A stretch of 64,000 nucleotides of DNA from Veillonella seminalis (GTDB lineage: Bacteria; Bacillota; Negativicutes; Veillonellales; Veillonellaceae), in NCBI RefSeq assembly GCF_003992065.1, contig NZ_RQUZ01000010.1, forward strand, positions 1 to 64,000, in the 5' to 3' direction. Numbering within the stretch: the stretch's first letter is position 1; each line of letters opens with the position of its first letter. Both the position numbers and the translations under genes were made by a program. Positions 1-64,000 of this stretch are shown here, piece after piece. The notes beneath the pieces are model-generated. The model ran no database searches. It worked only from the letters and a program-made list of their open reading frames with translations, and was not told the DNA's origin.

Positions 1-90
1 TGGTGTAATGCACTGCCACGCAAAATTCTAAATTACCGGACACCACAAGAAGTATTCATTGAAGAAGTTAATAAGGTACTGGGTTCTTAA
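1..90 (+). CDS. IS30-family transposase, C-terminal fragment
   Basis: The window opens inside an open frame that ends at a TAA at 88-90. Its last 29 residues include RKILNYRTPQEVF, the typical C-terminal signature of IS30-family transposases (a basic patch, then Y-R/K-TP-x-E-V-F). The rest lies outside the window, so it cannot be judged intact or truncated. The AT-rich stretch right after the stop (about 91-120) probably contains the IS terminal inverted repeat, but the other end is not visible for comparison. Confidence 0.75.
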   Translation, partial: WCNALPRKILNYRTPQEVFIEEVNKVLGS

Positions 91-249
91 AAGTGTTCAA
101 TTTCATATTGCAATTTACTATATATAATTTATTTAAATAAATTATTTTCTATAACAGCATCATGATTTCAGATATTTTAAAACATAGACTCAATTTTATT
201 AAACATAAAGTGTAATTATATATATCGGCTTGTTGATTTTCATGAAAAA

Positions 250-299
250 TAAGGCTATAGCAAACATCGGTTAATTCCCGAAAATCTGCTATAGCCTTA
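250..299 (-). terminator. Terminator of the first adhesin gene
   Basis: A 13-bp perfect stem (TAAGGCTATAGCA at 250-262 with its complement at 287-299) is followed on the minus strand by a T run. It lies about 90 bp past the stop of the adhesin gene ending at 389. The rest of 91-388 is AT-rich and shows no gene. Confidence 0.8.
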
Positions 300-388
300 A
301 ATCGTATTGCGGTGCCTCGTACTATTTATAACACTAAGCACCCTATATTAAATTTTAAAGAATCTGCCTAGTAAAAACACAGTGACTT

Positions 389-3300
389 CTATTTGTTAAC
401 CAACGCATTTACAAGCTTCGTCAACTCTTCGATACGATCTTTTTGTTCAGCCACTACAGATTTCAAATCAGTTAATTCGCCTTTTTGATCGGCTACTACG
501 GATTCCAAATCATTAATCTTCTGTGCCATTTCACGTTTAGAACTGTATTTCAGAGTTTCGCCAGGACCAATACGTAAGGTTACACCGGCGTTAACCATGT
601 TTTCACCGCCACCGTAAGAACTACCAACACTGAACATGGTATCGCTGTTCGGACAATAGAATGCACCTAACGCTAAAGCATTAGCACTCTTATAATTACC
701 TACACCGGCGGAAATTTCCCATTTAGATTCAGGGTCATATTCCAACGGATGCAAAGCTGCCAACGCTGCCGCACCGGCACCTACACGATTAACTCGATTA
801 TCCAACTTGTTAATGCTATTACCGAGTTGGTTCATACCGTTACCAATAGCACTTACAGCACTGTCAAACTGGCCTTTATTAATAGCATCTGTTGCTTCTA
901 CACCAGCAGCAATATTTTGTACTCTATTACTGCCCATGCTGATTGCGTCATTGGTAAGAGTAATGTCTGATTTTGAAGAATCAGTAACTTTAATCGTTAC
1001 GCCACTGTCATTAACAGTTGTGTTACCTGTTGTTACCGAACCGGTCGTAATAGATTCGTTGGAAAGAACCGTCTGACTGTCACCGGTACCGATGGTTACA
1101 TTATCGTTACTGATGGAAACATTACCAATATTGGCTTTTTCAGATACGGTTAATTCGTTGGTAGTCACCGTATTCGACGTTATCGAATTGAGATCTTTCA
1201 GGTCTTTTGCCAATTTTACATCAAAACCGGTAGCATCTGTATTATTAACAACGCCGATATTGCCTTCAGACAAGTCGCCCTTAGCACCGCCCTTAATATC
1301 CAAAACGTCGTCCTTACCTCGTTCTACTTTAACACCTGTATCACTGTTAAAACCACGTTTAGCATTGTTGATAACATCAAATTGGCCAACAATATCTTTT
1401 AACTGACCTTCTGTTGCAGCACGATCAGGAACGTAGCCTTTTTCAGCAGGATTCCATGTTGTGTTGTCGAGGCCGGTAATATACTTACCGGAATCTTTTA
1501 CAGCATTGCCGTTTTCATCAACCTTGTCCGTGCCGTCAGCATTTTTAACCGCCACATCTTGGTTACCAATTACAAGGCCTTTACCGGTTTCACCAATAGT
1601 TACTTGGCCTTTGGTGCCATCAACTGCTACTTGGTTAGCCCCTTCACCGGCTGTTATAGCTGCCTTTGTTCCATCAACCGTTACTTGGTTGGCGCCGGTA
1701 CCGGCCGTTACCGTCGAATTAGCTCCATCAACAACAACTTTATTGGAGCCACCATCACCGGCACTGATTATAGCGTCATTACCACTAATCGCTATATTCT
1801 TACCGTTTTTATCGCCAAAAGCTAAATTATCACTTAAGGAAACTTTTGTACCTGAACCATCTTTGAGTCGTGTTACGGTAATATTATCACCGGCTACAAC
1901 CTTATTGGCTGTAATAGTAGTTGAAAGCCCGTCATAAGCAGCTTTCAACTGATCTTCGGTTGCGGCACGACCGCTTACGATACCGTCAGTAGTTGGATTC
2001 CATGCGGTATTCGCTAAACCGGTAATGTATAAACCGTTTTCAGTCTTTTTGGCACTGCCATTATATGTTACCGATTGGTTAGCAATGTAAATACCACCGG
2101 TAGCTACACCATCTGCTACAGTACCACCGATACGAGCAGAGTCAATACCGGCCAAATCTTTAGCAAGCTTAATCTGTAAACCGTCGTCAGTTTTTACAAC
2201 ACCAACATTGTTGACATCAGATAACAAGCTATTGCCGTCAGCATCTGTTGCCGCTACACCACCATAGATAGTCAAAGTTTCGCCGTTCTTCTTAGTGATT
2301 GCTGCATCTTCCGATTTATCATCGCCGGTGAACTTCAAGTTAGCATTGCTTACGGCTGAATCCATATCAGTCTTAGACGCAATATCACCCACTTTGAAAG
2401 ATGTATCGTCGTTACGCGTGATGGTCAATGTATTGTCTTTGAAAGTAGCACCGGTAACATATTTATCTTGCAAGCCGTTGATCTTAACCGCTTTACCATC
2501 CTGCATTGTCAAAGTTATAGTGCCTGCACCGGCATCGGTGTATTCTACTTTACTGGAACCAATAGTACTACCTTTTAATTGACCCAAGTTAACGATATCC
2601 GTATCTTCTGTACCGGCGGCTACGTTAGTAATCTTATTACCGCCATTATCGAGGCCTGTATTAGACAATTTAACTTCCGATACAGTCGGATTTTCTACCG
2701 CACTTACGGTATTTCCATCAGCTTTCGTGTAGACATTATTGGTTGCATCATAAGTAGCATCCGTTAAATCTGAATACCACTTACCGTCCTGACCTTGAAC
2801 CAAGGTGTTGCCGATAGCGTCTTTAGCGTTTGCAAAGGTAACACTGCCGTTACCCATATTGATATCTTTCGCCAATTTCACTCTAAGAGCGTCACCATCT
2901 TTAACAACACCAATGTTGTTAGCTGTTGTAAATTCAGTAGTTCCGCCAAGAATGTTTAAAGTAGCACCATTTATCTTCGTGATTGTACCATCTTCAGTAG
3001 TATCATCACCGGTGAATTTCAAATTAACCTTGCTGTTTTCACCTACGATATCAGCAGTAGTCGCAATATTATCTACTTCAAATTTTTGATCATCGTTGCG
3101 AGTAATGGTCAACTTATTACCATCAAGACTAGCACCGGTAACATATTTATCTTGCAAGCCGTTGATCTTAACATCTTTACCATCCTGCATTGTCAAAGTT
3201 ATAGTGCCTGCACCGGCATCGGTGTATTCTACTTTACTGGAACCAATGGTACTACCTTTTAATTGACCCAAGTTAACGATATCCGTGTCTACCGTACCGG

Positions 3301-5090
3301 CGGCTACATTAGTAATCTTATTACCACCATTGTCGAGCCCTGTATTAGACAATTTAACTTCCGATACAGTCGGATTTTCTACCGCACTTACGGTATTTCC
3401 ATCAGCTTTCGTGTAGACATTATTGGTTGCATCATAAGTAGCATCCGTTAAATCTGAATACCACTTACCGTCCTGACCTTGAACCAAGGTGTTGCCGGTA
3501 GCGTCTTTAGCGTTTATGAAGGTAATGCTACCGTCACCCATAGTTAAATTTTTAGCCAATTTAACGTTAAGTGTACCTGTCGTAGTATCAGCTACTACAC
3601 CGATATTATTATCCGTTAAAGAAGTGGCATCAGTATTACCGCCGACAACATTCAGCGTTGCACCTAAATCGCGATGAACAACGGTATCGCTATCACCCTT
3701 GAAATCAAGACCTGCTGAGCCCATATCTTTCAACTGAGCAACGTTAACAGCATCCATATCGGCACTGCCGGCAGCCACACCGGTAATTTGGCGATAAATA
3801 CCTTTTTCTGTATTACCAACTGAAACAGCATCTGCAGTTGACATATATGCAGCAAACATATTTCTCAACTCTGTACGAGCCGCCTTTAATTTCACATAAT
3901 CAGGGTTCTTTGTCGAAACGATACTGCTTAAAGAGTTTTCACCATCATTATTTTCCTTAATCTTCTGCTGATACTCTCTAATTTTAGCTAAACTTGTATT
4001 ATAGGCAGCGCTACCTGCAGGGTTCTTATACAGATTTTCTATTTCAGCACTTAATAAATCTTGGTTATTCTGTCGTTCACTAATATAAGTGCGATATTGA
4101 CGTTCCTGAGCCGCTAAGTCGGAATAGCCGTTAATCGTATCCACCAACTGATTATACTCGGCAGTTTTACCCAATTTTTCTGCTATAGCCGCTTGATCTG
4201 TCGAACCTAATGTAGTGAAGTAACCGATGGAACCGTAACTCCTATCTGCCAAACTATCATAACCTAATGCTAAACCACCGGTATTGGCTACTGCGCCTTG
4301 GCCGATAGCAATCGAACCGACTTGTTTAGCTTGAGTGTAACCGCCCACTGCAATAGCGTCAGTTTTAGGTGCTTTAGCACTAAATCCGACAGCAATAGAA
4401 TCCACACCATTGGTCAAAGTATAATTGCCGAGGTTCACACTGCGTCCACCATAATTTTTATTGCTAAAACCAATAGCAATGTTACTGGATGAACTACTAC
4501 CGGTAAGAATGTTACTGCTGCCGATAACAACCCCTTCACGTGCAATATTTTCATTACCATATACATAAGTATTATCAATCCTTTTCTCGGTTACACTATC
4601 AGTATTGGCATCGGTAAGTAATATCTTTTATCGTATTACCAAAGCCGGTAGCAACGAGATTCCAATTTCCCAGACTGGTAGAAATCGTATTCGAACCAAT
4701 TACAGCCGAATCTTTACTGAAGGTTTTGTCGGCTACACCTGCTTGGTCATTATCTTTATTAGCATCTCTTTTGGTATTGATAGATACATAAGAAATTTTA
4801 TTGGCGTCTACCTTATCATTCAAGGCCGTCAATTGTGCTACGTTAACCGCATCAGTAGCCTGTGTCCCTGCCCCCACGGCCACACCACTACCACTACCAG
4901 CCGTATTATCAGCCGCACCAACCACACCGGTAGCTCCGATAGAAAGCGCCATGACAGCGAGTGCCACACCGATTTTTTGTCCCACTTTACTACGTGTGGA
5001 ACCACCCTTGCTATGTTGTTTTGCCAATTCAGACACCACCACATAACTGTTTTTCACTTTACTCCAAATGACTTTGTACTGCTTATTCAT
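389..5090 (-). pseudogene. Trimeric autotransporter adhesin, interrupted by a frameshift
   Basis: Surface adhesin of the YadA/Hia (type Vc) class, about 1565 codons. The start at 5090 follows a GGAGG site and opens with the ESPR motif MNKQYKVIWSKVKNSYVVVS and a hydrophobic signal segment ending GVVGAA. The N-terminal frame stops at 4599. The rest continues in another frame from about 4627 and reads on smoothly as YadA head repeats (IAIGF, SIAVGF) to 389, so this is one gene with one frameshift near 4610-4630. The stretch there has only a run of four A, not a long phase-variable tract. The body has many AAGTxDTDxVNxxQL neck motifs, then a barrel anchor (GAGAAALAALHPLEYD) and a C-terminal coiled coil after the last barrel strand. 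The product is probably inactive unless the shift is an assembly error. A 386-bp internal duplication is present. Confidence 0.85.
2446..3515. repeat. 386-bp direct duplication inside the adhesin gene
   Basis: 2446-2831 and 3130-3515 are nearly identical direct copies 684 bp apart. Both encode the same neck/stalk segment of the adhesin (with LKGSTIGSSKVEYTDAG and SDLTDATYDATNNVYTKADG). The few differences are scattered single bases. The pair suggests recent in-frame expansion and could expand or contract by homologous recombination. Confidence 0.85.
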
Positions 5091-5270
5091 GAGTAAACCT
5101 CCCTCAAAATTCTTTTGAAAAACTCTTTTAAACAAACACACTCCGTATAGATTAAAATAAATTATTACTAATCTGTATCTATTACAAAAGAATCTTCATT
5201 CTTTCTTTAAATTTATTATATATATACCCCTATTTATTGTCAATTATCTTTCATTATATTTACTTAAAAA

Positions 5271-6847
5271 TGTAAAACACATATGATATTGTCATAGTAT
5301 AAACGTAAATGATTTTGTCACACATATTGTATACTCTATATTGGAGGTACAATATGAGAAAGGTAATTTTAACATTGAACGAACAAGACACATATGAAGT
5401 AATTAAGAATCTAGTAGACCACGCCGGTAATAAGAAACGAGCTGCTCTAAGACTGGGATGTAGTATGAGAACAATCTACCGTCACATCAAAGGATACAAA
5501 GAGCATGGTAAGGCTTATTTCAGACATGGCAACCATCAACATAAACCAAGTACTACGGTTTCACGCGCTATTAGACGGCAAATTGTTGATATTTACAACA
5601 CTTTGTACTACGATGCCAATTTTGTCCATTTCCACGAATTATTAACACACTACCATCCGGAGGTCCCTACACCATCTATAGCCACATTGCGTAATATATT
5701 CAAAGAGTATGACATACTCTCTCCTAAGGCTCATGCTGCAACTAGACGCGCTCTCAGAAAAAAGGATGCCTTGGCCAACAAGCCTGTTAATACGTCGGAA
5801 CCATTAATTAGGCCAGAAGAGGCTGTTGAGAGTAAACGACCACATCCTAGACGATACGCCGGCGAAAAAATCTATATAGACGCATCACCTCATCTTTGGT
5901 TCGGTACTACAAAAACATCACTACACGCAGCCATCGATGACAGTACGGGCATAGTTACGGGCCTGTATTTTGCTGAACAAGAGACGCTAAAAGGGTATTA
6001 TGAACTAACGGCCCAAATGTTAAGAAATTACGGTATTCCGGCTAATATTCAAACGGATGGGCGCACTGTTTTTGAATACAAAAAAGCCGGTGTACGCGCT
6101 CCTGAAAGCGATACACCGACGCAATATGCATACGCCTGTCAACAACTTGGCATACACTTACACCCTGGCTTTTCTGCTGAAGCGCAAGGAAAGATTGAAC
6201 GACTCTTCCAAACACTTCAATCTCGTCTTCCTGTTGAGTTTAGACGATTAGGGATAGATTCTATTGAGGCTGCCAATGAATATGTCACCACAACGTATTT
6301 AGCGCAGCTAAACCAAAAGAAACTACCTTACCTCAACAATACCATGTCTGTCTTCGAAAGGCAACTCTCTGAGGAAGATATTAACCTTACATTAGCAGTA
6401 TTAAGCTCTAGAATTGTGGATAAAGGGCATTGCATTTCATACCATAACCAATATTACCAATTTATTAAACCGGATGGTACGCAGGCATATTTAAAGAAAG
6501 GTAACAAAGTCCTTGTTATTAAGGCTTTAGATGGAACGCTATTCGCCTCTTGCAAGGAATCCTTGTTTAAACTACAGCCTGTGCCGGCTAGAAAAGCATA
6601 TTCCCTAGAATTTGATCAGCCTACACATGCTAAACCGGTTCACAAACCAAGGAAGGTTTATATTCCTTCTATGCGTCATCCTTGGAAGTCTAATAAATTT
6701 GATGACTTTGAGGACTACCGGGCAAAATTTGTGTACAACTTTGCTGATGTTTGCTACACACAACATGCTTACAAAAATGAAATTTAACGGCGTAAAAATT
6801 ACGCTTATATTTTAAGTTTTGAGTGACAAATTCATTTGTGCTTGACA
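5271..6847 (+). mobile_element. Complete IS of the IS1202/ISNCY type (1577 bp)
   Basis: The ends are imperfect 24-bp inverted repeats: the left begins TGTAAAACACATATGA and the right, read inwards, begins TGTCAAGCACAAATGA, with 19 of 24 matching. The element holds one transposase gene and is bounded by a 27-bp target duplication. It sits about 180 bp upstream of the first adhesin start, so it separates that gene from any promoter further upstream. Confidence 0.88.
5354..6787 (+). CDS. ISNCY/IS1202-family DDE transposase
   Basis: 477 residues from an ATG preceded by TTGGAGGTAC. It catalyses cut or copy transposition of the surrounding IS. The N-terminus has a helix-turn-helix (KKRAALRLGCSMRTIYRHIKGY, about residues 22-45). 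The integrase core (rve fold) shows the three acidic residues in order: D in YIDASPHLWFG, D in IQTDGRTVFE, and E in AQGKIERLFQ. The frame is uninterrupted and full length for the group, so the element may be active. An upstream in-frame ATG at 5309 has no ribosome site and lies closer to the IR. Confidence 0.9.
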   Translation: MRKVILTLNEQDTYEVIKNLVDHAGNKKRAALRLGCSMRTIYRHIKGYKEHGKAYFRHGNHQHKPSTTVSRAIRRQIVDIYNTLYYDANFVHFHELLTHYHPEVPTPSIATLRNIFKEYDILSPKAHAATRRALRKKDALANKPVNTSEPLIRPEEAVESKRPHPRRYAGEKIYIDASPHLWFGTTKTSLHAAIDDSTGIVTGLYFAEQETLKGYYELTAQMLRNYGIPANIQTDGRTVFEYKKAGVRAPESDTPTQYAYACQQLGIHLHPGFSAEAQGKIERLFQTLQSRLPVEFRRLGIDSIEAANEYVTTTYLAQLNQKKLPYLNNTMSVFERQLSEEDINLTLAVLSSRIVDKGHCISYHNQYYQFIKPDGTQAYLKKGNKVLVIKALDGTLFASCKESLFKLQPVPARKAYSLEFDQPTHAKPVHKPRKVYIPSMRHPWKSNKFDDFEDYRAKFVYNFADVCYTQHAYKNEI

Positions 6848-7045
6848 TTATCTTTCATTCTATTTACTTAAAAAAATCAGCTATTTCATGCCTAATTTAT
6901 AAGTGTTTATCAGCATAAATTATTTTTCTAAAAATTTTTAATCATCATATTTTCACACATCGCAAATTAAGCTCATTATTCCCTCATATTAAAAAAATAA
7001 TTAGTAAACAAAAGATTCGATAAATCAGGTATTTTTGCACGCCAA

Positions 7046-7077
7046 AAAGCGGCAACAATGTTACTTGCTACCGCTTT
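7046..7077 (-). terminator. Terminator downstream of the second adhesin gene
   Basis: A stem of 13 positions (AAAGCGGCAACAA against TTGCTACCGCTTT, 11 paired) with a 6-nt loop is followed on the minus strand by TTTTT. It lies about 250 bp past the adhesin stop at 7331. The other parts of 6875-7330 are AT-rich and hold no convincing gene. Confidence 0.65.
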
Positions 7078-7330
7078 CATCCCCATATTCACTTTTTAAA
7101 CAATATATCGTTACACTACCGAGAAGTAAATGATAACTTTATATAGACCCTTATCTTACAATGCCTTCAATGCAAATCCATGTCAGACATCCGGACATAA
7201 CGCCCTCACAACACTCGTAACCAAACGTTACACTACATTCCATAATACATTCCCATGCTACACAGCCCCGCACTATATCCCCTTACGATATATCACACGA
7301 CAATTAAGTCTCCCTGCGCAATATGATGTA

Positions 7331-10300
7331 TTATTTGCTGGCAACCATTTGGTTTACGAGCTGAGTCAACTGTTCAATACGTTCTTGCTGTTCGGATACA
7401 ACAGATTTCAAACCGGATAATTCATTGATTTCGTTCTTCTGTTTTTCTACAGTCGATTTCAAATCAGTGATTTCACGAGCCATTTCCGCACGGTCAGACA
7501 AGTTAGTTGTCTGACCGGCACCAATACGCATCGTTACACCGGCGTTAACCATGTTTTCACCGCCGCCGTAAGAGCTGCCGATGCTGAACATAGTGTCACC
7601 GTTTGGACGTTAGAACGCACCAACCGCTACGGCGTTAGCACCTTTGTAGTTACCTACGCCGGCTGCTACTTCCCAATGGGAAGTCGGATCGAAGTCCAAT
7701 GGATGCAAGGCTGCCAAAGCGGCTGCACCGGCACCTACATGGTCCACACGATTATCCAAATCGTTGATTCGGCCATTCAACACGTTCATGTTACCGCCAA
7801 TGTTAGTCACAGCGCTGTTCAACTGGCTAACGTTTACCGCATCAGTATCGGCTGTACCAGCAGCCACGTTATGAACCTGGTTACCGCCCATGCTGATGGA
7901 ATCGTTGGTAATTGTAATATTAGATTTAGAAGAATCAGTAGCTGCAATTGGTAAGCCACTGTTGTTTACAGTTGTGTTACCGGCTACCAAGGAAGAAGTA
8001 GTCACAGTATCACCGGTGACGGAAGTTACGGAAGAACCGGAACCTACGGTGATTTTTTCACTAGCTGTCAAAGTCTTAGTATCTACACTGTCAAGACCGG
8101 ACAATTTGGAATACAATTTAATGTCAAAACCGTTACCGGCATCGTTATTTACAACGCCGATGTTGCCCTCAGTCAAGCTAGACGTATCGGCACCGCCTTT
8201 AAGGTTCAACACATCATCTTTGCCGAGTTCGATTTTTTCACCGGAGTCACTTACAAAACCGCGTTTTGCATTGTTGATAGTATCGATGCTTGTGTTGATA
8301 TCGCTGATGTTACCGGCGATTTGAGCCAACTGACCTTCAGTTGCGGCACGATCGGCCACATAGTTAGTAGGATCCCAAGTTGTGTTCTCGAGACCGGTAA
8401 TGAATTTACCGCTTTCAGTGGAACCGTTAGTTGTAGTCACGTCCTGGTTACCCATTACGATACCGTTAGCTGCATCACCAATGACTACCTGGCCTTTAGA
8501 ACCGTCGATAGTTACTTGGTTTTCACCGGTACCGACTGTAATAGACGCATTACCACCGTTAATGGTTACTGCGTTGGCATCGGTACCTGCAGTAATTGTA
8601 GATGTAGTACCGTCAACAGTTACCTGATTGATTGCATCATTTTCATTATTCAAAGTAATTTTGTCGTTTAAGTTAATGTTATTACCGGAGTCGATATTAA
8701 TATTTTTACCGGCATCCAAAGTAATCGCTTCAATGCTCTGTGCCACTTGCGTAGACAAAGCTTTAAGCTGTGCCACGTTAACGGCATCGGTATCCAAAGT
8801 ACCGGCTGCCACATTAGTAATCTGACGAGTTAAACCGGTTTCGCTGTTACCTACGGATACAGCGGCACCTGTGGACTGCCATGTGGAAATAAGCACATTG
8901 GACTGAGCCTGAAGGCTTGCCAAGTTAGCACGAGCTGTAGAAAGTTCAGCTTCTTTAGCCGTAATTTGGCTGTTGATAGAAGTCAAATCATCGCCTGTAG
9001 CTGTGTTTTTAGCAGCCTGCAATGCCACTACTTCGCCGGACAAGCTGTCTACAGTGGACTGAGCTGTCGCAATATCGGACTGCAATTGAGTGTAAGTAGC
9101 CTGGTTGCTGCCTAAAATATCAGCTTGAGACGTAATCGTGCCGCTTGGATCGTAGCCGATTACACCGGATGCTACATTAGTTTTGGATTTGCTGCCAAGA
9201 GCAACACCGCCGGCAATGTTAGCCGTAGTCTGATCACCCAAAGCGCTGGCAGATTCGGCGGATGCATTAGACAAGAAACCTAAAGCCGTTGCATATTTAC
9301 CGCTGGTAGAAGCCTGGCTACCGATAGCACTGGAGAAATAACCTTTTGCTTTAGCCGTAAAGCCTACAGCCAAGGTGTTAGTATCGTAAGCTTCAGCACC
9401 GCCACCAATCGCTGTATCTTGGTAACCGTATGCTTTCGCATCGGTACCCATAGCCATGGAGAAGCTGTATTTATCGGATTCTAACGGATTAATCATACGT
9501 TCTTCACTTACCGTATTTTTACGAGTATTAGGAACGGACACATCAGCACTGGTGCCATCGCCGGAAGATTCGGCACCTACATAGGCACGGTCACCAAAAG
9601 CTAAGGAGTAAATACCGTTTGTTTCGGCACGATTACCGATAGCCGTGGAGCTGACATTATTCGCTTTTGCCAAATAACCCATAGCAATTGCATTTCTAGC
9701 CGAAGCAGAAGCAAAATTACCAAGAGCCATAGAAAGATACTCAGTAGCAGACGAGTTCTGACCTAATGCCATGGAAGAAGAAGCGGTTGCTTTAGAAGAA
9801 ATACCAAGTGCTACACCGTCGTTAGCTGCTGTAGACGTATAACCGATAGCAATAGAAGTGGCACCGGAAGAAGCAGAACGGTTACCGATTGCAATGGCAG
9901 AAGTACCGGAAGCAGACGCCTGGTTACCGATAGCTACCGCACGTTCAGCGCTGGCAGTTGTACTGTTACCGAGAGCCGTTGCAAAAAGGCCGGCCGCATT
10001 AGAGCTATTACCTAACGCAGTAGACTGATTGCCGGAAGCCGTAGAGGAACGACCAATTGCTACGGCAGACGTACCGGAGCCGGTCGCACCGTCATTGTCT
10101 TTGTTAGTGCTTGCCGCAGAATTTATAGAAACATAAGAAGTTTTATTAGCTTCAATTTGAGAAGTCAAAGAGCTGTTTAACTCAGTAATGCTGGTGTTTA
10201 CATTTGTTTCCAACTTTTTGAGCTGGGCTACGTTTACAGCATCGTAATCGTCAGCACCGGCTGCTACGTTGGTGATACGACGACGATTTTCAGCTACTGT

Positions 10301-11236
10301 CTTACCGCTGGCATCAGTATAAGAAGCATTACCTACGGATACAACACCGTTACTTGCTGAAAAAGCTTCATTTGTCAAATAACCGGTAGTTGCCACACCG
10401 GTAGTATCCGCCAAGGAGTTCTGACCTAAAGCAACGGAATTACCGGAGGTTGCAGACGCACTTTTACCGATAGCGACGGAGTTAGCAGCCGTAGAAGCAA
10501 CGTTAGCGGCATTACCGATAGCAACAGCGCTATTACCGGCCGCAGCAGAGTTATAGCCTAACGCCAAAGCGTAATAGTTGGAAGCGTTAGCACCGTTACC
10601 AAAAGCGGACGCACTGGATTTGGTTGCTTTGGAAAGGTAACCAACAGCTGTGATGTAGTAAGCCGTTGCCTGTGCTTGATAACCGCTGGCAAGGCCGTAA
10701 CTACCGGATGCATTTGCCTGATAGCCGGAAGCATAGCTATAATCACCGGTTGCGGATGCAGAAGCACCAAGAGCTGTGCTGTAACGCACAGATGCTGCAG
10801 CACTCGGGCCAATAGCTACGCTACTGCTTCCGGATGCATTCGATCTGTTACCAATGGCGATGGCCGAAGTATTGGATGCCTCCGCCCTACTGCCGAGAGC
10901 TACTGTATTATTACCAGACGCTTTAGTGTTATAGCCAATTGCTGTCGAAGCCGAACCGGTTGCTTTAGCCGAATTGCCAATGGCTGCTGCCATATACGTA
11001 GTGCCTTCGGAAGATGTACCCACAGCCACGCCGGCGCCCGTACCTTACGTATTAGCAGCCGCATTTGCTACACCGGTCATACCTAAAGATAAAGCCATTA
11101 CTGTCAAAGCAATCCCTAAATTACGACCTGTTTCACTCTTCGCGGAAGCAGATTTACTATTACTTTTAGCGAATTCAGACACAACTACATAACTGTCTTT
11201 TACTTTGCTCCCAATAACTTTATATTGTTTGTTCAT
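7331..11236 (-). pseudogene. Trimeric autotransporter adhesin with two in-frame stops
   Basis: A single frame of 1302 codons broken by two TAA codons. It starts at 11236 with the ESPR motif (MNKQYKVIGSKVKDSYVVVS) and a signal segment. The first TAA is at 11045-11047, just after the signal region (ANT-stop-GTGAGVAVG). The second, at 7610-7612, replaces the Tyr of GAFYRPN in the anchor barrel. The body is a long head with dozens of SxAIGxxSxAxGxxSxALG repeats, then neck and stalk. The 86-residue tail carries the last barrel strands and the coiled-coil extension. Either stop alone would abolish surface display. There is no frameshift and the rest is well conserved, so loss looks recent, or the gene may serve as a sequence donor for its neighbours. 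Confidence 0.85.
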
Positions 11237-11424
11237 ATAATAATCTCCTCAAGTTAACAAAAATACACACATTTTTACATCAATTTTATTTCTAAGTTGT
11301 TAATTTTTACTTTATTGAAACTCTCATCCTCTAAATAATTCATGAAACAGTTATTAAAAATAACCGCCCCCAATTTCCTCTTTTCGTTTCTTTAATAGTT
11401 AGTTTATATAAACTTTTTCACGGT

Positions 11425-11451
11425 TTAATGTTCTTCCCGTGAGAACATTAA
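11425..11451. promoter_or_regulatory. Perfect 10-bp inverted repeat upstream of the second adhesin
   Basis: TTAATGTTCT at 11425-11434 is the exact reverse complement of 11442-11451, with a 7-nt spacer and no T run. It lies about 190 bp upstream of the adhesin start at 11236, so an operator or 5' leader hairpin is more likely than a terminator. Otherwise 11237-11970 is AT-rich noncoding DNA with no gene seen. Confidence 0.4.
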
Positions 11452-11970
11452 CACTAATCACATTTTCATTATATATTGAATTGTTTCGATTTCAAACGGA
11501 TTTTTCATCAACAATTCAGTTGGATTAAATCGAATGATTTGAATTTAATATTATTTATCAAGTTTTAAATATGTTCTAAAAAGCCCTTTAATCCAGTATT
11601 TACACCACTACATCGAAGTTTTTAGTTATTTCTTCATCTTTTAATTTCACCATACAATCATTGCACTATTCGCATAGCAATATTTCTTGGATTCATATAA
11701 ATATATCGATATATTCCGTGAACTAAATATGAAATTCATTTTGTACACTTCACGAAGACATAAAATGAAATCTTCATGTTAAATATGCTTATAAATATTT
11801 TGTCATTTTTTATCAAGTAAAAATTTTAATCAAAAAATTAATTAACTGTACATTTAAAGACCTATATCAATCTGTTCCCCCTCCCCTTCCCCCGACCTGA
11901 GCAATTTTAAAAATAACAACAAACAATCAAAATGAGTTTAAAACTGAAAAATTTCAAATATAAATACAAA

Positions 11971-12003
11971 AAGAGTCGCAACGACTTTGTCGTCACGACT
12001 CTT
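11971..12003 (-). terminator. Terminator of the third adhesin gene
   Basis: A 15-position stem starting AAGAGTCG with a TTT loop is followed on the minus strand by TTTTTG. It lies 64 bp past the stop at 12067. Confidence 0.85.
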
Positions 12004-12066
12004 CTATAATTTTATTCAGTTTTAGCTACTAACTCTCGACTTACTTAAACATCGATTTATAATCGA

Positions 12067-15000
12067 TTATTTGTTGATCAAAGAATTTACAAGTTTTGTC
12101 AATTCTTCAATTTTGTTGTTCTGGTCAGCTACTACAGATTCCAAATCAGTAATCTTCTGAGCCATTACCTTCTTGGAAGGATAGTTCTGAGTTTCGCCGT
12201 CACCAATACGTAAGGTTACACCGGCGTTAACCATGTTTTCACCACCGCCGAAAGACGTACCTACGCTGAACATGGTGTCACCGTTTGGACGGTAGAACGC
12301 ACCAAAGGCTACAGCATTCGCATCTTTGTAGTTACCTAAACCGGCGGATACTTCCCATTTAGCTTCAGGGCTGAATTCCAACGGATGTAACGCTGCGAGT
12401 GCGGCTGCACCGGCACCTACACGGTTTACACGGTTGTCCAATTTGTTAATACGGTTATTCATCTGACCCATACCGCTGTCAATGTTGCTGATAGCACGGT
12501 CGAACTGACCTTTGTTAATCGCATCACTTGCATTTACACCTTCGCCAACGTTCTGAATTACATTACCGCCCATGCTTACATTATTGTTTTGAATAGTAAT
12601 TCCATTAGAACCATCATCGTTTTTAATGGTTAAACCGCTATTGTTGATAGTAGTGTTACCGGTAGTTACGGAACCTGTGTTTACAGAGCTGTCATTGATG
12701 ATAGTCTGGTTGTCACCGGAACCGATGGTAATGTTGTTAGCCACTTCGATGCTGTTAAGACCTTTGATGTCTTTGGACAATTTGATGTTAAAACCGCTGC
12801 CGTCGCTGTTATTTACAACGCCGATGTTGTTATCGGACAAGTTGTTGGCATCAGCGCCGCCTTTAAGTTTCATGGCATCCGTATTCTTACGAGTTACTTG
12901 GTTATCTGCCCCACTATCGCTTTCGAATACACGGCTGGAAGATTTAACGGCTGTGTCGATGTCGCTGATTTGTTTGGAAATGCTATCAGCCACGTCTTTC
13001 AACTGACCTTCGGTAGCTGCACGGTTTTCAACGATCCCCTGGTTAGCAGGATCCCATTTCGTGTTGTCGAGACCGGTAATGTAGTTACCTTCTTCAGCCA
13101 CACCATTAGAATTCTTAACAGACTGTTTAGCAATGTAGATGCCTTCGCCTTCAGCAGAACCACCAATACGAACACTGTTAAGAGCGTTTAAATCTTTAGA
13201 CAATTTAACCTGTAAAGTGTCATCAGCAGATTTTACAACGCCGATGTTGTTGTCAGTTAAGTTGTCGCTTGCTGCACCACCGGTAATGTTAAGTTGCTGA
13301 CCATTACCTCGGGTAATTGTTGCATTATTATCATCGCCGGCAAACTGCAAGGTGGTTTTACTTGCTTCTTCAGCTGCGCTGGCCACTTGTTTGAGCTGTG
13401 CTACGTTAACGGCATCAGTGTCATTCGTACCGGCTGCTACATTGGTAATCTGACGAGTTAAACCTGTAGAGCTGTCACCTACGGATACAGCGGCACCGGT
13501 TGCCTGCCAAGTAGAAACCAACTTATTCATTTCAGTTTGGTCAGCAGCTAAGGAATTTTGAGCCGCCGTCAATTCAGTTTGTTTTGCATCAATCTGATTT
13601 TGAAGGTCAGAATACTCATCAGACCATCTGCTATACTGGCTCTGTTGCTGTTTTAAATCAGCAATGTCAGAAGTTAAAGTGCTAACTGTACTGTTGCTCG
13701 ACTCAATCGAAGATTTAAGTGCATCATACTGAGTCTTGTTAAGTGCACCAATACTGTCAGTATCTGTGATTTGCCCCAATGGATCATAACCGATAGCACC
13801 TTTATCTACAGTAGCAAGGGAGTTCGCACCAAGAGCTACACCGCCATCATAGGAAACATTTGTATTTCGACCGATAGCTACTGCATTATTAACAGTTGTC
13901 GTAGTTCCTGTATCAGCAGAGCCGATGATGACATTGTTATTAACACCTGTCAACGTACGGTTATCACCGATTACAACTGCTGTCTTAGTATCCGATACCG
14001 TATTGTTGATACCTGTAATAGTTACATTATCTACGTTAGTAGCCGTATTTTTGTAACCGGTAACCGAGTTATACTGAGCAATATCAGCACTTGTACCGGT
14101 AACTGTATTGTTTACACCGATAATGGCTGTGTTCTGGGTATAATCAGCTGTATTACCGCCACCAATAGCTAAGGTAGAACCGCCGCCACCGGAGCTTTGA
14201 ATACCTTTACGTAACGCATCAGCCATTTCATCAACAGTCGATGTGCTGGTTAAAGTATTGATACCGCTGATACTTTGTACGGAGTTGGTAATTTTGTTAC
14301 CTGCACCATAAATCAATGCACCGTTAGCATTTTCAGCAATATTGCCTACACCCACAATGCTGTTAGCAATACCGCTGGCACCGCTATAACCGGCAGAACG
14401 AATGCTGTTCAAGGAACCGACTACATTAGCGCCGAAGTTTTGAGAACCATAACGAAGGCTGTTAAAACCGCCGGCACCGGTGAAGTTACCGGTCATTACG
14501 GAATACGCACCGAGCATACTGCCTAAAGCACCTTTATTGTAAGAGTTGGAACCGATAGTCGTCATACCTACAAGGTTTGCCTGGGACTGGTCATTAATTT
14601 TAGAACCGCCCATAGTGTATCCCTTCATGGTGTGAGAACCGATCTGTACACTACCGGTACGAGCATACGCATTCGCACCGATAGCGATACCGCCAGGGGA
14701 TTTATCCGGATCAATCGGAAGGGTGCTAGCAGATGTGTAGTTATCAGGGGTGAAGCTTAACGCTCTATCCTGTTTACCACTACCATTCAATACAGTGGCG
14801 CCTTTACCCATAGCAATACTTGTTAAGTTAAGACCATTAGTAGTAACGACTGCATCTTCACCGATAGCAATGGCGCCTGTCCCGGTGTCTCTATTACCGC
14901 CATTACCAAGCACACGAGCATTCGTACCGATAGCCACGGAATTCGTGGTCTGAGCACTAGTAGCTACACCGGCAGCCAATGCATTAGAGCCGGTTGCACC

Positions 15001-15435
15001 GTTATTGTTGTAGTTGCCTGCTGTTGTGTCAGTAGAATTAACACTGTAGAAATGTGTTTTATTAGAATTAATTGTATTTGTTAAATTGGTAATATCTGCC
15101 GAAGACGCAATACTCCCTTTCTGCATCACATAGTCATTAACATGCGCACCATCACCAATAACAATAGCTCCATTTTGGCCATTATTATTTTCAAATTTAG
15201 TTCCATTACCCATTTGAATATTTTTGTTCGCCGGATCAACAAAAGTAGTAACCCCATCTTGAGCCGCCACAACACCAGGTATAGACAATACTGCTACAGC
15301 TGCCAATACGGCTGCCGCAGAAACATACTGACGGGAGCTACCCGATTCAGACTTGCCATTACGCTTAGCCAACTCAGATACTACCACATAAGTGTTTTTA
15401 ACTTTACTCCAAATAACTTTATACTGCTTATTCAT
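12067..15435 (-). CDS. Trimeric autotransporter adhesin, intact
   Basis: 1122 residues, the only uninterrupted adhesin of the three. It has an ESPR-type start (MNKQYKVIWSKVKNTYVVVS), a hydrophobic signal segment ending PGVVAA, and a GGGGAGG site before the ATG. The head (about residues 70-560) is less regular than in its neighbours and carries N- and G-rich left-handed-roll repeats (IGVNNTVTGTS, ITGINNTVSD). Then come a coiled coil (about 575-650), neck/stalk modules with DTDAVNVAQL motifs, and a YadA-like trimeric barrel anchor (GAGAAALAALHPLEFSP, then VNAGVTLRIG). About 43 residues after the last barrel strand form a further coiled coil (MAQKITDLESVVADQ). Type V secretion to the outer membrane and a role in attachment or aggregation are inferred from the family. 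Confidence 0.92.
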   Translation of the reverse strand: MNKQYKVIWSKVKNTYVVVSELAKRNGKSESGSSRQYVSAAAVLAAVAVLSIPGVVAAQDGVTTFVDPANKNIQMGNGTKFENNNGQNGAIVIGDGAHVNDYVMQKGSIASSADITNLTNTINSNKTHFYSVNSTDTTAGNYNNNGATGSNALAAGVATSAQTTNSVAIGTNARVLGNGGNRDTGTGAIAIGEDAVVTTNGLNLTSIAMGKGATVLNGSGKQDRALSFTPDNYTSASTLPIDPDKSPGGIAIGANAYARTGSVQIGSHTMKGYTMGGSKINDQSQANLVGMTTIGSNSYNKGALGSMLGAYSVMTGNFTGAGGFNSLRYGSQNFGANVVGSLNSIRSAGYSGASGIANSIVGVGNIAENANGALIYGAGNKITNSVQSISGINTLTSTSTVDEMADALRKGIQSSGGGGSTLAIGGGNTADYTQNTAIIGVNNTVTGTSADIAQYNSVTGYKNTATNVDNVTITGINNTVSDTKTAVVIGDNRTLTGVNNNVIIGSADTGTTTTVNNAVAIGRNTNVSYDGGVALGANSLATVDKGAIGYDPLGQITDTDSIGALNKTQYDALKSSIESSNSTVSTLTSDIADLKQQQSQYSRWSDEYSDLQNQIDAKQTELTAAQNSLAADQTEMNKLVSTWQATGAAVSVGDSSTGLTRQITNVAAGTNDTDAVNVAQLKQVASAAEEASKTTLQFAGDDNNATITRGNGQQLNITGGAASDNLTDNNIGVVKSADDTLQVKLSKDLNALNSVRIGGSAEGEGIYIAKQSVKNSNGVAEEGNYITGLDNTKWDPANQGIVENRAATEGQLKDVADSISKQISDIDTAVKSSSRVFESDSGADNQVTRKNTDAMKLKGGADANNLSDNNIGVVNNSDGSGFNIKLSKDIKGLNSIEVANNITIGSGDNQTIINDSSVNTGSVTTGNTTINNSGLTIKNDDGSNGITIQNNNVSMGGNVIQNVGEGVNASDAINKGQFDRAISNIDSGMGQMNNRINKLDNRVNRVGAGAAALAALHPLEFSPEAKWEVSAGLGNYKDANAVAFGAFYRPNGDTMFSVGTSFGGGENMVNAGVTLRIGDGETQNYPSKKVMAQKITDLESVVADQNNKIEELTKLVNSLINK

Positions 15436-15929
15436 TACAGAACCTCCCCGCGATAAAAAAACTCACAGCAAATTCATTTTAAAACCTTATTTATACCTAA
15501 AAAAAGCAAAAAATATCACTTTTATTTATTTTAATTATATAATTTGTATTTATAACTGTCAATTCAATTCGTATATTTTTAACGCTAATTTTTCATTTTA
15601 AACTCATTAATATCATTCTTATTTCAAGTTTGATATAAAGGGATTTATTATGTCCACCAACACGCAATATAAAATAATTTATTTCTAATCACACACTAAT
15701 TAATAATAATCCAGCAACTCTAAAATCCACTAAACTTCAATCATTTACTGATTTAATCAATAAATACACATGAAAATTTCATGTTTTAAATATGGCTTTT
15801 TTTCAGAAAATATATTAATAAATGATTACAATATATATAAATATAAAGTTTTACTATAATTTCACTTTTTCATGTTTTATTCATATTATTCATACCTATT
15901 TTCTATGATTTTTTTCACAACAACAAAAA

Positions 15930-15978
15930 AGAGGTACCAACTAAAGGACATTTGCATGTCGCTTTCATTAGTACCTCT
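15930..15978 (-). terminator. Terminator of the NTF2-like gene
   Basis: An outer stem AGAGGTAC/GTACCTCT with an inner GACAT/ATGTC pair is followed on the minus strand by TTTTTTG. It lies 37 bp past the stop at 16015. The stretch 15436-15929 is AT-rich, contains one palindrome (CATGAAAATTTCATG near 15769), and shows no gene. Confidence 0.8.
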
Positions 15979-16014
15979 CATATATTCAGTGCTTTTTCAA
16001 CTGCTAGTATTTAA

Positions 16015-16602
16015 TTAGTAACTATGAGCAATGGCCTCCAAAATAATCCACTCACCATTACATTTTTCCATTTCAAAATTAAGTTCCAAATTCCACACAT
16101 GACGCATACCATGAATGCGAGCATCCACTTTGTTGCACGACTGTAACGTTGCCTTATCACCAGTCACATGAACGATAACTCGTTCTTCCACATCGCTGAA
16201 GTAGCGCATTTGTCCGTCCGCTACCTGACTTAACCATTCAGCGCGTGGCTGGCTGTAACCGGTCATGTGAACCAAGCGGAAGTTCGGATCCAAAATCGAA
16301 TCTAAACCTTGAATATTTTGATCAATCTTATAGGTGTAAAACTTACGGTATACATCATATACGGCACGCTCTTCGGCGGTATAATTCGCCGGATTTTGCA
16401 TTGCATTTGTCATATCTATGTCCCCTCTCGTACTCGTTTCTGAATTAGTTGTTGCCTTATCACTGATGCTCGCCACCGTCCCCGGCGCAACCGTTCTCAC
16501 AGTTACAACCTGTGCTTCATTCTTTGGTGATTGGCAAAAAGCCAACGCCCAAGTACCGGCAAACAACAATAATGCTATTATAAATAAAGTGTATTTTTTC
16601 AT
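16015..16602 (-). CDS. Secreted NTF2-like (DUF4440-type) protein
   Basis: 195 residues from the ATG that follows GAGGTGACC. An N-terminal hydrophobic segment (LFIIALLLFAGTWALAF, about residues 5-21) followed by CQSPKN suggests export; the Cys is not in a good lipobox because Phe precedes it. After a low-complexity Thr/Ser linker, residues about 80-195 form an NTF2/SnoaL-like cone fold: VYDVYRKFYTYKIDQNIQGLDSILDPNFRLVHMTG, then the closing strands ending IILEAIAHSY. This family includes enzymes, binding proteins and immunity proteins, so no reaction can be assigned. It is a single gene with its own terminator, next to a LysR gene in the same direction. Confidence 0.7.
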   Translation of the reverse strand: MKKYTLFIIALLLFAGTWALAFCQSPKNEAQVVTVRTVAPGTVASISDKATTNSETSTRGDIDMTNAMQNPANYTAEERAVYDVYRKFYTYKIDQNIQGLDSILDPNFRLVHMTGYSQPRAEWLSQVADGQMRYFSDVEERVIVHVTGDKATLQSCNKVDARIHGMRHVWNLELNFEMEKCNGEWIILEAIAHSY

Positions 16603-16732
16603 GGTCACCTCGTGTTCCTCTTAATTTCTAAAAACTACATCTTTATGATACAAGAAAAGACGTGTAGAAACAATTTGTCTTACGCGTCTTTTCAATAAGT
16701 TTTACTAATTCATATTTATTTTTAAAACAGCC

Positions 16733-17623
16733 TTACCGATTTAAACGGAATACCTCTTCCATTACATGCACAAAATCTTTAACCATAGCCGTCACACGGG
16801 CCTGAGGGGCGAACGCACAATATTGCCGCGTCAAGCGTTCACCGCCGAGATAAATCGGCAGGCGGGCAATGTGCGGCAAGAAGGTTGGCTCATATTCCTT
16901 GCCTTCCACAATCATATAACCGCGATTACTCAGCACCAAGAGACGTGCTTCCGTCATATTATCCACGAAGATAAAATCGCCCTGTACACCAAAATAAGTG
17001 CGATAATAATCCATTTCAATAGCTTGCTGTGCTTTAGGGGCAAAAAGGATGCATGGCATTTGTTTTAACGCACTCATGTCGAGTTGCTCCAATTCACTGA
17101 GTGGATTGGACGATGCCAATTCCACAAAACAGTGATTCCGTTGCAACGGCACGTTTAAGTATTCTGGTAAAAACGCTCAGCGTTGATCGTTAAACGCCAC
17201 TTGAATCGTATTATCCCGCAGCATCTCGTATATTTCTTCATGCGTACCGGCGCTAACGTGAATCTCTATATCCCGATGCGTTTCATAGAACATGGCTACC
17301 GCCCGCTGTAATTCGTTCCCCGTATAATCTTGTAAATAACCGATATGGAGTGCATTTTCCGATTCGGTGCCGAGGCGTTTTACATCAAAACAAAGGCGTT
17401 CATAATCGGCAATGAGTTGCAACCCTCGTTGGTAAAACATTTCCCCGGCCGCGGTCATTTCAAAACTGCGCCCTTGCCGGCTCAACAGCTGTACGCCTAA
17501 GTCTTGCTCCAACGCTTTAATTTGTTGCGAAATGGCAGATTGCGAAATATGACAGACCTCTGCCGCCTCGGTGAAGTTATGATATTTGACAACCGCCAAG
17601 AAATAGCGTAGTTTGTTCAGCAT
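16733..17623 (-). pseudogene. LysR-type transcription regulator with an in-frame TGA
   Basis: One frame of 297 codons interrupted by a single TGA at 17177-17179 (FNDQR-stop-AFLPEYLNVPLQ). Residues 1-60 are a normal LysR winged helix (LRYFLAVVKYHNFTEAAEVCHISQSAISQQIKALEQDLG). The part after the stop is the second half of the effector-binding domain, ending VFRLNR. The regulated genes are unknown. The truncated N-terminal part could still bind DNA but would lack most of the ligand domain. No frameshift is needed to join the halves, so this is a point mutation. Confidence 0.85.
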
Positions 17624-17740
17624 AAATTTTTCCCCTCTTTAATTTCTGCTTGTAAAGGTTTTACGATAAGTTACTATTATTAATTGCAGTGTAACATCTT
17701 TTATAATAATTGACAATTGCATTCGCACTTCAATAAAAAA

Positions 17741-17780
17741 AGCCCAACATATCATTTACACAAAATGAATATATTGAGCC
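17741..17780 (-). terminator. Terminator of the 46-aa membrane protein gene
   Basis: An imperfect hairpin (GGCTCAATATATTCATTT pairing back to AAATGATATGTTGGGC) is followed on the minus strand by seven T. It lies 30 bp past the stop at 17811. Confidence 0.75.
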
Positions 17781-17810
17781 TATAAAGCTTTATTTTATTC
17801 TGACTACTTC

Positions 17811-17951
17811 TTATAATCCGAAAATCCAGAATACGCCCAAGCGCACGAAGCTGATTGTGAGCACCCAGAATGCCAAGAAATGAAGGGTCCCTTCAAGACC
17901 CTGGCCCAAACGGTTCGCACCGGATTTAAAAACGATATCGCACCAACACAT
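17811..17951 (-). CDS. Small membrane protein, 46 aa
   Basis: A short frame starting MCWCDIVFKSGANRLG with a perfect AGGAGG site six bases before the ATG, ending in TAA and followed by a terminator. It therefore has every sign of an independent gene. The N-terminal half is polar with a CxC motif (Cys2, Cys4). Residues about 23-45 (TLHFLAFWVLTISFVRLGVF) form one membrane span. The function is not recognised. It lies between the LysR gene and the LytS-type kinase, transcribed away from the kinase. A longer overlapping frame at 17804-17995 is out of phase with the ribosome site and is rejected. Confidence 0.7.
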   Translation of the reverse strand: MCWCDIVFKSGANRLGQGLEGTLHFLAFWVLTISFVRLGVFWIFGL

Positions 17952-18200
17952 AATAAACCTCCTATCAAATAACTGTCATTCCGACAGATCATCACTCTTT
18001 CAATATTTCCTAATCTCCACCTGTGTTTTTAATGGTTTTATTTTACTAAATTCGTCCTTTTTGTACAATCGAAAAATGACCATTTTGCAATCTTAATATA
18101 ACTGTATGGCTATCCTTTAGTGATTTGCATCTATGTTATAATAATATAAAAATAAATAGTAACCCGTTCATGTTTGAACGTTTTTTTGAAAGGACTTTTC

Positions 18201-19896
18201 ATGACTATCGACATACTTTTACTCGAGATGATAAAACGCATCAGCTATGCCGTCATCCTGGGGCTCGTCATTTCACGGCTTAAACTCTTTGACCGACTCA
18301 TGATCAACAAGCTCTCCCGGTTTGACCGCATCATCTTTACGTTTATTTTTTCCAGCATCGCCATCCTCGGCACCTACGGCGGCATTCCGATTCAGGACGC
18401 ACTTGCCAACTCCCGCATGATCGGCATCATGGCGGCCGGTCTCATCGGCGGCCCGTACCTCGGCACGTCCGTCGGCATCGTATCGGGTCTGCACCGCTAT
18501 TCCTTAGGCGGCTTTACGGCTCTCGCCTGTGCTATCTCGTCCATTACGGAAGGGATTGTGGTCGGTCTTTTTCAAAAATACTATAAAGGTAAGCTCATAC
18601 CGTGGCCCATAGCTCTCAGTATCGGGTTCTTCGGAGAAATTTTGCAAATGCTCATCATTCTGCTCGTAGCCGAACCGTATGAGCATGCCTACGCCCTCAT
18701 TAGCAGCATCGCCGTACCGATGACGATTGCCAACTCCTTGGGACTCGCTCTCTTCATGTATATCATTAAAGCGGGTCTTCATCAGCGGACCCAACAAAGG
18801 GCCAATCAAAGTCAAAACATCTTGGCCATTGCCCTCGAAACGGTTCGTTATTTCCGTAAAGGGCTCACGCCGGAATCGGCCAACGCCGTTGTGTAAATTA
18901 TAAAAAAACACAGTCCCTACAACGCCGTTTCCATTACGGATACCAAACAGGTACTCGCCTATATCGGGGCGGAGAGCAATCACCACGCACCGGGTATGAC
19001 AGACCATCTTACGAATGTGACATATGATTCACATCGCCTACTCGCCGGCTGAAATCGGCTGTACGCACCCGAATTGTATTCTCAGCAGTGCCATCGTCGT
19101 GCCGCTCATGATTAAAACGCGTATTATCGGCACATTAAAAATGTATTACACCACGCCGACCTATCATCCGGACACTTCGGACATTGCATTCGCTCAAGGT
19201 CTGGCCAACTTATTTTCAACCCAGCTGGAACTGACGGAAATTGACGAACAACGTCATCTTACGGAGGCGGCCAAGATGCAGGCTTTGCATACGCAAATTA
19301 ATCCGCATTTCTTATTTAATACGCTGAACACGATTTCCTCCTTGATTCGTACGAATCCGGAATTGGCACGCCGTTTGCTCATTAAATTCTCGCAAATGTT
19401 CCGCTTCACCCTGCAGTACACGGGCCGTGTCATTACCATTGAAAAAGAATGGGCCCAGGTCAGCGGCTTCCTCGAAATCTCTATCGCCCGCCATGGCGAT
19501 AAGTTATTTGTCACCCATAATATCGATCCTACTATTTTCAGCTACGGCATTCCGTCTTTGACGCTCCAGCCGATTATTGAAAATTCCATCAAGCACGGTT
19601 TGCAACCGCGCGAGGTGGGCGGTTCCATCGCTATCGAAGGGACCATGACCGATACGGACATCATCATTACCGTCACCGATGACGGCGTCGGTTTCCAAGG
19701 CGATCCCGATTACTATCTGGAACATCCTCCGCAAGGTCATATCGGGCTCAGCAATGTACATCAACGCTTGCGCGGTCTTTACGGAGCCCCGTACGGCTTA
19801 GCTATTACTTCGGTTCCTGAAGAAGGCACAACAGTCGTTATCCGCATTCCTAAAGTTCAGCCGGAATCCGATTCGACACCGGAACGAACAGAATAA
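18201..19896 (+). pseudogene. LytS/BtsS-type sensor histidine kinase, broken
   Basis: About 565 codons from an ATG after GAAAGGACTTTTC. Residues 1-200 are the LytS-type multi-span sensor (GLVISRLKLFDRLM, then GGPYLGTSVGIVSGLHRY). The GAF region begins ESANAVV, hits a TAA at 18894-18896, and continues in the same frame as YNAVSITDTKQVLAYIGAES. It then needs a shift near 19020-19036 to resume as HIAYSPAEIGCTHPNC. The remaining part (19024 onward) is an intact kinase core: phospho-acceptor motif QINPHFLFNTLNTISSL, then the ATPase N box ENSIKHG and DDGVGFQG. At least two independent lesions are present. The family senses pyruvate or related metabolites and pairs with a LytTR regulator. Here the kinase cannot be made whole. 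Confidence 0.88.
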
Positions 19897-19911
19897 ACAG
19901 TTAATACTCTG

Positions 19912-19977
19912 ACATAAAGCATAATGTTATTTGGAAATGCACTAACATAAAGCATAATGCTATTTGAAAAAGCACTA
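19912..19977. repeat. Two tandem 33-bp repeats before the response-regulator gene
   Basis: 19912-19944 and 19945-19977 (both starting ACATAAAGCATAATG) match at 30 of 33 positions and lie head to tail between the kinase stop and the regulator's ribosome site (AGAAAGGAG). They could be paired regulator-binding sites, possibly for autoregulation, since LytTR proteins bind direct repeats. This is an inference. Confidence 0.75.
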
Positions 19978-20031
19978 ATACAATTAATCAAATCCGTCTA
20001 TATTTTATACATCCCCTAGAAAGGAGATTCT

Positions 20032-20979
20032 ATGATTCGCACCCTCCTCATTGATGACGAGGCGCCGGCCCGCGACGAGCTGCGCTATTTGCTCACCACC
20101 AATCACAGCGATGTTATCGACATTATTGGCGAGGCCGACAACGCTACGGCCGCCATTTCCCTGATTACTCGTGAAAAACCGGCGTTAATCTTCCTGGATA
20201 TTCACATGCGCGGCCTGTCCGGTTTGGAACTGGCACAAGTCATCCACGATATTTCACCGGACAGTAAAATCATTTTTGCCACCGCCTACGACGAATACGC
20301 CCTCAAAGCCTTTGAGCTACAAGCTTTGGACTATGTGGTGAAACCGATTGAAGATGATCGTCTGGCTAAAGCCGTTCAACATGTACAGAAATTAGTGGGA
20401 GATACCGGCCATACTCAAGCCCTCGGTACCGGTACAGGTGTAGCCGCTAGCACTGTCACGAGTAATAATACAACCGCTAACAATGCAACCTTTAATAATA
20501 CATCTTCTAATAATGCTGCTTCAGTCGCGGCTGCCGAAGTAAAAAACACGCCCGAAACCATTAGCGTAACCGGTGCAAAAGCGACCGACTCAAACGATCA
20601 AAGCATTAAACCGGTTATCCGTACCAATAAACTGGCCGTTGATGACGGTGCTCACATCATGCTCATCGACAGCATTAATTACATTACCGGTGAATCGGGT
20701 CGTCTCGACGTCCACACAGACGCCGGCAAATACGGCTCCAATAAAACGCTCACCGAATTGCAGGAACGCTTAAAAGGTACATCCCTCTTCCGCGTTCACC
20801 GCAGTTATATCGTCAACCTGAACAAAGTACAAGAAGTCATCCCATGGTTCAAAGGCACTTATTGGTTCCGTTTGCCCCAGCAGACGGCCAAGGGACAAGA
20901 GCTTGTGGCTATTCCTGTAAGCAAAGCTCAAGTAAAACTTATCAAGGAGTTATTAGGTATAATACAACAAATGCCATAG
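20032..20979 (+). CDS. LytTR-family response regulator
   Basis: 315 residues, start after AGAAAGGAG. The receiver domain (1-120) has DDE at 8-10, phospho-acceptor Asp56 in FLDIHMRG, and Lys104 in VVKP. The C-terminal LytTR DNA-binding domain (about 205-315) includes INYITGESGRLDVHT and SLFRVHRSYIVNLNKV. Between them is an unusually long Asn/Thr/Ala-rich linker (about residues 128-195, with NNTTANNATFNNTSSNN). Its kinase partner just upstream and the CstA gene downstream, its likely target by analogy with BtsSR/BtsT, are both broken, yet this gene is intact. It could be phosphorylated by another kinase or act constitutively. Confidence 0.9.
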   Translation: MIRTLLIDDEAPARDELRYLLTTNHSDVIDIIGEADNATAAISLITREKPALIFLDIHMRGLSGLELAQVIHDISPDSKIIFATAYDEYALKAFELQALDYVVKPIEDDRLAKAVQHVQKLVGDTGHTQALGTGTGVAASTVTSNNTTANNATFNNTSSNNAASVAAAEVKNTPETISVTGAKATDSNDQSIKPVIRTNKLAVDDGAHIMLIDSINYITGESGRLDVHTDAGKYGSNKTLTELQERLKGTSLFRVHRSYIVNLNKVQEVIPWFKGTYWFRLPQQTAKGQELVAIPVSKAQVKLIKELLGIIQQMP

Positions 20980-21027
20980 GCATCGTTACTGCGGTTTTCA
21001 CCGAGCAACGTGTCTATGGCATTTTTT
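20969..21027 (+). terminator. Terminator of the response-regulator gene
   Basis: An 11-bp stem AAATGCCATAG/CTATGGCATTT with a long loop is followed by TTTTTT. The first arm contains the last codons and stop of the gene. Confidence 0.85.
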
Positions 21028-21067
21028 ATCTGCTTAACAGCATAATTTAAGGGCGTACATTTATCAA

Positions 21068-22394
21068 TTAAACGTTTTCAGGTTCCATATCTTCGAGAGT
21101 TTCTTCTTCGATATCGGATTTGGTACGGAAGTCCTGTGGCTGTTTTGCCAAACGAATCCAGCTGCGAACCGCTTCAATCATAACAACCGCTACCAAGATG
21201 AACATTACTACGCTCACGCCTACAAGCATCCACTGACCTTCCGGAACATAGTTGCCGAATACGTTTTGATAGTCAGCCATAACAGTGATGATGGCAATGA
21301 AGAAACATGGAATCATAGTTACCCATGCATAGCGTTTGTGGCCAAGCCATCCCTAATAATTCCTGCACCATGTAACGGCTTACGCGAGTACCGGTATCGA
21401 TCAAAGTTAAAATGAACAAGGCTTCGAACATGATACAGAAGTGGTACCAGTAGCTCATTAAATGATCCATGTTAGGAATTTTGGAGAAAATGTGAGCCAT
21501 ACCTACTGCCAAGGATACAGCGCCGCCCGGACGGTGCATCAAGTCTTCCCCAACCATCTGAGAAAGAACCGGCATAACAAGAATAATACCTAAAGCTAAG
21601 GCGCCGATTGTGCCGACTTTCATGTAAGTGGACAAGTAACCGCGTGGAGCTAATAATAACCAAACAGGTAAAGCTGCTGCGAAGAAGCTGTAAACAGCCA
21701 ACATGATTTGAATGGATTTACGATCCCAAGTGAAGTAAGGAGCCAAAGAAGAATGAGCGATGTTAGGACCGTATACAACAGCGGCCATGATTAAAGCTAC
21801 ACCGATAACAGTGGCTTCACGAATTTTGCCCGGGCGAATCCAACGAAGGTAAACACCGATGAATACGGCGATAGGAATCGTAGCACTTACTGTGAAAAAG
21901 CCCCATGGGGAGTTTTCAAGAGAGTTGGCAACAACGGCTGCCATACCGGCCATCGTAATGATGAGCAAGAACAAGGTTGCAAGCAAGGTACCCATGCCGG
22001 CTACACTGGAAATTTCAGATTTTGCAATATCCGCAATGGATTTACCGTTGTAACGAACGGATGCGAAAAGCAACACGAAGTCGTGAACGGCACCGGCTAA
22101 AACGGAACCGATTAAGATCCAAAGCACGCCCGGTAAGTAACCGAATTGCGTTGCAATTACAGGACCAACTAAAGGACCGGCACCGGCAATGGCTGCAAAG
22201 TGCTGACCGAAAGTAACCCATTTGTTGGTTGGAACATAGTCAACCCCATCATTAATCGCTACCGCCGGGGTTGTGCGATATTGATTGACCGTTAATACTT
22301 TAGCCGCTACGAATGACCCGTACAAGCGATAGGCAATTACGAGTATGAGGGCTGAAGCGATGACTAGATAAAGCCCGTTCATTTCCATAAACAT
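21068..22394 (-). pseudogene. cstA: CstA-family carbon-starvation/pyruvate transporter with internal deletion
   Basis: The N-terminal 340 residues are typical CstA: VPTNKWVTFGQHFAAIAGAGPLVGP, then QFGYLPGVLWILIGSVLAGAVHD and many spans, up to TLIDTGTRVSRYMVQELLG. Right after this the frame changes. The sequence resumes in another frame as WLGHKRYAWVTMIPCFFIAI and runs to the natural C-terminus ENV. In normal family members some 70-80 residues separate these two blocks, including the GIANQLLA-type motif, so a deletion plus frameshift lies near 21340-21352. The start has AGGAGG; the third codon ATG (22388) is better spaced. The family imports pyruvate or peptides. This copy is very probably inactive. 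Confidence 0.85.
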
Positions 22395-22467
22395 AAACCT
22401 CCTAAAATAAATGCAATAAACTATGCTGTAAGATATTTTATCCTATCTTTATACTTAATATGTGGAT

Positions 22468-22488
22468 TTGTCCGCATGGTTGTCGCAT
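22468..22488 (-). promoter_or_regulatory. cstA: Candidate activator site upstream of cstA
   Basis: On the minus strand ATGCGACAA is followed 12 bp later by ATGCGGACAA, a direct repeat just upstream of a possible -10 (TATAAA near 22448-22453). Paired direct repeats next to the -35 region are how LytTR activators usually bind, so this may be the site for the regulator encoded nearby. No known consensus was matched. Confidence 0.35.
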
Positions 22489-22537
22489 TCTCAGTGTTGT
22501 AGGTTGTGCAGTAGGTGAGTAACGAATAGCAATATAA

Positions 22538-22581
22538 GAGCTACACAATATGCAATTAGCGTATTATGTGGCTCGTTTTTT
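22538..22581 (+). terminator. Plus-strand terminator without an obvious gene
   Basis: A 16-bp stem (GAGCTACACAATATGC with GCGTATTATGTGGCTC, G-U pairs allowed) is followed by GTTTTTTT on the plus strand. No plus-strand gene lies upstream before the divergent cstA gene. It may end an unidentified short RNA or be left over from the site before prophage insertion. The rest of 22395-22612 holds only the cstA upstream region. Confidence 0.65.
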
Positions 22582-22612
22582 TATGCTTTTTTTATTTTAG
22601 GCAAGCAAAAAA

Positions 22613-22635
22613 GCCCCTCACCATAGGCAAGGGGC
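22613..22635 (-). terminator. Terminator at the left end of the prophage late operon
   Basis: GCCCCT/AGGGGC stem followed on the minus strand by TTTTTTG, about 75 bp past the last prophage gene. Confidence 0.8.
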
Positions 22636-22708
22636 AAGGCTAATAAATTAAATTAAGCAATACTCATGACGGAGCGTATCAAACCGAGATAATTGGATCA
22701 CCTCAATT

Positions 22709-23287
22709 CTACCATTCGGCGAGAGTGTAGAGCATTGTCGCACCTTTGACTTTCGCACCGTCAAGATGCACAACGCCCTCAAATCGCCCGGCTTGATAAC
22801 CAACAGTAGCATATGTTTTATCATCAATTACAGTCACACCTGCTTTGATTTTATGTGCTTTATTTAGATCGATTTTATATATATCTACAGTCTGATTATC
22901 TTCATTTTTAGTAATTACGGTTCTATCTGTTTTTTCTAAAGCCACTTTAGGTAGTTTGTCATCCGCTTTCTTAATTAAACTTTGTGCTTCTTTAGTAGCT
23001 TTATCTAAATTAGTTGCTACAACTGTAAACTGTCCATCAGGACTTCTAGTTTCCGTTTTAATTATTTCCGACCTAATCGCCTTAGCTTGTTCTGGATTTA
23101 CATCTATACCTTTTGCCAATTTATCTATTTGTGCCTGTCTGACAATATAGTTAGTAATTACTTTTGGCTCTTCTTTATTTTTTTGAACATATGCAAAAAT
23201 TGCAAAAGTTGCAATTAAAGTAGTAATCACAATCACAATATTTTTCCAATTCTTTTTTAGCCAACTAAGACATATATTGTACCACAT
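22709..23287 (-). CDS. Membrane-anchored phage protein, spanin-like position
   Basis: 192 residues. The start ATG at 23287 overlaps the end of the amidase gene by 23 bp and follows GGGGAGTGA. Residues about 15-33 (NIVIVITTLIATFAIFAYV) are one membrane span with Lys-rich flanks, so the remaining 155 residues should lie in the periplasm. These are charged and partly helical (about 45-115), ending in a short beta-rich part (YATVGYQAGRFEGVVHLDG). It is not recognised as a family. Being the last gene after the endolysin in a host with an outer membrane, an Rz/spanin-like role is possible but not shown. Confidence 0.65.
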   Translation of the reverse strand: MWYNICLSWLKKNWKNIVIVITTLIATFAIFAYVQKNKEEPKVITNYIVRQAQIDKLAKGIDVNPEQAKAIRSEIIKTETRSPDGQFTVVATNLDKATKEAQSLIKKADDKLPKVALEKTDRTVITKNEDNQTVDIYKIDLNKAHKIKAGVTVIDDKTYATVGYQAGRFEGVVHLDGAKVKGATMLYTLAEW

Positions 23288-23825
23288 AATCTGTCACTCC
23301 CCTTGCTAATGCCTTAGCTGCTTCATTTTGATTAATTGGATTTCGTAACCATTCCTCTTCAACTGGATTACTAATAAAGGGTAATTCAAATAAAGCTGCT
23401 GGCATCACCGTATTGTTAAGTACATATAATCCGGCTTCCTTGTCTACATCTCCATCAGACCAATCTGCACGTACATCAAGGCTTGGGAATGTATTAGCCA
23501 TCTGATTCATCAGGCATGTAGCAAAATTATCTGAATCAGACCAACCATGACTTGTATATACTTCAATGCCCCTCGATTTATCATTAAAAGAATTACAATG
23601 AATCGAAAGAAATAAGTCATAGTTTCCCTCATTTGCAGTTTCACAAATAAACTCTAAAGAATCATCTTGAATGTAATCTGCTTGCACCCCTGCAGCAATT
23701 AAATATTTTTGTACAAGTCCACCTACAAATGCTACTACATCACATTCTCTCAATCCTGTTGGCCCAATTGCACCAGGATCCGGAATACCATTCGGGGCAT
23801 GACCTGCATTAATTAAGATTTTCAT
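23265..23825 (-). CDS. Endolysin, N-acetylmuramoyl-L-alanine amidase (Amidase_3)
   Basis: 186 residues, a single catalytic domain without signal peptide or wall-binding module. The zinc ligands and catalytic residue of the Amidase_3 family are all visible: His9 (INAGHAPNG), Glu27 (GLRECDVV), His76 (LSIHCNSF) and Glu147 (ALFELPFISN). It cleaves the lactyl-peptide bond of peptidoglycan at lysis. With no export signal it needs a holin; a two-span holin candidate lies 1.4 kb upstream in the same direction. Confidence 0.92.
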   Translation of the reverse strand: MKILINAGHAPNGIPDPGAIGPTGLRECDVVAFVGGLVQKYLIAAGVQADYIQDDSLEFICETANEGNYDLFLSIHCNSFNDKSRGIEVYTSHGWSDSDNFATCLMNQMANTFPSLDVRADWSDGDVDKEAGLYVLNNTVMPAALFELPFISNPVEEEWLRNPINQNEAAKALARGVTDYVVQYMS

Positions 23826-23846
23826 TTTTTATCATCCTTATTAAAA

Positions 23847-23868
23847 AAAGCACTCCGAAGAGTGCTTT
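23847..23868 (-). terminator. Terminator after the Rha gene
   Basis: A 9-bp perfect stem AAAGCACTC/GAGTGCTTT with loop CGAA, followed on the minus strand by seven T. It separates the Rha gene from the amidase. Confidence 0.85.
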
Positions 23869-23873
23869 AAAGC

Positions 23874-24755
23874 CTATAATTTTGTTTTAAATACATACAT
23901 TTCAGTGGCTACCGCATATACTAACTTGAGTATCATATCCCCCCATTGCTGATGTTCAAGCCGAGTTCTGCGATTTGCAATTAATTCATCAAGTAACACC
24001 TCTACCGCGCCAATTTTCTTTTTAAAACGATTGACACTCTCTATAGTTTTTTCATTTCGAATAGATACTATATCCCCTTTTTCCAAAGATAAAACTTCTT
24101 GTTTATTTAGCGTTACTAATGCATTGCTAGATTCAAAATACCTATTAAAATTTTCTTGTAATTCTTTAGTCCATAAATCGAGTTGTTTCGCTAATTTAAT
24201 CGCTGAATAGTGAGGTATTAACGTCATAGACGAAGCTAGATTATGATTCAAGTCATTAATGACTTTATATGTTTTTAAATCTTTCCCTTTCAACCCCCAA
24301 TATTTAAGATTAAATTTTTTTAAAAACCAATTAATATTGCCTTGCGAAACACCTGTTAATTGCCAAAAATCACGTGTTGTCATTACTTTTTCCTGTCTCC
24401 ATTTTGTACAATGCAATTTATTATCAGACGATATGTCATGTAATTGCTTTTCCATTTCATGAAAGCGATTGATATATGTTGCTGTAAATACAGATCCTTT
24501 CTTTCCCGTCATTTTATGGGCAAGAAATTCACAGCCTTTTTTAGTAATTTGATAGCACTTTAGTCTACGACCTATCCTATCTTTATAAGTACTCTCTTGC
24601 CAAAATTCATTCAACGCAAAATTGCGTTGAATGGAATTATTAAGATAATTACTATAGATTTCCACATCTCTTAATAAATCAGAATGTCTCTTTGATAGCA
24701 TTTTTGAAACTTCTAAACTCGATAAAAATAATTCGTTGTTCACTAAATTGTTCAT
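23874..24755 (-). CDS. Rha-family phage regulatory protein
   Basis: 293 residues from the ATG after AAAAGGAGAATAGAA. The N-terminal 100 residues match the pRha domain (SSLEVSKMLSKRHSDLLRDVEIY, then YQITKKGCEFLAHKMTGKKG and INRFHEMEKQL). The C-terminal part has a possible second DNA-binding segment (TTRDFWQLTGVSQGNINWFL) of unknown type. Rha proteins are phage regulators related to those that interfere with infection in hosts lacking IHF. It sits in a small regulatory island (with an RHH protein and a divergent small RNA) inside the late region, with its own terminator. Confidence 0.85.
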   Translation of the reverse strand: MNNLVNNELFLSSLEVSKMLSKRHSDLLRDVEIYSNYLNNSIQRNFALNEFWQESTYKDRIGRRLKCYQITKKGCEFLAHKMTGKKGSVFTATYINRFHEMEKQLHDISSDNKLHCTKWRQEKVMTTRDFWQLTGVSQGNINWFLKKFNLKYWGLKGKDLKTYKVINDLNHNLASSMTLIPHYSAIKLAKQLDLWTKELQENFNRYFESSNALVTLNKQEVLSLEKGDIVSIRNEKTIESVNRFKKKIGAVEVLLDELIANRRTRLEHQQWGDMILKLVYAVATEMYVFKTKL

Positions 24756-24772
24756 TTCTATTCTCCTTTTCT

Positions 24773-24801
24773 TTGAAAGGAACATAGAACCATGATATAA
24801 T
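24773..24801 (+). promoter_or_regulatory. Plus-strand sigma70-type promoter
   Basis: TTGAAA (24773-24778), 17 bp, TATAAT (24796-24801), close to consensus. It points away from the Rha gene and has no open frame downstream, only a terminator about 75 bp on. Confidence 0.7.
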
Positions 24802-24821
24802 ATTTCATGAGAACTATGTTC
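24780..24821. promoter_or_regulatory. Operator-like dyad over the divergent promoter
   Basis: GAACATAG at 24780-24787 and CTATGTTC at 24814-24821 are exact inverted copies that frame the -10 box. Between them is a second imperfect palindrome (ATGATATAATATTTCAT). A nearby DNA-binding protein (Rha or the RHH protein) may act here. Confidence 0.55.
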
Positions 24822-24877
24822 TCGTGTGTAGAGTATTGCTGACCTTCCACAGTGGGCAATACTCTATTTTTTTTCCT
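24808..24877 (+). ncRNA. Candidate small RNA of about 70 nt beside the Rha gene
   Basis: The transcript predicted from the plus-strand promoter would start near 24808 and end at a strong intrinsic terminator: stem AGAGTATTGC/GCAATACTCT (24830-24865) followed by eight T. No ribosome site or open frame fits. The RNA would be complementary to the Rha leader side and the last codon of the RHH gene, so antisense control is possible. The minus strand has no T run after the same stem, so the terminator serves the plus strand. Confidence 0.6.
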
Positions 24878-25037
24878 CAATCAATGAAATTCCCGCCATT
24901 ATCGTATCTGTACGGCTTAACTTTAATAGTTCTGCACACGAACTAATTCTCTTTAGCTCTGTATCCGTCAATCTAATGTTAAGGCTCTTACTTCTTGATT
25001 GATTTTGTTTAGGGGGGCGCCCTATCCTCTTAGTCAT
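24864..25037 (-). CDS. Ribbon-helix-helix (Arc/CopG-like) DNA-binding protein
   Basis: 57 residues, start ATG after GAGGTGATTAA. It has a basic N-terminus (KRIGRPPKQNQSRSKS), a short beta strand (LNIRLTDTEL) and two helices (KRISSCAELLKLS and RTDTIMAGISLIEEK), the layout of an RHH dimer. It probably represses its own promoter, which carries a CGCAT/ATGCG dyad around the -10 box. It precedes the Rha gene in the same direction. The last codons lie in the stem of the opposite-strand terminator. Confidence 0.75.
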   Translation of the reverse strand: MTKRIGRPPKQNQSRSKSLNIRLTDTELKRISSCAELLKLSRTDTIMAGISLIEEKK

Positions 25038-25059
25038 TTAATCACCTCACTTTTGCCCT

Positions 25060-25095
25060 CGCATTTATGATATATTATGCGCTCGCAAAAGTCAA
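25060..25095 (-). promoter_or_regulatory. Promoter and operator of the RHH gene
   Basis: On the minus strand TTGACT (25090-25095), 17 bp, TATCAT (25067-25072). The -10 lies inside an inverted repeat CGCAT...ATGCG (25060-25064 and 25077-25081), a layout expected for autorepression. A hairpin at 25095-25118 (AGAGGTAT/ATACCTCT) may end transcription from the gene upstream. Confidence 0.6.
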
Positions 25096-25193
25096 GAGGT
25101 ATAATTAAAAATACCTCTAAAGGTGCTTTACAAAATATAACTTAGAGTCAATCGGCGTGAATTAAATTTACTTTGATAAATGGGGCCCTGTAA

Positions 25194-25523
25194 TTATTTT
25201 TTGTCCTCATTTTCCAACTTATCAGGGATTCCGTTATTATTGCGGTCAACCCACAATGCTAAAAACCCTACAATAGCGGTCAACACCGTTGGTATAAATA
25301 TGTGGTCGATAACTTTGATGCCTACATCAATAATACGGTTACTATCGTCCGTTACCCTACCTGTCGCAAACGCCATGACGTAAGCTGATATGACTACTAA
25401 AATAGGCACTAATAGGATTCCCACTAGTGCCCTTGTAGCCAATACGCCTGTAGGCTTAATATTGGCAATTCTGATGTTACTATAAATATTCTTAGCCTTG
25501 TTTATTAGCTTTTGTTTATCCAT
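25194..25523 (-). CDS. Putative holin
   Basis: 109 residues starting MDKQKLINKAKNIY after GAGGTGGCT. Two membrane spans are clear (about residues 31-56, ALVGILLVPILVVISAYVMAF, and about 71-95, IFIPTVLTAIVGFLALWV), and the C-terminus is charged (DRNNNGIPDKLENEDKK). Size, two-span topology and position in the lysis region support a holin, which would release the signal-less amidase. No named holin family was recognised. Confidence 0.65.
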   Translation of the reverse strand: MDKQKLINKAKNIYSNIRIANIKPTGVLATRALVGILLVPILVVISAYVMAFATGRVTDDSNRIIDVGIKVIDHIFIPTVLTAIVGFLALWVDRNNNGIPDKLENEDKK

Positions 25524-25530
25524 AGCCACC

Positions 25531-25857
25531 TCATTTGTTTTTGAAAAATACGTCCTCAATGCGTGTTACCCTATGCTCAACGCCGTCTATTCGATGATGA
25601 GCACTTTTTGCTTGTTGGTTGATGGATTCGATTGCTATCTTAATCGAATTAACTTCAACCCTCACCTCCGACACTTTACCATCAATCTTGTCAAGCTGCT
25701 CCTTTGTTGATTCTGCCTGTGTTTGCAAGGGGTTGACTATAAAATATTTAATGCCAACGCCAATTATGGCACTCACGGCGAGAATGATACCAAAAATTGA
25801 CTCATACCAATCGGGATTACTCCAAAGGCTTGGCGGTGCTTGTACTACTACACCCAT
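25531..25857 (-). CDS. Membrane protein with periplasmic or cytoplasmic coiled coil
   Basis: 108 residues, start after ATAGGAGGTGCTCA. One span near the N-terminus (about 19-40, FGIILAVSAIIGVGIKYFIV) is followed by a 65-residue heptad-rich helix (TKEQLDKIDGKVSEVRVEVN to RIEDVFFKNK). It ends 8 bp before the holin-like start. The layout is like lysis accessory proteins (XhlA-like, but with the span at the opposite end) and like inner-membrane spanins. The function is not established. Confidence 0.6.
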   Translation of the reverse strand: MGVVVQAPPSLWSNPDWYESIFGIILAVSAIIGVGIKYFIVNPLQTQAESTKEQLDKIDGKVSEVRVEVNSIKIAIESINQQAKSAHHRIDGVEHRVTRIEDVFFKNK

Positions 25858-25867
25858 TGAGCACCTC

Positions 25868-26167
25868 CTATCTTAAGTCATTTGATTGTAATTTAATTAA
25901 TTCTTCTACTGTTTCCTTGTATTCCTGAATTAGTGTTTCCTTGTCTGTCCCCATAAGCTCCGCCCCGGCATATCCGCTTTTGATTACTTCTAGCCGATGC
26001 ATGAGTTCTATTTCACGCTGCTTTCGTGCATCTTCAGGATTTTGTACAACCTCAACTACTTCATAGTAGTCTTCCCGCTCTACAATAGTAGCACTATTAG
26101 CATTACACCATTGTGCTACCTCGGTGTAGTTGTCTAGTTTGTCTTTATAAATCTTTTGTCCTATCAT
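25868..26167 (-). CDS. Possible tail-fibre assembly chaperone
   Basis: 99 residues starting MIGQKIYKDKLDNYTEVAQW. The ATG overlaps the fibre gene's TGA (ATGA), showing translational coupling. It has a short beta-rich N-terminus with YYEVVEV, then a long charged helix (DARKQREIELMHRLEVIKSG) and LMGTDKETLIQEYKETVEEL, the composition of small fibre-assembly proteins that follow tail fibre genes. The assignment rests mainly on position. Confidence 0.5.
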   Translation of the reverse strand: MIGQKIYKDKLDNYTEVAQWCNANSATIVEREDYYEVVEVVQNPEDARKQREIELMHRLEVIKSGYAGAELMGTDKETLIQEYKETVEELIKLQSNDLR

Positions 26168-27123
26168 GCTTTGTAACCTTCTGCTTTCCAATAAAATCCA
26201 GCTATTGCTTTTGAATCATAAATACCAATCTGTGCATTTGTGCGTGTGACTGCTTTAATTGTGGTATTACATTGTGAACCTGTTAAGTACTCATTGTTTG
26301 TTCTTGGTGATACTGTAAGGATAGGTACATTCTTAAAGGCTTTATGGAATGTAATTGTAGTATCTCTATTGGTACTACTGATGTTTCCACCTTCTTCACA
26401 CCAGCCGTCACTCCAATCTCTCCAATAGTCACCGTTATATGGATTGTGCCAACTGTTGACAACTGTTCGTCTTGCTGTTACTTCATCAATAAATGCTAAT
26501 CGTCTAAATGCGTTATCTTTTACTGCTATTGCGGCATTCCCCCCTCGTGTCCATACAGAAGCACCAGCTTGCTCTATCCATAATTGAGCACACTCTGGGC
26601 TACTTGTTGAATTTTCTGAAGGTGGTAAATTAATAAGCTGTCCGTATTGAGTAGGTTGATTTTCAAACTTTCCATTCTGAGCAATAAAGCAACTAAACAC
26701 CCCTTTTTGATTCCACTGTACGTTAGACAAGCCAGTAAATGAAGTGTTGTCTGAGAATTTGTGCATTAAACCATGTAAATTTCTCATGTCATTCTCTAAT
26801 GCAAGTACACCTGTTTTATTTGGAATACGTACAAAATTCAGTGTTGCTGCATTATCACTATTACGTTTAATAAATGAACCCATGTATTGAGTATTACTCT
26901 GTGGTACACCTTCAAATGCTGTATATTCACCTTCATCATTGTACAAACGAATATTACTATATGAGCCAGCCCTGATAGCAATTAGTTTATTGAAGTCAGT
27001 ATTAGAAATATCACGCTTAGATGACAAGTCAGCACTATCCGCCTTCTTGTCAACACTATCAGCTATTGTCTTAATATCCTTGCCAATAGCCTTTAGCACG
27101 CTTACCAATGAGTCAATTAGCAT
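26164..27123 (-). CDS. Tail fibre / receptor-binding protein
   Basis: 319 residues. An N-terminal helix (SLVSVLKAIGKDIKTIADSVDKKAD) is followed by the phage fibre linker SSKRDISNTDFNKL and beta-rich repeats. The C-terminal tip has WHNPYNGDYWRDWSDGWCEEGG followed by strand-rich sequence ending FYWKAEGYKA, the pattern of gp53-like fibre tips. It is the most distal structural gene and so the likely host-range determinant. It is followed by the coupled chaperone candidate. Confidence 0.8.
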   Translation of the reverse strand: MLIDSLVSVLKAIGKDIKTIADSVDKKADSADLSSKRDISNTDFNKLIAIRAGSYSNIRLYNDEGEYTAFEGVPQSNTQYMGSFIKRNSDNAATLNFVRIPNKTGVLALENDMRNLHGLMHKFSDNTSFTGLSNVQWNQKGVFSCFIAQNGKFENQPTQYGQLINLPPSENSTSSPECAQLWIEQAGASVWTRGGNAAIAVKDNAFRRLAFIDEVTARRTVVNSWHNPYNGDYWRDWSDGWCEEGGNISSTNRDTTITFHKAFKNVPILTVSPRTNNEYLTGSQCNTTIKAVTRTNAQIGIYDSKAIAGFYWKAEGYKA

Positions 27124-27126
27124 CTA

Positions 27127-27717
27127 TTACGCCCCCTTTGCGGTGTTGTAGATGGCGACTAAATCAATAGACGGGTCGCCAATGCCGATATTAGTGCAAG
27201 CCTGTAACTTTTGAGCCGTGGTCAAAGTTTGTGCGTTAGCATAATCGACTTTATTGCCTACGGTTTTAGCCAGTGCACTTGCTACGGTTTGGTCAGAACG
27301 AATCATGTCTTGCACTTCTTTAAATGTATCAAGAGTTGCATCCGCGCCATCAATTAACTTGCTGACAGCGACCTTGATTTTATCATCAACGCTTTCAATT
27401 GTTGCCAATGCACTTAAATCAACACTTGCGCTGATTGTATTGCCCGTTAAAGTAATACCACTGCCGGGCGTGAGTTTGTCTTGTTTGGCAGACAGCTTTA
27501 CATCCACTGCTTCCTCCGTAATCGCCTTGCCTTGCACATCTACAATAGATTCTTTGAGTTCATTCATCGCCGTTACGATGTCACCCTTATTAGTCGTCTC
27601 AAGACCTGCCAGATTGCCGATTTTGTTATCAGTTGCGCTAATCGAACTCTTCAGGGCTTTATAATCGTTGCCAAGTGCTGCCGCAAAACTTTTCAAATTT
27701 TCATTTAAAGTCGCCAT
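27127..27717 (-). CDS. Tail fibre or baseplate protein with helical repeats
   Basis: 196 residues, start MATLNENLKSFAAALGNDYK. It contains a phage tail motif (GLETTNKGDIVTAMNELKES), then AKQDKLTPGSGITLTGNTIS, a common fibre hinge sequence, and a long helix. The C-terminus LTTAQKLQACTNIGIGDPS is also typical of fibre proteins. It lies 3 bp before the receptor-binding gene and probably forms the shaft joining it to the tail tip. Confidence 0.7.
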   Translation of the reverse strand: MATLNENLKSFAAALGNDYKALKSSISATDNKIGNLAGLETTNKGDIVTAMNELKESIVDVQGKAITEEAVDVKLSAKQDKLTPGSGITLTGNTISASVDLSALATIESVDDKIKVAVSKLIDGADATLDTFKEVQDMIRSDQTVASALAKTVGNKVDYANAQTLTTAQKLQACTNIGIGDPSIDLVAIYNTAKGA

Positions 27718-27718
27718 A

Positions 27719-27913
27719 TTAATTTTCTCCTTTGCTTAATATATAGAGTGCTTTCAAGTCGGTTGTGTCATCATATGGTAATTTCTCAAGCACATTACCG
27801 TGTGTGATGCCTAACTTACCATCGGCTACATATAGTTCTTGTATAACGCCATCGCTAACGTTTAATACAATGGGTTCGGGCTCCACGATGTTAACTTTGA
27901 TATCGTCGTCCAT
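27719..27913 (-). CDS. Small acidic phage tail-region protein, 64 aa
   Basis: Starts MDDDIKVNIVEPEPIVLNVS and ends IDE-poor YILSKGEN; mostly beta and acidic. It abuts the fibre gene (one base between). No family recognised. A structural or adaptor role is inferred from position only. Confidence 0.55.
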   Translation of the reverse strand: MDDDIKVNIVEPEPIVLNVSDGVIQELYVADGKLGITHGNVLEKLPYDDTTDLKALYILSKGEN

Positions 27914-27926
27914 ATGCCCCCACCTC

Positions 27927-28292
27927 CTAATCTTTTACTTTGTAGGCATGTCCCGGATAGATATAGGCATCGCCTTGCAATATCCGTTTTTCTTCGCCGT
28001 TTTCAATCTTTTGCACATCGTAATAGGCTCTTTTTGGCGTCCGCGGGTCTGTGCCGGCTTGTAATTCTGCTGTTACCTCATTGGGAATATACAGACGGAT
28101 TGTGTACTCATTAATAGGCTCAACACTGCCAATAAACGCAAGAGTTTTATCGGTTATGTTGTATCGCCCCGCAAATTTAAAAGTGGCATTACTGATGTTT
28201 AACGGCTTACCCCCTTTTTCAAGGCTGATAATACGACTATAATCATCGCCTTGATTGATATTAATATCAAACTCCGGTACTCCGTTTTTCAT
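27927..28292 (-). CDS. Baseplate upper-protein-like, 121 aa
   Basis: Starts MKNGVPEFDININQGDDYSR and has the beta-sandwich pattern of the N-terminal domain of baseplate upper proteins (a charge pair after INQGDD, then NATFKFAGRYN, YTIRLYIPNEVTAEL, and a closing GDAYIYPGHAY). It probably anchors fibres to the tail tip. Homology to BppU-type proteins is judged by pattern only. Confidence 0.6.
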   Translation of the reverse strand: MKNGVPEFDININQGDDYSRIISLEKGGKPLNISNATFKFAGRYNITDKTLAFIGSVEPINEYTIRLYIPNEVTAELQAGTDPRTPKRAYYDVQKIENGEEKRILQGDAYIYPGHAYKVKD

Positions 28293-28315
28293 GGCTTACC
28301 TCCTTTCAAGTAAAA

Positions 28316-28331
28316 ACCGCCCGAAGGCGGT
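28316..28331 (-). terminator. Short terminator between tail genes
   Basis: ACCGCC/GGCGGT stem with loop CGAA, followed on the minus strand by TTTTTAC. It lies between the 50-aa gene and the baseplate gene. Confidence 0.7.
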
Positions 28332-28333
28332 CA

Positions 28334-28486
28334 TTATTCGGCGTGTTCGTCTAACCATTCAAGCACATAAGGGATATAAGCGTCCGGCACCGGTTTCTTG
28401 CCTTCTTCGCCTGTTACGGTACGTCTACCGATTAATACTAATTTTCCATATACTGCAATCATGTTTTTGTTGATGATAATAGCCAT
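28334..28486 (-). CDS. Small phage protein, 50 aa (CD1375-like)
   Basis: Starts MAIIINKNMIAVYGKLVLIG after GAAAGAGG and ends EWLDEHAE. The pattern Y-x-x-L-V-x-x-G-R-x-T-V followed by a VP-containing segment resembles the small CD1375-type proteins that follow tail fibre genes in many Firmicute phages. It is followed by a terminator, which supports a real gene. Function unknown. Confidence 0.6.
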   Translation of the reverse strand: MAIIINKNMIAVYGKLVLIGRRTVTGEEGKKPVPDAYIPYVLEWLDEHAE

Positions 28487-28490
28487 AGTT

Positions 28491-28775
28491 CTAACCTCTT
28501 TCTTTTAATAATTCAATTTCTTCAAATAAATCTGCAATGAGTTCCAACAATGCACCATTATCAATGGCGATTGTGTCGGGTTCTTCCTCGATAATTACAT
28601 CTTCTTCCGGGGGCGTTTCTTCTTTGGGTTTGATTTCACCATTTTTCAAAAAAATTGCGCTAATGTCATACGTAACATCAGTTTCTATGACCGTGTGTGT
28701 ATCATCATATGCTATTTGTTGCATGGTTGAACACACGCATTTACCATTATTGTCAAATATATAATACATACGCAC
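28491..28775 (-). CDS. Acidic tail-region protein, 94 aa
   Basis: Starts MRMYYIFDNNGKCVCSTMQQ, has a Glu/Pro-rich middle (EETPPEEDVIIEEEPD) and ends in a helix (LLELIADLFEEIELLKERG). It directly follows the tail-tip gene without a gap. No family is named; many phages encode a similar short acidic protein here. Confidence 0.6.
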   Translation of the reverse strand: MRMYYIFDNNGKCVCSTMQQIAYDDTHTVIETDVTYDISAIFLKNGEIKPKEETPPEEDVIIEEEPDTIAIDNGALLELIADLFEEIELLKERG

Positions 28776-31700
28776 CTACCATAAATTAACCATAGTTATT
28801 TCAAGTTCGAACGTATAAATAATAACGTTATTCCAAACTACACTATACGCAAATACTCGCCCTTCTTCTCGGCTTATATAAATCTGATACGGCCTATTAG
28901 GCTGGGATTCTCCGCTCGGCGGTAGCCCCGCTTTTGAATGGTCTGAATTGTAAATAAAACCAACTCCGCCATTTAATCGTAAGGAGCTATTAATCGGTAA
29001 ATATCCGTTTCTATAGCGTATTTGATTGATATTACTTGGCTTTCCGCCCGGCCAACTATCTCCGCGAATGCTCAAATCAGTATATCGTTCTAATGCCTCT
29101 CTTGTAGGGGGTATTGTTTCGGCGCCGGCGTACCTTCCGACGCCAAACCGATATACTTCTTGTCTAGTGTTCGGCACTATCTCGATTTTAAATATGGTTC
29201 GATTAATATCATAGCCAACCGGCAAATGAATATAATCGCCACTTCTAACTCGTTGTACTGTTATGTTAGCCGGTTTCAACTGCCTACCTTCTGAATACAC
29301 AGAGTTACCGTCAATTCGTGAACCTTTGATATTTACCCCTCTGATATTGCCATTTGCGTCAACTTGAAAACTACCGCTAGAGTTTTTTATGGTAGTACCG
29401 ATAATCGTACCACCTCGAACGGTGCCGATGTTGGCACTTATTGCACCGAGGTTGTCCACGCTTATTTTATCAGCGGTAACTGCCTTAGCTTGAATCATCT
29501 TGCGAGTGATGACGTTGTCATCAAATACGGTTTGTCCTGTTACATGGAGCATCTTTCCGTTAATTTGTACGCCCTCTTTCGAGAGGTTGATACTTGAAAT
29601 AATGTTGTCCTTGCTGACTTTTAACTGCAAGCCGTTATACAACTGAGTTATGGCACTATATCCGCTGTCTTTGGGGTTGCCTTTGAGTGCTGTAACAATC
29701 GAGGTAATGCGGTTATTAGCCTCGTCAATCTTGAGGCTTGCCCCTTGGGCGTCTTGTAATACCTCATCAAGTGATGAATCAAGCATATCACGAGTTATGC
29801 CGATTGATTTGATAGTTTCGGCATCTATGACTGCCTTAACTGATACAACTTCTTCGGCTGTCTGTTCGCCCTCCCCGAAGATGTCAACATAAGCACATTT
29901 TACAGTGTATACATCAGCCTCTAACGGTATAAATACTGCATTATTGGGATAAAAAACGGCGTTGCCATTGATATACACATTGACGCCCTTACAACTGCTA
30001 GGGATTGCCGGCACGCTGACCGATAAACCGCCAATAACGCTTTTAGCTTGTATGTATTCGGGCTTTTTAGGTGTCGGCACAGAATAATCAACCATAGCCG
30101 GCGCACTGTAGCCCTTGATAGGATTATGAGCATATAAGTAAATCGTGCCTTGTCGATTGGTGAGCGTGTCAGTGCTATAGGTTATATTATTACTGCGTCC
30201 TATTAGACCGTCATCGGCTCCGGCGTTCAAATCTGAACGCAACTCGTAAAAGTCTACATCAGCGTTTCTGACTTCTAACCAATTGAAATAAACCCTATCG
30301 CTAAATGATACGCTAAACCCTTGAGGCGTGTTTGGTTTTTCCGATTTCATAACTACCTGAATCGACTTAATGACACCCTGTGAATAGTTACCGTGTATGT
30401 CTTTGACTTGTACTCTTACATCATAGGTTTTACCGAGTTCACAACCGCTGATAATGACTTGACCGTTACCGTTACCGCCGTACTGCCATTGTCCGCCTTC
30501 ACGATACCACGCTTCGGCGGTGTCAAAACTTGTGATATTCGGCGGTGTATAGGTGGCCACAACGTCATAACTCTTTACCCCTTGCCCTAAATCATAGTAT
30601 TTAGTGTATAGCGTGAGATTGCTAACTTCGGGAATATAGTACGGCTTAATAGTATATTCAAACGCCTCAACATCGGCTAAATCTTGCTCTTGACCGCCAA
30701 AAATATTCATTGAGGTACATTTGATGTAAATCGTCTTGCCGATGTCCTCGGTTCGATAAGGGGCACGGAATAACGCCTCATCAAGTCTTACAATTTCTTC
30801 GCCTACATTATGAGATACGGCGGTAGTACCATATTGACCTCTAATAAGCCCCGACAATACATAATTGCCGTTGGCCTGTAGGGTTGCTGTTTCGTATGAC
30901 AAACACTCACCATTGAGCCAACATACAGTATTACCCCGTTCGGCGTCGATATGAGTGCCACTCTTTAATTCGCCGTATGACATCTTCACCGTGCAACTCG
31001 TTGCCGTGTCTGACAATCCACTTACTAATGAGCCAATGCGCGCCCTGTGATTTAACGTGCCTATTTGCTTGTAGGCGGTGCCCGAATCGGATACCCATAT
31101 ATTACAACCGCCCCAACTGTTCGGAGCCGTTACGGCCAATAATAACTCATCGCCGGCAATATCGCCCGGTGGTTGAATAACTGACAACTTGCTTATGCTT
31201 GGCGCCGGTTGATTGTAATCAACAAATGGCCGTTCATTCTCATGCACGTCGTATTTAGCCGGTGAATAGGTGCCCGGCGGTTTACCAACGGCGGTTATTT
31301 CGAGTTGCCCGTCGTTGGCTTCGTTCACCGCGGTAATAACAACAACTTGCTTGTTGAGTTGACATATCTCATCGGTTAACGTTACAAGGTCGCCCGGCTC
31401 TAATCGACAAAACGCCCAATCAAGCCTAAAAGTGTACTGATTCTTGGCATATAACTGCTTCATTGCGAGTTGTTCCGCTAAATACATCGCTCTCTTTTTG
31501 GTATACAAATAATGAGCCGTCTTAACGCTTGCCGGTCGTAGTCCGTTACGTTGTACATCGGCTACAACTTCAAACGATACGACTTCTTTCTCGTACGAGT
31601 TCGAGCGGTTAATAAACTCAACACTTGCTTGATTGTAGCACTCACTACTATCTTTGCGAGAATATAACACGAGTTGCCCGTCGGAGCCCGGTATTAAATC

Positions 31701-32513
31701 ATCAATGCCAAGGTCATATTTAATCTCTTTATTAGGGCTCCACGAGCCCACTGCCTCATCGGCAAGCGGTACAATTTTGAGTTTATTGTTACTCCAAAAA
31801 AGATAGGCGTTTGTCATATCCGCTATATCGTTGATGATTTGTTGAGCCTTTTGGGCGTTCATACTCGGCGGGGATGAGATAAGCAAATCAGCCGCCGCAC
31901 AATATCGGCGATAGTTGTCTAAGCCGTCAATTTGCACGTCGCCCATGCCGGCACTCTTAAGCACGTGAAGGATATAATCGGCGGGGTTGACGTCCACACC
32001 GTCGCCGGTGTTTAAAAGTTTACCTCGAACCTCGAAATTATAATTTGGTAAACTGCCTCGGTCACCTAAATCTACCACGCCGGCCATGTAGGCTAAGCCT
32101 GAATAAGGTAGTGCCTTTTCGGGGTGTTTCCCTACAACATACGGCCACGGAGATTGCCCACGCGATCCGCTGAATAGTGTTAGTTGGATGTTAGGATTCG
32201 GGTAATCAAAGACTTCCTTATCCACCCACACCTTGCCAACGCTTTGAATTGGACCCTCACATAAGGCAATAGCAGCCGCCACCGTATAAGTGTATGTTAT
32301 GTTGGTATGCTTAGCCCCGCCGCCCTTGCCGGCTCGCTGCGTTTGCTTGTGTTCGTGTGCTGTAAAATCATCCCAATAAATGACGTTGCCACTCACTCGG
32401 GTAGTCCCTAAAATATCGGGTACTACCTCACCATAAGAGGCACTATTAATTTGAAAATCGCCCAACTTATCGGCTCTTGTGGTGGTGCCTTTCCCACCGA
32501 ATAAAAAGCCCAT
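28776..32513 (-). CDS. Tail tip / host-specificity protein J-like
   Basis: 1245 residues. The N-terminal part has the lambda J-like segment (QINSASYGEVVPDILGTTRVSGNVIYW) and GGAKHTNITYTYTVAAAIALCEGPI. Later parts include FIRLDWAFCRLEPGDLVTL, fibronectin-like stretches, and a C-terminal collar with INGKMLHVTGQTVFDDNVIT and DNLGAISANIGTVRGGTI, which are common in central tail fibres. It forms the tail tip that contacts the cell. Its ATG overlaps the stop of the NlpC/P60 gene. This order (DUF2460, BR0599, NlpC/P60, J) matches long-tailed phages and gene transfer agents. Confidence 0.88.
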   Translation of the reverse strand: MGFLFGGKGTTTRADKLGDFQINSASYGEVVPDILGTTRVSGNVIYWDDFTAHEHKQTQRAGKGGGAKHTNITYTYTVAAAIALCEGPIQSVGKVWVDKEVFDYPNPNIQLTLFSGSRGQSPWPYVVGKHPEKALPYSGLAYMAGVVDLGDRGSLPNYNFEVRGKLLNTGDGVDVNPADYILHVLKSAGMGDVQIDGLDNYRRYCAAADLLISSPPSMNAQKAQQIINDIADMTNAYLFWSNNKLKIVPLADEAVGSWSPNKEIKYDLGIDDLIPGSDGQLVLYSRKDSSECYNQASVEFINRSNSYEKEVVSFEVVADVQRNGLRPASVKTAHYLYTKKRAMYLAEQLAMKQLYAKNQYTFRLDWAFCRLEPGDLVTLTDEICQLNKQVVVITAVNEANDGQLEITAVGKPPGTYSPAKYDVHENERPFVDYNQPAPSISKLSVIQPPGDIAGDELLLAVTAPNSWGGCNIWVSDSGTAYKQIGTLNHRARIGSLVSGLSDTATSCTVKMSYGELKSGTHIDAERGNTVCWLNGECLSYETATLQANGNYVLSGLIRGQYGTTAVSHNVGEEIVRLDEALFRAPYRTEDIGKTIYIKCTSMNIFGGQEQDLADVEAFEYTIKPYYIPEVSNLTLYTKYYDLGQGVKSYDVVATYTPPNITSFDTAEAWYREGGQWQYGGNGNGQVIISGCELGKTYDVRVQVKDIHGNYSQGVIKSIQVVMKSEKPNTPQGFSVSFSDRVYFNWLEVRNADVDFYELRSDLNAGADDGLIGRSNNITYSTDTLTNRQGTIYLYAHNPIKGYSAPAMVDYSVPTPKKPEYIQAKSVIGGLSVSVPAIPSSCKGVNVYINGNAVFYPNNAVFIPLEADVYTVKCAYVDIFGEGEQTAEEVVSVKAVIDAETIKSIGITRDMLDSSLDEVLQDAQGASLKIDEANNRITSIVTALKGNPKDSGYSAITQLYNGLQLKVSKDNIISSINLSKEGVQINGKMLHVTGQTVFDDNVITRKMIQAKAVTADKISVDNLGAISANIGTVRGGTIIGTTIKNSSGSFQVDANGNIRGVNIKGSRIDGNSVYSEGRQLKPANITVQRVRSGDYIHLPVGYDINRTIFKIEIVPNTRQEVYRFGVGRYAGAETIPPTREALERYTDLSIRGDSWPGGKPSNINQIRYRNGYLPINSSLRLNGGVGFIYNSDHSKAGLPPSGESQPNRPYQIYISREEGRVFAYSVVWNNVIIYTFELEITMVNLW

Positions 32514-32959
32514 TAGGTTTCCCCCTTTCCGAATCTGTAAATATGTCTTAACCGGTGCCGGCCTTTTGCATCGTAAAATAGCACATCATCGAGTTTCGAT
32601 AAAATCACGCCTTGGTCTACAAATGCATGAGCAACTACATCAGGAGCAACTAATATAGCCCCATGACTGACACAACGCCCGTATTGATATAACAGAAAAT
32701 CGCCTATCTGCGGACTATCCACCTCATAAGCGATTTTTTTGATGTGTTTTATAAATTTTTCCTCTGACCTGTGCAAGTGCCACTCATTTGAGTATTGTTC
32801 AATTCTGATGTCGCCCTCATGCAAAAGCCCGGATTCGAGCAATACCCCTAAAATCAAGTGGGCACAATCAACACCACGCCCTTTTACCATTGCATAGTTC
32901 AAATAGGGCGTGCCTACCCATGAAAGGGCGGTTTTTGCTATTAATTCGCCCTGTTTCAT
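32513..32959 (-). CDS. NlpC/P60 tail peptidase (lambda K-like)
   Basis: 148 residues with the catalytic triad of NlpC/P60 cysteine peptidases: Cys32 in GVDCAHL, His100 in CVSHGAILV and His112 in VVAHAFV. It probably cleaves peptidoglycan peptides during DNA entry and is carried at the tail tip. Stop and start codons overlap with both neighbours, showing tight coupling. Confidence 0.88.
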   Translation of the reverse strand: MKQGELIAKTALSWVGTPYLNYAMVKGRGVDCAHLILGVLLESGLLHEGDIRIEQYSNEWHLHRSEEKFIKHIKKIAYEVDSPQIGDFLLYQYGRCVSHGAILVAPDVVAHAFVDQGVILSKLDDVLFYDAKGRHRLRHIYRFGKGET

Positions 32960-33804
32960 CGTATGGATTCCTTTAGTGGCACATATGGCGTTGCCCTGTT
33001 GCGATTAAAGTTGTTGAATTTGCTTCGGCACGTTTGAGGGGTTTTGTCGCAACCCGGATAGATATAGCACTCACTGCCTACCTGCGGGTGAGCGTCGGAT
33101 GCACACATAAACATGATGCGATTGTTGTTGCTACGCATGATTTGTGTTACTTGCCCAACGAGTGCACCGTCGAGCCATTCAATGCCGCCGGCGTCATAGT
33201 AGCCATTACTAAATGACGTATTAAATATGACTGTGTGAGCATCGATAACGCTTGTTACCCTTACTCTTTTGCGGTATTTGTTAATATCAACGCCACAATC
33301 GGTGTCATAAATGCAATACGGGCACTGCGGATAGTAACGCCGAATAGGGTATTCAACATTTAACTTTTGTACTGTCGATTTAACATCAAGTTGCAACGTC
33401 AAGCCGCCGCCCTTCTTGACCTCGACAATGCCCTCAAATAGGTCAACGGCGTCAATGACGCCTTTATCACTAAAAAACGCTCTGCGGAGCTTAAGAGTGG
33501 CCCCGTCAAAACCGCCATTATGAGCCACTGCCATAATAGGCACGCCGCCGATTTTATCGTCGAGAGTACAGTTAATTGTTACAGTTAACTTGTCCACTGA
33601 CACCGTTGAGCTTGTCTTGATTTGATTGCGTGTAATAATCGGGCCGTTTGAGCGGTATGTTTTGCCGCCGAGCTTAACATCGAGGTCAGTAACCGCCCAA
33701 TAATATGCCACGCCGCTCTTTAAAACAAGCTCATACAAGTCACAGCTTAAAAAGGACTTTTCATTATTTAGATGTGCTGATAGTGTTTCGCTTACTGATT
33801 TCAT
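32956..33804 (-). CDS. Phage BR0599-family / DUF2163 tail protein
   Basis: 282 residues. The N-terminal half (SETLSAHLNNEKSFLSCDLY, then YYWAVTDLDVKLGGKTYRS) matches DUF2163. The C-terminal half has the cysteine-rich signature YPQCPYCIYDTDCGVD followed by CDKTPQTCRSKF typical of BR0599, suggesting a metal or Fe-S site. It is a minor tail/baseplate hub protein. Confidence 0.8.
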   Translation of the reverse strand: MKSVSETLSAHLNNEKSFLSCDLYELVLKSGVAYYWAVTDLDVKLGGKTYRSNGPIITRNQIKTSSTVSVDKLTVTINCTLDDKIGGVPIMAVAHNGGFDGATLKLRRAFFSDKGVIDAVDLFEGIVEVKKGGGLTLQLDVKSTVQKLNVEYPIRRYYPQCPYCIYDTDCGVDINKYRKRVRVTSVIDAHTVIFNTSFSNGYYDAGGIEWLDGALVGQVTQIMRSNNNRIMFMCASDAHPQVGSECYIYPGCDKTPQTCRSKFNNFNRNRATPYVPLKESIR

Positions 33805-34367
33805 TGCACTGTCACCAACTTCATAGATTTTGATTTATAAATATTCTTATATACGAGTTCGGCGGTAAATTCGTCGCCGCTTAGCCTTACCTTCCAATAA
33901 TAAGTATAATCGGCGGTAATAACTGCGGTAGGGCTTACCGTTGCACTTGTTGTAATCATACCCTTGTCAATATTGGCAATGCTTATCGGCTTGCCATCAG
34001 CGTATAAGGTAACGTTTTCTATATGCTCCACCGGCTCAAGATAACCGCCAAAGTTTCGCACAGCTTGCCATTTACCTTCTACCCCGGTGCCGAGAGTTAT
34101 GCCCTTTTCTTCATAATCTTCGGGGTCGAGCCACAAGAACGGCTCATGACCGCCCTTGATTGACGCAAAAAAGCCCATAATCTCATGGTATTGTTCAGGT
34201 GTTAAATAAGCAAATGCCGTTGTAATCGTATATTGAGGGCGTTGCCAAGTGGTGAGGGTGCGGATTTTGCCGGAGCCCGAAGTCTTGACTATCGTATTCC
34301 ACTTTTGGGATTTAGTCGATTTCCATTCAAGCGACTTAATCGCCGGGAATTTCTTAATCATCACCAC
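33801..34367 (-). CDS. DUF2460-type minor tail protein
   Basis: 188 residues; ATG overlaps the tape measure stop. Recognisable features are LEWKSTKSQKWNTIVKTSGSG, RPQYTITTAFAYLTPEQYHEIMGFF and EPFLWLDPEDY, matching distal-tail proteins of the DUF2460 type. It sits between tape measure and BR0599 protein and should form the distal tail ring. Confidence 0.75.
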   Translation of the reverse strand: MVMIKKFPAIKSLEWKSTKSQKWNTIVKTSGSGKIRTLTTWQRPQYTITTAFAYLTPEQYHEIMGFFASIKGGHEPFLWLDPEDYEEKGITLGTGVEGKWQAVRNFGGYLEPVEHIENVTLYADGKPISIANIDKGMITTSATVSPTAVITADYTYYWKVRLSGDEFTAELVYKNIYKSKSMKLVTVQ

Positions 34368-37300
34368 ACCCCCGTCTCCGCTGTAAATTCTCTGTTACCG
34401 TCATATAAATATTGCTTAATCACTTGGCCACCTTTGGCGCCTAACCAAGAAGAGAATGAATCGGCGTCCATGGCACTAACATTAAGAATAATATTACCGC
34501 CACCTCTATCACTTCTAGCGATACCTTCGCCGATTTCGCCGTAAACCTTTTCATTGAGAGGTAAAACCGCTTCGGGATATTGCCCCTCGCCAATCATGGC
34601 GACTGTTGGACCGTACGCATAGCCACCCGATGCCATTAAGTGCATATTGCCAAAACCGCTAAGCGAGCGAGTATCAACTTTGCCAAATGAGCCACCGGTT
34701 GCGTTAGATGTAACTGAGCCCATGCCTTTGGCTGCCATATAAGCTGCCATACCGACGGTAGCACTTGCCCCGAATGTAGCCATTGCCATTTCTTGGGCTA
34801 ATTGTTGCCATGTCGGAATAGCAGCCGCCGCCATAGCGGACTGTTGACTCATCATCAACTTGCCGAATAAGGCTTGTTTTAACTGCGCCGCGATCATTTG
34901 AGCCACCATATCGGCTGCACTCTTAATAATTGCCTTGCCAAGGTTTTGAAACGCCGTTACAAGCGAAGTAGTGCCTTGCAAAATGCCACTAATGCTATCT
35001 TGCAAGGAATCAATCGCCGCAAGGCTTGTATTTCTCATCACATCTTGAGCGTCCATATGCGACGCCTTGGTTGCTTCGAGATATTCGTTCATGTATTCTT
35101 TTTGACGCTCGTAAGACTGCACTCGCTCAAACTCTTCACTTTCTAACATCGCTCTAAACGCTTCAATGTGCTGTGCATTCATCACCACGTCGAGGTCAGC
35201 CATGAAGTCCTTGCCTTGTGCCCGAATTTCATTGATTTGACGTTGCATATCTTGATTTACTGCAACAATCTGCGCCGCTCTCTGTTCGGCGAGTGAAATG
35301 CTATTGCCATCATCGGAGAGCGTGTAACTCATGCCTTTGGCGTTCATGCTGTCGATAAACGCTTGCTTTTGGCGTGTATTCCAACCGGCAAACTTGTCCT
35401 CTAATTCGTCAAAATGGTCGTTGATTGCATTTATCGCCTTTTCCGATTCGTTTGCCAAATCACCGAATAACTTAGCCGAGCCTTCAAGCCCTTTCAGCGT
35501 TATCATTTCGTTCATATCAACAGCCAAGTCTCTGACAAGGTTCTGCACTTCACGAATAGCATTCGCTTCTTCTCTGAGAGCGTCAAGGCGTTTTTTGGCG
35601 TACATTTCATTCAGGCGTGTCAAATCCTCGGTATAATGCTCATTGTTCCCTTTGGATTCGTTGAGTTTTTCGAGTTCCTCTTGATACCACTTATCGACTA
35701 ACTTATCGCGTGTGGCAAACATGTCGAGCCATTCTTTCTCAATGGCGTCATGTACTCTCTTAGCGTCCTCGACAGCCTTTTGAGCTCTACCTGCTCCGCC
35801 TCGGCCACCTTTAGCCCCTTCGGCTTTGCCTGCCGGCACGCCACCGCCTCCGCCATATTCCGGAGCAACAGCGATACTCGGGTTAAGCACTGTATCAGCA
35901 ATGCCTTTCAGTGCTTTTTCAGTATTATTGGCAAAGTCCTCAGCTGCTTGCGGATCGATTTTAGCTATTTCACTCATTTGCTTGTAATCAAAACCGAATA
36001 ACTTACCGACTTTATCCCCGACTACATTAAGCCCTTTAATTAAACCATTTAAAAGGTCAATCGCTTGATTTACACCCCAAGCTACTGTATGTACAATTGT
36101 ATTAAATACTTTAGATATTGTCGCTTTGAACCCGTTAGCAGAGATTTCAGAGGCTGCAAAAGCTGTACCTAACGTCACTAACGCCCCAATAAATAAAGCA
36201 ATAGGGTTAGCCGCAATAATCGCATTTAATACCGCCATAGTACCGCTCATAACGGCTGTAGCCGCACTACTCGCTAACGATGCCACGCGAGCCGCCGCCA
36301 ATCGTGCAGTATTAATCAATAACGCCGCGTTATAAGCACCCATGAGGGCAAGTCCTATCACTTGCACGCCATTCCATGCTAATTGTGCTACTCTAAGCGT
36401 GCCCATAACAACCGCCACGGCACCTTTGCGAGCCATATTAACAGCCCATGCCGCCGTTTCGGCGACTACCGCCGCAATTGTCTTATAAGTTGACGCACTC
36501 AATAGTAACTGTGCCGCCATTAATGTACCATAAACAGTGCCTACAATCACCATAGCACCATAATGCACTATAGCCGCCGCCGTAGTCTTTACAATGCCTG
36601 CTGTTGTTGTCGCCCAACTTACGACTGCCTTGCTCGCCATAATCGTAAAATTATTACCGGCTAAAAGGGCATACGTTGCCACGCCTAAGAGTGCCGACGT
36701 TATCATAGGGAATGCACCGGCAACACCTGTAATAATCGACAATAAGCTTTCGGTTTGCTCAATACTAAATGTTGTCATTGCGGCAAAATTAGAAAACGCT
36801 ACCGAAATAATATCAATCGCAACAGTAGCGACACCTGCCATAACGGTAAAACTTTGCGATATACCCTCAATAAGAGAGGTAAACCCGTCGCTTGATGCCA
36901 AACTACTGATACGGGCCAACACAGTATCAAACGACGCTAAAAAGTCGCCTTTTAGCCGTTGCCCGATATCGGCAAAGGTCATAGGCAAACTGGCAAACTT
37001 TTGATTTGTCTCCTCTGCCGATTTTGCAACAGCATTCTTGATAACATCGGCGGTAATAAGCCCTTCGGCTGACATATCGCGCAATGTGCCAACGGTTACG
37101 CCCATTTCTTTGGCTATTGATTGAGCCAATAACGGCGCATTTTCCATGATTGACCTAAATTCGTCGCCTTGCAAGCGTCCGGCCGCCATGGCTTGGGTTA
37201 ACTGATACATGCCGGCTGTCTGCTCTTGAATCGACGCTCCGCCGAGCTTAAACTGCTTATTTAACTGTTCGGCGAAAAAGATAGTTTCATCCGTACTACT

Positions 37301-37795
37301 GAATGCGTCTTTTGCCAATATGCCAAGTTTTGCGACTGTATTCGCCATATCCGAATAACTGCCACGAGACGCATTCGCCGCCGTGTGGATTTTGCCCAAT
37401 AATTCGGCTTGCGTTTGTTGCCCGTCATTAATTAAATCTAACCGAGACCGAACGAGTGCCATGGCATCGGCGGTATCTCGCACTTTCTTGCCAAATTCTA
37501 CAATTTTAGAAACGGCAAAGCCGGCAGCAACTGCCGCGCCAAGGGGACCCGTTGCCGCAACAACATTAGAAATGCCACTCCCAACGCCTTTGAAACTATT
37601 CTTTAAATTGTTGAGCGCTGTTGTCGCTCGATTCGCCGCCCCTTGCATGCCGTTGCCAAGGGTTGCACTAATCTTACTTACTGCCGAGCCCGTTGCCTGT
37701 GGTAACGCGCTTAAGCTTTGTTTTAACCGATTAACCGCCGCCGTTGCACTTGATCCGTCAGCCGTAATCGTTACCGCAATTCGAGTATCAGCCAT
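34361..37795 (-). CDS. Tape measure protein
   Basis: 1144 residues from the ATG after AAGGAGGTGAGGCAC. The N-terminal third has the tape-measure core (GEFRSIMENAPLLAQSIAKEMGV-like segment with GRLQGDEF). A central hydrophobic stretch with several spans (about 320-560, rich in Ala) is followed by long helical regions and a Gly-rich linker (EYGGGGGVPAG). The C-terminus includes GGYAYGPTVAMIGEGQYPEAV, common in tape measures. The length would predict a tail of roughly 170 nm at 1.5 A per residue (inference). Confidence 0.9.
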   Translation of the reverse strand: MADTRIAVTITADGSSATAAVNRLKQSLSALPQATGSAVSKISATLGNGMQGAANRATTALNNLKNSFKGVGSGISNVVAATGPLGAAVAAGFAVSKIVEFGKKVRDTADAMALVRSRLDLINDGQQTQAELLGKIHTAANASRGSYSDMANTVAKLGILAKDAFSSTDETIFFAEQLNKQFKLGGASIQEQTAGMYQLTQAMAAGRLQGDEFRSIMENAPLLAQSIAKEMGVTVGTLRDMSAEGLITADVIKNAVAKSAEETNQKFASLPMTFADIGQRLKGDFLASFDTVLARISSLASSDGFTSLIEGISQSFTVMAGVATVAIDIISVAFSNFAAMTTFSIEQTESLLSIITGVAGAFPMITSALLGVATYALLAGNNFTIMASKAVVSWATTTAGIVKTTAAAIVHYGAMVIVGTVYGTLMAAQLLLSASTYKTIAAVVAETAAWAVNMARKGAVAVVMGTLRVAQLAWNGVQVIGLALMGAYNAALLINTARLAAARVASLASSAATAVMSGTMAVLNAIIAANPIALFIGALVTLGTAFAASEISANGFKATISKVFNTIVHTVAWGVNQAIDLLNGLIKGLNVVGDKVGKLFGFDYKQMSEIAKIDPQAAEDFANNTEKALKGIADTVLNPSIAVAPEYGGGGGVPAGKAEGAKGGRGGAGRAQKAVEDAKRVHDAIEKEWLDMFATRDKLVDKWYQEELEKLNESKGNNEHYTEDLTRLNEMYAKKRLDALREEANAIREVQNLVRDLAVDMNEMITLKGLEGSAKLFGDLANESEKAINAINDHFDELEDKFAGWNTRQKQAFIDSMNAKGMSYTLSDDGNSISLAEQRAAQIVAVNQDMQRQINEIRAQGKDFMADLDVVMNAQHIEAFRAMLESEEFERVQSYERQKEYMNEYLEATKASHMDAQDVMRNTSLAAIDSLQDSISGILQGTTSLVTAFQNLGKAIIKSAADMVAQMIAAQLKQALFGKLMMSQQSAMAAAAIPTWQQLAQEMAMATFGASATVGMAAYMAAKGMGSVTSNATGGSFGKVDTRSLSGFGNMHLMASGGYAYGPTVAMIGEGQYPEAVLPLNEKVYGEIGEGIARSDRGGGNIILNVSAMDADSFSSWLGAKGGQVIKQYLYDGNREFTAETGVW

Positions 37796-38135
37796 GTGCC
37801 TCACCTCCTTCGGCTATCCATTCTCTAAGAAATTCTTCTTCTTCTTGTTTCCGCTCTTTAGTTGTTTTCGGATGCAACTGCTTCATGATGTCGCTTATTT
37901 TAATTCGACCGCTAGCCTTTAAATGTACATTCGTTGCCATAGTGAAGAAATAGGCAAGGCGTGCGTCAATTTCTTTTGACCGTGCCTCATATCCTTCGCA
38001 CATCAAATCAAACTCACGAGGCGTTAATTCTTCAAATTCCCACGGCTTCAAATTCAACACGCCATAAGCGATAGTTTCAGCCTTTCGCACCCACTGTCTA
38101 AATGATAGGGGCTTTTCGCCCCGTTTCAGTTTTTT
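37788..38135 (-). CDS. Tail assembly chaperone T part, read by -1 frameshift
   Basis: This frame lies -1 to the chaperone gene ending at 38126 and stays open upstream through the slippery site, so it needs no start of its own. Its residues after the slip read KKLKRGEKPLSFRQWVRKAE and end in a charged tail (EEEEFLREWIAEGGEAHG). The fusion with the upstream 119-aa protein would be 232 residues. A possible internal GTG start at 38090 has no ribosome site. The stop overlaps the tape measure start, as in lambda-like G/GT systems, where the T part binds the tape measure. Confidence 0.82.
   Translation of the reverse strand, partial: KKLKRGEKPLSFRQWVRKAETIAYGVLNLKPWEFEELTPREFDLMCEGYEARSKEIDARLAYFFTMATNVHLKASGRIKISDIMKQLHPKTTKERKQEEEEFLREWIAEGGEAHG
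38108..38135 (-). other. Programmed -1 ribosomal frameshift site
   Basis: On the minus strand the heptamer A AAA AAC (38129-38135) is in the correct phase just before the TGA of the chaperone gene. After a 6-nt spacer comes a perfect GGGGC/GCCCC hairpin with a GAAAA loop (38108-38122). Slippery sequence, spacer and stimulator all match the textbook bacterial/phage arrangement. Confidence 0.88.
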
Positions 38136-38485
38136 ACTTCTTCGTTGTCGCTTTCAACTGCTTCATCCGGGAACGCCATAGCATAGGCTTTCTTACCTAA
38201 TAACCCGCTACCGATTAAGGCTTTCAAAACCACGGTAGAAAGTTCATCAAATGTTACGCCTTCTTCTAAGAGTTCGTCAATGCGATTAGCGTACCAATTC
38301 GGCGTCTGTCGTTGCTCGTGAGCCAACCCGATAGAAAAGGCGTGCAAGAGTTCAGTTAAGCCCGGCACGGTTGTGATTAATTCCATAGCCTTGACGCCGA
38401 TTGCCTGCTCTAATTGTGCTAATCTTGAGATGTTGAAATAGATATATTGACCTTGCCCGAAGTAATTACATTCGATTTTTTTCAT
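38126..38485 (-). CDS. Tail assembly chaperone (G part)
   Basis: 119 residues starting MKKIECNYFGQGQYIYFNIS. It is mostly helical (LAQLEQAIGVKAMELITTVPG, then NWYANRIDELLEEGVTFDEL) and ends in an acidic tail EAVESDNEEVKN. It lies between tail tube and tape measure, the invariant place for tail chaperones. Its last codons form the slippery site, so a fraction of ribosomes should make the longer GT-type product. Confidence 0.8.
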   Translation of the reverse strand: MKKIECNYFGQGQYIYFNISRLAQLEQAIGVKAMELITTVPGLTELLHAFSIGLAHEQRQTPNWYANRIDELLEEGVTFDELSTVVLKALIGSGLLGKKAYAMAFPDEAVESDNEEVKN

Positions 38486-38508
38486 ACTTAAAACCTCCTA
38501 AAAAAGAG

Positions 38509-38534
38509 GCTGACCGACATTATAGCCGGTCAGC
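38509..38534 (-). terminator. Terminator after the major tail gene
   Basis: GCTGACCG/CGGTCAGC stem followed on the minus strand by CTCTTTTTTAG. It probably lowers expression of downstream tail genes relative to the tail tube. Confidence 0.75.
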
Positions 38535-38545
38535 ATTATATACAT

Positions 38546-39070
38546 TTACGGTTTTTTAAGTTCAGACAAAGGACCCACGCCGTTAAGCGTGCCCTTGTAG
38601 GTTGCCACGTCGTCATGTGGTGCACTGATAGATAATTCAGTACAGGACGCCCACCCCGTATAATAAGACTTATCAGGATATTCAAATTTGATATTTACAA
38701 GTTGGTCGTCAAGCCACGCCCGATTAAGAACTTCTAAACCATCATCATTTACCATGAGCAAGGTTTCTAAATCCATAGACCATTCTTTCAAACCCGGCAA
38801 TGTGGTTTTCCAGCCACCACTACCTTTATGAGATGCATCAATAGAGTCAGACTTACGGCTTAAGTCTCCGCTACGCTGACCGCCTAATAATGTCCACTCG
38901 GCGCCGGTTGTTTCATCGGTGCCGGTATTGATATAAATAAGATAATTCTTGCCAACTGTAGCAAGTGCTACATCTTTACTTGGTGCTAATGCTTTCTTTG
39001 TAGCTGCCATAGTTCTCGTTACTCCTTTCGGTTCTGTTTCCGTGGTAGTAGTTGGTTTCGTTTCAGCCAT
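38546..39070 (-). CDS. Major tail tube protein (TP901-1 type)
   Basis: 174 residues. A Thr-rich N-terminus is followed by the family core: GKNYLIYINTGTDETTGAEW, GGQRSGDLSRKSDSIDASHKGSG, WSMDLETLLMVNDDGLEVL and ASCTELSISAPHDDVATYKG. It polymerises into the tail tube. It overlaps the upstream gene by 8 bp and is followed by a terminator hairpin, consistent with high-level expression. An alternative start at MAATKKALAP (residue 21) is possible. Confidence 0.88.
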   Translation of the reverse strand: MAETKPTTTTETEPKGVTRTMAATKKALAPSKDVALATVGKNYLIYINTGTDETTGAEWTLLGGQRSGDLSRKSDSIDASHKGSGGWKTTLPGLKEWSMDLETLLMVNDDGLEVLNRAWLDDQLVNIKFEYPDKSYYTGWASCTELSISAPHDDVATYKGTLNGVGPLSELKKP

Positions 39071-39509
39071 TACTTACCTCCCTATGTTTATAAATCCGCA
39101 AGTTGAGCTTAGTTTCTGACCCGAATAACGGCCATAAACTTTCCGTTGCCCCCGCGGTACTGCCTACTTCAATTGTTAAAAGTTGCACATTATCAGCGAT
39201 AAATAAGCCCTCGCCTTCGAGTGCCCATAATTCCTCGTTGATAGCCTGAATGGCGTCAAAAAAACGACGCTCTAACTCGGCGAGTTTCGCATAACCGCTA
39301 TCAAGGTCAGGGTTATCATCCCTCACCCAAAGGGCAACCGACATCTTGATATAGTCCTCATCCTCGCTATCGCGATACAAATCAAAGACTTGGCTAGATT
39401 CTGATAAATTCAAGGTTGTAGGATGTCTAAAACCATACACGATATTAACATCATCGCAACGATTCGCGAGTTCGTCGCCGATGTAATGTAGCCCTTCGTA
39501 AAATAACAT
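39063..39509 (-). CDS. Tail terminator/completion protein
   Basis: 148 residues starting MLFYEGLHYIGDELANRCDD, with a helical N-terminus and strands such as YIKMSVALWVRDDNP and VQLLTIEVGSTAGA. Its position between the head-tail connectors and the tail tube suggests the tail terminator. No specific signature was recognised. Confidence 0.6.
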   Translation of the reverse strand: MLFYEGLHYIGDELANRCDDVNIVYGFRHPTTLNLSESSQVFDLYRDSEDEDYIKMSVALWVRDDNPDLDSGYAKLAELERRFFDAIQAINEELWALEGEGLFIADNVQLLTIEVGSTAGATESLWPLFGSETKLNLRIYKHREVSNG

Positions 39510-39513
39510 TACC

Positions 39514-39912
39514 CTACCCCCTGTATAATTCCACTGACCTATAGCCGTTCTTGCCCGCCTTATTGCCTGTTAGGTCAGCCGGCGTAATACGGTTCTCTAA
39601 TTCCTTGATTCTAGCCTCGTAAAACTTCAATTTCTGCCCGAAATAGTCAAGCGTGCCAGTTTTCTGCGTCGAGTTACCCCACACGGGAGCATTAGCCCCG
39701 TATGACTTTTTGACACACACCTCACGCATAGCGTACGCCGTGATGAGTTCCGTGATTATAAAACTCGGTACAATTTCTTCAAATTTAACATCAAGAGAGG
39801 CGGCGAAATATGCGAGCCACTTTTCGGCCTTTTCCATGATGTCGTCAGTGATATTCTGACCGAGTAAATCATCACTTAAACGTATAAGTTCTACCTCGTA
39901 TAGTGCTTGCAA
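39514..39912 (-). CDS. Head-tail connector protein
   Basis: 132 residues, mainly helical (DDIMEKAEKWLAYFAASLDV, SFIITELITAYAMREVCVKKS, KLKFYEARIKELENRITPADL), as in gp6-like connectors below the portal. It overlaps the preceding gene by 41 bp, so the true start may be slightly later, but no other ATG fits before residue 27. Confidence 0.6.
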   Translation of the reverse strand: MQALYEVELIRLSDDLLGQNITDDIMEKAEKWLAYFAASLDVKFEEIVPSFIITELITAYAMREVCVKKSYGANAPVWGNSTQKTGTLDYFGQKLKFYEARIKELENRITPADLTGNKAGKNGYRSVELYRG

Positions 39913-40324
39913 TGTCGCTCACCGCCCTTTCTGTATGCTTAGCGAATATCTCATCAATGCGAGTTTTGTTGTTTTTCAAGGCATCATATAGAAATGGGTC
40001 GCCCTTGTAGCCCGGATGCCGTACCGATTTGGCAAATATAGCGTCATTGCCTTCAAACCATCGGAGCGAACGCTTATTCACGGAAAATATATCGTGTTCC
40101 GGCGTGCCTTCATGTACAAATGAAGCATATGAGGCAATGTTTGTATCAAGGTACGCCTCACCTGTTAGCCCGTTGTCAATAAATCGAGTTTCAACCGACT
40201 TTTCAAGCTCGCCCGAATGCGAGGTGTAATCGTGATTGTCTTGGGCCTTGCCTCGTACTAAAACTGTAGCCTCTCTTACCGCCAATCTAAGCCGCTTATT
40301 AAATGCATCCCGAGTATTACTCAT
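39872..40324 (-). CDS. HK97 gp10-like head-tail joining protein
   Basis: 150 residues from MSNTRDAFNKRLRLAVREAT. Features are the helix ATVLVRGKAQDN, then SGELEKSVETRFI, GEAYLDTNIASYASFVHEGT and PGYKGDPFLYDAL, the pattern of HK97-gp10 neck or tail-completion proteins. The longer frame upstream (with repeated KNQNQKRL) is only the shifted reading of the previous gene's Glu/Pro repeats, so the ATG at 40324 is preferred. Confidence 0.75.
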   Translation of the reverse strand: MSNTRDAFNKRLRLAVREATVLVRGKAQDNHDYTSHSGELEKSVETRFIDNGLTGEAYLDTNIASYASFVHEGTPEHDIFSVNKRSLRWFEGNDAIFAKSVRHPGYKGDPFLYDALKNNKTRIDEIFAKHTERAVSDIASTIRGRTYTFK

Positions 40325-40541
40325 CCGCCTCAACTGCTTTCTTCGCTGTTCTGCGTTTAGGTTTTGGTTCTTCAACCTCTTCTGGTTTTGATTCTTCAAC
40401 CTCTTCTGATTTTGATTCTTCAATAGGTTTAGACGGTTTAGGTGGTTCTAATTCAGCAATAATAAAGCCTTGTTCAATGTACTGTGCCACCTTTTCAGAT
40501 GGCACATACTGAACCTCGTTTAATCTAACTAATCTGACCAT
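40317..40541 (-). CDS. Small protein with Glu/Pro/Lys repeats, 74 aa
   Basis: Starts MVRLVRLNEVQYVPSEKVAQYIEQGFIIAEL in part, then changes to low-complexity repeats (ESKSEEVEESKPEEVEEP) and a basic end. It follows the capsid gene by 2 bp. Similar short proteins with a folded N-terminus and repetitive tail occur next to capsid genes. The repeats are imperfect 18-24-bp DNA duplications and may vary in number. Confidence 0.6.
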   Translation of the reverse strand: MVRLVRLNEVQYVPSEKVAQYIEQGFIIAELEPPKPSKPIEESKSEEVEESKPEEVEEPKPKRRTAKKAVEADE

Positions 40542-40543
40542 AA

Positions 40544-41464
40544 TTAAGCTCCTGTATTAACCCATACGCCGGCTAATTTATTAGTCGGAATCCATAAGTC
40601 ATGGAATTTACGATAGTCAAGCTTCCATGCGTCTGCCTTTTGGTTGATATCCGGGGAGAAAATACGCACTTTATCAGTTTTGGAGATAGCCAAAGGTGCA
40701 TTTTTTGCCATGATAATCCAATTGATACCTTTTGCGGCTGCGTCCGCTTTAAATCCACCTTGTTCCTGTCCGCTAGTTTTGCCGTCAGCGAATACATACG
40801 CCGTTTTCATGCGTGCAGAAGGAACGCCTAAGATAGGGATATCATTATAAGCACGTACTTTAGTATTGATTTCACCGGCCTTGAAGTCAGTTACAGACAT
40901 ATAGCGCTCAATCTTATCGGCGCTATTTAAAATGTTGCGGATAGGGGTAGACATAGAAATAACAAGCGGTACATCTTCACCTACAATATCCTGAATGTTG
41001 GTAATTTCTTCATCAAGTTTTGCCAAAATGTTGGCGGCGGTCGGTGTAAATCCTGCGGTTTCTTGACTAGCCCCTTTTGCAAGTGCCGCAATACGAGAAT
41101 AACGATAAGCGTCTACTTCAGGAATTACCTGCAAACGCTGAAATTCGCCCATAACGTTGCCGGCGGATGCTACAAAGTTGGATTCATCGATATCCATAGC
41201 GTCAAGGTGGAACGTGCGGCCACGGTCTTGAGTGAGTTTGTAGTCATTGTAGGATAAGGTTACAGAGCCTTGATTGAACCCTTCATCACGGCTATACGTT
41301 GCAAGTCCGGATGTAGTGATTTTTGGCATACGCACCGTGTCGCCGCCGTTGTACTTAACTTGAGATGCGTTCGCTTCCATCCAACCGGATGTAGCCCCGA
41401 CTAACATTTGTTTGTCGAGAGACTGTTGAAACAATTTAGCCATTTCCAATGTGTTAATTGCCAT
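40544..41464 (-). CDS. Major capsid protein
   Basis: 306 residues starting MAINTLEMAKLFQQSLDKQM. Typical parts are the E-loop-like segment with GGDTVRMPKITTSGLATYSRD, LTQDRGRTFHLDAMDIDESNF, EVDAYRYSRIAALA and IWILM-like IIMAKNAPLAISKTDKVRIF. It follows the scaffold gene by 19 bp. It lacks the long N-terminal delta domain of HK97 and instead relies on a separate scaffold. An HK97-like fold is assumed from the family. Confidence 0.85.
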   Translation of the reverse strand: MAINTLEMAKLFQQSLDKQMLVGATSGWMEANASQVKYNGGDTVRMPKITTSGLATYSRDEGFNQGSVTLSYNDYKLTQDRGRTFHLDAMDIDESNFVASAGNVMGEFQRLQVIPEVDAYRYSRIAALAKGASQETAGFTPTAANILAKLDEEITNIQDIVGEDVPLVISMSTPIRNILNSADKIERYMSVTDFKAGEINTKVRAYNDIPILGVPSARMKTAYVFADGKTSGQEQGGFKADAAAKGINWIIMAKNAPLAISKTDKVRIFSPDINQKADAWKLDYRKFHDLWIPTNKLAGVWVNTGA

Positions 41465-41483
41465 AATTTTTTACCTCTTTTCT

Positions 41484-42095
41484 TTAAATTCCTAATGCCT
41501 TTTCAAATTCTTGTTGTACGTCGTTACCACTCGCACCGCTTGCCCGGCTTGATTCGCCGCTACCTGCGTTCTGTGTACTCTTAACCGCCCAAGGTTTGCC
41601 CTTGAGAAATTCGGCCGCGTAGTCTTGAATAGTGCCAGTTGTTCCGTCAGCTTTTACATAACTGTATGAGCCATCTTCACCTACTGTAACCTTATCGGCT
41701 ACCATTTGTGCAAATAGCTGCGGATCCATTGCGTTGCTCTTAGTAAATGCGTCAACAAACTGTGATTGGATATCAGCCTTAATACGTTGACTTTCGGCCT
41801 CTTTGCGTGCGTTTTCCGCCTCTTCGGAGCGTTTCGTTAACGCCTCTACCTGTTTCTTGAGTTGTGCCAGTTCCTTATCTGCTCCGGCCCCTGCCGTTTC
41901 AAACTCGGATAATTTCGCAGTTAGACCGTCTCGCTCTTTTGTCATGTCCGCAAGGGCAGCCGTAGCTTTTTCTTTCTCCTCGCGGTGGGCTTTGGCCTCA
42001 CTGTTTAATTTGGCAACTTCTGCTTTAATCGCCGATACATATTCGCTACCGTTTTCCAATCCTTCGAGTTTTGTGTATAACTCTGCTAATGTCAT
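41484..42095 (-). CDS. Capsid scaffold protein (GP20-type)
   Basis: 203 residues. The N-terminal half is a long coiled coil (LNSEAKAHREEKEKATAALA, LAQLKKQVEALTKRSEEAEN) and the C-terminal half has the minor structural GP20 signature (DIQSQFVDAFTKSNAMDPQL, then YVKADGTTGTIQDYAAEFLKG). It directs capsid assembly and is then lost. It is immediately upstream of the capsid gene. Confidence 0.85.
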   Translation of the reverse strand: MTLAELYTKLEGLENGSEYVSAIKAEVAKLNSEAKAHREEKEKATAALADMTKERDGLTAKLSEFETAGAGADKELAQLKKQVEALTKRSEEAENARKEAESQRIKADIQSQFVDAFTKSNAMDPQLFAQMVADKVTVGEDGSYSYVKADGTTGTIQDYAAEFLKGKPWAVKSTQNAGSGESSRASGASGNDVQQEFEKALGI

Positions 42096-42162
42096 TTCTC
42101 AACCTCCGTATTTAAATGACTGTAATACATAAAACGGTCTCCTCCGTTTTTGCCAATAAAAA

Positions 42163-42191
42163 ATGCCCGTGTGCTACACTGCACAGGGCAT
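42163..42191 (-). terminator. Second of two tandem terminators before the scaffold gene
   Basis: An ATGCCC/GGGCAT stem with inner pairs (TGC/GCA) is followed on the minus strand by TTTTTTATTGG. With the next hairpin it isolates the head-toxin gene pair from scaffold and capsid. Confidence 0.75.
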
Positions 42192-42196
42192 GAAAA

Positions 42197-42220
42197 AACC
42201 GCCTACATATGTAAGCGGTT
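42197..42220 (-). terminator. First of two tandem terminators before the scaffold gene
   Basis: AACCGC/GCGGTT stem with inner TACATATGTA palindrome, followed on the minus strand by TTTTTTC. It lies 13 bp past the stop of the putative immunity gene. Confidence 0.8.
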
Positions 42221-42232
42221 ATTTACTATTAA

Positions 42233-42445
42233 CTACAAGGCTACTTCCTCAATAGACAATATTTCACTTGCATAAAACTCAATTATATGTCGCTCGCCTT
42301 CACATCTAACCCAAACAGAATACTCACCATTTTCATTATCTGCTGAGCTAGTTACTTCCTGAACCGTACCAATCCAAATATCTTTATTAGTAGATATAAT
42401 TTTTACTCGTTTCTCTTCAAAACTATATGCCTCTTTTTCGGTCAT
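42233..42445 (-). CDS. Small acidic SH3/LSm-like protein, putative immunity partner
   Basis: 70 residues starting MTEKEAYSFEEKRVKIISTN. The pattern of short strands (KRVKIISTNKDIWIGTVQEV, YSVWVRCEG, RHIIEFYASEILSIEEV) resembles the small barrel proteins that follow toxin-domain genes in phages. It begins three bases after the stop of the head-morphogenesis gene with a toxin-like tail and ends at tandem terminators, so the two are co-expressed. A role as the specific inhibitor of that tail is inferred from this pairing and not proven. Confidence 0.6.
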   Translation of the reverse strand: MTEKEAYSFEEKRVKIISTNKDIWIGTVQEVTSSADNENGEYSVWVRCEGERHIIEFYASEILSIEEVAL

Positions 42446-42448
42446 CTC

Positions 42449-43921
42449 TTATCGCCCCTTTCTAGGTATCACATGAATACCTTTATTCGAAAAATGAACA
42501 GTGCTAAAAGTTGTTTCAATTTCTCTTCCATCTTTAACAAGGACACCTTTTTGCTCTGAATGCTTAATCAAAACTTTTTTATTCCAATCTTTTTTTCCCG
42601 TACTTCCGAGTTCTCCTAAATATATAAATGTGAAAATTTTGTCTATATCTAATGGCTCTATATAATAACTTTTTCCTTCGACATATTTATCAGAAAATTT
42701 ATAATGTAAATCTTGTCTTGATGTAAAATGCTTAATACAAAAAGATGACTTAATATACTCCCAAATTCTCTTCTCAAACGCTCCATCACTCTCGTCAGGT
42801 AATCGTTTAGCAACATCTTCTATATTGATTTTACCATTTACCACATAGTTTCTCAATGATTCAGGAATATTTATCCGGCCTTCTAATTTTGTTCCATTAT
42901 AGGCCCTCGCTTTTTGAGTCCATGATAACCCAGCCTCGACTTCTCTACTACCATACACACCTAGCAATTGCTCTTTCTGCCGTTGAGTAAGTGTATTAAT
43001 ATATTCACGTCCACCTTCTTCAATGCGTTCGCTAGGCTCATCCGGCACTTGCCCTTTAAATATAGGCTTGAGCCTACACATACAATGAGGATGAACAGGG
43101 ATAGTTGGCACTTTGTCCTTGGGATATATGCCTTTCCCTAAGCCGTATAAATCAGCATTAGCATACAGGTCGCATATATCATAATCAGGGTGTGCGGTCG
43201 ATAGTTTCCATTGATACGCCACGCAATCCTCATTGTCTTGCCACTTAGCAATAAAACCGTCAATATATGCCCTCGCCCTCTCAGTTCGTGCGATACGATC
43301 AGCAAAATAGCGAGTTCGCTCTTGCGTTGCCACTCGCAACGCCTTAAACAAGGCCTCGTTATTCCGTGATTCGATAGCTTGTAACACCTTGTTATATGCG
43401 TATTTCATGCCTTGCGTGTTAAGCTGTCGGATATATCGTTCAACTTGACGCATGGCGTTTCTGTATTTTTGCTTATCATAATTCGGGCCATTGCTTAATT
43501 TAATGAGTTTTCGCATGAAGTCCGGTATATCTTGCTCTGGAATAATACCGCCGTAGCCATAACCGTCAAACAAAGCGAGTGCATTAGCCTTGTAATTGGC
43601 GTTCTTTAGCATTTGTTGATTAAGCACATTGGCCACCATATCACGCACGGCCTTACTGCCTCTTGTAGTACGGTCTGACAATGTTAAACCATCGGGCGCC
43701 CACTTCATCCTAAACGCCGATTCAGCGACGGCTGCCGATAGTAGTCCGCCATACCCTTGCTCTGCTAATCGATGTAAGCTATCATTTACTTCATCTTTCA
43801 GCGCTTGCATAATTGGATATTCAGCGTATGCAATTGATACGGCTTCGGTTGGTTTGTAGCCCTTGTCCAATAATTCTTTTACCCTGTTCTCAAAGGCGTC
43901 AATCGTCTGTTTCGTCGTCAT
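42449..43921 (-). CDS. Head morphogenesis protein (SPP1 gp7 type) with Ntox50-like C-terminal domain
   Basis: 490 residues. Residues about 1-315 are a phage Mu F/SPP1 gp7 minor head protein: helical N-terminus, RIARTERARAYIDGF, then the Cys/His region CDLYANADLYGLGKGIY and PVHPHCMCRLKPIF. After a linker comes an unrelated C-terminal module (about 390-490): IKHFTSRQDLHYKF, VEGKSYYIEPLDIDKIF, WNKKVLIKHSEQKGVLV and STVHFSNKGIHVIPRKGR. The last motif matches the closing signature of polymorphic toxin type 50 (Ntox50), a predicted RNase-like domain of the polyvalent phage head proteins. It may be injected with DNA. AT content rises in this module, suggesting separate origin. Confidence 0.78.
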   Translation of the reverse strand: MTTKQTIDAFENRVKELLDKGYKPTEAVSIAYAEYPIMQALKDEVNDSLHRLAEQGYGGLLSAAVAESAFRMKWAPDGLTLSDRTTRGSKAVRDMVANVLNQQMLKNANYKANALALFDGYGYGGIIPEQDIPDFMRKLIKLSNGPNYDKQKYRNAMRQVERYIRQLNTQGMKYAYNKVLQAIESRNNEALFKALRVATQERTRYFADRIARTERARAYIDGFIAKWQDNEDCVAYQWKLSTAHPDYDICDLYANADLYGLGKGIYPKDKVPTIPVHPHCMCRLKPIFKGQVPDEPSERIEEGGREYINTLTQRQKEQLLGVYGSREVEAGLSWTQKARAYNGTKLEGRINIPESLRNYVVNGKINIEDVAKRLPDESDGAFEKRIWEYIKSSFCIKHFTSRQDLHYKFSDKYVEGKSYYIEPLDIDKIFTFIYLGELGSTGKKDWNKKVLIKHSEQKGVLVKDGREIETTFSTVHFSNKGIHVIPRKGR

Positions 43922-45251
43922 CTAATTCACCGCCAAACGCTTGAGACTTTTCCAAATCATCGGCCGCCGATTCCAATTCCTCAATAATAGCGTCATAAGT
44001 TTCGGGCTTAATATTTGGCATATACGCTTCGAGCACCTTCTTGGCGACTTCCAAACTAAACGTCTTACTTGTAATGCCTAAGTCAAAGGCTTGTTGTGCC
44101 TGTGCCAAGCAGTCCGCTACATCATCAATATTAAAGTCTCGCGGATATTCGCACTTATAATCGACTGTTTCACCTGCCCATAGTTCATAGAGGGCAACAA
44201 TGGCCTTCTCTGCTTTTTCGCATTGCACGGCAAAGTTTACAAGGTTCTTATTGGTGCGCTCAAAATCCCATTTCTTAGCAAGCCCTGACTTTGACGATTC
44301 CACTCCAATAACGCTATTAAGTCCGCTCATTCGGTACATTTCACTAACCAAGTTTTTGATTTGCTCCATGAGCACCTCAGCGGGTCCCGAATCCGGCGCA
44401 ATAAATTGAGGTGCATTTGTGTCAGAAGGATATAATAGCAAGTTATTGGTGCCGATTGTTACATCGGTCATGTTAGTGCCGGCACTCTGCATCGTTAAGA
44501 TGTTAAATGCTTGATTATCACTGATTTGACTGAGCAAACTGCACAAATGATAGATATGATAGTTAGTCTTAGCGATTGAAATAAACTCCGGTGCCGGTAA
44601 TACTCGTTGAGGGTCGGTATTGCGTCCAAACCATTGCACAATCGGCACTCGTTTGAGATTGTGTTCGCCACTTCTTAATAATTGGTCGTGTTCGTCCCGC
44701 ACTTCCCACCTGTCAATCGTCCATTTGTATTTACGCACGTGATACCCGTCATCATCGTAATACGCACCTTTATAACTGAAATCAATCAGCCTGCCACGTT
44801 CGTTGAAGTGCCACCCCGTTACATTCTTCGGCTCGATGGCTGTGAGAAATGGCAACGCCCTCATGTTTAAATCGTCAGCCTCTGATTCGCCGAGTGTTGC
44901 CTCGTTATTTACGAGAATATATACAACGCCATATAGTTTGGCGGCGACTGCTTGCCGGCTCATGAAGTCCTGTAAGTTAGTGCCTACTCGGTCAACGTCA
45001 TCAAGAAACATTTTAAATTTCGCTGTGTCGCGATAATCTCGCTTAATCTCATCATTAAATACCGGCAATACAGTGCTGTCGATAATCGGCCCGACATAGT
45101 TAAGATAATACGCCAATTTCTTACGCCGTGCGTAATTCTTATTCGATTCCCTCGCATGCTTAATCAATGCCGAGCCGTCGTAAAACATCCCGTCGCCATA
45201 GTAGACGTCATGTAACAGCTTGTACATCTCATTCTTTCGATTTGTCGCCAT
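43899..45251 (-). CDS. Portal protein
   Basis: 450 residues starting MATNRKNEMYKLLHDVYYGD. Portal-like features are YARRKKLAYYLNYVGPIIDS, AAKLYGVVYILVNNEAT, a long stem and crown, and SGLNSVIGVESSKSGLAKKWDFE, as in DUF4055/SPP1-type portals. It forms the 12-mer DNA entry ring. It overlaps the head morphogenesis gene by 23 bp and follows the terminase by 11 bp. Confidence 0.85.
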   Translation of the reverse strand: MATNRKNEMYKLLHDVYYGDGMFYDGSALIKHARESNKNYARRKKLAYYLNYVGPIIDSTVLPVFNDEIKRDYRDTAKFKMFLDDVDRVGTNLQDFMSRQAVAAKLYGVVYILVNNEATLGESEADDLNMRALPFLTAIEPKNVTGWHFNERGRLIDFSYKGAYYDDDGYHVRKYKWTIDRWEVRDEHDQLLRSGEHNLKRVPIVQWFGRNTDPQRVLPAPEFISIAKTNYHIYHLCSLLSQISDNQAFNILTMQSAGTNMTDVTIGTNNLLLYPSDTNAPQFIAPDSGPAEVLMEQIKNLVSEMYRMSGLNSVIGVESSKSGLAKKWDFERTNKNLVNFAVQCEKAEKAIVALYELWAGETVDYKCEYPRDFNIDDVADCLAQAQQAFDLGITSKTFSLEVAKKVLEAYMPNIKPETYDAIIEELESAADDLEKSQAFGGELDDDETDD

Positions 45252-45262
45252 TATGGCCCTCC

Positions 45263-46684
45263 TTAGTAAGTATTAATATGACCACCCTGTATACCACCCA
45301 TACAACAGTATTCCGCTACGCCTGTGAGTGCATCCGGTGCGTCATCGTGTTTATTCTTCCCCTCACGCTGGTACCTTGTAACAGCGTCATAAAACTCCGG
45401 CCATTTATCACGCCAATTAACAGGGAAGTAAATATGTTCCATAACCCAAGTTGAATTTGATAATATTCGAGCCTTCTTATTCCGGCTTTGATGGAACGGA
45501 TGAATTGAGCATCTATTATTTTGGTATTGAGTGGCTAATATCGTAGTGATAGCACGAGCAAACCCACGCCCGCCATTATTGCTTTCAATGTCAGCCACAT
45601 TCACTTTGTTCTTAACAAGCATTTGAGCCGTTGCCGGTTCTGTTATTTCCATGCCTTTTTTGGTATACAAGACGTCCAATATATAGGCTTCTTTGTTATA
45701 CACACCGTAGCAAATGCTACACAAATAGTCTTCACCTTCGTCGGCGGTATCGGTATAATTCTTGATTTCAGTAAATAGCGATTGTCCGTAATTATCAGCA
45801 GGCGGTGCGTCGTATGTTTTCAGTGTCGTATACAAGCAGCCTTTCAAATCAATCGGCTCTTGCTGATAGTTAGCACTTGCTATATCCTCACCCATGGCTC
45901 TTTTCTTCGCTTGATAGCTATCATACGATAACACTTCATCACATAGCATGCTACCGTCATCTTGCAGGGCTTTCATTGTGATCACTTTAGGCTTAAATTT
46001 AGTATCATGCTTAAAATGCTCTATAGCACGTCCCGCTAAGTCATCACTCGCCCAACGAGTCATAATCAATATAATCTTGCCATCCTCCTCTAATCGAGAA
46101 AGCATGGTATTAGTAAACCATTCCCAATGTTGCTCTTTGACGTTCGCATTATACGCCTCTTCGGCGTTTTTAATAATATCATCGACAATCATAAGCGAGC
46201 AGCCGAAACCGGTAGCCGTCCCGCCGGGCGACGTCGCTAGATATGAGTTAAACTGTCCAACCAATGACCATAGGCTCATGGTACTATCACCGCGTTTGAT
46301 TGCCCTCCCCGGGAATATATCGCGATATACAATAATATCTGTATCAGCCTTTTGCTCTTGGATGGCGTTTCGCACGTTCTTAGCGAACATCGTCGATAGG
46401 GTTTCATTGTACGAGCCCGTCATAATCTTTTGTGTTGGGTCATTGCCGAGTATCCACTGCACGAATAATTGAGCTGTCCTACTCTTACCGTGCCGCGGCG
46501 GCATATTCATGATTAGCACATTGTGCTCTTTACTTTCAAAAAACGCTTGCATCTCATTGCACAGTGTTACTAAATACTCTCTATCAAGTCGATAAAAGTC
46601 ATCAGCCATTAAGTGGCAATAATAAAAAAACTCGCGTCTAGCGAGCTCTAATTTTGCCTGTTTAATAACAACTTCCCTATTCAT
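45263..46684 (-). CDS. Terminase large subunit
   Basis: 473 residues. The ATPase has Walker A PPRHGKSRT (about 62-70) and Walker B SLMIVDDI with Asp168-Asp169, followed by a coupling region with MTRWASDDLAGRAI. The nuclease domain has YTDTADEGEDYLCSICYG and a later Asp in NKHDDAPDALTG. It packages DNA into the prohead. It overlaps the small subunit gene by 8 bp. Confidence 0.93.
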   Translation of the reverse strand: MNREVVIKQAKLELARREFFYYCHLMADDFYRLDREYLVTLCNEMQAFFESKEHNVLIMNMPPRHGKSRTAQLFVQWILGNDPTQKIMTGSYNETLSTMFAKNVRNAIQEQKADTDIIVYRDIFPGRAIKRGDSTMSLWSLVGQFNSYLATSPGGTATGFGCSLMIVDDIIKNAEEAYNANVKEQHWEWFTNTMLSRLEEDGKIILIMTRWASDDLAGRAIEHFKHDTKFKPKVITMKALQDDGSMLCDEVLSYDSYQAKKRAMGEDIASANYQQEPIDLKGCLYTTLKTYDAPPADNYGQSLFTEIKNYTDTADEGEDYLCSICYGVYNKEAYILDVLYTKKGMEITEPATAQMLVKNKVNVADIESNNGGRGFARAITTILATQYQNNRCSIHPFHQSRNKKARILSNSTWVMEHIYFPVNWRDKWPEFYDAVTRYQREGKNKHDDAPDALTGVAEYCCMGGIQGGHINTY

Positions 46685-47132
46685 TTTGAATCAACTTCTT
46701 TATATCTTCGGTGCTAACACCGTCAAACGGGTTATTGAGATGTCCGCTCATTTCGATATCGCGTTTATCCCGCCATAAATCAGGGCGTCTATTCTTAAGC
46801 CAAAAAATTTGAGCCGTTGTATCCGGCACTACCTGCTTAGTTGTTTTCTTTATTTTAATACCGTCATCGCTATGCTCCTCGGAATATTCTATATACTCAT
46901 AACCAAGTGCCCGTTTCAAAAGTGCGTTCTCGACTTCTATATCTATTACAGCCTTACCCCTTTTTAGGGCGTCGGATATGTCGGTATACTTCTTCTTCCA
47001 GTTATACAGCGTATCTCGATTAATCCCGATATTTGTAGCAATTTGCTCATCTGTTAAACCATCACGAGCCCAAGCCTGTAATAGCAATAGATTATCGGGT
47101 TCAAGCCATTCATGATATTTACCTTTAGCCAT
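46677..47132 (-). CDS. Terminase small subunit
   Basis: 151 residues from MAKGKYHEWLEPDNLLLLQA, ATG after GAAAGGAGGGCCTGTA. The N-terminal helix-turn-helix (DGLTDEQIATNIGINRDTLYNWKKKY) should bind the packaging site. The middle is an oligomerisation helix, and the C-terminus contacts the large subunit. It comes first in the packaging operon. Confidence 0.88.
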   Translation of the reverse strand: MAKGKYHEWLEPDNLLLLQAWARDGLTDEQIATNIGINRDTLYNWKKKYTDISDALKRGKAVIDIEVENALLKRALGYEYIEYSEEHSDDGIKIKKTTKQVVPDTTAQIFWLKNRRPDLWRDKRDIEMSGHLNNPFDGVSTEDIKKLIQNE

Positions 47133-47182
47133 TACAGGCCCTCCTTTCAAGTAGTTTTAAGCAATTTCAAGTAAAACAAAAA

Positions 47183-47200
47183 AGCACCCTTGCGGATGCC
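47183..47200 (-). terminator. Short terminator after the regulator block
   Basis: GCATCC/GGGTGC stem with loop GCAA, followed on the minus strand by TTTTTTG. A further GC-rich partial dyad (GGCGG/CCGCC, 47246-47267) precedes it. The 47201-47289 stretch could hold the packaging site, but none is recognised. Confidence 0.6.
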
Positions 47201-47289
47201 TTTTTGCCTTGTGGTATTTATTTGCTTAGGAGCTGTAAAGTCCATGGCGGTTTTTCCCGTGTCCGCCTGAGGGCTTTTGTACACTTATA

Positions 47290-47754
47290 TTATATTACAT
47301 TCTCCGTGCCAATTACTGCCAACTCATGCCAACTCTTTTTATAAATTTTTTCAAATTCATGAATTGCCTCTCGGTACATGCGTTTCCTAATCCATTCCCG
47401 AGTAACGCCTACCACCTCGGCGACTTGCTCCCAACTGCCACAATTAATATACCGCTCATGCAATAGGGCCCTATACTCACATGAGCCGATTTGATTAATC
47501 ATCTCATCCACCGTATCACTATACGATATGAGCCGTTGCCATTTAGCTTGTGCCTCGTTTAGTTTGTCGTTAAACTCTGCCACCTCGTCGCCTAAGTCTT
47601 TGCTGTGCCCGCCACTGATACGATCCTTTGAGTAATCTATCGCCTTTAGTGAGTAAAGCTTTGACCGGAGCTCTTTAATATCACGCTCTAACCGTCTGAG
47701 CTCTATCTGCATGTCTCGCAGCCTCTCAAGGCATTGTATTGCCGTCATAATCAA
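47290..47754 (-). CDS. Late transcription regulator, sigma-70 region 4-like (DUF1492/ArpU type)
   Basis: 154 residues. The N-terminus is a coiled coil (LERLRDMQIELRRLERDIKEL), then DYSKDRISGGHSKDL, a motif typical of the DUF1492/RinA group. The C-terminal helix-turn-helix SWEQVAEVVGVTREWIRKRMYREAI is sigma region 4-like. It sits just before terminase, the usual place for the activator of late phage genes. TTG at 47754 or ATG at 47748 could be the start; both follow AGGAGG. Confidence 0.8.
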   Translation of the reverse strand: MIMTAIQCLERLRDMQIELRRLERDIKELRSKLYSLKAIDYSKDRISGGHSKDLGDEVAEFNDKLNEAQAKWQRLISYSDTVDEMINQIGSCEYRALLHERYINCGSWEQVAEVVGVTREWIRKRMYREAIHEFEKIYKKSWHELAVIGTENVI

Positions 47755-47927
47755 TAGTACCTCCTATTACTTGTATCGTCTTGCAAAATGAGCCGATTGA
47801 TTATCTTAAACCCTCCAAGCTTACACACTAGCTTTATTATCTTGATAACAATATCTAGCCTATTCTCTTCGTTACATATCCGCTTAACTGCCTCATCGCC
47901 TGTAGGGTCATTATACGCTCGTGTCAT
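47751..47927 (-). CDS. Small phage protein, 58 aa
   Basis: Starts MTRAYNDPTGDEAVKRICNE after GGAGGACATGG and ends RRYY. The opening MTRAYNDPT is seen in short phage genes placed before late regulators. It overlaps the next gene by 4 bp. Helical; function unknown. Confidence 0.65.
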   Translation of the reverse strand: MTRAYNDPTGDEAVKRICNEENRLDIVIKIIKLVCKLGGFKIINRLILQDDTSNRRYY

Positions 47928-47945
47928 CCATGTCCTCCGCCTTTA

Positions 47946-48182
47946 TCAATTTACCTTTAAATGTTCATTTGCATTTAACCTTAATTGTTCGGATATTTTA
48001 AGCGCTGCTTCGTGCCTTGATATGCCCATTAAGAGGGCGTATCTGGCAACTGCAACCATTAACAGTACCGCCTGTTCTGTGCTTCTTTCATTTGGCGAAT
48101 TTTCAATTTTTACATCAATGTGTGGCACTTCATTTTTTCTTACGATTTCTGTTATATCCTGATTTTCAAAATCTATAATCAT
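47946..48182 (-). CDS. Hypothetical early phage protein, 78 aa
   Basis: Starts MIIDFENQDITEIVRKNEVP. A central helix (TEQAVLLMVAVARYALLMGI) is followed by SRHEAALKISEQL. It overlaps the gene upstream by 4 bp. No family recognised. Confidence 0.6.
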   Translation of the reverse strand: MIIDFENQDITEIVRKNEVPHIDVKIENSPNERSTEQAVLLMVAVARYALLMGISRHEAALKISEQLRLNANEHLKVN

Positions 48183-48598
48183 TCCTCAACCTCCACCGGT
48201 TCTAATGTAATCAAATCATAATCCAACACAGCAAACGCCGAAGTGTTCAATCCGTATTCATCTAACCACTCTTTGAACGCCTTAGTCAACCGCTGTTCTA
48301 AGTCCTCAAGTTCCTCTATGCTCGCGTCGCTCAAATATCCGTCAGCATTTTCGCCGACTTGGTCCTCGCACTCGTATTGTAGTCGCTCAATAATACTATC
48401 AACATCAATAACAGGCTCAAACTCGTAAACTTTGCCAATATAAAAACTTCTAACACCCCAATCGGACATTAAGTCCTCTTGGTCAAATATACGGCCTTTG
48501 TCGACTTCTTCAATGGCTCCCTCTCTCGAACTGCTGTCACATCTATAAAAGTTCTCACCGTTACGACTTACTGCCCAGTCATTTGTTTCAACTAGCAT
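48179..48598 (-). CDS. Hypothetical acidic phage protein, 139 aa
   Basis: Starts MLVETNDWAVSRNGENFYRC. It contains alpha/beta elements and an acidic helix (ASIEELEDLEQRLTKAFKEWL). Strong acidity may mean a DNA-mimic or protein-binding role, but nothing specific is seen. Coupled by overlap to both neighbours. Confidence 0.6.
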   Translation of the reverse strand: MLVETNDWAVSRNGENFYRCDSSSREGAIEEVDKGRIFDQEDLMSDWGVRSFYIGKVYEFEPVIDVDSIIERLQYECEDQVGENADGYLSDASIEELEDLEQRLTKAFKEWLDEYGLNTSAFAVLDYDLITLEPVEVEE

Positions 48599-49146
48599 TG
48601 TTCGCCCTCCTCGATTTCTTCTCGTTCAATGTCTACAAACGATTCGGCGAAATGGTGCAATAATTCTAATTCTTCATAGTCCATTCGCCCCGGTTTCCAT
48701 TCTTCCTCCGCTAACTTGCAAAATTCCCAATTATCATATTTAACAATACTCTGAATGCTCTTGACCGTATAACTTGTCTTTCCGTCGATATAGCAAATAA
48801 ATGGATAATCCGATTCGGTGCTATATTTATAAAAATGCCGATATTCCCATGGTTCCGATTCGTTATGTCGCACTAGCACCGGCGTATTTTCCGGAACCGT
48901 CGACCAATCAATCGCCCCAATTTCACAAGCGATATTCAACGGCTCGGAGCAAGTAACATCTTCAAATAGTTCACAAAACCCCAAATATTTAACCCGCTTA
49001 CTGCCTTTAATATAATTACTATACTCGCTTTCTACGGCGTCCACCGCATAGACTTCGCCGAATCCATCATTGATGATGTACTCATACCCTTTTTCGTATA
49101 AATATTCCAAAATATACCCTCTAAGCGTTGTCCCGTCCATTTTCAT
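48592..49146 (-). CDS. Hypothetical phage protein, 184 aa
   Basis: Starts MKMDGTTLRGYILEYLYEKG. A middle portion reads IDWSTVPENTPVLVRHNESEPWEYRHFYKY, a small beta domain common in phage early proteins of unknown function. The C-terminus is acidic. It overlaps the resolvase gene by 26 bp. Confidence 0.6.
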   Translation of the reverse strand: MKMDGTTLRGYILEYLYEKGYEYIINDGFGEVYAVDAVESEYSNYIKGSKRVKYLGFCELFEDVTCSEPLNIACEIGAIDWSTVPENTPVLVRHNESEPWEYRHFYKYSTESDYPFICYIDGKTSYTVKSIQSIVKYDNWEFCKLAEEEWKPGRMDYEELELLHHFAESFVDIEREEIEEGEQC

Positions 49147-49492
49147 CGCTCCTATAATTGCTATTCAATAATTCGCTTTCTCGGTAGAGGTTAAACCAGT
49201 CCTCTGCCGCCATTACCACAACCCACTCATGATTATTCTTGCGGTGGAATACTGCCGGCACGCCCTTTGACTTTTGAGCGTCCCTTTTAGCCTGCTCAAG
49301 GGCGTCGTATAGGTTTAGCCGTTCCACTCGCTTGACTTCGGCGTGAATGCCGGGGAGGCCTACCACATCTGCAGCCTCGCCCGACTTACCGCAATATTGA
49401 ACCGTTCGCCTTACGTTCGGGAACCCTTGACCGTGACAATATTTACTAAATTCACGCTCGCCGTTTGCTCCTTTGCGCCTGCTATTTGTCAT
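49121..49492 (-). CDS. Holliday junction resolvase-like nuclease
   Basis: 123 residues starting MTNSRRKGANGEREFSKYCH. The layout RRKGANGEREF, then GEAADVVGLPGIHAEVKRVE, gives the PD-(D/E)XK residues (Glu near 13, Asp near 43, E-x-K near 51-53) of archaeal-type resolvases found in phages. It should cut branched DNA before packaging or during recombination. Confidence 0.78.
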   Translation of the reverse strand: MTNSRRKGANGEREFSKYCHGQGFPNVRRTVQYCGKSGEAADVVGLPGIHAEVKRVERLNLYDALEQAKRDAQKSKGVPAVFHRKNNHEWVVVMAAEDWFNLYRESELLNSNYRSDENGRDNA

Positions 49493-49698
49493 GGTTTCAC
49501 CCTAAATAATTCAGTGTCCGAGATTTTCAATGCCTTGACAATCTTTTGGCATGTTTGCAAATCGGGCACGTACTTACCTTGCACCAAATTCCACGCTGTA
49601 AAACGTTTAATACCAGCTTCCAACGCCAAATCGGTAATACTGATGTCATGTTCTAGCATTTTCTGCCAAATAATCGGATAATCAATTATGATTTTCAT
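49489..49698 (-). CDS. Small helix-turn-helix protein
   Basis: 69 residues from MKIIIDYPIIWQKMLEHDIS, ATG after AAGGAGCTACGT. Helix-turn-helix ITDLALEAGIKRFTAWNLVQGKYVP followed by DLQTCQKIVKALKISDTELF, a standard XRE fold. It lies in the early operon and may regulate it. Its stop overlaps the resolvase start. Confidence 0.75.
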   Translation of the reverse strand: MKIIIDYPIIWQKMLEHDISITDLALEAGIKRFTAWNLVQGKYVPDLQTCQKIVKALKISDTELFRVKP

Positions 49699-49748
49699 AC
49701 GTAGCTCCTTTACGGTTTTCAAAAAACATTTTATGAGTTTTCTATCAC

Positions 49749-50129
49749 TTAAAACGGTATATTTTCCTCTTGTTTTTCAAAACTGTCAAAGTTAGAGGCT
49801 TGTTTTGCCGGCTCATCAAGCGGAGCCCCTACAAAGTTAGCCACTACCTCGGTGATATATCGCTTTTGTCCGTCCTTGCCGTCATATGAGCGAGTAGTCA
49901 AACGCCCCTCAACAAAGCACTGAGAGCCTTTTTTGAGTTCGCCCACGCCCTCGCCGAGCTTGCCCCAAGCTACGCAATTAATAAATGAGGTTTGCTCTTG
50001 AGTGTTGCCCTCTGCGTCGATGTAGGTATTGCTAGCTGCCACCGTGAACGATGCCACTGCTCTGCCCGATTTTGTATATCGCACTTCCGGATCACGTGAT
50101 AAATTCCCTAATAACTGCACTGTGTTCAT
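49749..50129 (-). CDS. ssb: Single-stranded DNA-binding protein
   Basis: 126 residues from MNTVQLLGNLSRDPEVRYTK. The OB fold is complete (GRAVASFTVAASNTY, SFINCVAWGKLGEGV, KKGSQCFVEGRLTTRSYDGK) and the C-terminus ends in the acidic tip EENIPF used to bind partners. It follows the helicase loader gene, as part of the phage replication set. Confidence 0.93.
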   Translation of the reverse strand: MNTVQLLGNLSRDPEVRYTKSGRAVASFTVAASNTYIDAEGNTQEQTSFINCVAWGKLGEGVGELKKGSQCFVEGRLTTRSYDGKDGQKRYITEVVANFVGAPLDEPAKQASNFDSFEKQEENIPF

Positions 50130-50794
50130 ATTTCTCTCCATTCTGCCCGGCGTAAGCTTTCGCCGCCAAGCGTAACAAGTTGATTTGTACTGCGGAGCCG
50201 GTCTATCATTCGTTCATCGTACTCCGCTTTTAACTGTTCGATAGTTAGATTTGTCGTGATGATAGTCGATAGTTGTCGCTCATAGCGTTCGCCGATAATC
50301 GACATCAATTTACTGCCGGTAAAATCATTCTTACTGCGATACTCGCCGCCTAAATCATCAAGCACGAGTAATTTTGTTGTCCTCAAACGTTGCTCAAACT
50401 CGTAGGCTTCCTCTTTGTCACGGAGCGTCATGAGTTTATCGAGTAGGCTCATCATCGAGATGAAAAACGCGCTATATTTGTTATCAATCGCCACTCGCAT
50501 GATAGCAATCGCCGCGCAAGTCTTACCTGTGCCAACGGGACCCTTCAAGATGAGCCCTAAGCCATTCTCAAGACGCTGTTTGATGTTTTCCGCAAAGGCA
50601 ACCACCGGTGCATATTCGGCACCTTCAAACTCCAACGCCCCAAGAGTTACGCCTTGATAGCGTTTGCCAATGCCGTAATATTCAAAGTTTAGCGATTTAG
50701 GCTGCTCACCATTCACCGGTTTCATTTGCCCACTTGTCCGGGCTTCCTCCGCCAGCCGTTTGAATTGTTCTATTGCTGCTCGTAGGTTTGACAT
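50126..50794 (-). CDS. DnaC-like helicase loader
   Basis: 222 residues, AAA+ ATPase: Walker A GPVGTGKT (about 86-93), Walker B LLVLDDLGGEY (about 139), sensor region TIITTNLTIEQL and Arg-rich end ERMIDRLRS. It loads the host replicative helicase onto the phage origin. It overlaps the initiator gene by 89 bp, so the true start could be later, for example at MKPVNGEQPK (residue 24). Confidence 0.85.
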   Translation of the reverse strand: MSNLRAAIEQFKRLAEEARTSGQMKPVNGEQPKSLNFEYYGIGKRYQGVTLGALEFEGAEYAPVVAFAENIKQRLENGLGLILKGPVGTGKTCAAIAIMRVAIDNKYSAFFISMMSLLDKLMTLRDKEEAYEFEQRLRTTKLLVLDDLGGEYRSKNDFTGSKLMSIIGERYERQLSTIITTNLTIEQLKAEYDERMIDRLRSTNQLVTLGGESLRRAEWREI

Positions 50795-51410
50795 GGTTCT
50801 CCCTCCCTTCCCAAGTTCTCACGGCTGCCTTCCAATCCTTCATAGCGTTCTTACCTACACGCCAACCGTTGGCCTCGTAGTAATTGACAAAGCGTTCAGC
50901 ATCAACTGAGTTGCCACGTTCTTTGCAATATTCAATGACTTCATCAAGAGAGGGCTTTTGAAATCGGCTCGCCGGTTTCTTTGGTTTACTTTCTTTCTCT
51001 AGTCTAGTCTTGTCTTGTCTATGTCTAGGTATGGTCTCGCTTTGTGTTCCGCTTTGTGTTCCGCTTTGTGTTCCGCTTTGTGTTCCGCTTTGTGTTCCGC
51101 TTTGTGTTCCGCTTTGTGTGTCTATTTGGGACGCAAACGGAATTATTGAGTACGCACTCGATTGTTTACTTCCTCTGCTTGAGAAGTCTATCCTACCCGC
51201 TTGTTTTAGTACATTTCTCGCTCGATAGATAGCACTTCTCGAGAGGCCTGTCTTTAACTCAAGTACTGAAATGGCTACATTAAACTCTTGTTTCCAACCT
51301 GTTTTATTACATACGTTCATCAATCCGTGCCATAGTGTAATAGACGGTGAAGAAATAGGGTTAGTTTCTAGCCATGAATAGAACGAGTTAATCTCATCGA
51401 TGTACTTCAT
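50706..51410 (-). CDS. Phage replication initiator with TQSG repeats
   Basis: 234 residues. The N-terminal winged helix (ISSPSITLWHGLMNVCNKTG, then LELKTGLSRSAIYRARNVLK) is of the replication-initiator type. Residues about 98-125 are TQSG repeated six times plus TQSE. The C-terminal domain (PSLDEVIEYCKERGNSVDAE, RFVNYYEANGWRVGKNAMKDWKAA) is the DnaD-like/loader-contact region. It is followed by the DnaC-like loader. The DNA repeats encoding TQSG are perfect, so they may work as iterons as in lambda O. Confidence 0.82.
   Translation of the reverse strand: MKYIDEINSFYSWLETNPISSPSITLWHGLMNVCNKTGWKQEFNVAISVLELKTGLSRSAIYRARNVLKQAGRIDFSSRGSKQSSAYSIIPFASQIDTQSGTQSGTQSGTQSGTQSGTQSGTQSETIPRHRQDKTRLEKESKPKKPASRFQKPSLDEVIEYCKERGNSVDAERFVNYYEANGWRVGKNAMKDWKAAVRTWEGRENHVKPTSSNRTIQTAGGGSPDKWANETGEW
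51039..51122. repeat. 12-bp tandem repeats inside the initiator gene
   Basis: Six exact head-to-tail copies of GCTTTGTGTTCC and one degenerate copy. Codon-level identity is perfect, including third positions, so DNA-level selection or very recent expansion is implied. They are candidate iterons of the phage replication origin. Confidence 0.85.
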
Positions 51411-51413
51411 AAG

Positions 51414-51593
51414 CTATTCCGTTGCGGCAGGTTCTTTACCTTTTAGCCGTTTAATTAACTGTAATACTTTTAAATAGGCTGCATTTTTGCCGATGGCTTG
51501 CTGTTTTTCGCCGTCGCTTTTCCATGTAAAGCCTTCGCTTGCCATGAGCTTAAGCTCACTAACTAAAAGTTCTAAGATTTCTAAGTCAGTCAT
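51414..51593 (-). CDS. Small phage protein, 59 aa
   Basis: Starts MTDLEILELLVSELKLMASE and ends KGKEPAATE. Helical and lysine-rich. Its start overlaps the end of the HNH gene, and its stop is 4 bp before the initiator start, so it is part of the operon. Function unknown. Confidence 0.65.
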   Translation of the reverse strand: MTDLEILELLVSELKLMASEGFTWKSDGEKQQAIGKNAAYLKVLQLIKRLKGKEPAATE

Positions 51594-51870
51594 TTGTGTT
51601 CGTCCTTTCTTTTATGATTTCCAAGAGTTTTGCTCTGATTTCTTTAGCGTTCACGCCATGAGCTGCGTTGTGGCAACTCCGGCACAGCGTTGCAAGGTTG
51701 CATAATTCACTTTTGCCGCCCTGCGCCCGACTAACGATATGATGCACATCGGTCGGGCTATTTGAGCCACATAACACGCATTCGGGGTAACCGTTGGGGC
51801 TGTCCCTCTCGATAGCTTGAGGGCGTGTGATTTTGTACAGTTTGTTATCCTCTCGTTTCAGCTTGTTCAA
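51586..51870 (-). CDS. HNH endonuclease
   Basis: 94 residues. A zinc-binding HNH motif is complete: CVLCG, then TDVHHIVSRAQGGKSELCNL and LCRSCHNAAHG. It lies between recombination and replication genes, unlike packaging-type HNH proteins that sit beside terminase. A role in recombination or in processing replication intermediates is possible. Confidence 0.85.
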   Translation of the reverse strand: MNKLKREDNKLYKITRPQAIERDSPNGYPECVLCGSNSPTDVHHIVSRAQGGKSELCNLATLCRSCHNAAHGVNAKEIRAKLLEIIKERTNTND

Positions 51871-52402
51871 CTTGCTTACTCCAATCTTCTAAGAGTGATT
51901 TGATGTAGTCTGACGGATCAAGTGGGACGCCTAACTGTTGGCACTCATCAACCAAACACTCAATCAATCTCGACATCTCCGACACATTATACGATGATGA
52001 GCCGGCGTATAAATAAACTCGCTTAACGCCCTCTAGCCGCTCACAGTCATCGACTATAGCAAGCCAACCGATGCCGTTATGACGCCATTTGCGTATGACG
52101 CTATCAACTATATTTATTGGTATTCCGACTGCCTCGCCTTTTTGGCTATCGAGTATCGCTTTGCGATATACATCTTCTTTTGAGATATAGCCATTTTTAG
52201 ATAGTTCAACCGCTATCTTTTGACATAACACCCAACAATAGGCGTTTGCGTTCAATGAGCGTCTTTTGCTTTTCCGCTTAATCTCGATAGTGTATTCTGT
52301 TTCACTGTCGATTTTGGCTATATCGTTGTCTTTCGGCGCCGGAATTACCAACTGCCAAGCGATTGATTTGAGTAGATTTACGCCTTTGGTTGTCCATTTC
52401 AT
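51845..52402 (-). CDS. NinB-like recombination protein
   Basis: 185 residues. The segment EIKRKSKRRSLNANAYCWVLCQKIAVEL is the signature of NinB/YbcN-type phage recombination proteins (RSL-x-x-N-A-x-x-W). A helical C-terminus ends LLEDWSKQVEQAE. It follows the ERF annealing protein with a 4-bp overlap, supporting a joint role in recombination. Confidence 0.68.
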   Translation of the reverse strand: MKWTTKGVNLLKSIAWQLVIPAPKDNDIAKIDSETEYTIEIKRKSKRRSLNANAYCWVLCQKIAVELSKNGYISKEDVYRKAILDSQKGEAVGIPINIVDSVIRKWRHNGIGWLAIVDDCERLEGVKRVYLYAGSSSYNVSEMSRLIECLVDECQQLGVPLDPSDYIKSLLEDWSKQVEQAETRG

Positions 52403-52998
52403 GATTTATACCGAATGCTATTAATGAACGTCCGAGCCTTTTGCCAATGCTCTTTTGTCATTTCATTGGAATTAGATAAGCCGAGTTCGTTTTTCATAAA
52501 TTCTTTTAACTCTTGTTCAGTAACGCCGCTCTGTTTAGCGTATGTTTTAGTTTGCTCCCACAAGCTCGGCTCTGTAGGCATTACTTGTTGCGTTTTTTTC
52601 TTTGGCTGCTCTTGCATCGGGTAATCAGCGTCTTTTACATCATCGATTAAGAACAGGCCATTAAGAGCATATTTACGGGCGTACGATGATGTAGCCCCTG
52701 TTAATTGGCTAGCGTCCATACCTTTTTTATCAGCTTGTTCCCGAGCGTATGCTGTAACTGATAGTGATGCTTTACCGTCTGAAACTGTGGCGGTGGCTGC
52801 GATATAATACCGTTCGCCGACTTGTTTAACATCATCTTCAATCGTCAACAAAAGCCCTTCGCGTTTTAATAGAGGTTTAACCCCTTCGAGGATATCCTCG
52901 GCACTGCGATAATAGAAGTTATTGAAGCCGTTGTATTGGTTTTTAGGAGCTTTCAATTCACTTTGTACTGCCCCTAATTTTTTAATTAATTCTTCCAT
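52399..52998 (-). CDS. ERF-family single-strand annealing protein
   Basis: 199 residues. The ERF core is evident: LGAVQSELKAPKNQYNGFNN, YYRSAEDILEGVKPLLKREG, then GMDASQLTGATSSYARKYAL and GLFLIDDVKDAD. It anneals complementary single strands in phage recombination. A Lys/Gln-rich linker (QEQPKKKTQQ) leads to a C-terminal helical part for partner contact. Confidence 0.9.
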   Translation of the reverse strand: MEELIKKLGAVQSELKAPKNQYNGFNNFYYRSAEDILEGVKPLLKREGLLLTIEDDVKQVGERYYIAATATVSDGKASLSVTAYAREQADKKGMDASQLTGATSSYARKYALNGLFLIDDVKDADYPMQEQPKKKTQQVMPTEPSLWEQTKTYAKQSGVTEQELKEFMKNELGLSNSNEMTKEHWQKARTFINSIRYKS

Positions 52999-53007
52999 AT
53001 TAGCCTC

Positions 53008-53514
53008 CTATTTAAGCGATATACCAAAGTTTCGATGTTCTTCTAAGTGAGCTCCGTCAATAACCGCTCCGGCCTTGATAGCGTTCTTAATTGCTGTCTT
53101 ATCGGGTGTAATAGCTATCTTCTTAAACTCATCCGGTACAGCGTTTAAATCGTCAATCTCAGTTACAACGCTTTTGCGATAGCCGGTTTTGAATAAGCCT
53201 GTTGCATATGGCTTATCGGTTACTTTTTCGATGTTTTCCTGTAGGTATGTTTTAAGGCGTTCCACGCGATCCGTTAACACCTTACGGCGTTTAGTTAATC
53301 GGTCCGCCTCTTTCTTAAACATTTCCGCTTCATTTTTCCAATTGAAGTACAGCCGGCAAATGTTATCAACTTTGCCCTCTAAGCTATCCTCAATCATTAA
53401 TAGCGTATCTTCTAAAGCCGGCAAATCTTCTTGTGCCTCTTCGTCAAGTTCTGCATCTTCAATCATCTGCATGAGTGTTTTATAATTCTCTGACAAATCA
53501 TATAGACTGTTCAT
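53008..53514 (-). CDS. Siphovirus Gp157-family protein
   Basis: 168 residues starting MNSLYDLSENYKTLMQMIED. A long coiled coil (NWKNEAEMFKKEADRLTKRRKVLTDRVERLK) is followed by the Gp157 strand region (KTGYRKSVVTEIDDLNAVPDEFKK) and IDGAHLEEHRNFGISLK. Proteins of this family are linked to phage resistance and accompany recombination genes. Directly upstream of the ERF gene. Confidence 0.85.
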   Translation of the reverse strand: MNSLYDLSENYKTLMQMIEDAELDEEAQEDLPALEDTLLMIEDSLEGKVDNICRLYFNWKNEAEMFKKEADRLTKRRKVLTDRVERLKTYLQENIEKVTDKPYATGLFKTGYRKSVVTEIDDLNAVPDEFKKIAITPDKTAIKNAIKAGAVIDGAHLEEHRNFGISLK

Positions 53515-53589
53515 TTTTCTGCTCCTATGCTATAATTTAAATATATACATTTTCTTTTGCCCTTTAACCGTGCCACCGGTTGAGGGCTT

Positions 53590-53793
53590 TTATTTTGCCT
53601 TAAACGCACCATGTCGGGTATCTTTTGCCCAATCATAGGCGTGTGCCTTTGGCGTTGCGTACGGCTCAAAATTCGGTGTTTCGTCGTATTGCTCGGGCTC
53701 CGGTCTTAAGCACACATACCAATATGCCACTAATACCGCCGCCATGAACGCCATACCAAGGGCAAAACTTTTGATTAGCAATCCTGTCATCAT
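53590..53793 (-). CDS. Small membrane protein, 67 aa
   Basis: One N-terminal span (LLIKSFALGMAFMAAVLVAY) followed by an acidic, Pro/Tyr-rich tail. A hairpin (53559-53587) lies between it and the Gp157 gene. Unknown function; possibly a superinfection or host-takeover protein. Confidence 0.6.
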   Translation of the reverse strand: MMTGLLIKSFALGMAFMAAVLVAYWYVCLRPEPEQYDETPNFEPYATPKAHAYDWAKDTRHGAFKAK

Positions 53794-53809
53794 TTTTCTC
53801 GCCTCCTTT

Positions 53810-54016
53810 CTAAATTTCTTGAACAGTCCAATCGCCGTTTACAAATTTCAACAACGGGGCTCTAAATATTACATATTTGAACCGCTTGCCCTTGCCGGTC
53901 ATATCAATGGCTCGTCCGAAAATATCAAACTTGCCACGTTGCAAGCCAATCCTTAAGGCTTGTTCGGTAATTCCTAAGATGTGAGCCCCTTCCTTGATTG
54001 TTACTTGTGTGTTCAT
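53810..54016 (-). CDS. Excisionase-like HTH protein
   Basis: 68 residues from MNTQVTIKEGAHILGITEQA after TAGGAGGTGAAACC. The MerR/Xis-like helix-turn-helix (TIKEGAHILGITEQALRIGLQ) is followed by strand and loop FKYVIFRAPLL. It may be the excisionase or a regulator of the early operon. Confidence 0.6.
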   Translation of the reverse strand: MNTQVTIKEGAHILGITEQALRIGLQRGKFDIFGRAIDMTGKGKRFKYVIFRAPLLKFVNGDWTVQEI

Positions 54017-54027
54017 GGTTTCACCTC

Positions 54028-54300
54028 CTACCACTCAACTATAAATAGCAACTCGCCGTCATTAGTGATTGCACGGCGGGCTCTAAATCCTGAACTAACA
54101 AGTACGCCGATTGCTTCATAAGCATCGTCAATCGTTATGCCTGCCCCTCGAATATGTAAAGTTGCCTCGGTTTCGTCGGTAGTTGCCGCTTCATGAATAA
54201 CCTTAGACCAATAATCATATAAGTTATTGCCTTTAAATTTCAAAATTGCATTAGCTTTAGCTAAGTAATATTCACCCAGCCCGCCTGCTTCTATTCGCAT
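54028..54300 (-). CDS. Hypothetical early phage protein, 90 aa
   Basis: Starts MRIEAGGLGEYYLAKANAIL. Alpha/beta, ending DGELLFIVEW. The ribosome site (TAGGAGGTAGAA) lies in the stop region of a remnant zinc-ribbon gene. No family recognised. Confidence 0.55.
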   Translation of the reverse strand: MRIEAGGLGEYYLAKANAILKFKGNNLYDYWSKVIHEAATTDETEATLHIRGAGITIDDAYEAIGVLVSSGFRARRAITNDGELLFIVEW

Positions 54301-54303
54301 TTT

Positions 54304-54390
54304 CTACCTCCTACTTTTAACTTGGCATAAACTACATACCGTAATCACACCGCACTGCCTATCAAATATCTGATAGCGTTTGCGATTCGT
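54304..54390 (-). pseudogene. Remnant second copy of the zinc-ribbon gene
   Basis: Reads TNRKRYQIFDRQCGVITVCS and continues LCQVKSRR-stop, closely matching the C-terminal half of the gene at 55547-55732. The N-terminal half is missing; upstream (54391-54507) is an unrelated plus-strand fragment with no ribosome site, ending SSLELSSLPED. This marks a past recombination junction. Confidence 0.7.
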
Positions 54391-54504
54391 GATAAACGTT
54401 CAAACAATTAGTGTCGATACAACTTGGAGTCCTGTATCAGCAAAAGTTAGAGCCGCAAAAAATTTAGCTTTATCAAGCCTAGAGCTTTCTTCACTACCTG
54501 AAGA

Positions 54505-54717
54505 TTAATTATTAGGCTCTACAGATTTTGATAACTTATAGAGGTCTGGAATTGTTGGAGCATCTTTTCTAACTAAAATCCATTCCTCTATATCTTTTTC
54601 ATATATGGTTCTGTTATTTTTACGGAGCAAATATCTAGCCCATTTAGCTCGCTTATCTGTAAATTTATAACCATACACTTCTTTCAACGCAATTAATACT
54701 TTATCTAATCTATCCAT
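54505..54717 (-). CDS. Hypothetical early phage protein, 70 aa
   Basis: Starts MDRLDKVLIALKEVYGYKFT after AAAGGAGGTGAAAGG. Helical, with WARYLLRKNNRTIYEKDIEEWI and PTIPDLYKLSKS. The pattern resembles short phage proteins that bind host replication factors, but no family can be named. Confidence 0.6.
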   Translation of the reverse strand: MDRLDKVLIALKEVYGYKFTDKRAKWARYLLRKNNRTIYEKDIEEWILVRKDAPTIPDLYKLSKSVEPNN

Positions 54718-54721
54718 CCTT

Positions 54722-54790
54722 TCACCTCCTTTTCGTTGATATTCCTAAAATCTTAGCAACATCCTCAACGCTATATGTTCTGCATTCCAT
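54722..54790 (-). CDS. 22-aa peptide, truncated excisionase-like HTH
   Basis: MECRTYSVEDVAKILGISTK then RR-stop, after AGAGGTGATGAC. YSVEDVAKILGIS is the start of a MerR/excisionase helix-turn-helix, cut off before the second half. The stop lies in the next gene's ribosome site, so it may persist as a coupled leader peptide. It could equally be a relic. Confidence 0.4.
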   Translation of the reverse strand: MECRTYSVEDVAKILGISTKRR

Positions 54791-54830
54791 GTCATCACCT
54801 CTTTTTGTTTTTACACATCCTAATTCATGT

Positions 54831-54836
54831 TATAAT
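54831..54836 (+). promoter_or_regulatory. -10 box of the plus-strand cargo gene
   Basis: TATAAT at 54831-54836, with a weak -35 upstream (TTTTTA at 17 bp or TTTACA at 15 bp), just before the ribosome site of the gene at 54860. It gives this gene its own expression, independent of the phage operon. Confidence 0.5.
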
Positions 54837-54859
54837 CACCTTGAAGGGAGGTGATTATA

Positions 54860-55501
54860 ATGACAACTGGTGAGATTATTGCAAATCTCATATCTGTATT
54901 AAGTTTATTCATTGCATACTTAAGCTATCGAAACACAAGAAAAGCCATTACAGTTGATTTTGCTCCTAATTGCTATCTACTGAACCCAAAGAAGGATATC
55001 ATCTCTTCTGAAGAACTAATTCATGATGTTAAGGCAACACGAGCACTATACACCACCATAAATATCGTTAATTCTAGTTGTGTTAATATGGCTTATATGG
55101 ACTTAAGAGCGTTCGACCCCGTAAGTAATGCCAATCACTTTATTGCGACATATAGGACCCTTCCTTTTTTAAAAAATAAAAATATACTACTGTCTCCATT
55201 TGGTCCTAATGCATTAGACAATTTTGTAATTACACTCCCTGACAGAATATTTGCACCACTTCCAGCCGGTTCTTGTACTTCCATTGATGTTCTCATTTAT
55301 ATAAACGACAATGTTGATATTAGTAATGGTGTTATGGTCAGTATAAAAACAACGGAAACTACTTTATTGAAAAGAAGTCCTTGGTCAAATACTAATCGTA
55401 AAAAGTTTAGAGCATATAGCTATCTATATGATTTAAGTAAATCAGATACAGGTTCATTAGAACCGCCAATACAGCCAACAATAAAGCAATCTCAGGACTG
55501 A
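54860..55501 (+). CDS. Membrane-anchored cargo protein of unknown function, 213 aa
   Basis: Starts MTTGEIIANLISVLSLFIAY after GAAGGGAGGTGATTATA. One N-terminal span (IIANLISVLSLFIAYLSY) is followed by a soluble, strand-rich domain (TTINIVNSSCVNMAYMDLRAF, NFVITLPDRIFAP, TSIDVLIYINDN). It is the only plus-strand gene within the minus-strand early operon and has its own promoter, the mark of a lysogen-expressed moron. A role in host or superinfection exclusion is only a guess. Confidence 0.7.
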   Translation: MTTGEIIANLISVLSLFIAYLSYRNTRKAITVDFAPNCYLLNPKKDIISSEELIHDVKATRALYTTINIVNSSCVNMAYMDLRAFDPVSNANHFIATYRTLPFLKNKNILLSPFGPNALDNFVITLPDRIFAPLPAGSCTSIDVLIYINDNVDISNGVMVSIKTTETTLLKRSPWSNTNRKKFRAYSYLYDLSKSDTGSLEPPIQPTIKQSQD

Positions 55502-55541
55502 TTAATATTTCTATAAATCGTTCCCATTTATTATTTTCCAT
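55407..55541 (-). CDS. 44-aa membrane peptide overlapping the cargo gene
   Basis: Starts MENNKWERFIEILISPEIAL and ends HIDSYML. Residues about 14-38 (SPEIALLLAVLAVLMNLYLIY) are one span. The ATG lies 6 bp after the zinc-ribbon gene, whose stop is embedded in this gene's AGGAGGTGA site, so translation is coupled. Its 3' 95 bases are antisense to the end of the plus-strand cargo gene. Function unknown; small hydrophobic peptides of this size can be lysis or toxin factors. Confidence 0.6.
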   Translation of the reverse strand: MENNKWERFIEILISPEIALLLAVLAVLMNLYLIYLNHIDSYML

Positions 55542-55546
55542 TGATT

Positions 55547-55732
55547 TCACCTCCTCGCCTTTACTTGACACAATGCACAAACCTCGATAACTCCGTATTG
55601 CCTATCAAATATTTTGTAGGTTTTGCGGTTTGTTACCTCTGCCCCACATTGGTGGCAAACTATTCGCCCGCCTATCAACGCCTTAACCGGATTTAATTCC
55701 AGTTCGGGCTTTTTTTGTTTTTTCTTTTTCAT
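55547..55732 (-). CDS. Zinc-ribbon protein, 61 aa
   Basis: Basic N-terminus (MKKKKQKKPELELNPVKALI) then CHQCG and, 29 residues on, CALCQ, a two-CxxC zinc ribbon. A truncated second copy lies at 54304-54390. It begins with an ATGA overlap with the upstream coiled-coil gene. It probably binds nucleic acid or protein; nothing more specific is seen. Confidence 0.7.
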   Translation of the reverse strand: MKKKKQKKPELELNPVKALIGGRIVCHQCGAEVTNRKTYKIFDRQYGVIEVCALCQVKARR

Positions 55733-55884
55733 TTCATCACCAAATTACATTTAAACTGCTTAAGATTATTTAGAACTTCCAAAAGAGTAAGTTCTAAATA
55801 AATTACTCTTTCCTCTAATAATCTAATACGTTTAAGAGTTGAAAGTTGCTCCAGTAACTCTAGCTCTTTTTTATTTGGTGGCAT
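55729..55884 (-). CDS. Small coiled-coil protein, 51 aa
   Basis: Starts MPPNKKELELLEQLSTLKRI after GGGGTGAGGTAA and is almost entirely a leucine-rich heptad helix (LLEERVIYLELTLLEVLNNL). The stop overlaps the zinc-ribbon start (ATGA). Unknown function. Confidence 0.65.
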   Translation of the reverse strand: MPPNKKELELLEQLSTLKRIRLLEERVIYLELTLLEVLNNLKQFKCNLVMK

Positions 55885-55905
55885 TTACCTCACCCCCTCT
55901 TCTCT

Positions 55906-56157
55906 TTAATCTTCCATGGATAATGAATCAATTTTTAATGCTTTACATATTTTTATTACATTACTTATTTTTGCATCGGCCCCATTCTCAATATCCAATA
56001 TTGTTTTTCTACTTACACCAGCATTAATCGCCAATTGATACATTGATAATTTTTTCTTTTTTCTATTTTCTTTTACTACCTCAGCAAATTTAATAATAAT
56101 TCCTCCTAACATAGCGTTTATTTGACTAAACGATATTACAAACGTTAAAATATACAT
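55906..56157 (-). CDS. XRE-family regulator; start codon uncertain
   Basis: The helix-turn-helix KKLSMYQLAINAGVSRKTILDIENG and following helix KISNVIKICKALKIDSLSMED are clear. The ATG at 56157 gives 83 residues but has a weak site and an unlikely hydrophobic N-terminus. A strong AGGAGG lies further in and is followed at the right distance only by ATT codons (AATTATTATTAAATTT), so a rare AUU start giving about 60 residues is possible. ATG at 56112 lies on the ribosome site itself. It is a Cro-like regulator at the head of the early operon. Confidence 0.7.
   Translation of the reverse strand: MYILTFVISFSQINAMLGGIIIKFAEVVKENRKKKKLSMYQLAINAGVSRKTILDIENGADAKISNVIKICKALKIDSLSMED
56122..56151 (+). 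promoter_or_regulatory. Promoter of the structured RNA
   Basis: TTGACT (56122-56127), 18 bp, TAAAAT (56146-56151) on the plus strand, predicting a start near 56158. It overlaps the N-terminal coding region of the XRE gene on the other strand. CGTTT-containing repeats nearby (56115-56145) could be regulator sites. Confidence 0.6.
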
Positions 56158-56518
56158 GAGCCCTTGATTAGGCGTATGAAGGAGGTGGTTTCATGTTTTT
56201 GGGCCAGTTTTTGAATACGCCTTGTTCCTATCAATAAAAACATTAATAGTTTTACTGACTATCAATGTTTTTATTGGCTAATGCGGAAAGGCGTCTCGTA
56301 AGTTTTGGCTGTCCAAACAGCCCTAAGTGATGCGACTCATGAAGAAATAGTTGCTGATAACATCTATGCGTTTAAATTTAGTCGACGGAGGTCAAAAGTT
56401 TTGTCGAGAAGCTATACTTCGAAGCTCGGCACAAACTTGCTAAGTTTAAACGATGCAATGAGTTATAGGTAAAAAAGTTGGATAAAAAACTCTCGTATTA
56501 TCAGTGCGAGAGTTTTTT
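56158..56518 (+). ncRNA. Candidate structured noncoding RNA, about 360 nt
   Basis: A stretch without a credible gene, bounded by a promoter and a strong terminator (AACTCTCG/CGAGAGTT, 56488-56514, then TTTTTT). Plus-strand stems, in order: AGGCGTAT 56170/56215 (8 bp); an 18-position stem 56232-56249/56259-56276; GGCTGT 56307/56317; GATG plus GCGACT closing at 56349-56364; a 13-bp stem 56369-56381/56440-56452 enclosing TCGAC 56382/56403 and GAAG 56408/56417. GGAGG occurs twice, each in a hairpin loop. A 14-codon frame (MFLGQFLNTPCSYQ) follows the first GGAGG and may be a leader peptide. It does not look like tmRNA, 6S RNA or RNase P RNA. Confidence 0.6.
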
Positions 56519-56600
56519 ATTTTATACCCCCCCTTAACTTCACCATTTTTCGACATCATATTCTCCTACATTTATTTGGTGGCATATAATCACCTCTTTA

Positions 56601-56619
56601 GTTTAGTATGCTTAACTTT
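56601..56619. promoter_or_regulatory. Operator copy downstream of the cro-like gene
   Basis: GTTTAGTATGCTTAACTTT, an exact 19-bp copy of the operator at 56838-56856. It has dyad symmetry GTTxAG-TATG-CTxAAC. It overlaps the last codon of the cro-like gene, so it might act in looping or repress a downstream start. Confidence 0.65.
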
Positions 56620-56813
56620 CATTCTAAAAAATAAGCTGGTTCACATTCTAATGCTTGCCCTAATAATGACAATGTTTTGTTAGTTGTTACTCTTTGTGAG
56701 CCAGTTTCTAATTTAATAATTGTAATTCTTGATACTCCTGCTTTATTTGCTAACTCTTCTTGTGTATAGCCGCGCTTTATCCTCATTGCCTTTATCTTCT
56801 CACCAGTATTCAT
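56619..56813 (-). CDS. Cro-like XRE repressor
   Basis: 64 residues from MNTGEKIKAMRIKRGYTQEE, ATG after GGGGGTGATAGAA. The helix-turn-helix YTQEELANKAGVSRITIIKLETG is followed by TLSLLGQALECEPAYFLE. It is divergent from the CI repressor with the operators between them, so it is the natural Cro counterpart. First gene of the minus-strand early transcript. Confidence 0.85.
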   Translation of the reverse strand: MNTGEKIKAMRIKRGYTQEELANKAGVSRITIIKLETGSQRVTTNKTLSLLGQALECEPAYFLE

Positions 56814-56837
56814 TTCTATCACCCCCTTACCAGTTTT

Positions 56838-56856
56838 GTTTAGTATGCTTAACTTT
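56838..56856. promoter_or_regulatory. Operator between cro-like and CI genes
   Basis: Same 19-bp sequence as at 56601-56619, lying just downstream of the minus-strand early promoter start. Repressor bound here would block the early transcript. Confidence 0.7.
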
Positions 56857-56862
56857 AATTGA

Positions 56863-56892
56863 AGTATATCATCTACCCCCTCAACATGTCAA
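56863..56892 (-). promoter_or_regulatory. Early (PR-type) promoter
   Basis: On the minus strand TTGACA (56887-56892), 18 bp, TATACT (56863-56868). The -35 overlaps a palindrome AAGCATGCTT (56891-56900) shared with the divergent CI promoter. Confidence 0.72.
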
Positions 56893-56927
56893 GCATGCTT
56901 TACATTTTTGTTTTTAAAATGTATAAT
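56891..56927 (+). promoter_or_regulatory. CI promoter and shared operator
   Basis: TTTACA (56899-56904), 17 bp, TATAAT (56922-56927) on the plus strand. The palindrome AAGCATGCTT (56891-56900) overlaps both divergent -35 boxes, and a partial operator (ATACTTAAC) follows the -10. This gives mutual exclusion of lysogenic and lytic transcripts. Confidence 0.75.
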
Positions 56928-56957
56928 ATACTTAACATAAGAAAGAGAGGTGCAATA

Positions 56958-57638
56958 ATGCATATAGGAGAATTAATAAAAAAATATAGAATTGATAATA
57001 AATTGACTATGGAAGAAATGGGGAAACTTCTAGACGTAAGCAAAGCATATATATCAATGTTAGAAAAAAATAAAAATTCTCGCTCTGGAAAACCTATTGC
57101 GCCTTCAACCGCTATATTCAAATCTGTAGCAAATTTATATAATATCTCATTAGATGACCTTTTAAAACAACTAGATGATGAGCAACCAATCACTTTAGAT
57201 GTTAATGTTATAGATAATGGCATTAATTTTTCAAAACGTGTAGGCGTTCAAATTCCTATTTTAGGCTCTGTTATCGCTGGTACCCCTATCAGTGCTATCG
57301 AAGATATACTAGGCTATGAAGAAATTACCCCTGAACTTGCTTCTACAGGTACATTTTTTTGCTTAAAAGTAAAAGGGAATAGTATGGAGCCTAGATTATT
57401 TGAAGATGATATTATCGTTGTTAAACAACAACCTGATATTGAAAGCGGTGACGTCGCTGTAGTACTCGTCAATGGTGATGAAGCAACAGTTAAACAAATA
57501 AAAAAAGCCGATAATGGCATTACCCTTATCGGTTATAATGTAGCGGTTTATCCCCCTACCTGTTACAGCAATGAAGACATTATTAATTTACCTGTTACTA
57601 TTATTGGTAAAGTTATAGAGTTAAGGCGACCTTTTTAA
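56958..57638 (+). CDS. CI/LexA-type self-cleaving phage repressor
   Basis: 226 residues from MHIGELIKKYRIDNKLTMEE, ATG after GAGAGGTGCAATA. The N-terminal helix-turn-helix (LTMEEMGKLLDVSKAYISMLEK) is followed by an S24 peptidase domain with cleavage bond Ala107-Gly108 (VIAGTP), catalytic Ser142 (GNSMEP) and Lys179 (EATVKQ). It maintains lysogeny and should be cleaved when RecA is activated. The longer frame from 56859 overlaps the promoter and is rejected. Confidence 0.92.
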   Translation: MHIGELIKKYRIDNKLTMEEMGKLLDVSKAYISMLEKNKNSRSGKPIAPSTAIFKSVANLYNISLDDLLKQLDDEQPITLDVNVIDNGINFSKRVGVQIPILGSVIAGTPISAIEDILGYEEITPELASTGTFFCLKVKGNSMEPRLFEDDIIVVKQQPDIESGDVAVVLVNGDEATVKQIKKADNGITLIGYNVAVYPPTCYSNEDIINLPVTIIGKVIELRRPF

Positions 57639-57726
57639 AGGATATGTCTAGAGATTATATTGATTTTGTCGTCAATATAATTGAAAACTTAAAGAAGCGC
57701 AAAGGGAAATATATAGCATTTTTTCT

Positions 57727-57820
57727 AAAATGTTGGAGATAAATTTTTAACTCCTCTATTTTTGTAAAAATGTTGGAGATAAATTTTTAACTCCCCTATT
57801 TTCCCGAAAATGTTGGAGGT
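57727..57820. repeat. 40-bp tandem repeats before the Fic gene
   Basis: Two full copies (57727-57766 and 57767-57806) and a partial third. Each starts AAAATGTTGGAG and contains GGAG and CTCC arms 12 bases apart. The third copy supplies the real ribosome site (TTGGAGG) of the Fic gene. The earlier CTCC arms could pair with it, so the repeats may control translation or bind a regulator. 57639-57726 holds nothing else clear. Confidence 0.75.
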
Positions 57821-57824
57821 GCTC

Positions 57825-59105
57825 ATGCAAAACAAACCTTTAAAAACAATCTTTCACATAGATGAAACCCTAGTTGATGAGATTTACAAAAGTAGATTTT
57901 ATGCTCCTTATACTCAAAAACTAGGAATTTATACAAAAAAAGATTCTCGTGATAATACTTATGAAATGTTCACTTGTATTACCCCTGAAATGATGCTCCG
58001 TGAACAACGGATTAATGATTTAATATTAAAATTAGAACGCATTATACATCCAATTCCGCCTATAGCAATTAAGCAATTCTTTACTTCGTGTCTAAGAGAT
58101 GAAATTAAAGCAACAAACGATATTGAAGGTGTCCATAGTTCAAGAAAAGAGATTGATTATGCATTAGAGCAACAACAACATCCAGAAGAAAAGAAAAATA
58201 CACGCCTCTGGGGAATTGTTAATAAATACCAAAAACTCATTACTAATGAAAACATCTCTTTTAAAACATGTGAAGATTTAAGAATATTCTATGATGATTT
58301 TGCCTTAGATGAAGTTGTGAATGATGATCCTAAAAATATACCAGATGGAAAATATTTTCGAAAAGATAGTGTATCTGTAAATGATGGATTTAAAGATATC
58401 CACACAGGCTTATCTCCAGAAGATAAAATCATTTCTACCATGACTATTGCTTTAAACATATTAAATGATATTAATACGCCATTACTGACTAGGATAAGTA
58501 TTTTCCATTATCTTTTTGGCTATATACACCCATTCTATGATGGTAATGGTCGTACATCCAGATTTATAACTTCTTATTATTTAGCCCATAATAAAAATCC
58601 ACTGTTGGCAATTAGATTATCTGTAACAATTAAAAGAGCCAAACGCTTTTACTATAAATTATTTGAGGATGCCAACCAACCATTAAATAGAGGTGAATTA
58701 ACCTACTTTATATTGGGCTTTTTGGCTATATTTGAAAAATCACTAACAGAAACTATAGAAATACTTGAAAAAAAAGCTAATGATTTTAATATTTATCAAA
58801 AAATACTCTTCTCAAGCGATTTGAAAAAACCAGATAAAAAAATATACAACGTACTACTACAAGCAGCTTTATTTTCTGATAATTTAGGTGCCACTGTAAA
58901 AGAAATTGCAGAAACTATTGATCAACATGAAAACACAGTTCAAAGAAATCTTCAACGAATGCAAGAAGAAACTAATTATGTACTCGTTCACCGTAACCAA
59001 AGGGCTTACAGATATGAGTTAAATTTAAACAATTTTTTAATTGCTCATCATGCTGATTTAGAAGATTTAAAAGAACTTGAAGAATTAATATCTAAACATA
59101 AATAA
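57825..59105 (+). CDS. Fic-family AMP-transferase
   Basis: 426 residues from MQNKPLKTIFHIDETLVDEI, ATG after TTGGAGGTGCTC. The Fic motif is complete (H235-PFYDGNGRTSR) and an N-terminal inhibitory motif T97-NDI-E101-G is present, the class in which the same chain holds the enzyme off. A C-terminal winged helix (TVKEIAETIDQHENTVQRNL) follows. The last 17 residues (ADLEDLKELEELISKHK) are identical to the end of the RhuM protein downstream, at DNA level too, so the 3' end was exchanged. Fic proteins attach AMP or related groups to host proteins. Carried as lysogen cargo. Confidence 0.9.
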   Translation: MQNKPLKTIFHIDETLVDEIYKSRFYAPYTQKLGIYTKKDSRDNTYEMFTCITPEMMLREQRINDLILKLERIIHPIPPIAIKQFFTSCLRDEIKATNDIEGVHSSRKEIDYALEQQQHPEEKKNTRLWGIVNKYQKLITNENISFKTCEDLRIFYDDFALDEVVNDDPKNIPDGKYFRKDSVSVNDGFKDIHTGLSPEDKIISTMTIALNILNDINTPLLTRISIFHYLFGYIHPFYDGNGRTSRFITSYYLAHNKNPLLAIRLSVTIKRAKRFYYKLFEDANQPLNRGELTYFILGFLAIFEKSLTETIEILEKKANDFNIYQKILFSSDLKKPDKKIYNVLLQAALFSDNLGATVKEIAETIDQHENTVQRNLQRMQEETNYVLVHRNQRAYRYELNLNNFLIAHHADLEDLKELEELISKHK

Positions 59106-60290
59106 AAAATGTCCCCCACCCTGCGCCAACAGGATGAGGGAATAAGCTTATTATATCGCCTAGAAAGCAAAAAAAAAATAATAACTGAAATAGTTTGTTC
59201 AAATTATAGAAATAAGAAAAAGACCTTTGAGATATTGCAAAGGTATAGAAAATTTAGAAGGGCAAGTTCATGGATAATATAATTATATATAACACAGAAG
59301 ATGGAGAAACTAATGTAAAACTATATGCCAATGATGGAACTGTATGGATGACACAAAAAAGTATGTCACAATTATTTGAATGTTCTACAGATAATATTTC
59401 GCTCCACCTTAAGAATATTTTTTCAGATAATGAACTAGACAAAAAAGCAGTTACCGAGAATTCCTCGGTAACTGCAGCTGACGGTAAAACCTATCAAGTA
59501 ACACTCTACAATCTTAATGCCATTCTAGCAGTAGGTTTTCGAGTCCGCTCTAAAAGAGGTGTTCAATTCAGAAAATGGGCTAATACAACATTAAAAGAAT
59601 ACATGCAAAAAGGATTTGTTATTGATTCCGAACGCCTTAAAAATCCAGATGGTCGCCCTGATTACTTTGATGAGTTATTAGAGCAAATCAGAGATATTAG
59701 GGCAAGTGAAAAACGTTTTTACCAAAAATTAAAAGATTTATTTGCCTTATCGTCAGACTACGATAAAACAGATGTTGAAACCACAAAATTTTTCACTGAA
59801 ACACAAAATAAGCTTATTTATGGTGTAACAGGAAAAACAGCTGCTGAACTTATCGTATCACGAGCGGATGCAAACAAACCCAATATGGCATTAACCTCTT
59901 GGAAAGGTAAAATTGTACGAAAACAAGATATTACTATCGCCAAAAATTACTTAACTCATAATGAGGTTGATTCCTTAAATAGATTAGTATCCATCTTTTT
60001 AGAAAGTGCCGAACTAAGGGTAAAGTTAAAAAAAGACCTGACTCTTACTTATTGGCGAAACAGTGTAGATAAACTGCTAGTAGATTATGATATACCTTTA
60101 TTAAATACACTTGGTCAAGTATCACATGCCTCTATGGTCAAATTAGTAAATAATACCTATACCGACTTTGATGCACGAAGAAAAAAAGAAGATGCTAAGC
60201 TAGCTGATTTAGAAGATTTAAAAGAACTTGAAGAATTAATATCTAAACATAAATAAAAAATGTCCCCCACCCTGCGCCAACAGGATGAGG
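59052..60290. repeat. 88-bp perfect direct repeat at the ends of the Fic and RhuM genes
   Basis: 59052-59139 and 60203-60290 are identical over 88 bp. Each copy includes the last 17 codons, the stop and a terminator-like hairpin (CCCTG/CAGG region). The repeats bracket the whole RhuM gene, giving a unit of 1151 bp that could be lost or gained by homologous recombination. Confidence 0.92.
59270..60256 (+). CDS. RhuM-family protein
   Basis: 328 residues starting MDNIIIYNTEDGETNVKLYA. The RhuM family core is clear: VWMTQKSMSQLFECSTDNIS, HLKNIFSDNELDKKAVTENS, VTLYNLNAILAVGFRVRSKRG, QFRKWANTTLKEYMQKGFVID. The C-terminal half has a helical domain with FFTETQNKLIYGVTGKTAAEL, and the tail DARRKKEDAKLADLEDLKELEE is natural for RhuM. 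The biochemical role is unknown; RhuM proteins occur in defence islands and next to toxin genes. It starts 130 bp past the Fic terminator. Confidence 0.87.
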   Translation: MDNIIIYNTEDGETNVKLYANDGTVWMTQKSMSQLFECSTDNISLHLKNIFSDNELDKKAVTENSSVTAADGKTYQVTLYNLNAILAVGFRVRSKRGVQFRKWANTTLKEYMQKGFVIDSERLKNPDGRPDYFDELLEQIRDIRASEKRFYQKLKDLFALSSDYDKTDVETTKFFTETQNKLIYGVTGKTAAELIVSRADANKPNMALTSWKGKIVRKQDITIAKNYLTHNEVDSLNRLVSIFLESAELRVKLKKDLTLTYWRNSVDKLLVDYDIPLLNTLGQVSHASMVKLVNNTYTDFDARRKKEDAKLADLEDLKELEELISKHK

Positions 60291-60302
60291 AATAATGCGA
60301 CA

Positions 60303-60348
60303 CTTAGGGCGTGCCACTCACCATATAATAATTATAACACGCTCTAAG
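60303..60348. promoter_or_regulatory. Dyad and -10 box before the integrase
   Basis: CTTAGGGCGTG (60303-60313) and CACGCTCTAAG (60338-60348) form an 11-position inverted repeat with one mismatch around TATAAT (60324-60329). No good -35 is visible, so the integrase promoter may be activator dependent, or the dyad may be an integrase arm site. Confidence 0.5.
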
Positions 60349-60392
60349 TCTATTAACCATACCCAAAATTAGACAAGGAGCGTGATTTTTTT

Positions 60393-61472
60393 ATGAGAAG
60401 AGCAAATGGAACAGGCTCAATCTACAAAATGAAACACAAGAATTTGAGAAAGCCCTATAGGGTGGTTATTACTACCGGCTTTACTGATGACGGTAAAGCG
60501 ATCCGCAAAACAGTAGGTACATTTAAAACCGCTAGAGAAGCACAAGAATATTTGAGCAATTATAAAGGCAATCCGACAGAGATTACTAATCGAATAATTA
60601 CCGTTGAGCAGTGTTGGCAGTGGATGCTTGACATCAAAACACGCAAAGGCGTGGGTTTAACACCATATAACACCGCCAAAAAGAAAATTGAACATTTATT
60701 TAAATTGCCTATGACTGATGTGCGACTGGCTGACTTACAGGCTGTTATTGATGCGTACGCCGATAAAAGCCGGTCGTTAATTGTACAAATTATGTGTGCA
60801 TTTCACGGCTTATATGAAGCCGCCGACAAAAACGATGTGCCCGTTGCTAAAAACTATGCAAAATATATCATACTACCACCGGAACCGGAGAAAGCGGAGA
60901 TACATAAGCCGTACACTATGCCAAAGATATTGGAATTATGGCAGTCTGATGATATAGTCGCCAAATGGCAACTCGTGTACATATATACAGGCATGCGCCC
61001 TAATGAATTAGTTAAAATGCGTCTTGAAGATGTGCATATTAAAGAACGTTACATGGTGGGCGGTTCTAAGACCGCCGCCGGCAAAAACAGAATTATCCCC
61101 ATCGCTGAATGTATTGTCCCAATTATTACAGAGATGCACGCACAGGCTAAATTCAAAAGGCTTGATACGTTTATCCCACTCGACAAAAATGCCGATTTGA
61201 TTAGAAAACGCATCAAAAAAGCATCTGGGCACTTACCACATGACGGACGGCACACATTCGCTACACTTGCCGATGAATATAAGTTAGATTCAAATATCAC
61301 TAAACGAATCCTCGGGCACAGCTTGCGAAAAGACATCACGCAAAATGTATATATCCACAAAGATGCAAGTGCATTGATAGCAGCCGTCAACCTATTACCA
61401 AATTATTATGATATTAAAAAGGTTGTGCAAGAGTTGAGCAACAAGCAAGAAATTACCCCTATGAACGCCTAA
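60393..61472 (+). CDS. int: Tyrosine integrase
   Basis: 359 residues, start after AAGGAGCGTGATTTTTTT. The N-terminal AP2-like arm-binding domain (GSIYKMKHKNLRKPYRVVIT, FKTAREAQEYL) and the core-binding region are followed by the catalytic set Arg202 (TGMRPNEL), Lys226, His283 and Arg286 (LPHDGRHTF), His309 (LGHS) and nucleophile Tyr320 (NVYIH). It integrates and excises the prophage. It is the last gene of the element, next to the presumed attR. Confidence 0.93.
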   Translation: MRRANGTGSIYKMKHKNLRKPYRVVITTGFTDDGKAIRKTVGTFKTAREAQEYLSNYKGNPTEITNRIITVEQCWQWMLDIKTRKGVGLTPYNTAKKKIEHLFKLPMTDVRLADLQAVIDAYADKSRSLIVQIMCAFHGLYEAADKNDVPVAKNYAKYIILPPEPEKAEIHKPYTMPKILELWQSDDIVAKWQLVYIYTGMRPNELVKMRLEDVHIKERYMVGGSKTAAGKNRIIPIAECIVPIITEMHAQAKFKRLDTFIPLDKNADLIRKRIKKASGHLPHDGRHTFATLADEYKLDSNITKRILGHSLRKDITQNVYIHKDASALIAAVNLLPNYYDIKKVVQELSNKQEITPMNA

Positions 61473-61488
61473 GAAGAAAATGAGAAAC

Positions 61489-61512
61489 GCTGTGAATATG
61501 CATGCTCACAGC
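61489..61512. other. Dyad just after the integrase
   Basis: GCTGTGA (61489-61495) and TCACAGC (61506-61512) are exact inverted copies with a 10-nt spacer and no T run. It could be an integrase or excisionase site near attR, or a hairpin on the transcript. Confidence 0.4.
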
Positions 61513-61608
61513 TATCTTGATTTATTAAATTATAACCAATCTTTATCTGATAGCATTGTATGTTATTTTAGAAAAGGCGTAAACGAGTTTTCGATGAATG
61601 GAACAAAA

Positions 61609-61637
61609 GAGGCGGTCAATAGAAATAAGACCGCCTC
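61609..61637 (-). terminator. Terminator of the alcohol dehydrogenase gene
   Basis: A 9-bp perfect stem GAGGCGGTC/GACCGCCTC is followed on the minus strand by TTTTG, 64 bp past the stop at 61702. It may also stop integrase transcripts. Confidence 0.75.
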
Positions 61638-61701
61638 AAAGGAAATGAAAATATTCTGTTTGGAAAGAAATTTGTGCTGTTTGGAAACACAATTCCCACT
61701 T

Positions 61702-62871
61702 CTACAACGCACTTTGGTAAATTGCCAAGATATCTTCCGTCGTAAAGTTAGTATACGAAGTCGGATAGCGATTGGAGCTTGTGGCAATCTTAGGCAATGC
61801 TTCAGCCGGAATGCCCACTTCCGTTAAGGTTGTCGGTGCTCCGATTGATTTGAAATAAGCACGCAAAGCATCGATACCGGCCAAGGCCAAGGTTGCTTCG
61901 TTGGCGTATTCGTCTTCGCTGAGTCCCCATACATTCTTAGCGAAGCGTACGAAACGAGGTACATGATCTTTAAAGATATAGCGTAATAACATCGGATGCA
62001 CGATGGCTAAGCCGGCACCATGCGGAATGTCGTAAAAAGCGGACAATGCATGTTCAATCTGATGGGCCATCCAATCCTGTTTTTTGCCAAGCCCCATAAT
62101 GCCGTTCAAAGCCAAAGTAGCGCCCCACATCAAGTTGGAGCGTGCTTCATAGTCTTCCGGATTCTTAATGGCAATCGCTGCATTGGCCATGATGTTTTTA
62201 AAAGCCGCTTCAATGAGGGCATCGCTCAAGTTGTTGGTTTCCGGCAAGGAGAAGTACTGTTCCATCAAGTGAGACAGCATGTCGCAGATCCCGTTAATCA
62301 TCTGATTATGCGGCATGGAATAGGTATAAACCGGATCCAAGAAAGAGAATTGAGGATATAGGGCATCGCCATAACCACCCATTTTCTTTTGCAATTCCCA
62401 ATTGGTCACAACGCCGCGATTATTCATTTCACTGCCCGTGGCCGACATGGTTAAAACAACGCCAAACGGTAACGCATCGGTTACGTTTTCACGTTTCATA
62501 AACATGTGTTCCCACCAATCATAGTCCGGTGCGGTTTTAGCTACCGCAGCGATGAATTTCGAGCAGTCAATAACGGAACCGCCGCCGACAGCCAAGATAA
62601 AATCTATTTTATGCTCACGACATAAATCGGCCCCTTCCTGTACTTTTTCAGTACGAGGATTAGACATAATACCGCTCAATTCAACAACGTTTTTGCCGGC
62701 CGCTTTAAGCTGTGCCATTACATCTTCGTAAATGCCGTTTCGTTTAATACTGCCGCCGCCATAGGTCAAAAGCACGTTTTGCCCGTACTTGGCAAGTTCT
62801 TGGCCCAACTGAGCCACGCAGGCTTTACCGAATACGATTTTTGTAGGATTATGAAATGTAAATGCGTCCAT
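61702..62871 (-). CDS. Iron-containing alcohol dehydrogenase (BdhA/YqhD type)
   Basis: 389 residues from MDAFTFHNPTKIVFGKACVA, ATG after AAAGGAGGACCTT. The nucleotide site is AVGGGSVIDCSKF. Metal ligands of the family are visible: Asp and His in INGICDMLSHLMEQYF, and two His in DWMAHQIEHALSAFYDIPHGAG. It reduces aldehydes or oxidises alcohols with NAD(P)H; substrate unclear. A plain chromosomal gene beside the prophage attachment region. Confidence 0.9.
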   Translation of the reverse strand: MDAFTFHNPTKIVFGKACVAQLGQELAKYGQNVLLTYGGGSIKRNGIYEDVMAQLKAAGKNVVELSGIMSNPRTEKVQEGADLCREHKIDFILAVGGGSVIDCSKFIAAVAKTAPDYDWWEHMFMKRENVTDALPFGVVLTMSATGSEMNNRGVVTNWELQKKMGGYGDALYPQFSFLDPVYTYSMPHNQMINGICDMLSHLMEQYFSLPETNNLSDALIEAAFKNIMANAAIAIKNPEDYEARSNLMWGATLALNGIMGLGKKQDWMAHQIEHALSAFYDIPHGAGLAIVHPMLLRYIFKDHVPRFVRFAKNVWGLSEDEYANEATLALAGIDALRAYFKSIGAPTTLTEVGIPAEALPKIATSSNRYPTSYTNFTTEDILAIYQSAL

Positions 62872-62971
62872 AAGGTCCTCCTTTTTACCTGTATCACAAC
62901 TGCCTAAGGCCCTAACCACGCTATCAACACAATAATCAAGGGCTTTTGTCAGTTACATCAACTTATGAAAA

Positions 62972-62996
62972 ACCGGTCGTGCTTGGCACAACCGGT
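62972..62996 (-). terminator. Terminator of the mutarotase gene
   Basis: ACCGGT/ACCGGT outer stem with inner GTGC/GCAC pairs, followed on the minus strand by TTTTTC, 43 bp past the stop at 63039. Confidence 0.85.
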
Positions 62997-63038
62997 CAAG
63001 TAACTCTATATTAATCTTAATCTAAATCGCTATTTTTG

Positions 63039-64000
63039 TCAGCCATTTAATAAATTCACTTTATACGTAATATGACGTTCATAAATCGTACCGCCTTTTG
63101 TCAATGATTCGCCGAAATTAGGCATGTTAACATCATTCGGTGCGAATTGCGGCTCTATGCACAAACCGCTGTAAGGCCCGTAATAGACGCCATTACGGCC
63201 GGTTTCATCCAGCCAGTTACCGGTGTACAGTTGAAAACCGGGTGCATCGGAATAGACTTCCAGTGACAAATCATCTACATGCATAGTGCCACATAAAGAC
63301 AAGCGTTTGGTCATATCGTCCATATCGCTGAAGTGAGTATTAACCGGTGCCGTAAACTGTTTATTAGCGGTAGGCAGACGCAATACATAATGATGATCAT
63401 AGCCTCTGTATTCCTCCAGTTCATCCTTATAGGCAGTCAAACTGTTCCCTAACGTACGCCATACGCTGAAATCGAACGGTGTCCGCTCTACTATAGCAAT
63501 ATGACCGGTAGGAATCTGGTTTTCACCAAACGGCATGTAACGCACCGCATCTAAACGCAATTGGTGATTCGTTATCAACGACTGCACTTTACGGGCTTCC
63601 TTCGCAACAATATCAGTATTAGTACAAGTATCAGAATCCGTGCCATTCAAATTAAAATAGCTGTGTCCCGTAATATTAACGACTGAATTTCTGGACGTCA
63701 TATAGCGATATGTTAAATTAACGTCTGTCCCATTGACAATAATATCCAGCTGTACGCGCAAGTCACCGGGAAACCCGTCTTCTTCACTGCGTATAAGCGT
63801 CGCCAAGGTGATTTTATCATAATTAAAAGCCTGTTTAGCGCTTTGCGGCACTAAATGCCAAACGGCAAAACTTAAACTATGTTCACCGCTATGTAATAAA
63901 TTGGGTCCGTTATTCGACTGCCAACTATACTCAGTGCCGTCAATTTCACAGCGAGCATCGGCAATCCGATTGGCAACGCGGCCAACGGTAGCACCCAAAT
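63039..64000 (-). CDS. galM: Aldose 1-epimerase (galactose mutarotase), 5' end outside the window
   Basis: At least 320 residues; the true start lies beyond 64000, because the first visible residues LGATVGRVANRIA are usually about 60 residues into the protein. Core motifs are NLLHSG, VNITGHSYFNLNG with the catalytic His, GYDHHYVL and the catalytic Glu in GLCIEPQFAPND. It interconverts alpha and beta anomers of galactose or glucose. Transcribed toward the alcohol dehydrogenase but separated by a terminator. Confidence 0.92.
   Translation of the reverse strand, partial: LGATVGRVANRIADARCEIDGTEYSWQSNNGPNLLHSGEHSLSFAVWHLVPQSAKQAFNYDKITLATLIRSEEDGFPGDLRVQLDIIVNGTDVNLTYRYMTSRNSVVNITGHSYFNLNGTDSDTCTNTDIVAKEARKVQSLITNHQLRLDAVRYMPFGENQIPTGHIAIVERTPFDFSVWRTLGNSLTAYKDELEEYRGYDHHYVLRLPTANKQFTAPVNTHFSDMDDMTKRLSLCGTMHVDDLSLEVYSDAPGFQLYTGNWLDETGRNGVYYGPYSGLCIEPQFAPNDVNMPNFGESLTKGGTIYERHITYKVNLLNG

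Follow-up and report, generated by a model that had tools for sequence, protein, structure and literature searches.

Small phage RNAs that are made against a lytic early operon from a place near the lysogeny switch are represented by lambda OOP and P22 sar, which measure 77 nt and 68/69 nt, respectively, in the table of a review (PMC12197685). The RNA described here resembles both in lying by such a switch and opposite the lytic operon, whereas silencing of lytic mRNA is only putative in its case. Neither OOP nor sar is known to form a large, covarying structure that includes a leader frame. A second point of reference is the lambda promoter pRE, which is located beyond cro and is directed through antisense cro to cI. 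Our RNA likewise has a promoter-like site beyond a cro-type gene, aimed through antisense cro at cI, the difference being that a large structured RNA, complete with a terminator, is placed between that site and cI. GOLLD, ROOL and OLE are also large structured bacterial or phage RNAs with kissing contacts, and the RNA differs from them in its Rfam match (none to these) and in its genomic context.

The RNA belongs to FuFi-1 (Rfam RF02986), a family that reportedly goes back to Weinberg et al. in 2017, who may already have drawn some of the contacts given below or noted the phage context. No paper on its function was found in a search that covered open-licence literature, from which the name 'FuFi-1' is absent. 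Among the open-licence papers listed for OOP, sar, kissing loops and leaders in lysogeny, none appeared to describe a similar RNA. As far as this literature search reaches, the wider architecture of the RNA and its strong association with the lysogeny switch appear to be new.

The analysed stretch of DNA (the window) comprises 64,000 nucleotides of a Veillonella seminalis contig and was compared in full with Rfam 15 at curated thresholds. The sole gathering-level match is FuFi-1 at positions 56282–56519 of the plus strand (82.6 bits against a cut-off of 59.6, E 5e-16), and the alignment spans the full model (1–175 of 175). An initial annotation had called the RNA unrecognised and had named an unambiguous match to an established RNA family as what would overturn that description, which the FuFi-1 match replaces. 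It had also set the RNA apart from tmRNA, 6S and RNase P, to which, as to GOLLD and ROOL, no Rfam match was obtained anywhere in the window at these thresholds. The consensus helices and the UAAGUGA, AGAA, UGCAA and GGUAAA words of FuFi-1 are present, with a few non-standard pairs. The window carries a real, well-folded and new member of a family that is catalogued, with the Rfam type 'Gene; sRNA', but is functionally an orphan.

The Rfam match does not describe the whole unit, which starts roughly 125 nt before the modelled core. The wider boundary drawn in the initial annotation is better than that of the Rfam match, which begins only at 56282. From 56157 to 56520 the RNA folds with −118.6 kcal/mol (z −6.8), and none of 100 shuffled sequences folds as well, in line with the earlier claim of a structured RNA. 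A promoter-like TTGACT-18-TAAAAT site is indeed found at 56122–56151 of the same strand (10/12 positions). By itself this site proves nothing, since a scan of 55000–58000 finds 14 sites of this quality where shuffles give 13.6. Among relatives, 20/34 loci reach 9/12 positions compared with 20% of shuffles. The strong terminator that had been proposed corresponds to a plus-strand hairpin at 56481–56521 (−21.3 kcal/mol, z −8.2) with the loop TTATCAG at 56498–56504. In our preferred reading, the FuFi-1 unit here is about 360 nt long in total and would be made from its own promoter.

Within the core, also on the plus strand, the Rfam alignment places hairpin 1 at 56307–56322, with the loop CCAA at 56313–56316, and hairpin analysis and covariation place hairpin P3 at 56347–56367, with the 7-nt loop CTGATAA at 56354–56360. 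P3 is followed by a long variable arm at 56368–56452 (Rfam alignment and folding) and by UUGG at 56478–56481, the 3′ strand of a pseudoknot with hairpin 1 that was recognized by covariation. The long-range stem previously drawn around smaller hairpins recurs in the minimum free energy (MFE) fold of 56324–56470. The long A/T-rich stem of 18 positions at 56231–56277 (plus strand) also exists and is strong in the window (z −8.2). However, a near relative (L002) has one arm altered and its fold drops from −18.2 to −7.9 kcal/mol, and so this stem is no conserved part of the RNA.

Relatives were gathered by searching whole genomes with the Rfam family and by patterns for hairpin 1 and for the leader, and they do not constitute a random sample. 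We accepted 37 loci, of which 31 were found through the core at 40 bits or more, three through the leader (L213–L215) and three as weaker core matches of 26–32 bits retained because a leader is present (L007, L008 and L199). Ten matches of 16–31 bits were put aside (L006, L211, L212, L220–L222 and L194–L197), partly because no leader was seen. Selecting weaker loci by their leader is circular, and the leader count given below is therefore limited to the loci of at least 40 bits, none of which was dropped for a missing leader. Copies were left out of the counts (L209, identical to L182, and L181, L187, L188, L130 and L143). A first pattern for viral sequences proved too loose, and of its 120 stretches only L033, recovered again by a second pattern, was taken further. 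The phage record MT835537 was added later through BLAST.

The first 75 nt or so of the unit form a conserved 5′ domain with a Shine–Dalgarno (SD) sequence, an ATG or TTG start and a frame of 11–36 codons. In relatives, the sequence just 5′ of the core holds TGCC-type and GGCA-type words, an SD sequence of the type AAGGAGnTGG and a start codon, and the frame is of the type M-T-K-L-L-x-L-P-[AVC]-[PS]. This leader is present in 29/31 core-found relatives of at least 40 bits, the exceptions being L191, which has no leader, and L192, which has lost the SD sequence and the start. Conversely, all four records retrieved by means of the leader (L213, L214, L215 and MT835537) have the core directly 3′ of it. 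In many members from viral contigs and gut bacteria (L175–L180, L182, L183 and L207), leader and core are separated by a further domain of some 100 nt or longer, of the type GTCGCAA...CACCGTATCAAGTACTCC, which is absent from the window.

In the window, the SD sequence AAGGAGG (56179–56185, plus strand) is placed by folding and leader comparison within the P1 domain, where it is paired, and it precedes a frame of 14 codons at 56193–56237 that encodes MFLGQFLNTPCSYQ before its stop. The frame has counterparts in relatives and an SD score of 6/6, and the earlier statement that the unit holds no credible gene is not confirmed. The annotation had also placed GGAGG twice in hairpin loops. The second copy (56387–56391), in the long variable arm, is mostly in a loop, but the first (56181–56185) lies in a stem of the MFE fold, and the ribosome contact suggested for these words stands only as far as an SD sequence with a start codon recurs in relatives. 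Among 34 scored loci, 24 begin the frame with TTG and 10 with ATG, and 31 match AGGAGG at five or more of six positions, with SD, start and stop positions chosen by the analyst. Three loci (L176, L185 and L219) have TTA in place of the usual TTG and an in-frame ATG just upstream.

Such a frame would be expected if the RNA were a messenger for a functional peptide of 11–36 residues, such as a signal or membrane peptide, with the structure serving stability. We consider this very unlikely despite the SD sequence and start in the 34 scored loci, because the frame does not include the covarying core and the leader lacks a codon-position signature, with flat variability of 0.94, 0.90 and 0.98 bits over the three positions in these loci. 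Since the codon positions vary equally, the case for leader translation rests on the SD sequence, start and stop.

For each proposed contact, the complementarity of a locus's own two strands was compared by permutation with that of strands taken from different loci. L191 and L199 were left out of these covariation tests and of the leader-frame scoring, and L192 was left out of the leader pairing tests and of the same scoring. Compensatory changes in homologues, named at the outset as a check, were looked for and found both in a kissing loop and in other contacts. The Rfam structure line draws all strands of the kissing loop and of the hairpin-1 pseudoknot, and the core strand that pairs with the leader, as unpaired. 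Although the window core covers the whole model above the gathering score, the model is without the leader domain, the kissing loop, the hairpin-1 pseudoknot and the leader–core pairing of the unit.

Covariation is strong for the kissing loop, which would join the 7-nt loop of P3, a junction hairpin, to the loop of the terminator. In the window these loops read CTGATAA and TTATCAG. At least six Watson–Crick pairs are formed in 29/35 loci compared with 7% of mismatched cross pairs (0/2000 permutations), a test in which some terminators misassigned by the scripts (for example, in L192 and L008) were kept as they were. Among 29 loci with 7-nt hairpin loops, a set that retains some misassigned P3 hairpins (for example, in L003, L004, L189, L190, L193 and L214), 71% of positions are Watson–Crick in register compared with 18–33% when the loops are slid by one to three positions, and each of the seven pairs occurs as at least three pair types (0/2000 permutations).

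The complementarity of these two loops is also what a self-assembling RNA would have, with the loops joining separate copies of the RNA in the manner of the kissing loops of GOLLD or ROOL; a paper on ornate RNAs mentions kissing loops (PMC12286853). The sequence data fit pairing within and between molecules alike, but the GOLLD and ROOL models gave no Rfam match, and we regard assembly of this kind as very improbable.

The pseudoknot and the leader–core pairings covary more weakly. Complementarity between the hairpin-1 loop and UUUGG 5′ of the terminator averages 4.38 for own strands and 3.86 for cross pairs (2/5000 permutations, 34 loci), with compensated versions in L003 (CCACA/TGTGG), L210 (CCTAA/TTAGG) and L214 (CGATA/TATCG). 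The other pairings involve four strands, all on the plus strand: a (GCCC, 56160–56163), b (AGGCGTAT, 56170–56177), a′ (ATACGCCT, 56215–56222), which lies within the leader codons, and b′ (AAGGCGT, 56288–56294) in the core. Stem P1, in which b forms the 5′ strand and makes 8 bp with a′, is part of the MFE fold and closes the SD hairpin, with a mean complementarity of 4.97 for own strands and 4.02 for cross pairs (0/5000 permutations, 34 loci). L214 preserves this stem with CGCTCT/AGAGCG instead of GGCA/TGCC. Strand a′ can alternatively pair with b′ (own 4.97, cross 4.30; 0/5000 permutations, 34 loci), through 7 bp in the window (ACGCCTT/AAGGCGT), and the variable base of this pairing occurs as T-A, C-G or A-T. 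The pairing a:b′ also exceeds its cross value (own 5.41, cross 4.56; 0/5000 permutations, 34 loci), to which a 14-bp case in L216 contributes. For all contacts other than the kissing loop the mean gain is below 1 bp, and the permutation statistics ignore kinship among loci. The pairing a:b is not significant (574/5000 permutations, 34 loci). When 27 leaders were aligned with MAFFT and folded with RNAalifold, no pairs emerged, with strand b out of register in that alignment.

Compensatory change of this kind is maintained across unrelated flanks, and the FuFi-1 structure must therefore matter as RNA. The window and one other genome (G001) are 95.6% identical over 434 nt of the RNA region, and no other stretch longer than 47 nt aligns in the rest of the 3.2-kb loci. 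The RNA is thus kept between flanks that cannot be aligned, and so behaves as a module. It is also rare. The home genome has a single copy, and 1/6 other genomes of the genus carries one. With the home genome included, matches occur in 7/300 genomes of the class at E 0.001, two of them above the cut-off, and in 2/398 genomes of the phylum. A weak match below the cut-off in the control genome Bacillus subtilis, if real, would offer a possible laboratory model for FuFi-1.

The window RNA, L129 and L176 gave no similarity matches in a phage collection, nor did L176 in a plasmid collection. L213 and L215 matched only the leader stretch of MT835537 in the phage collection, apart from a 35-base match of L213 to a Pasteurella phage. 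Scans with the family found no member in phages phiC2, A118, phiFL1A, Sfi21 and phiadh (0/5) and one among five further phage records, MT835537. This held-out record has both leader and core (95.6 bits). By eye, its P3 loop CTGTTTC is matched by GGAACAG in the terminator, and HTH-like frames lie 3′ of the RNA on the same strand. One locus (L172) carries two diverged, weakly scoring FuFi-1-like RNAs, L005 and L008 (40 and 29 bits), in tandem about 1 kb apart upstream of a single repressor.

The window is a tailed-phage prophage, with terminase, portal, major head and tape measure genes recognized by PHROGs families and an integrase at 60393–61472, and the RNA occupies the lysogeny region, as the initial annotation had placed it. 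It lies between two minus-strand HTH_3 regulators identified by domain match, one at 55906–56127 that is divergent from the RNA and a Cro-like one at 56619–56813 that is convergent with it. Farther downstream, on the strand of the RNA, is a CI-like repressor with HTH and Peptidase_S24 domains (56958–57638; domain and PHROGs matches).

Several repeats surround these genes. An exact 16-nt repeat, TTAGTATGCTTAACTT, flanks the Cro-like gene (56603–56618 and 56840–56855) and may represent operators, although the search tolerated three mismatches and, at that stringency, two matches turn up in 29/100 shuffles. By eye, AACGTTTA-like half sites at 56113–56149 overlap the RNA promoter and might serve the divergent HTH gene as operators. 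Operator-like words common to the RNA promoter and the cI region were found in 6/31 loci, one of them a trivial SD match, and shared operators were dropped as weak. Two 40-nt direct repeats that are 90% alike (57718–57797), with a partial third copy by eye, lie directly 5′ of a Fic-domain gene (57825–59105). Through a 98-nt repeat that is 96% identical (59042–59139 and 60193–60290), the Fic gene and the adjoining RhuM gene share a C-terminal peptide and their 3′ flank, a trace of duplication or recombination.

The same arrangement recurs in relatives. A CI-like HTH regulator lies 3′ of the RNA on the same strand in 33/35 loci whose flank is long enough to judge, which L208 and L214, with only 229 and 632 nt downstream, are not; the two loci without it are L199, a 3′-truncated copy, and L191. 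Among 32 distinct repressor proteins, 29 match HTH_3 and 9 Peptidase_S24 in Pfam; in PHROGs, 31 match phrog_8 and 30 match phrog_4, annotated as transcriptional repressor. In 24/33 loci, RNA and repressor are separated by a small Cro-like HTH gene encoded on the opposite strand. A scan of 22 distinct genes from this interval gave 13 matches to HTH_3 and 6 to DUF739. One of 36 neighbour proteins matches Bro-N plus ANT and is, by sequence, the gene upstream of L129, whose other neighbour, judged by eye, resembles the phage regulator Rha.

In the window and in these 24 loci the RNA is opposite in direction to the Cro-like gene. With the CI-like regulator downstream on the RNA's own strand in 33/35 loci, the RNA runs against the lytic operon, and position alone cannot separate 'on the cI strand' from 'against the lytic operon'. 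Its place and direction tie FuFi-1 to the lysis–lysogeny switch. The comparison of loci suggests a front part with a tiny frame, a contact with the terminator and a near-fixed place by this switch.

This arrangement would also suit a conditional cI leader, in which a pRE-like promoter reads through antisense cro into cI and the RNA sets passage through the terminator, and with it the repressor level in cis. Beyond the downstream repressor, this account draws on the nine of 33 loci where no Cro-like gene was found in between and the repressor starts 65–510 nt past the core, on the absence of a U-run after the last hairpin in four of those nine (L190, L192, L193 and L198), on the kissing contact of the terminator loop and on the leader frame with its SD sequence. 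It is weakened by the lack of an antiterminator: in 29 loci, neither terminator arm has a covarying upstream partner (own 4.90 and 5.48, cross 4.98 and 5.38; 2070 and 904 of 3000 permutations). Furthermore, 1–2 kb including minus-strand genes intervenes between RNA and repressor in some loci, and L190 has a promoter-like site, by eye, between the RNA and cI. We judge such a leader rather unlikely.

Alternatively, the RNA could act in trans as an sRNA whose conserved C/U stretch (UUCCC type), located just 3′ of a′, pairs with SD sequences in mRNAs of the phage or the host. Its position within the lysogeny module would then set only the timing of its synthesis. The stretch is found in 29/30 loci by a loose pattern, and its pairing with the leader's own SD sequence is unsupported (2710/3000 permutations, 30 loci), so that it has no covarying partner there. 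The Rfam class and L191 also fit this proposal. L191 (L233 from 6983; 55.4 bits, below the cut-off) is a leaderless, chromosomal relative that lies, by eye, before a glutamate-synthase-like gene. Its loops GTATCAT and ATGATAC are complementary (noted by eye, with both words confirmed in the sequence), and it looks like a real FuFi-1-like RNA, which speaks for roles of FuFi-1 outside lysogeny. However, the C/U bases double as leader codons, and their conservation may serve the peptide, and the near-fixed orientation to the repressor would need a separate reason. Action in trans strikes us as rather improbable.

Our tentative preference is for FuFi-1 as a cis-encoded regulator that favours lysogeny, with a ribosome-gated fold and a terminator kissing loop, opposite the lytic early operon. 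The RNA would be transcribed from its own promoter next to the CI/Cro switch, on the strand opposite the lytic early operon, and both this transcription and the RNA itself would oppose a lytic transcript crossing the locus. Because b:a′ and a′:b′ are mutually exclusive and share a′ within the leader codons, we propose that ribosome entry at the short leader frame gates the fold. A ribosome on the leader would hide a′, free a′ would pair either with b, closing the SD hairpin, or with b′ in the core, and the kissing loop to the RNA's own terminator hairpin would pin the resulting fold. The sequence comparison establishes the family, the extended architecture, the covariation and the position and orientation of the RNA; transcription, ribosome binding, exchange between the two states and the lytic genes as target are the steps that we infer.

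A more specific version, which we regard as doubtful, is a translation-sensing switch. In it, ribosomes on a leader of about 12 codons would shift the exchange among a, b, a′ and b′, the kissing loop with the terminator would serve as the readout, and the state of host translation would decide between lytic transcription and repressor expression in temperate phages of Firmicutes.

For an orphan family, the position at the lysogeny switch, the 5′ domain missing from the model and the kissing loop with the terminator provide a specific and testable role. If the ribosome-gated model is true, FuFi-1 would represent an RNA-level input to a decision that is usually credited to proteins and peptides.
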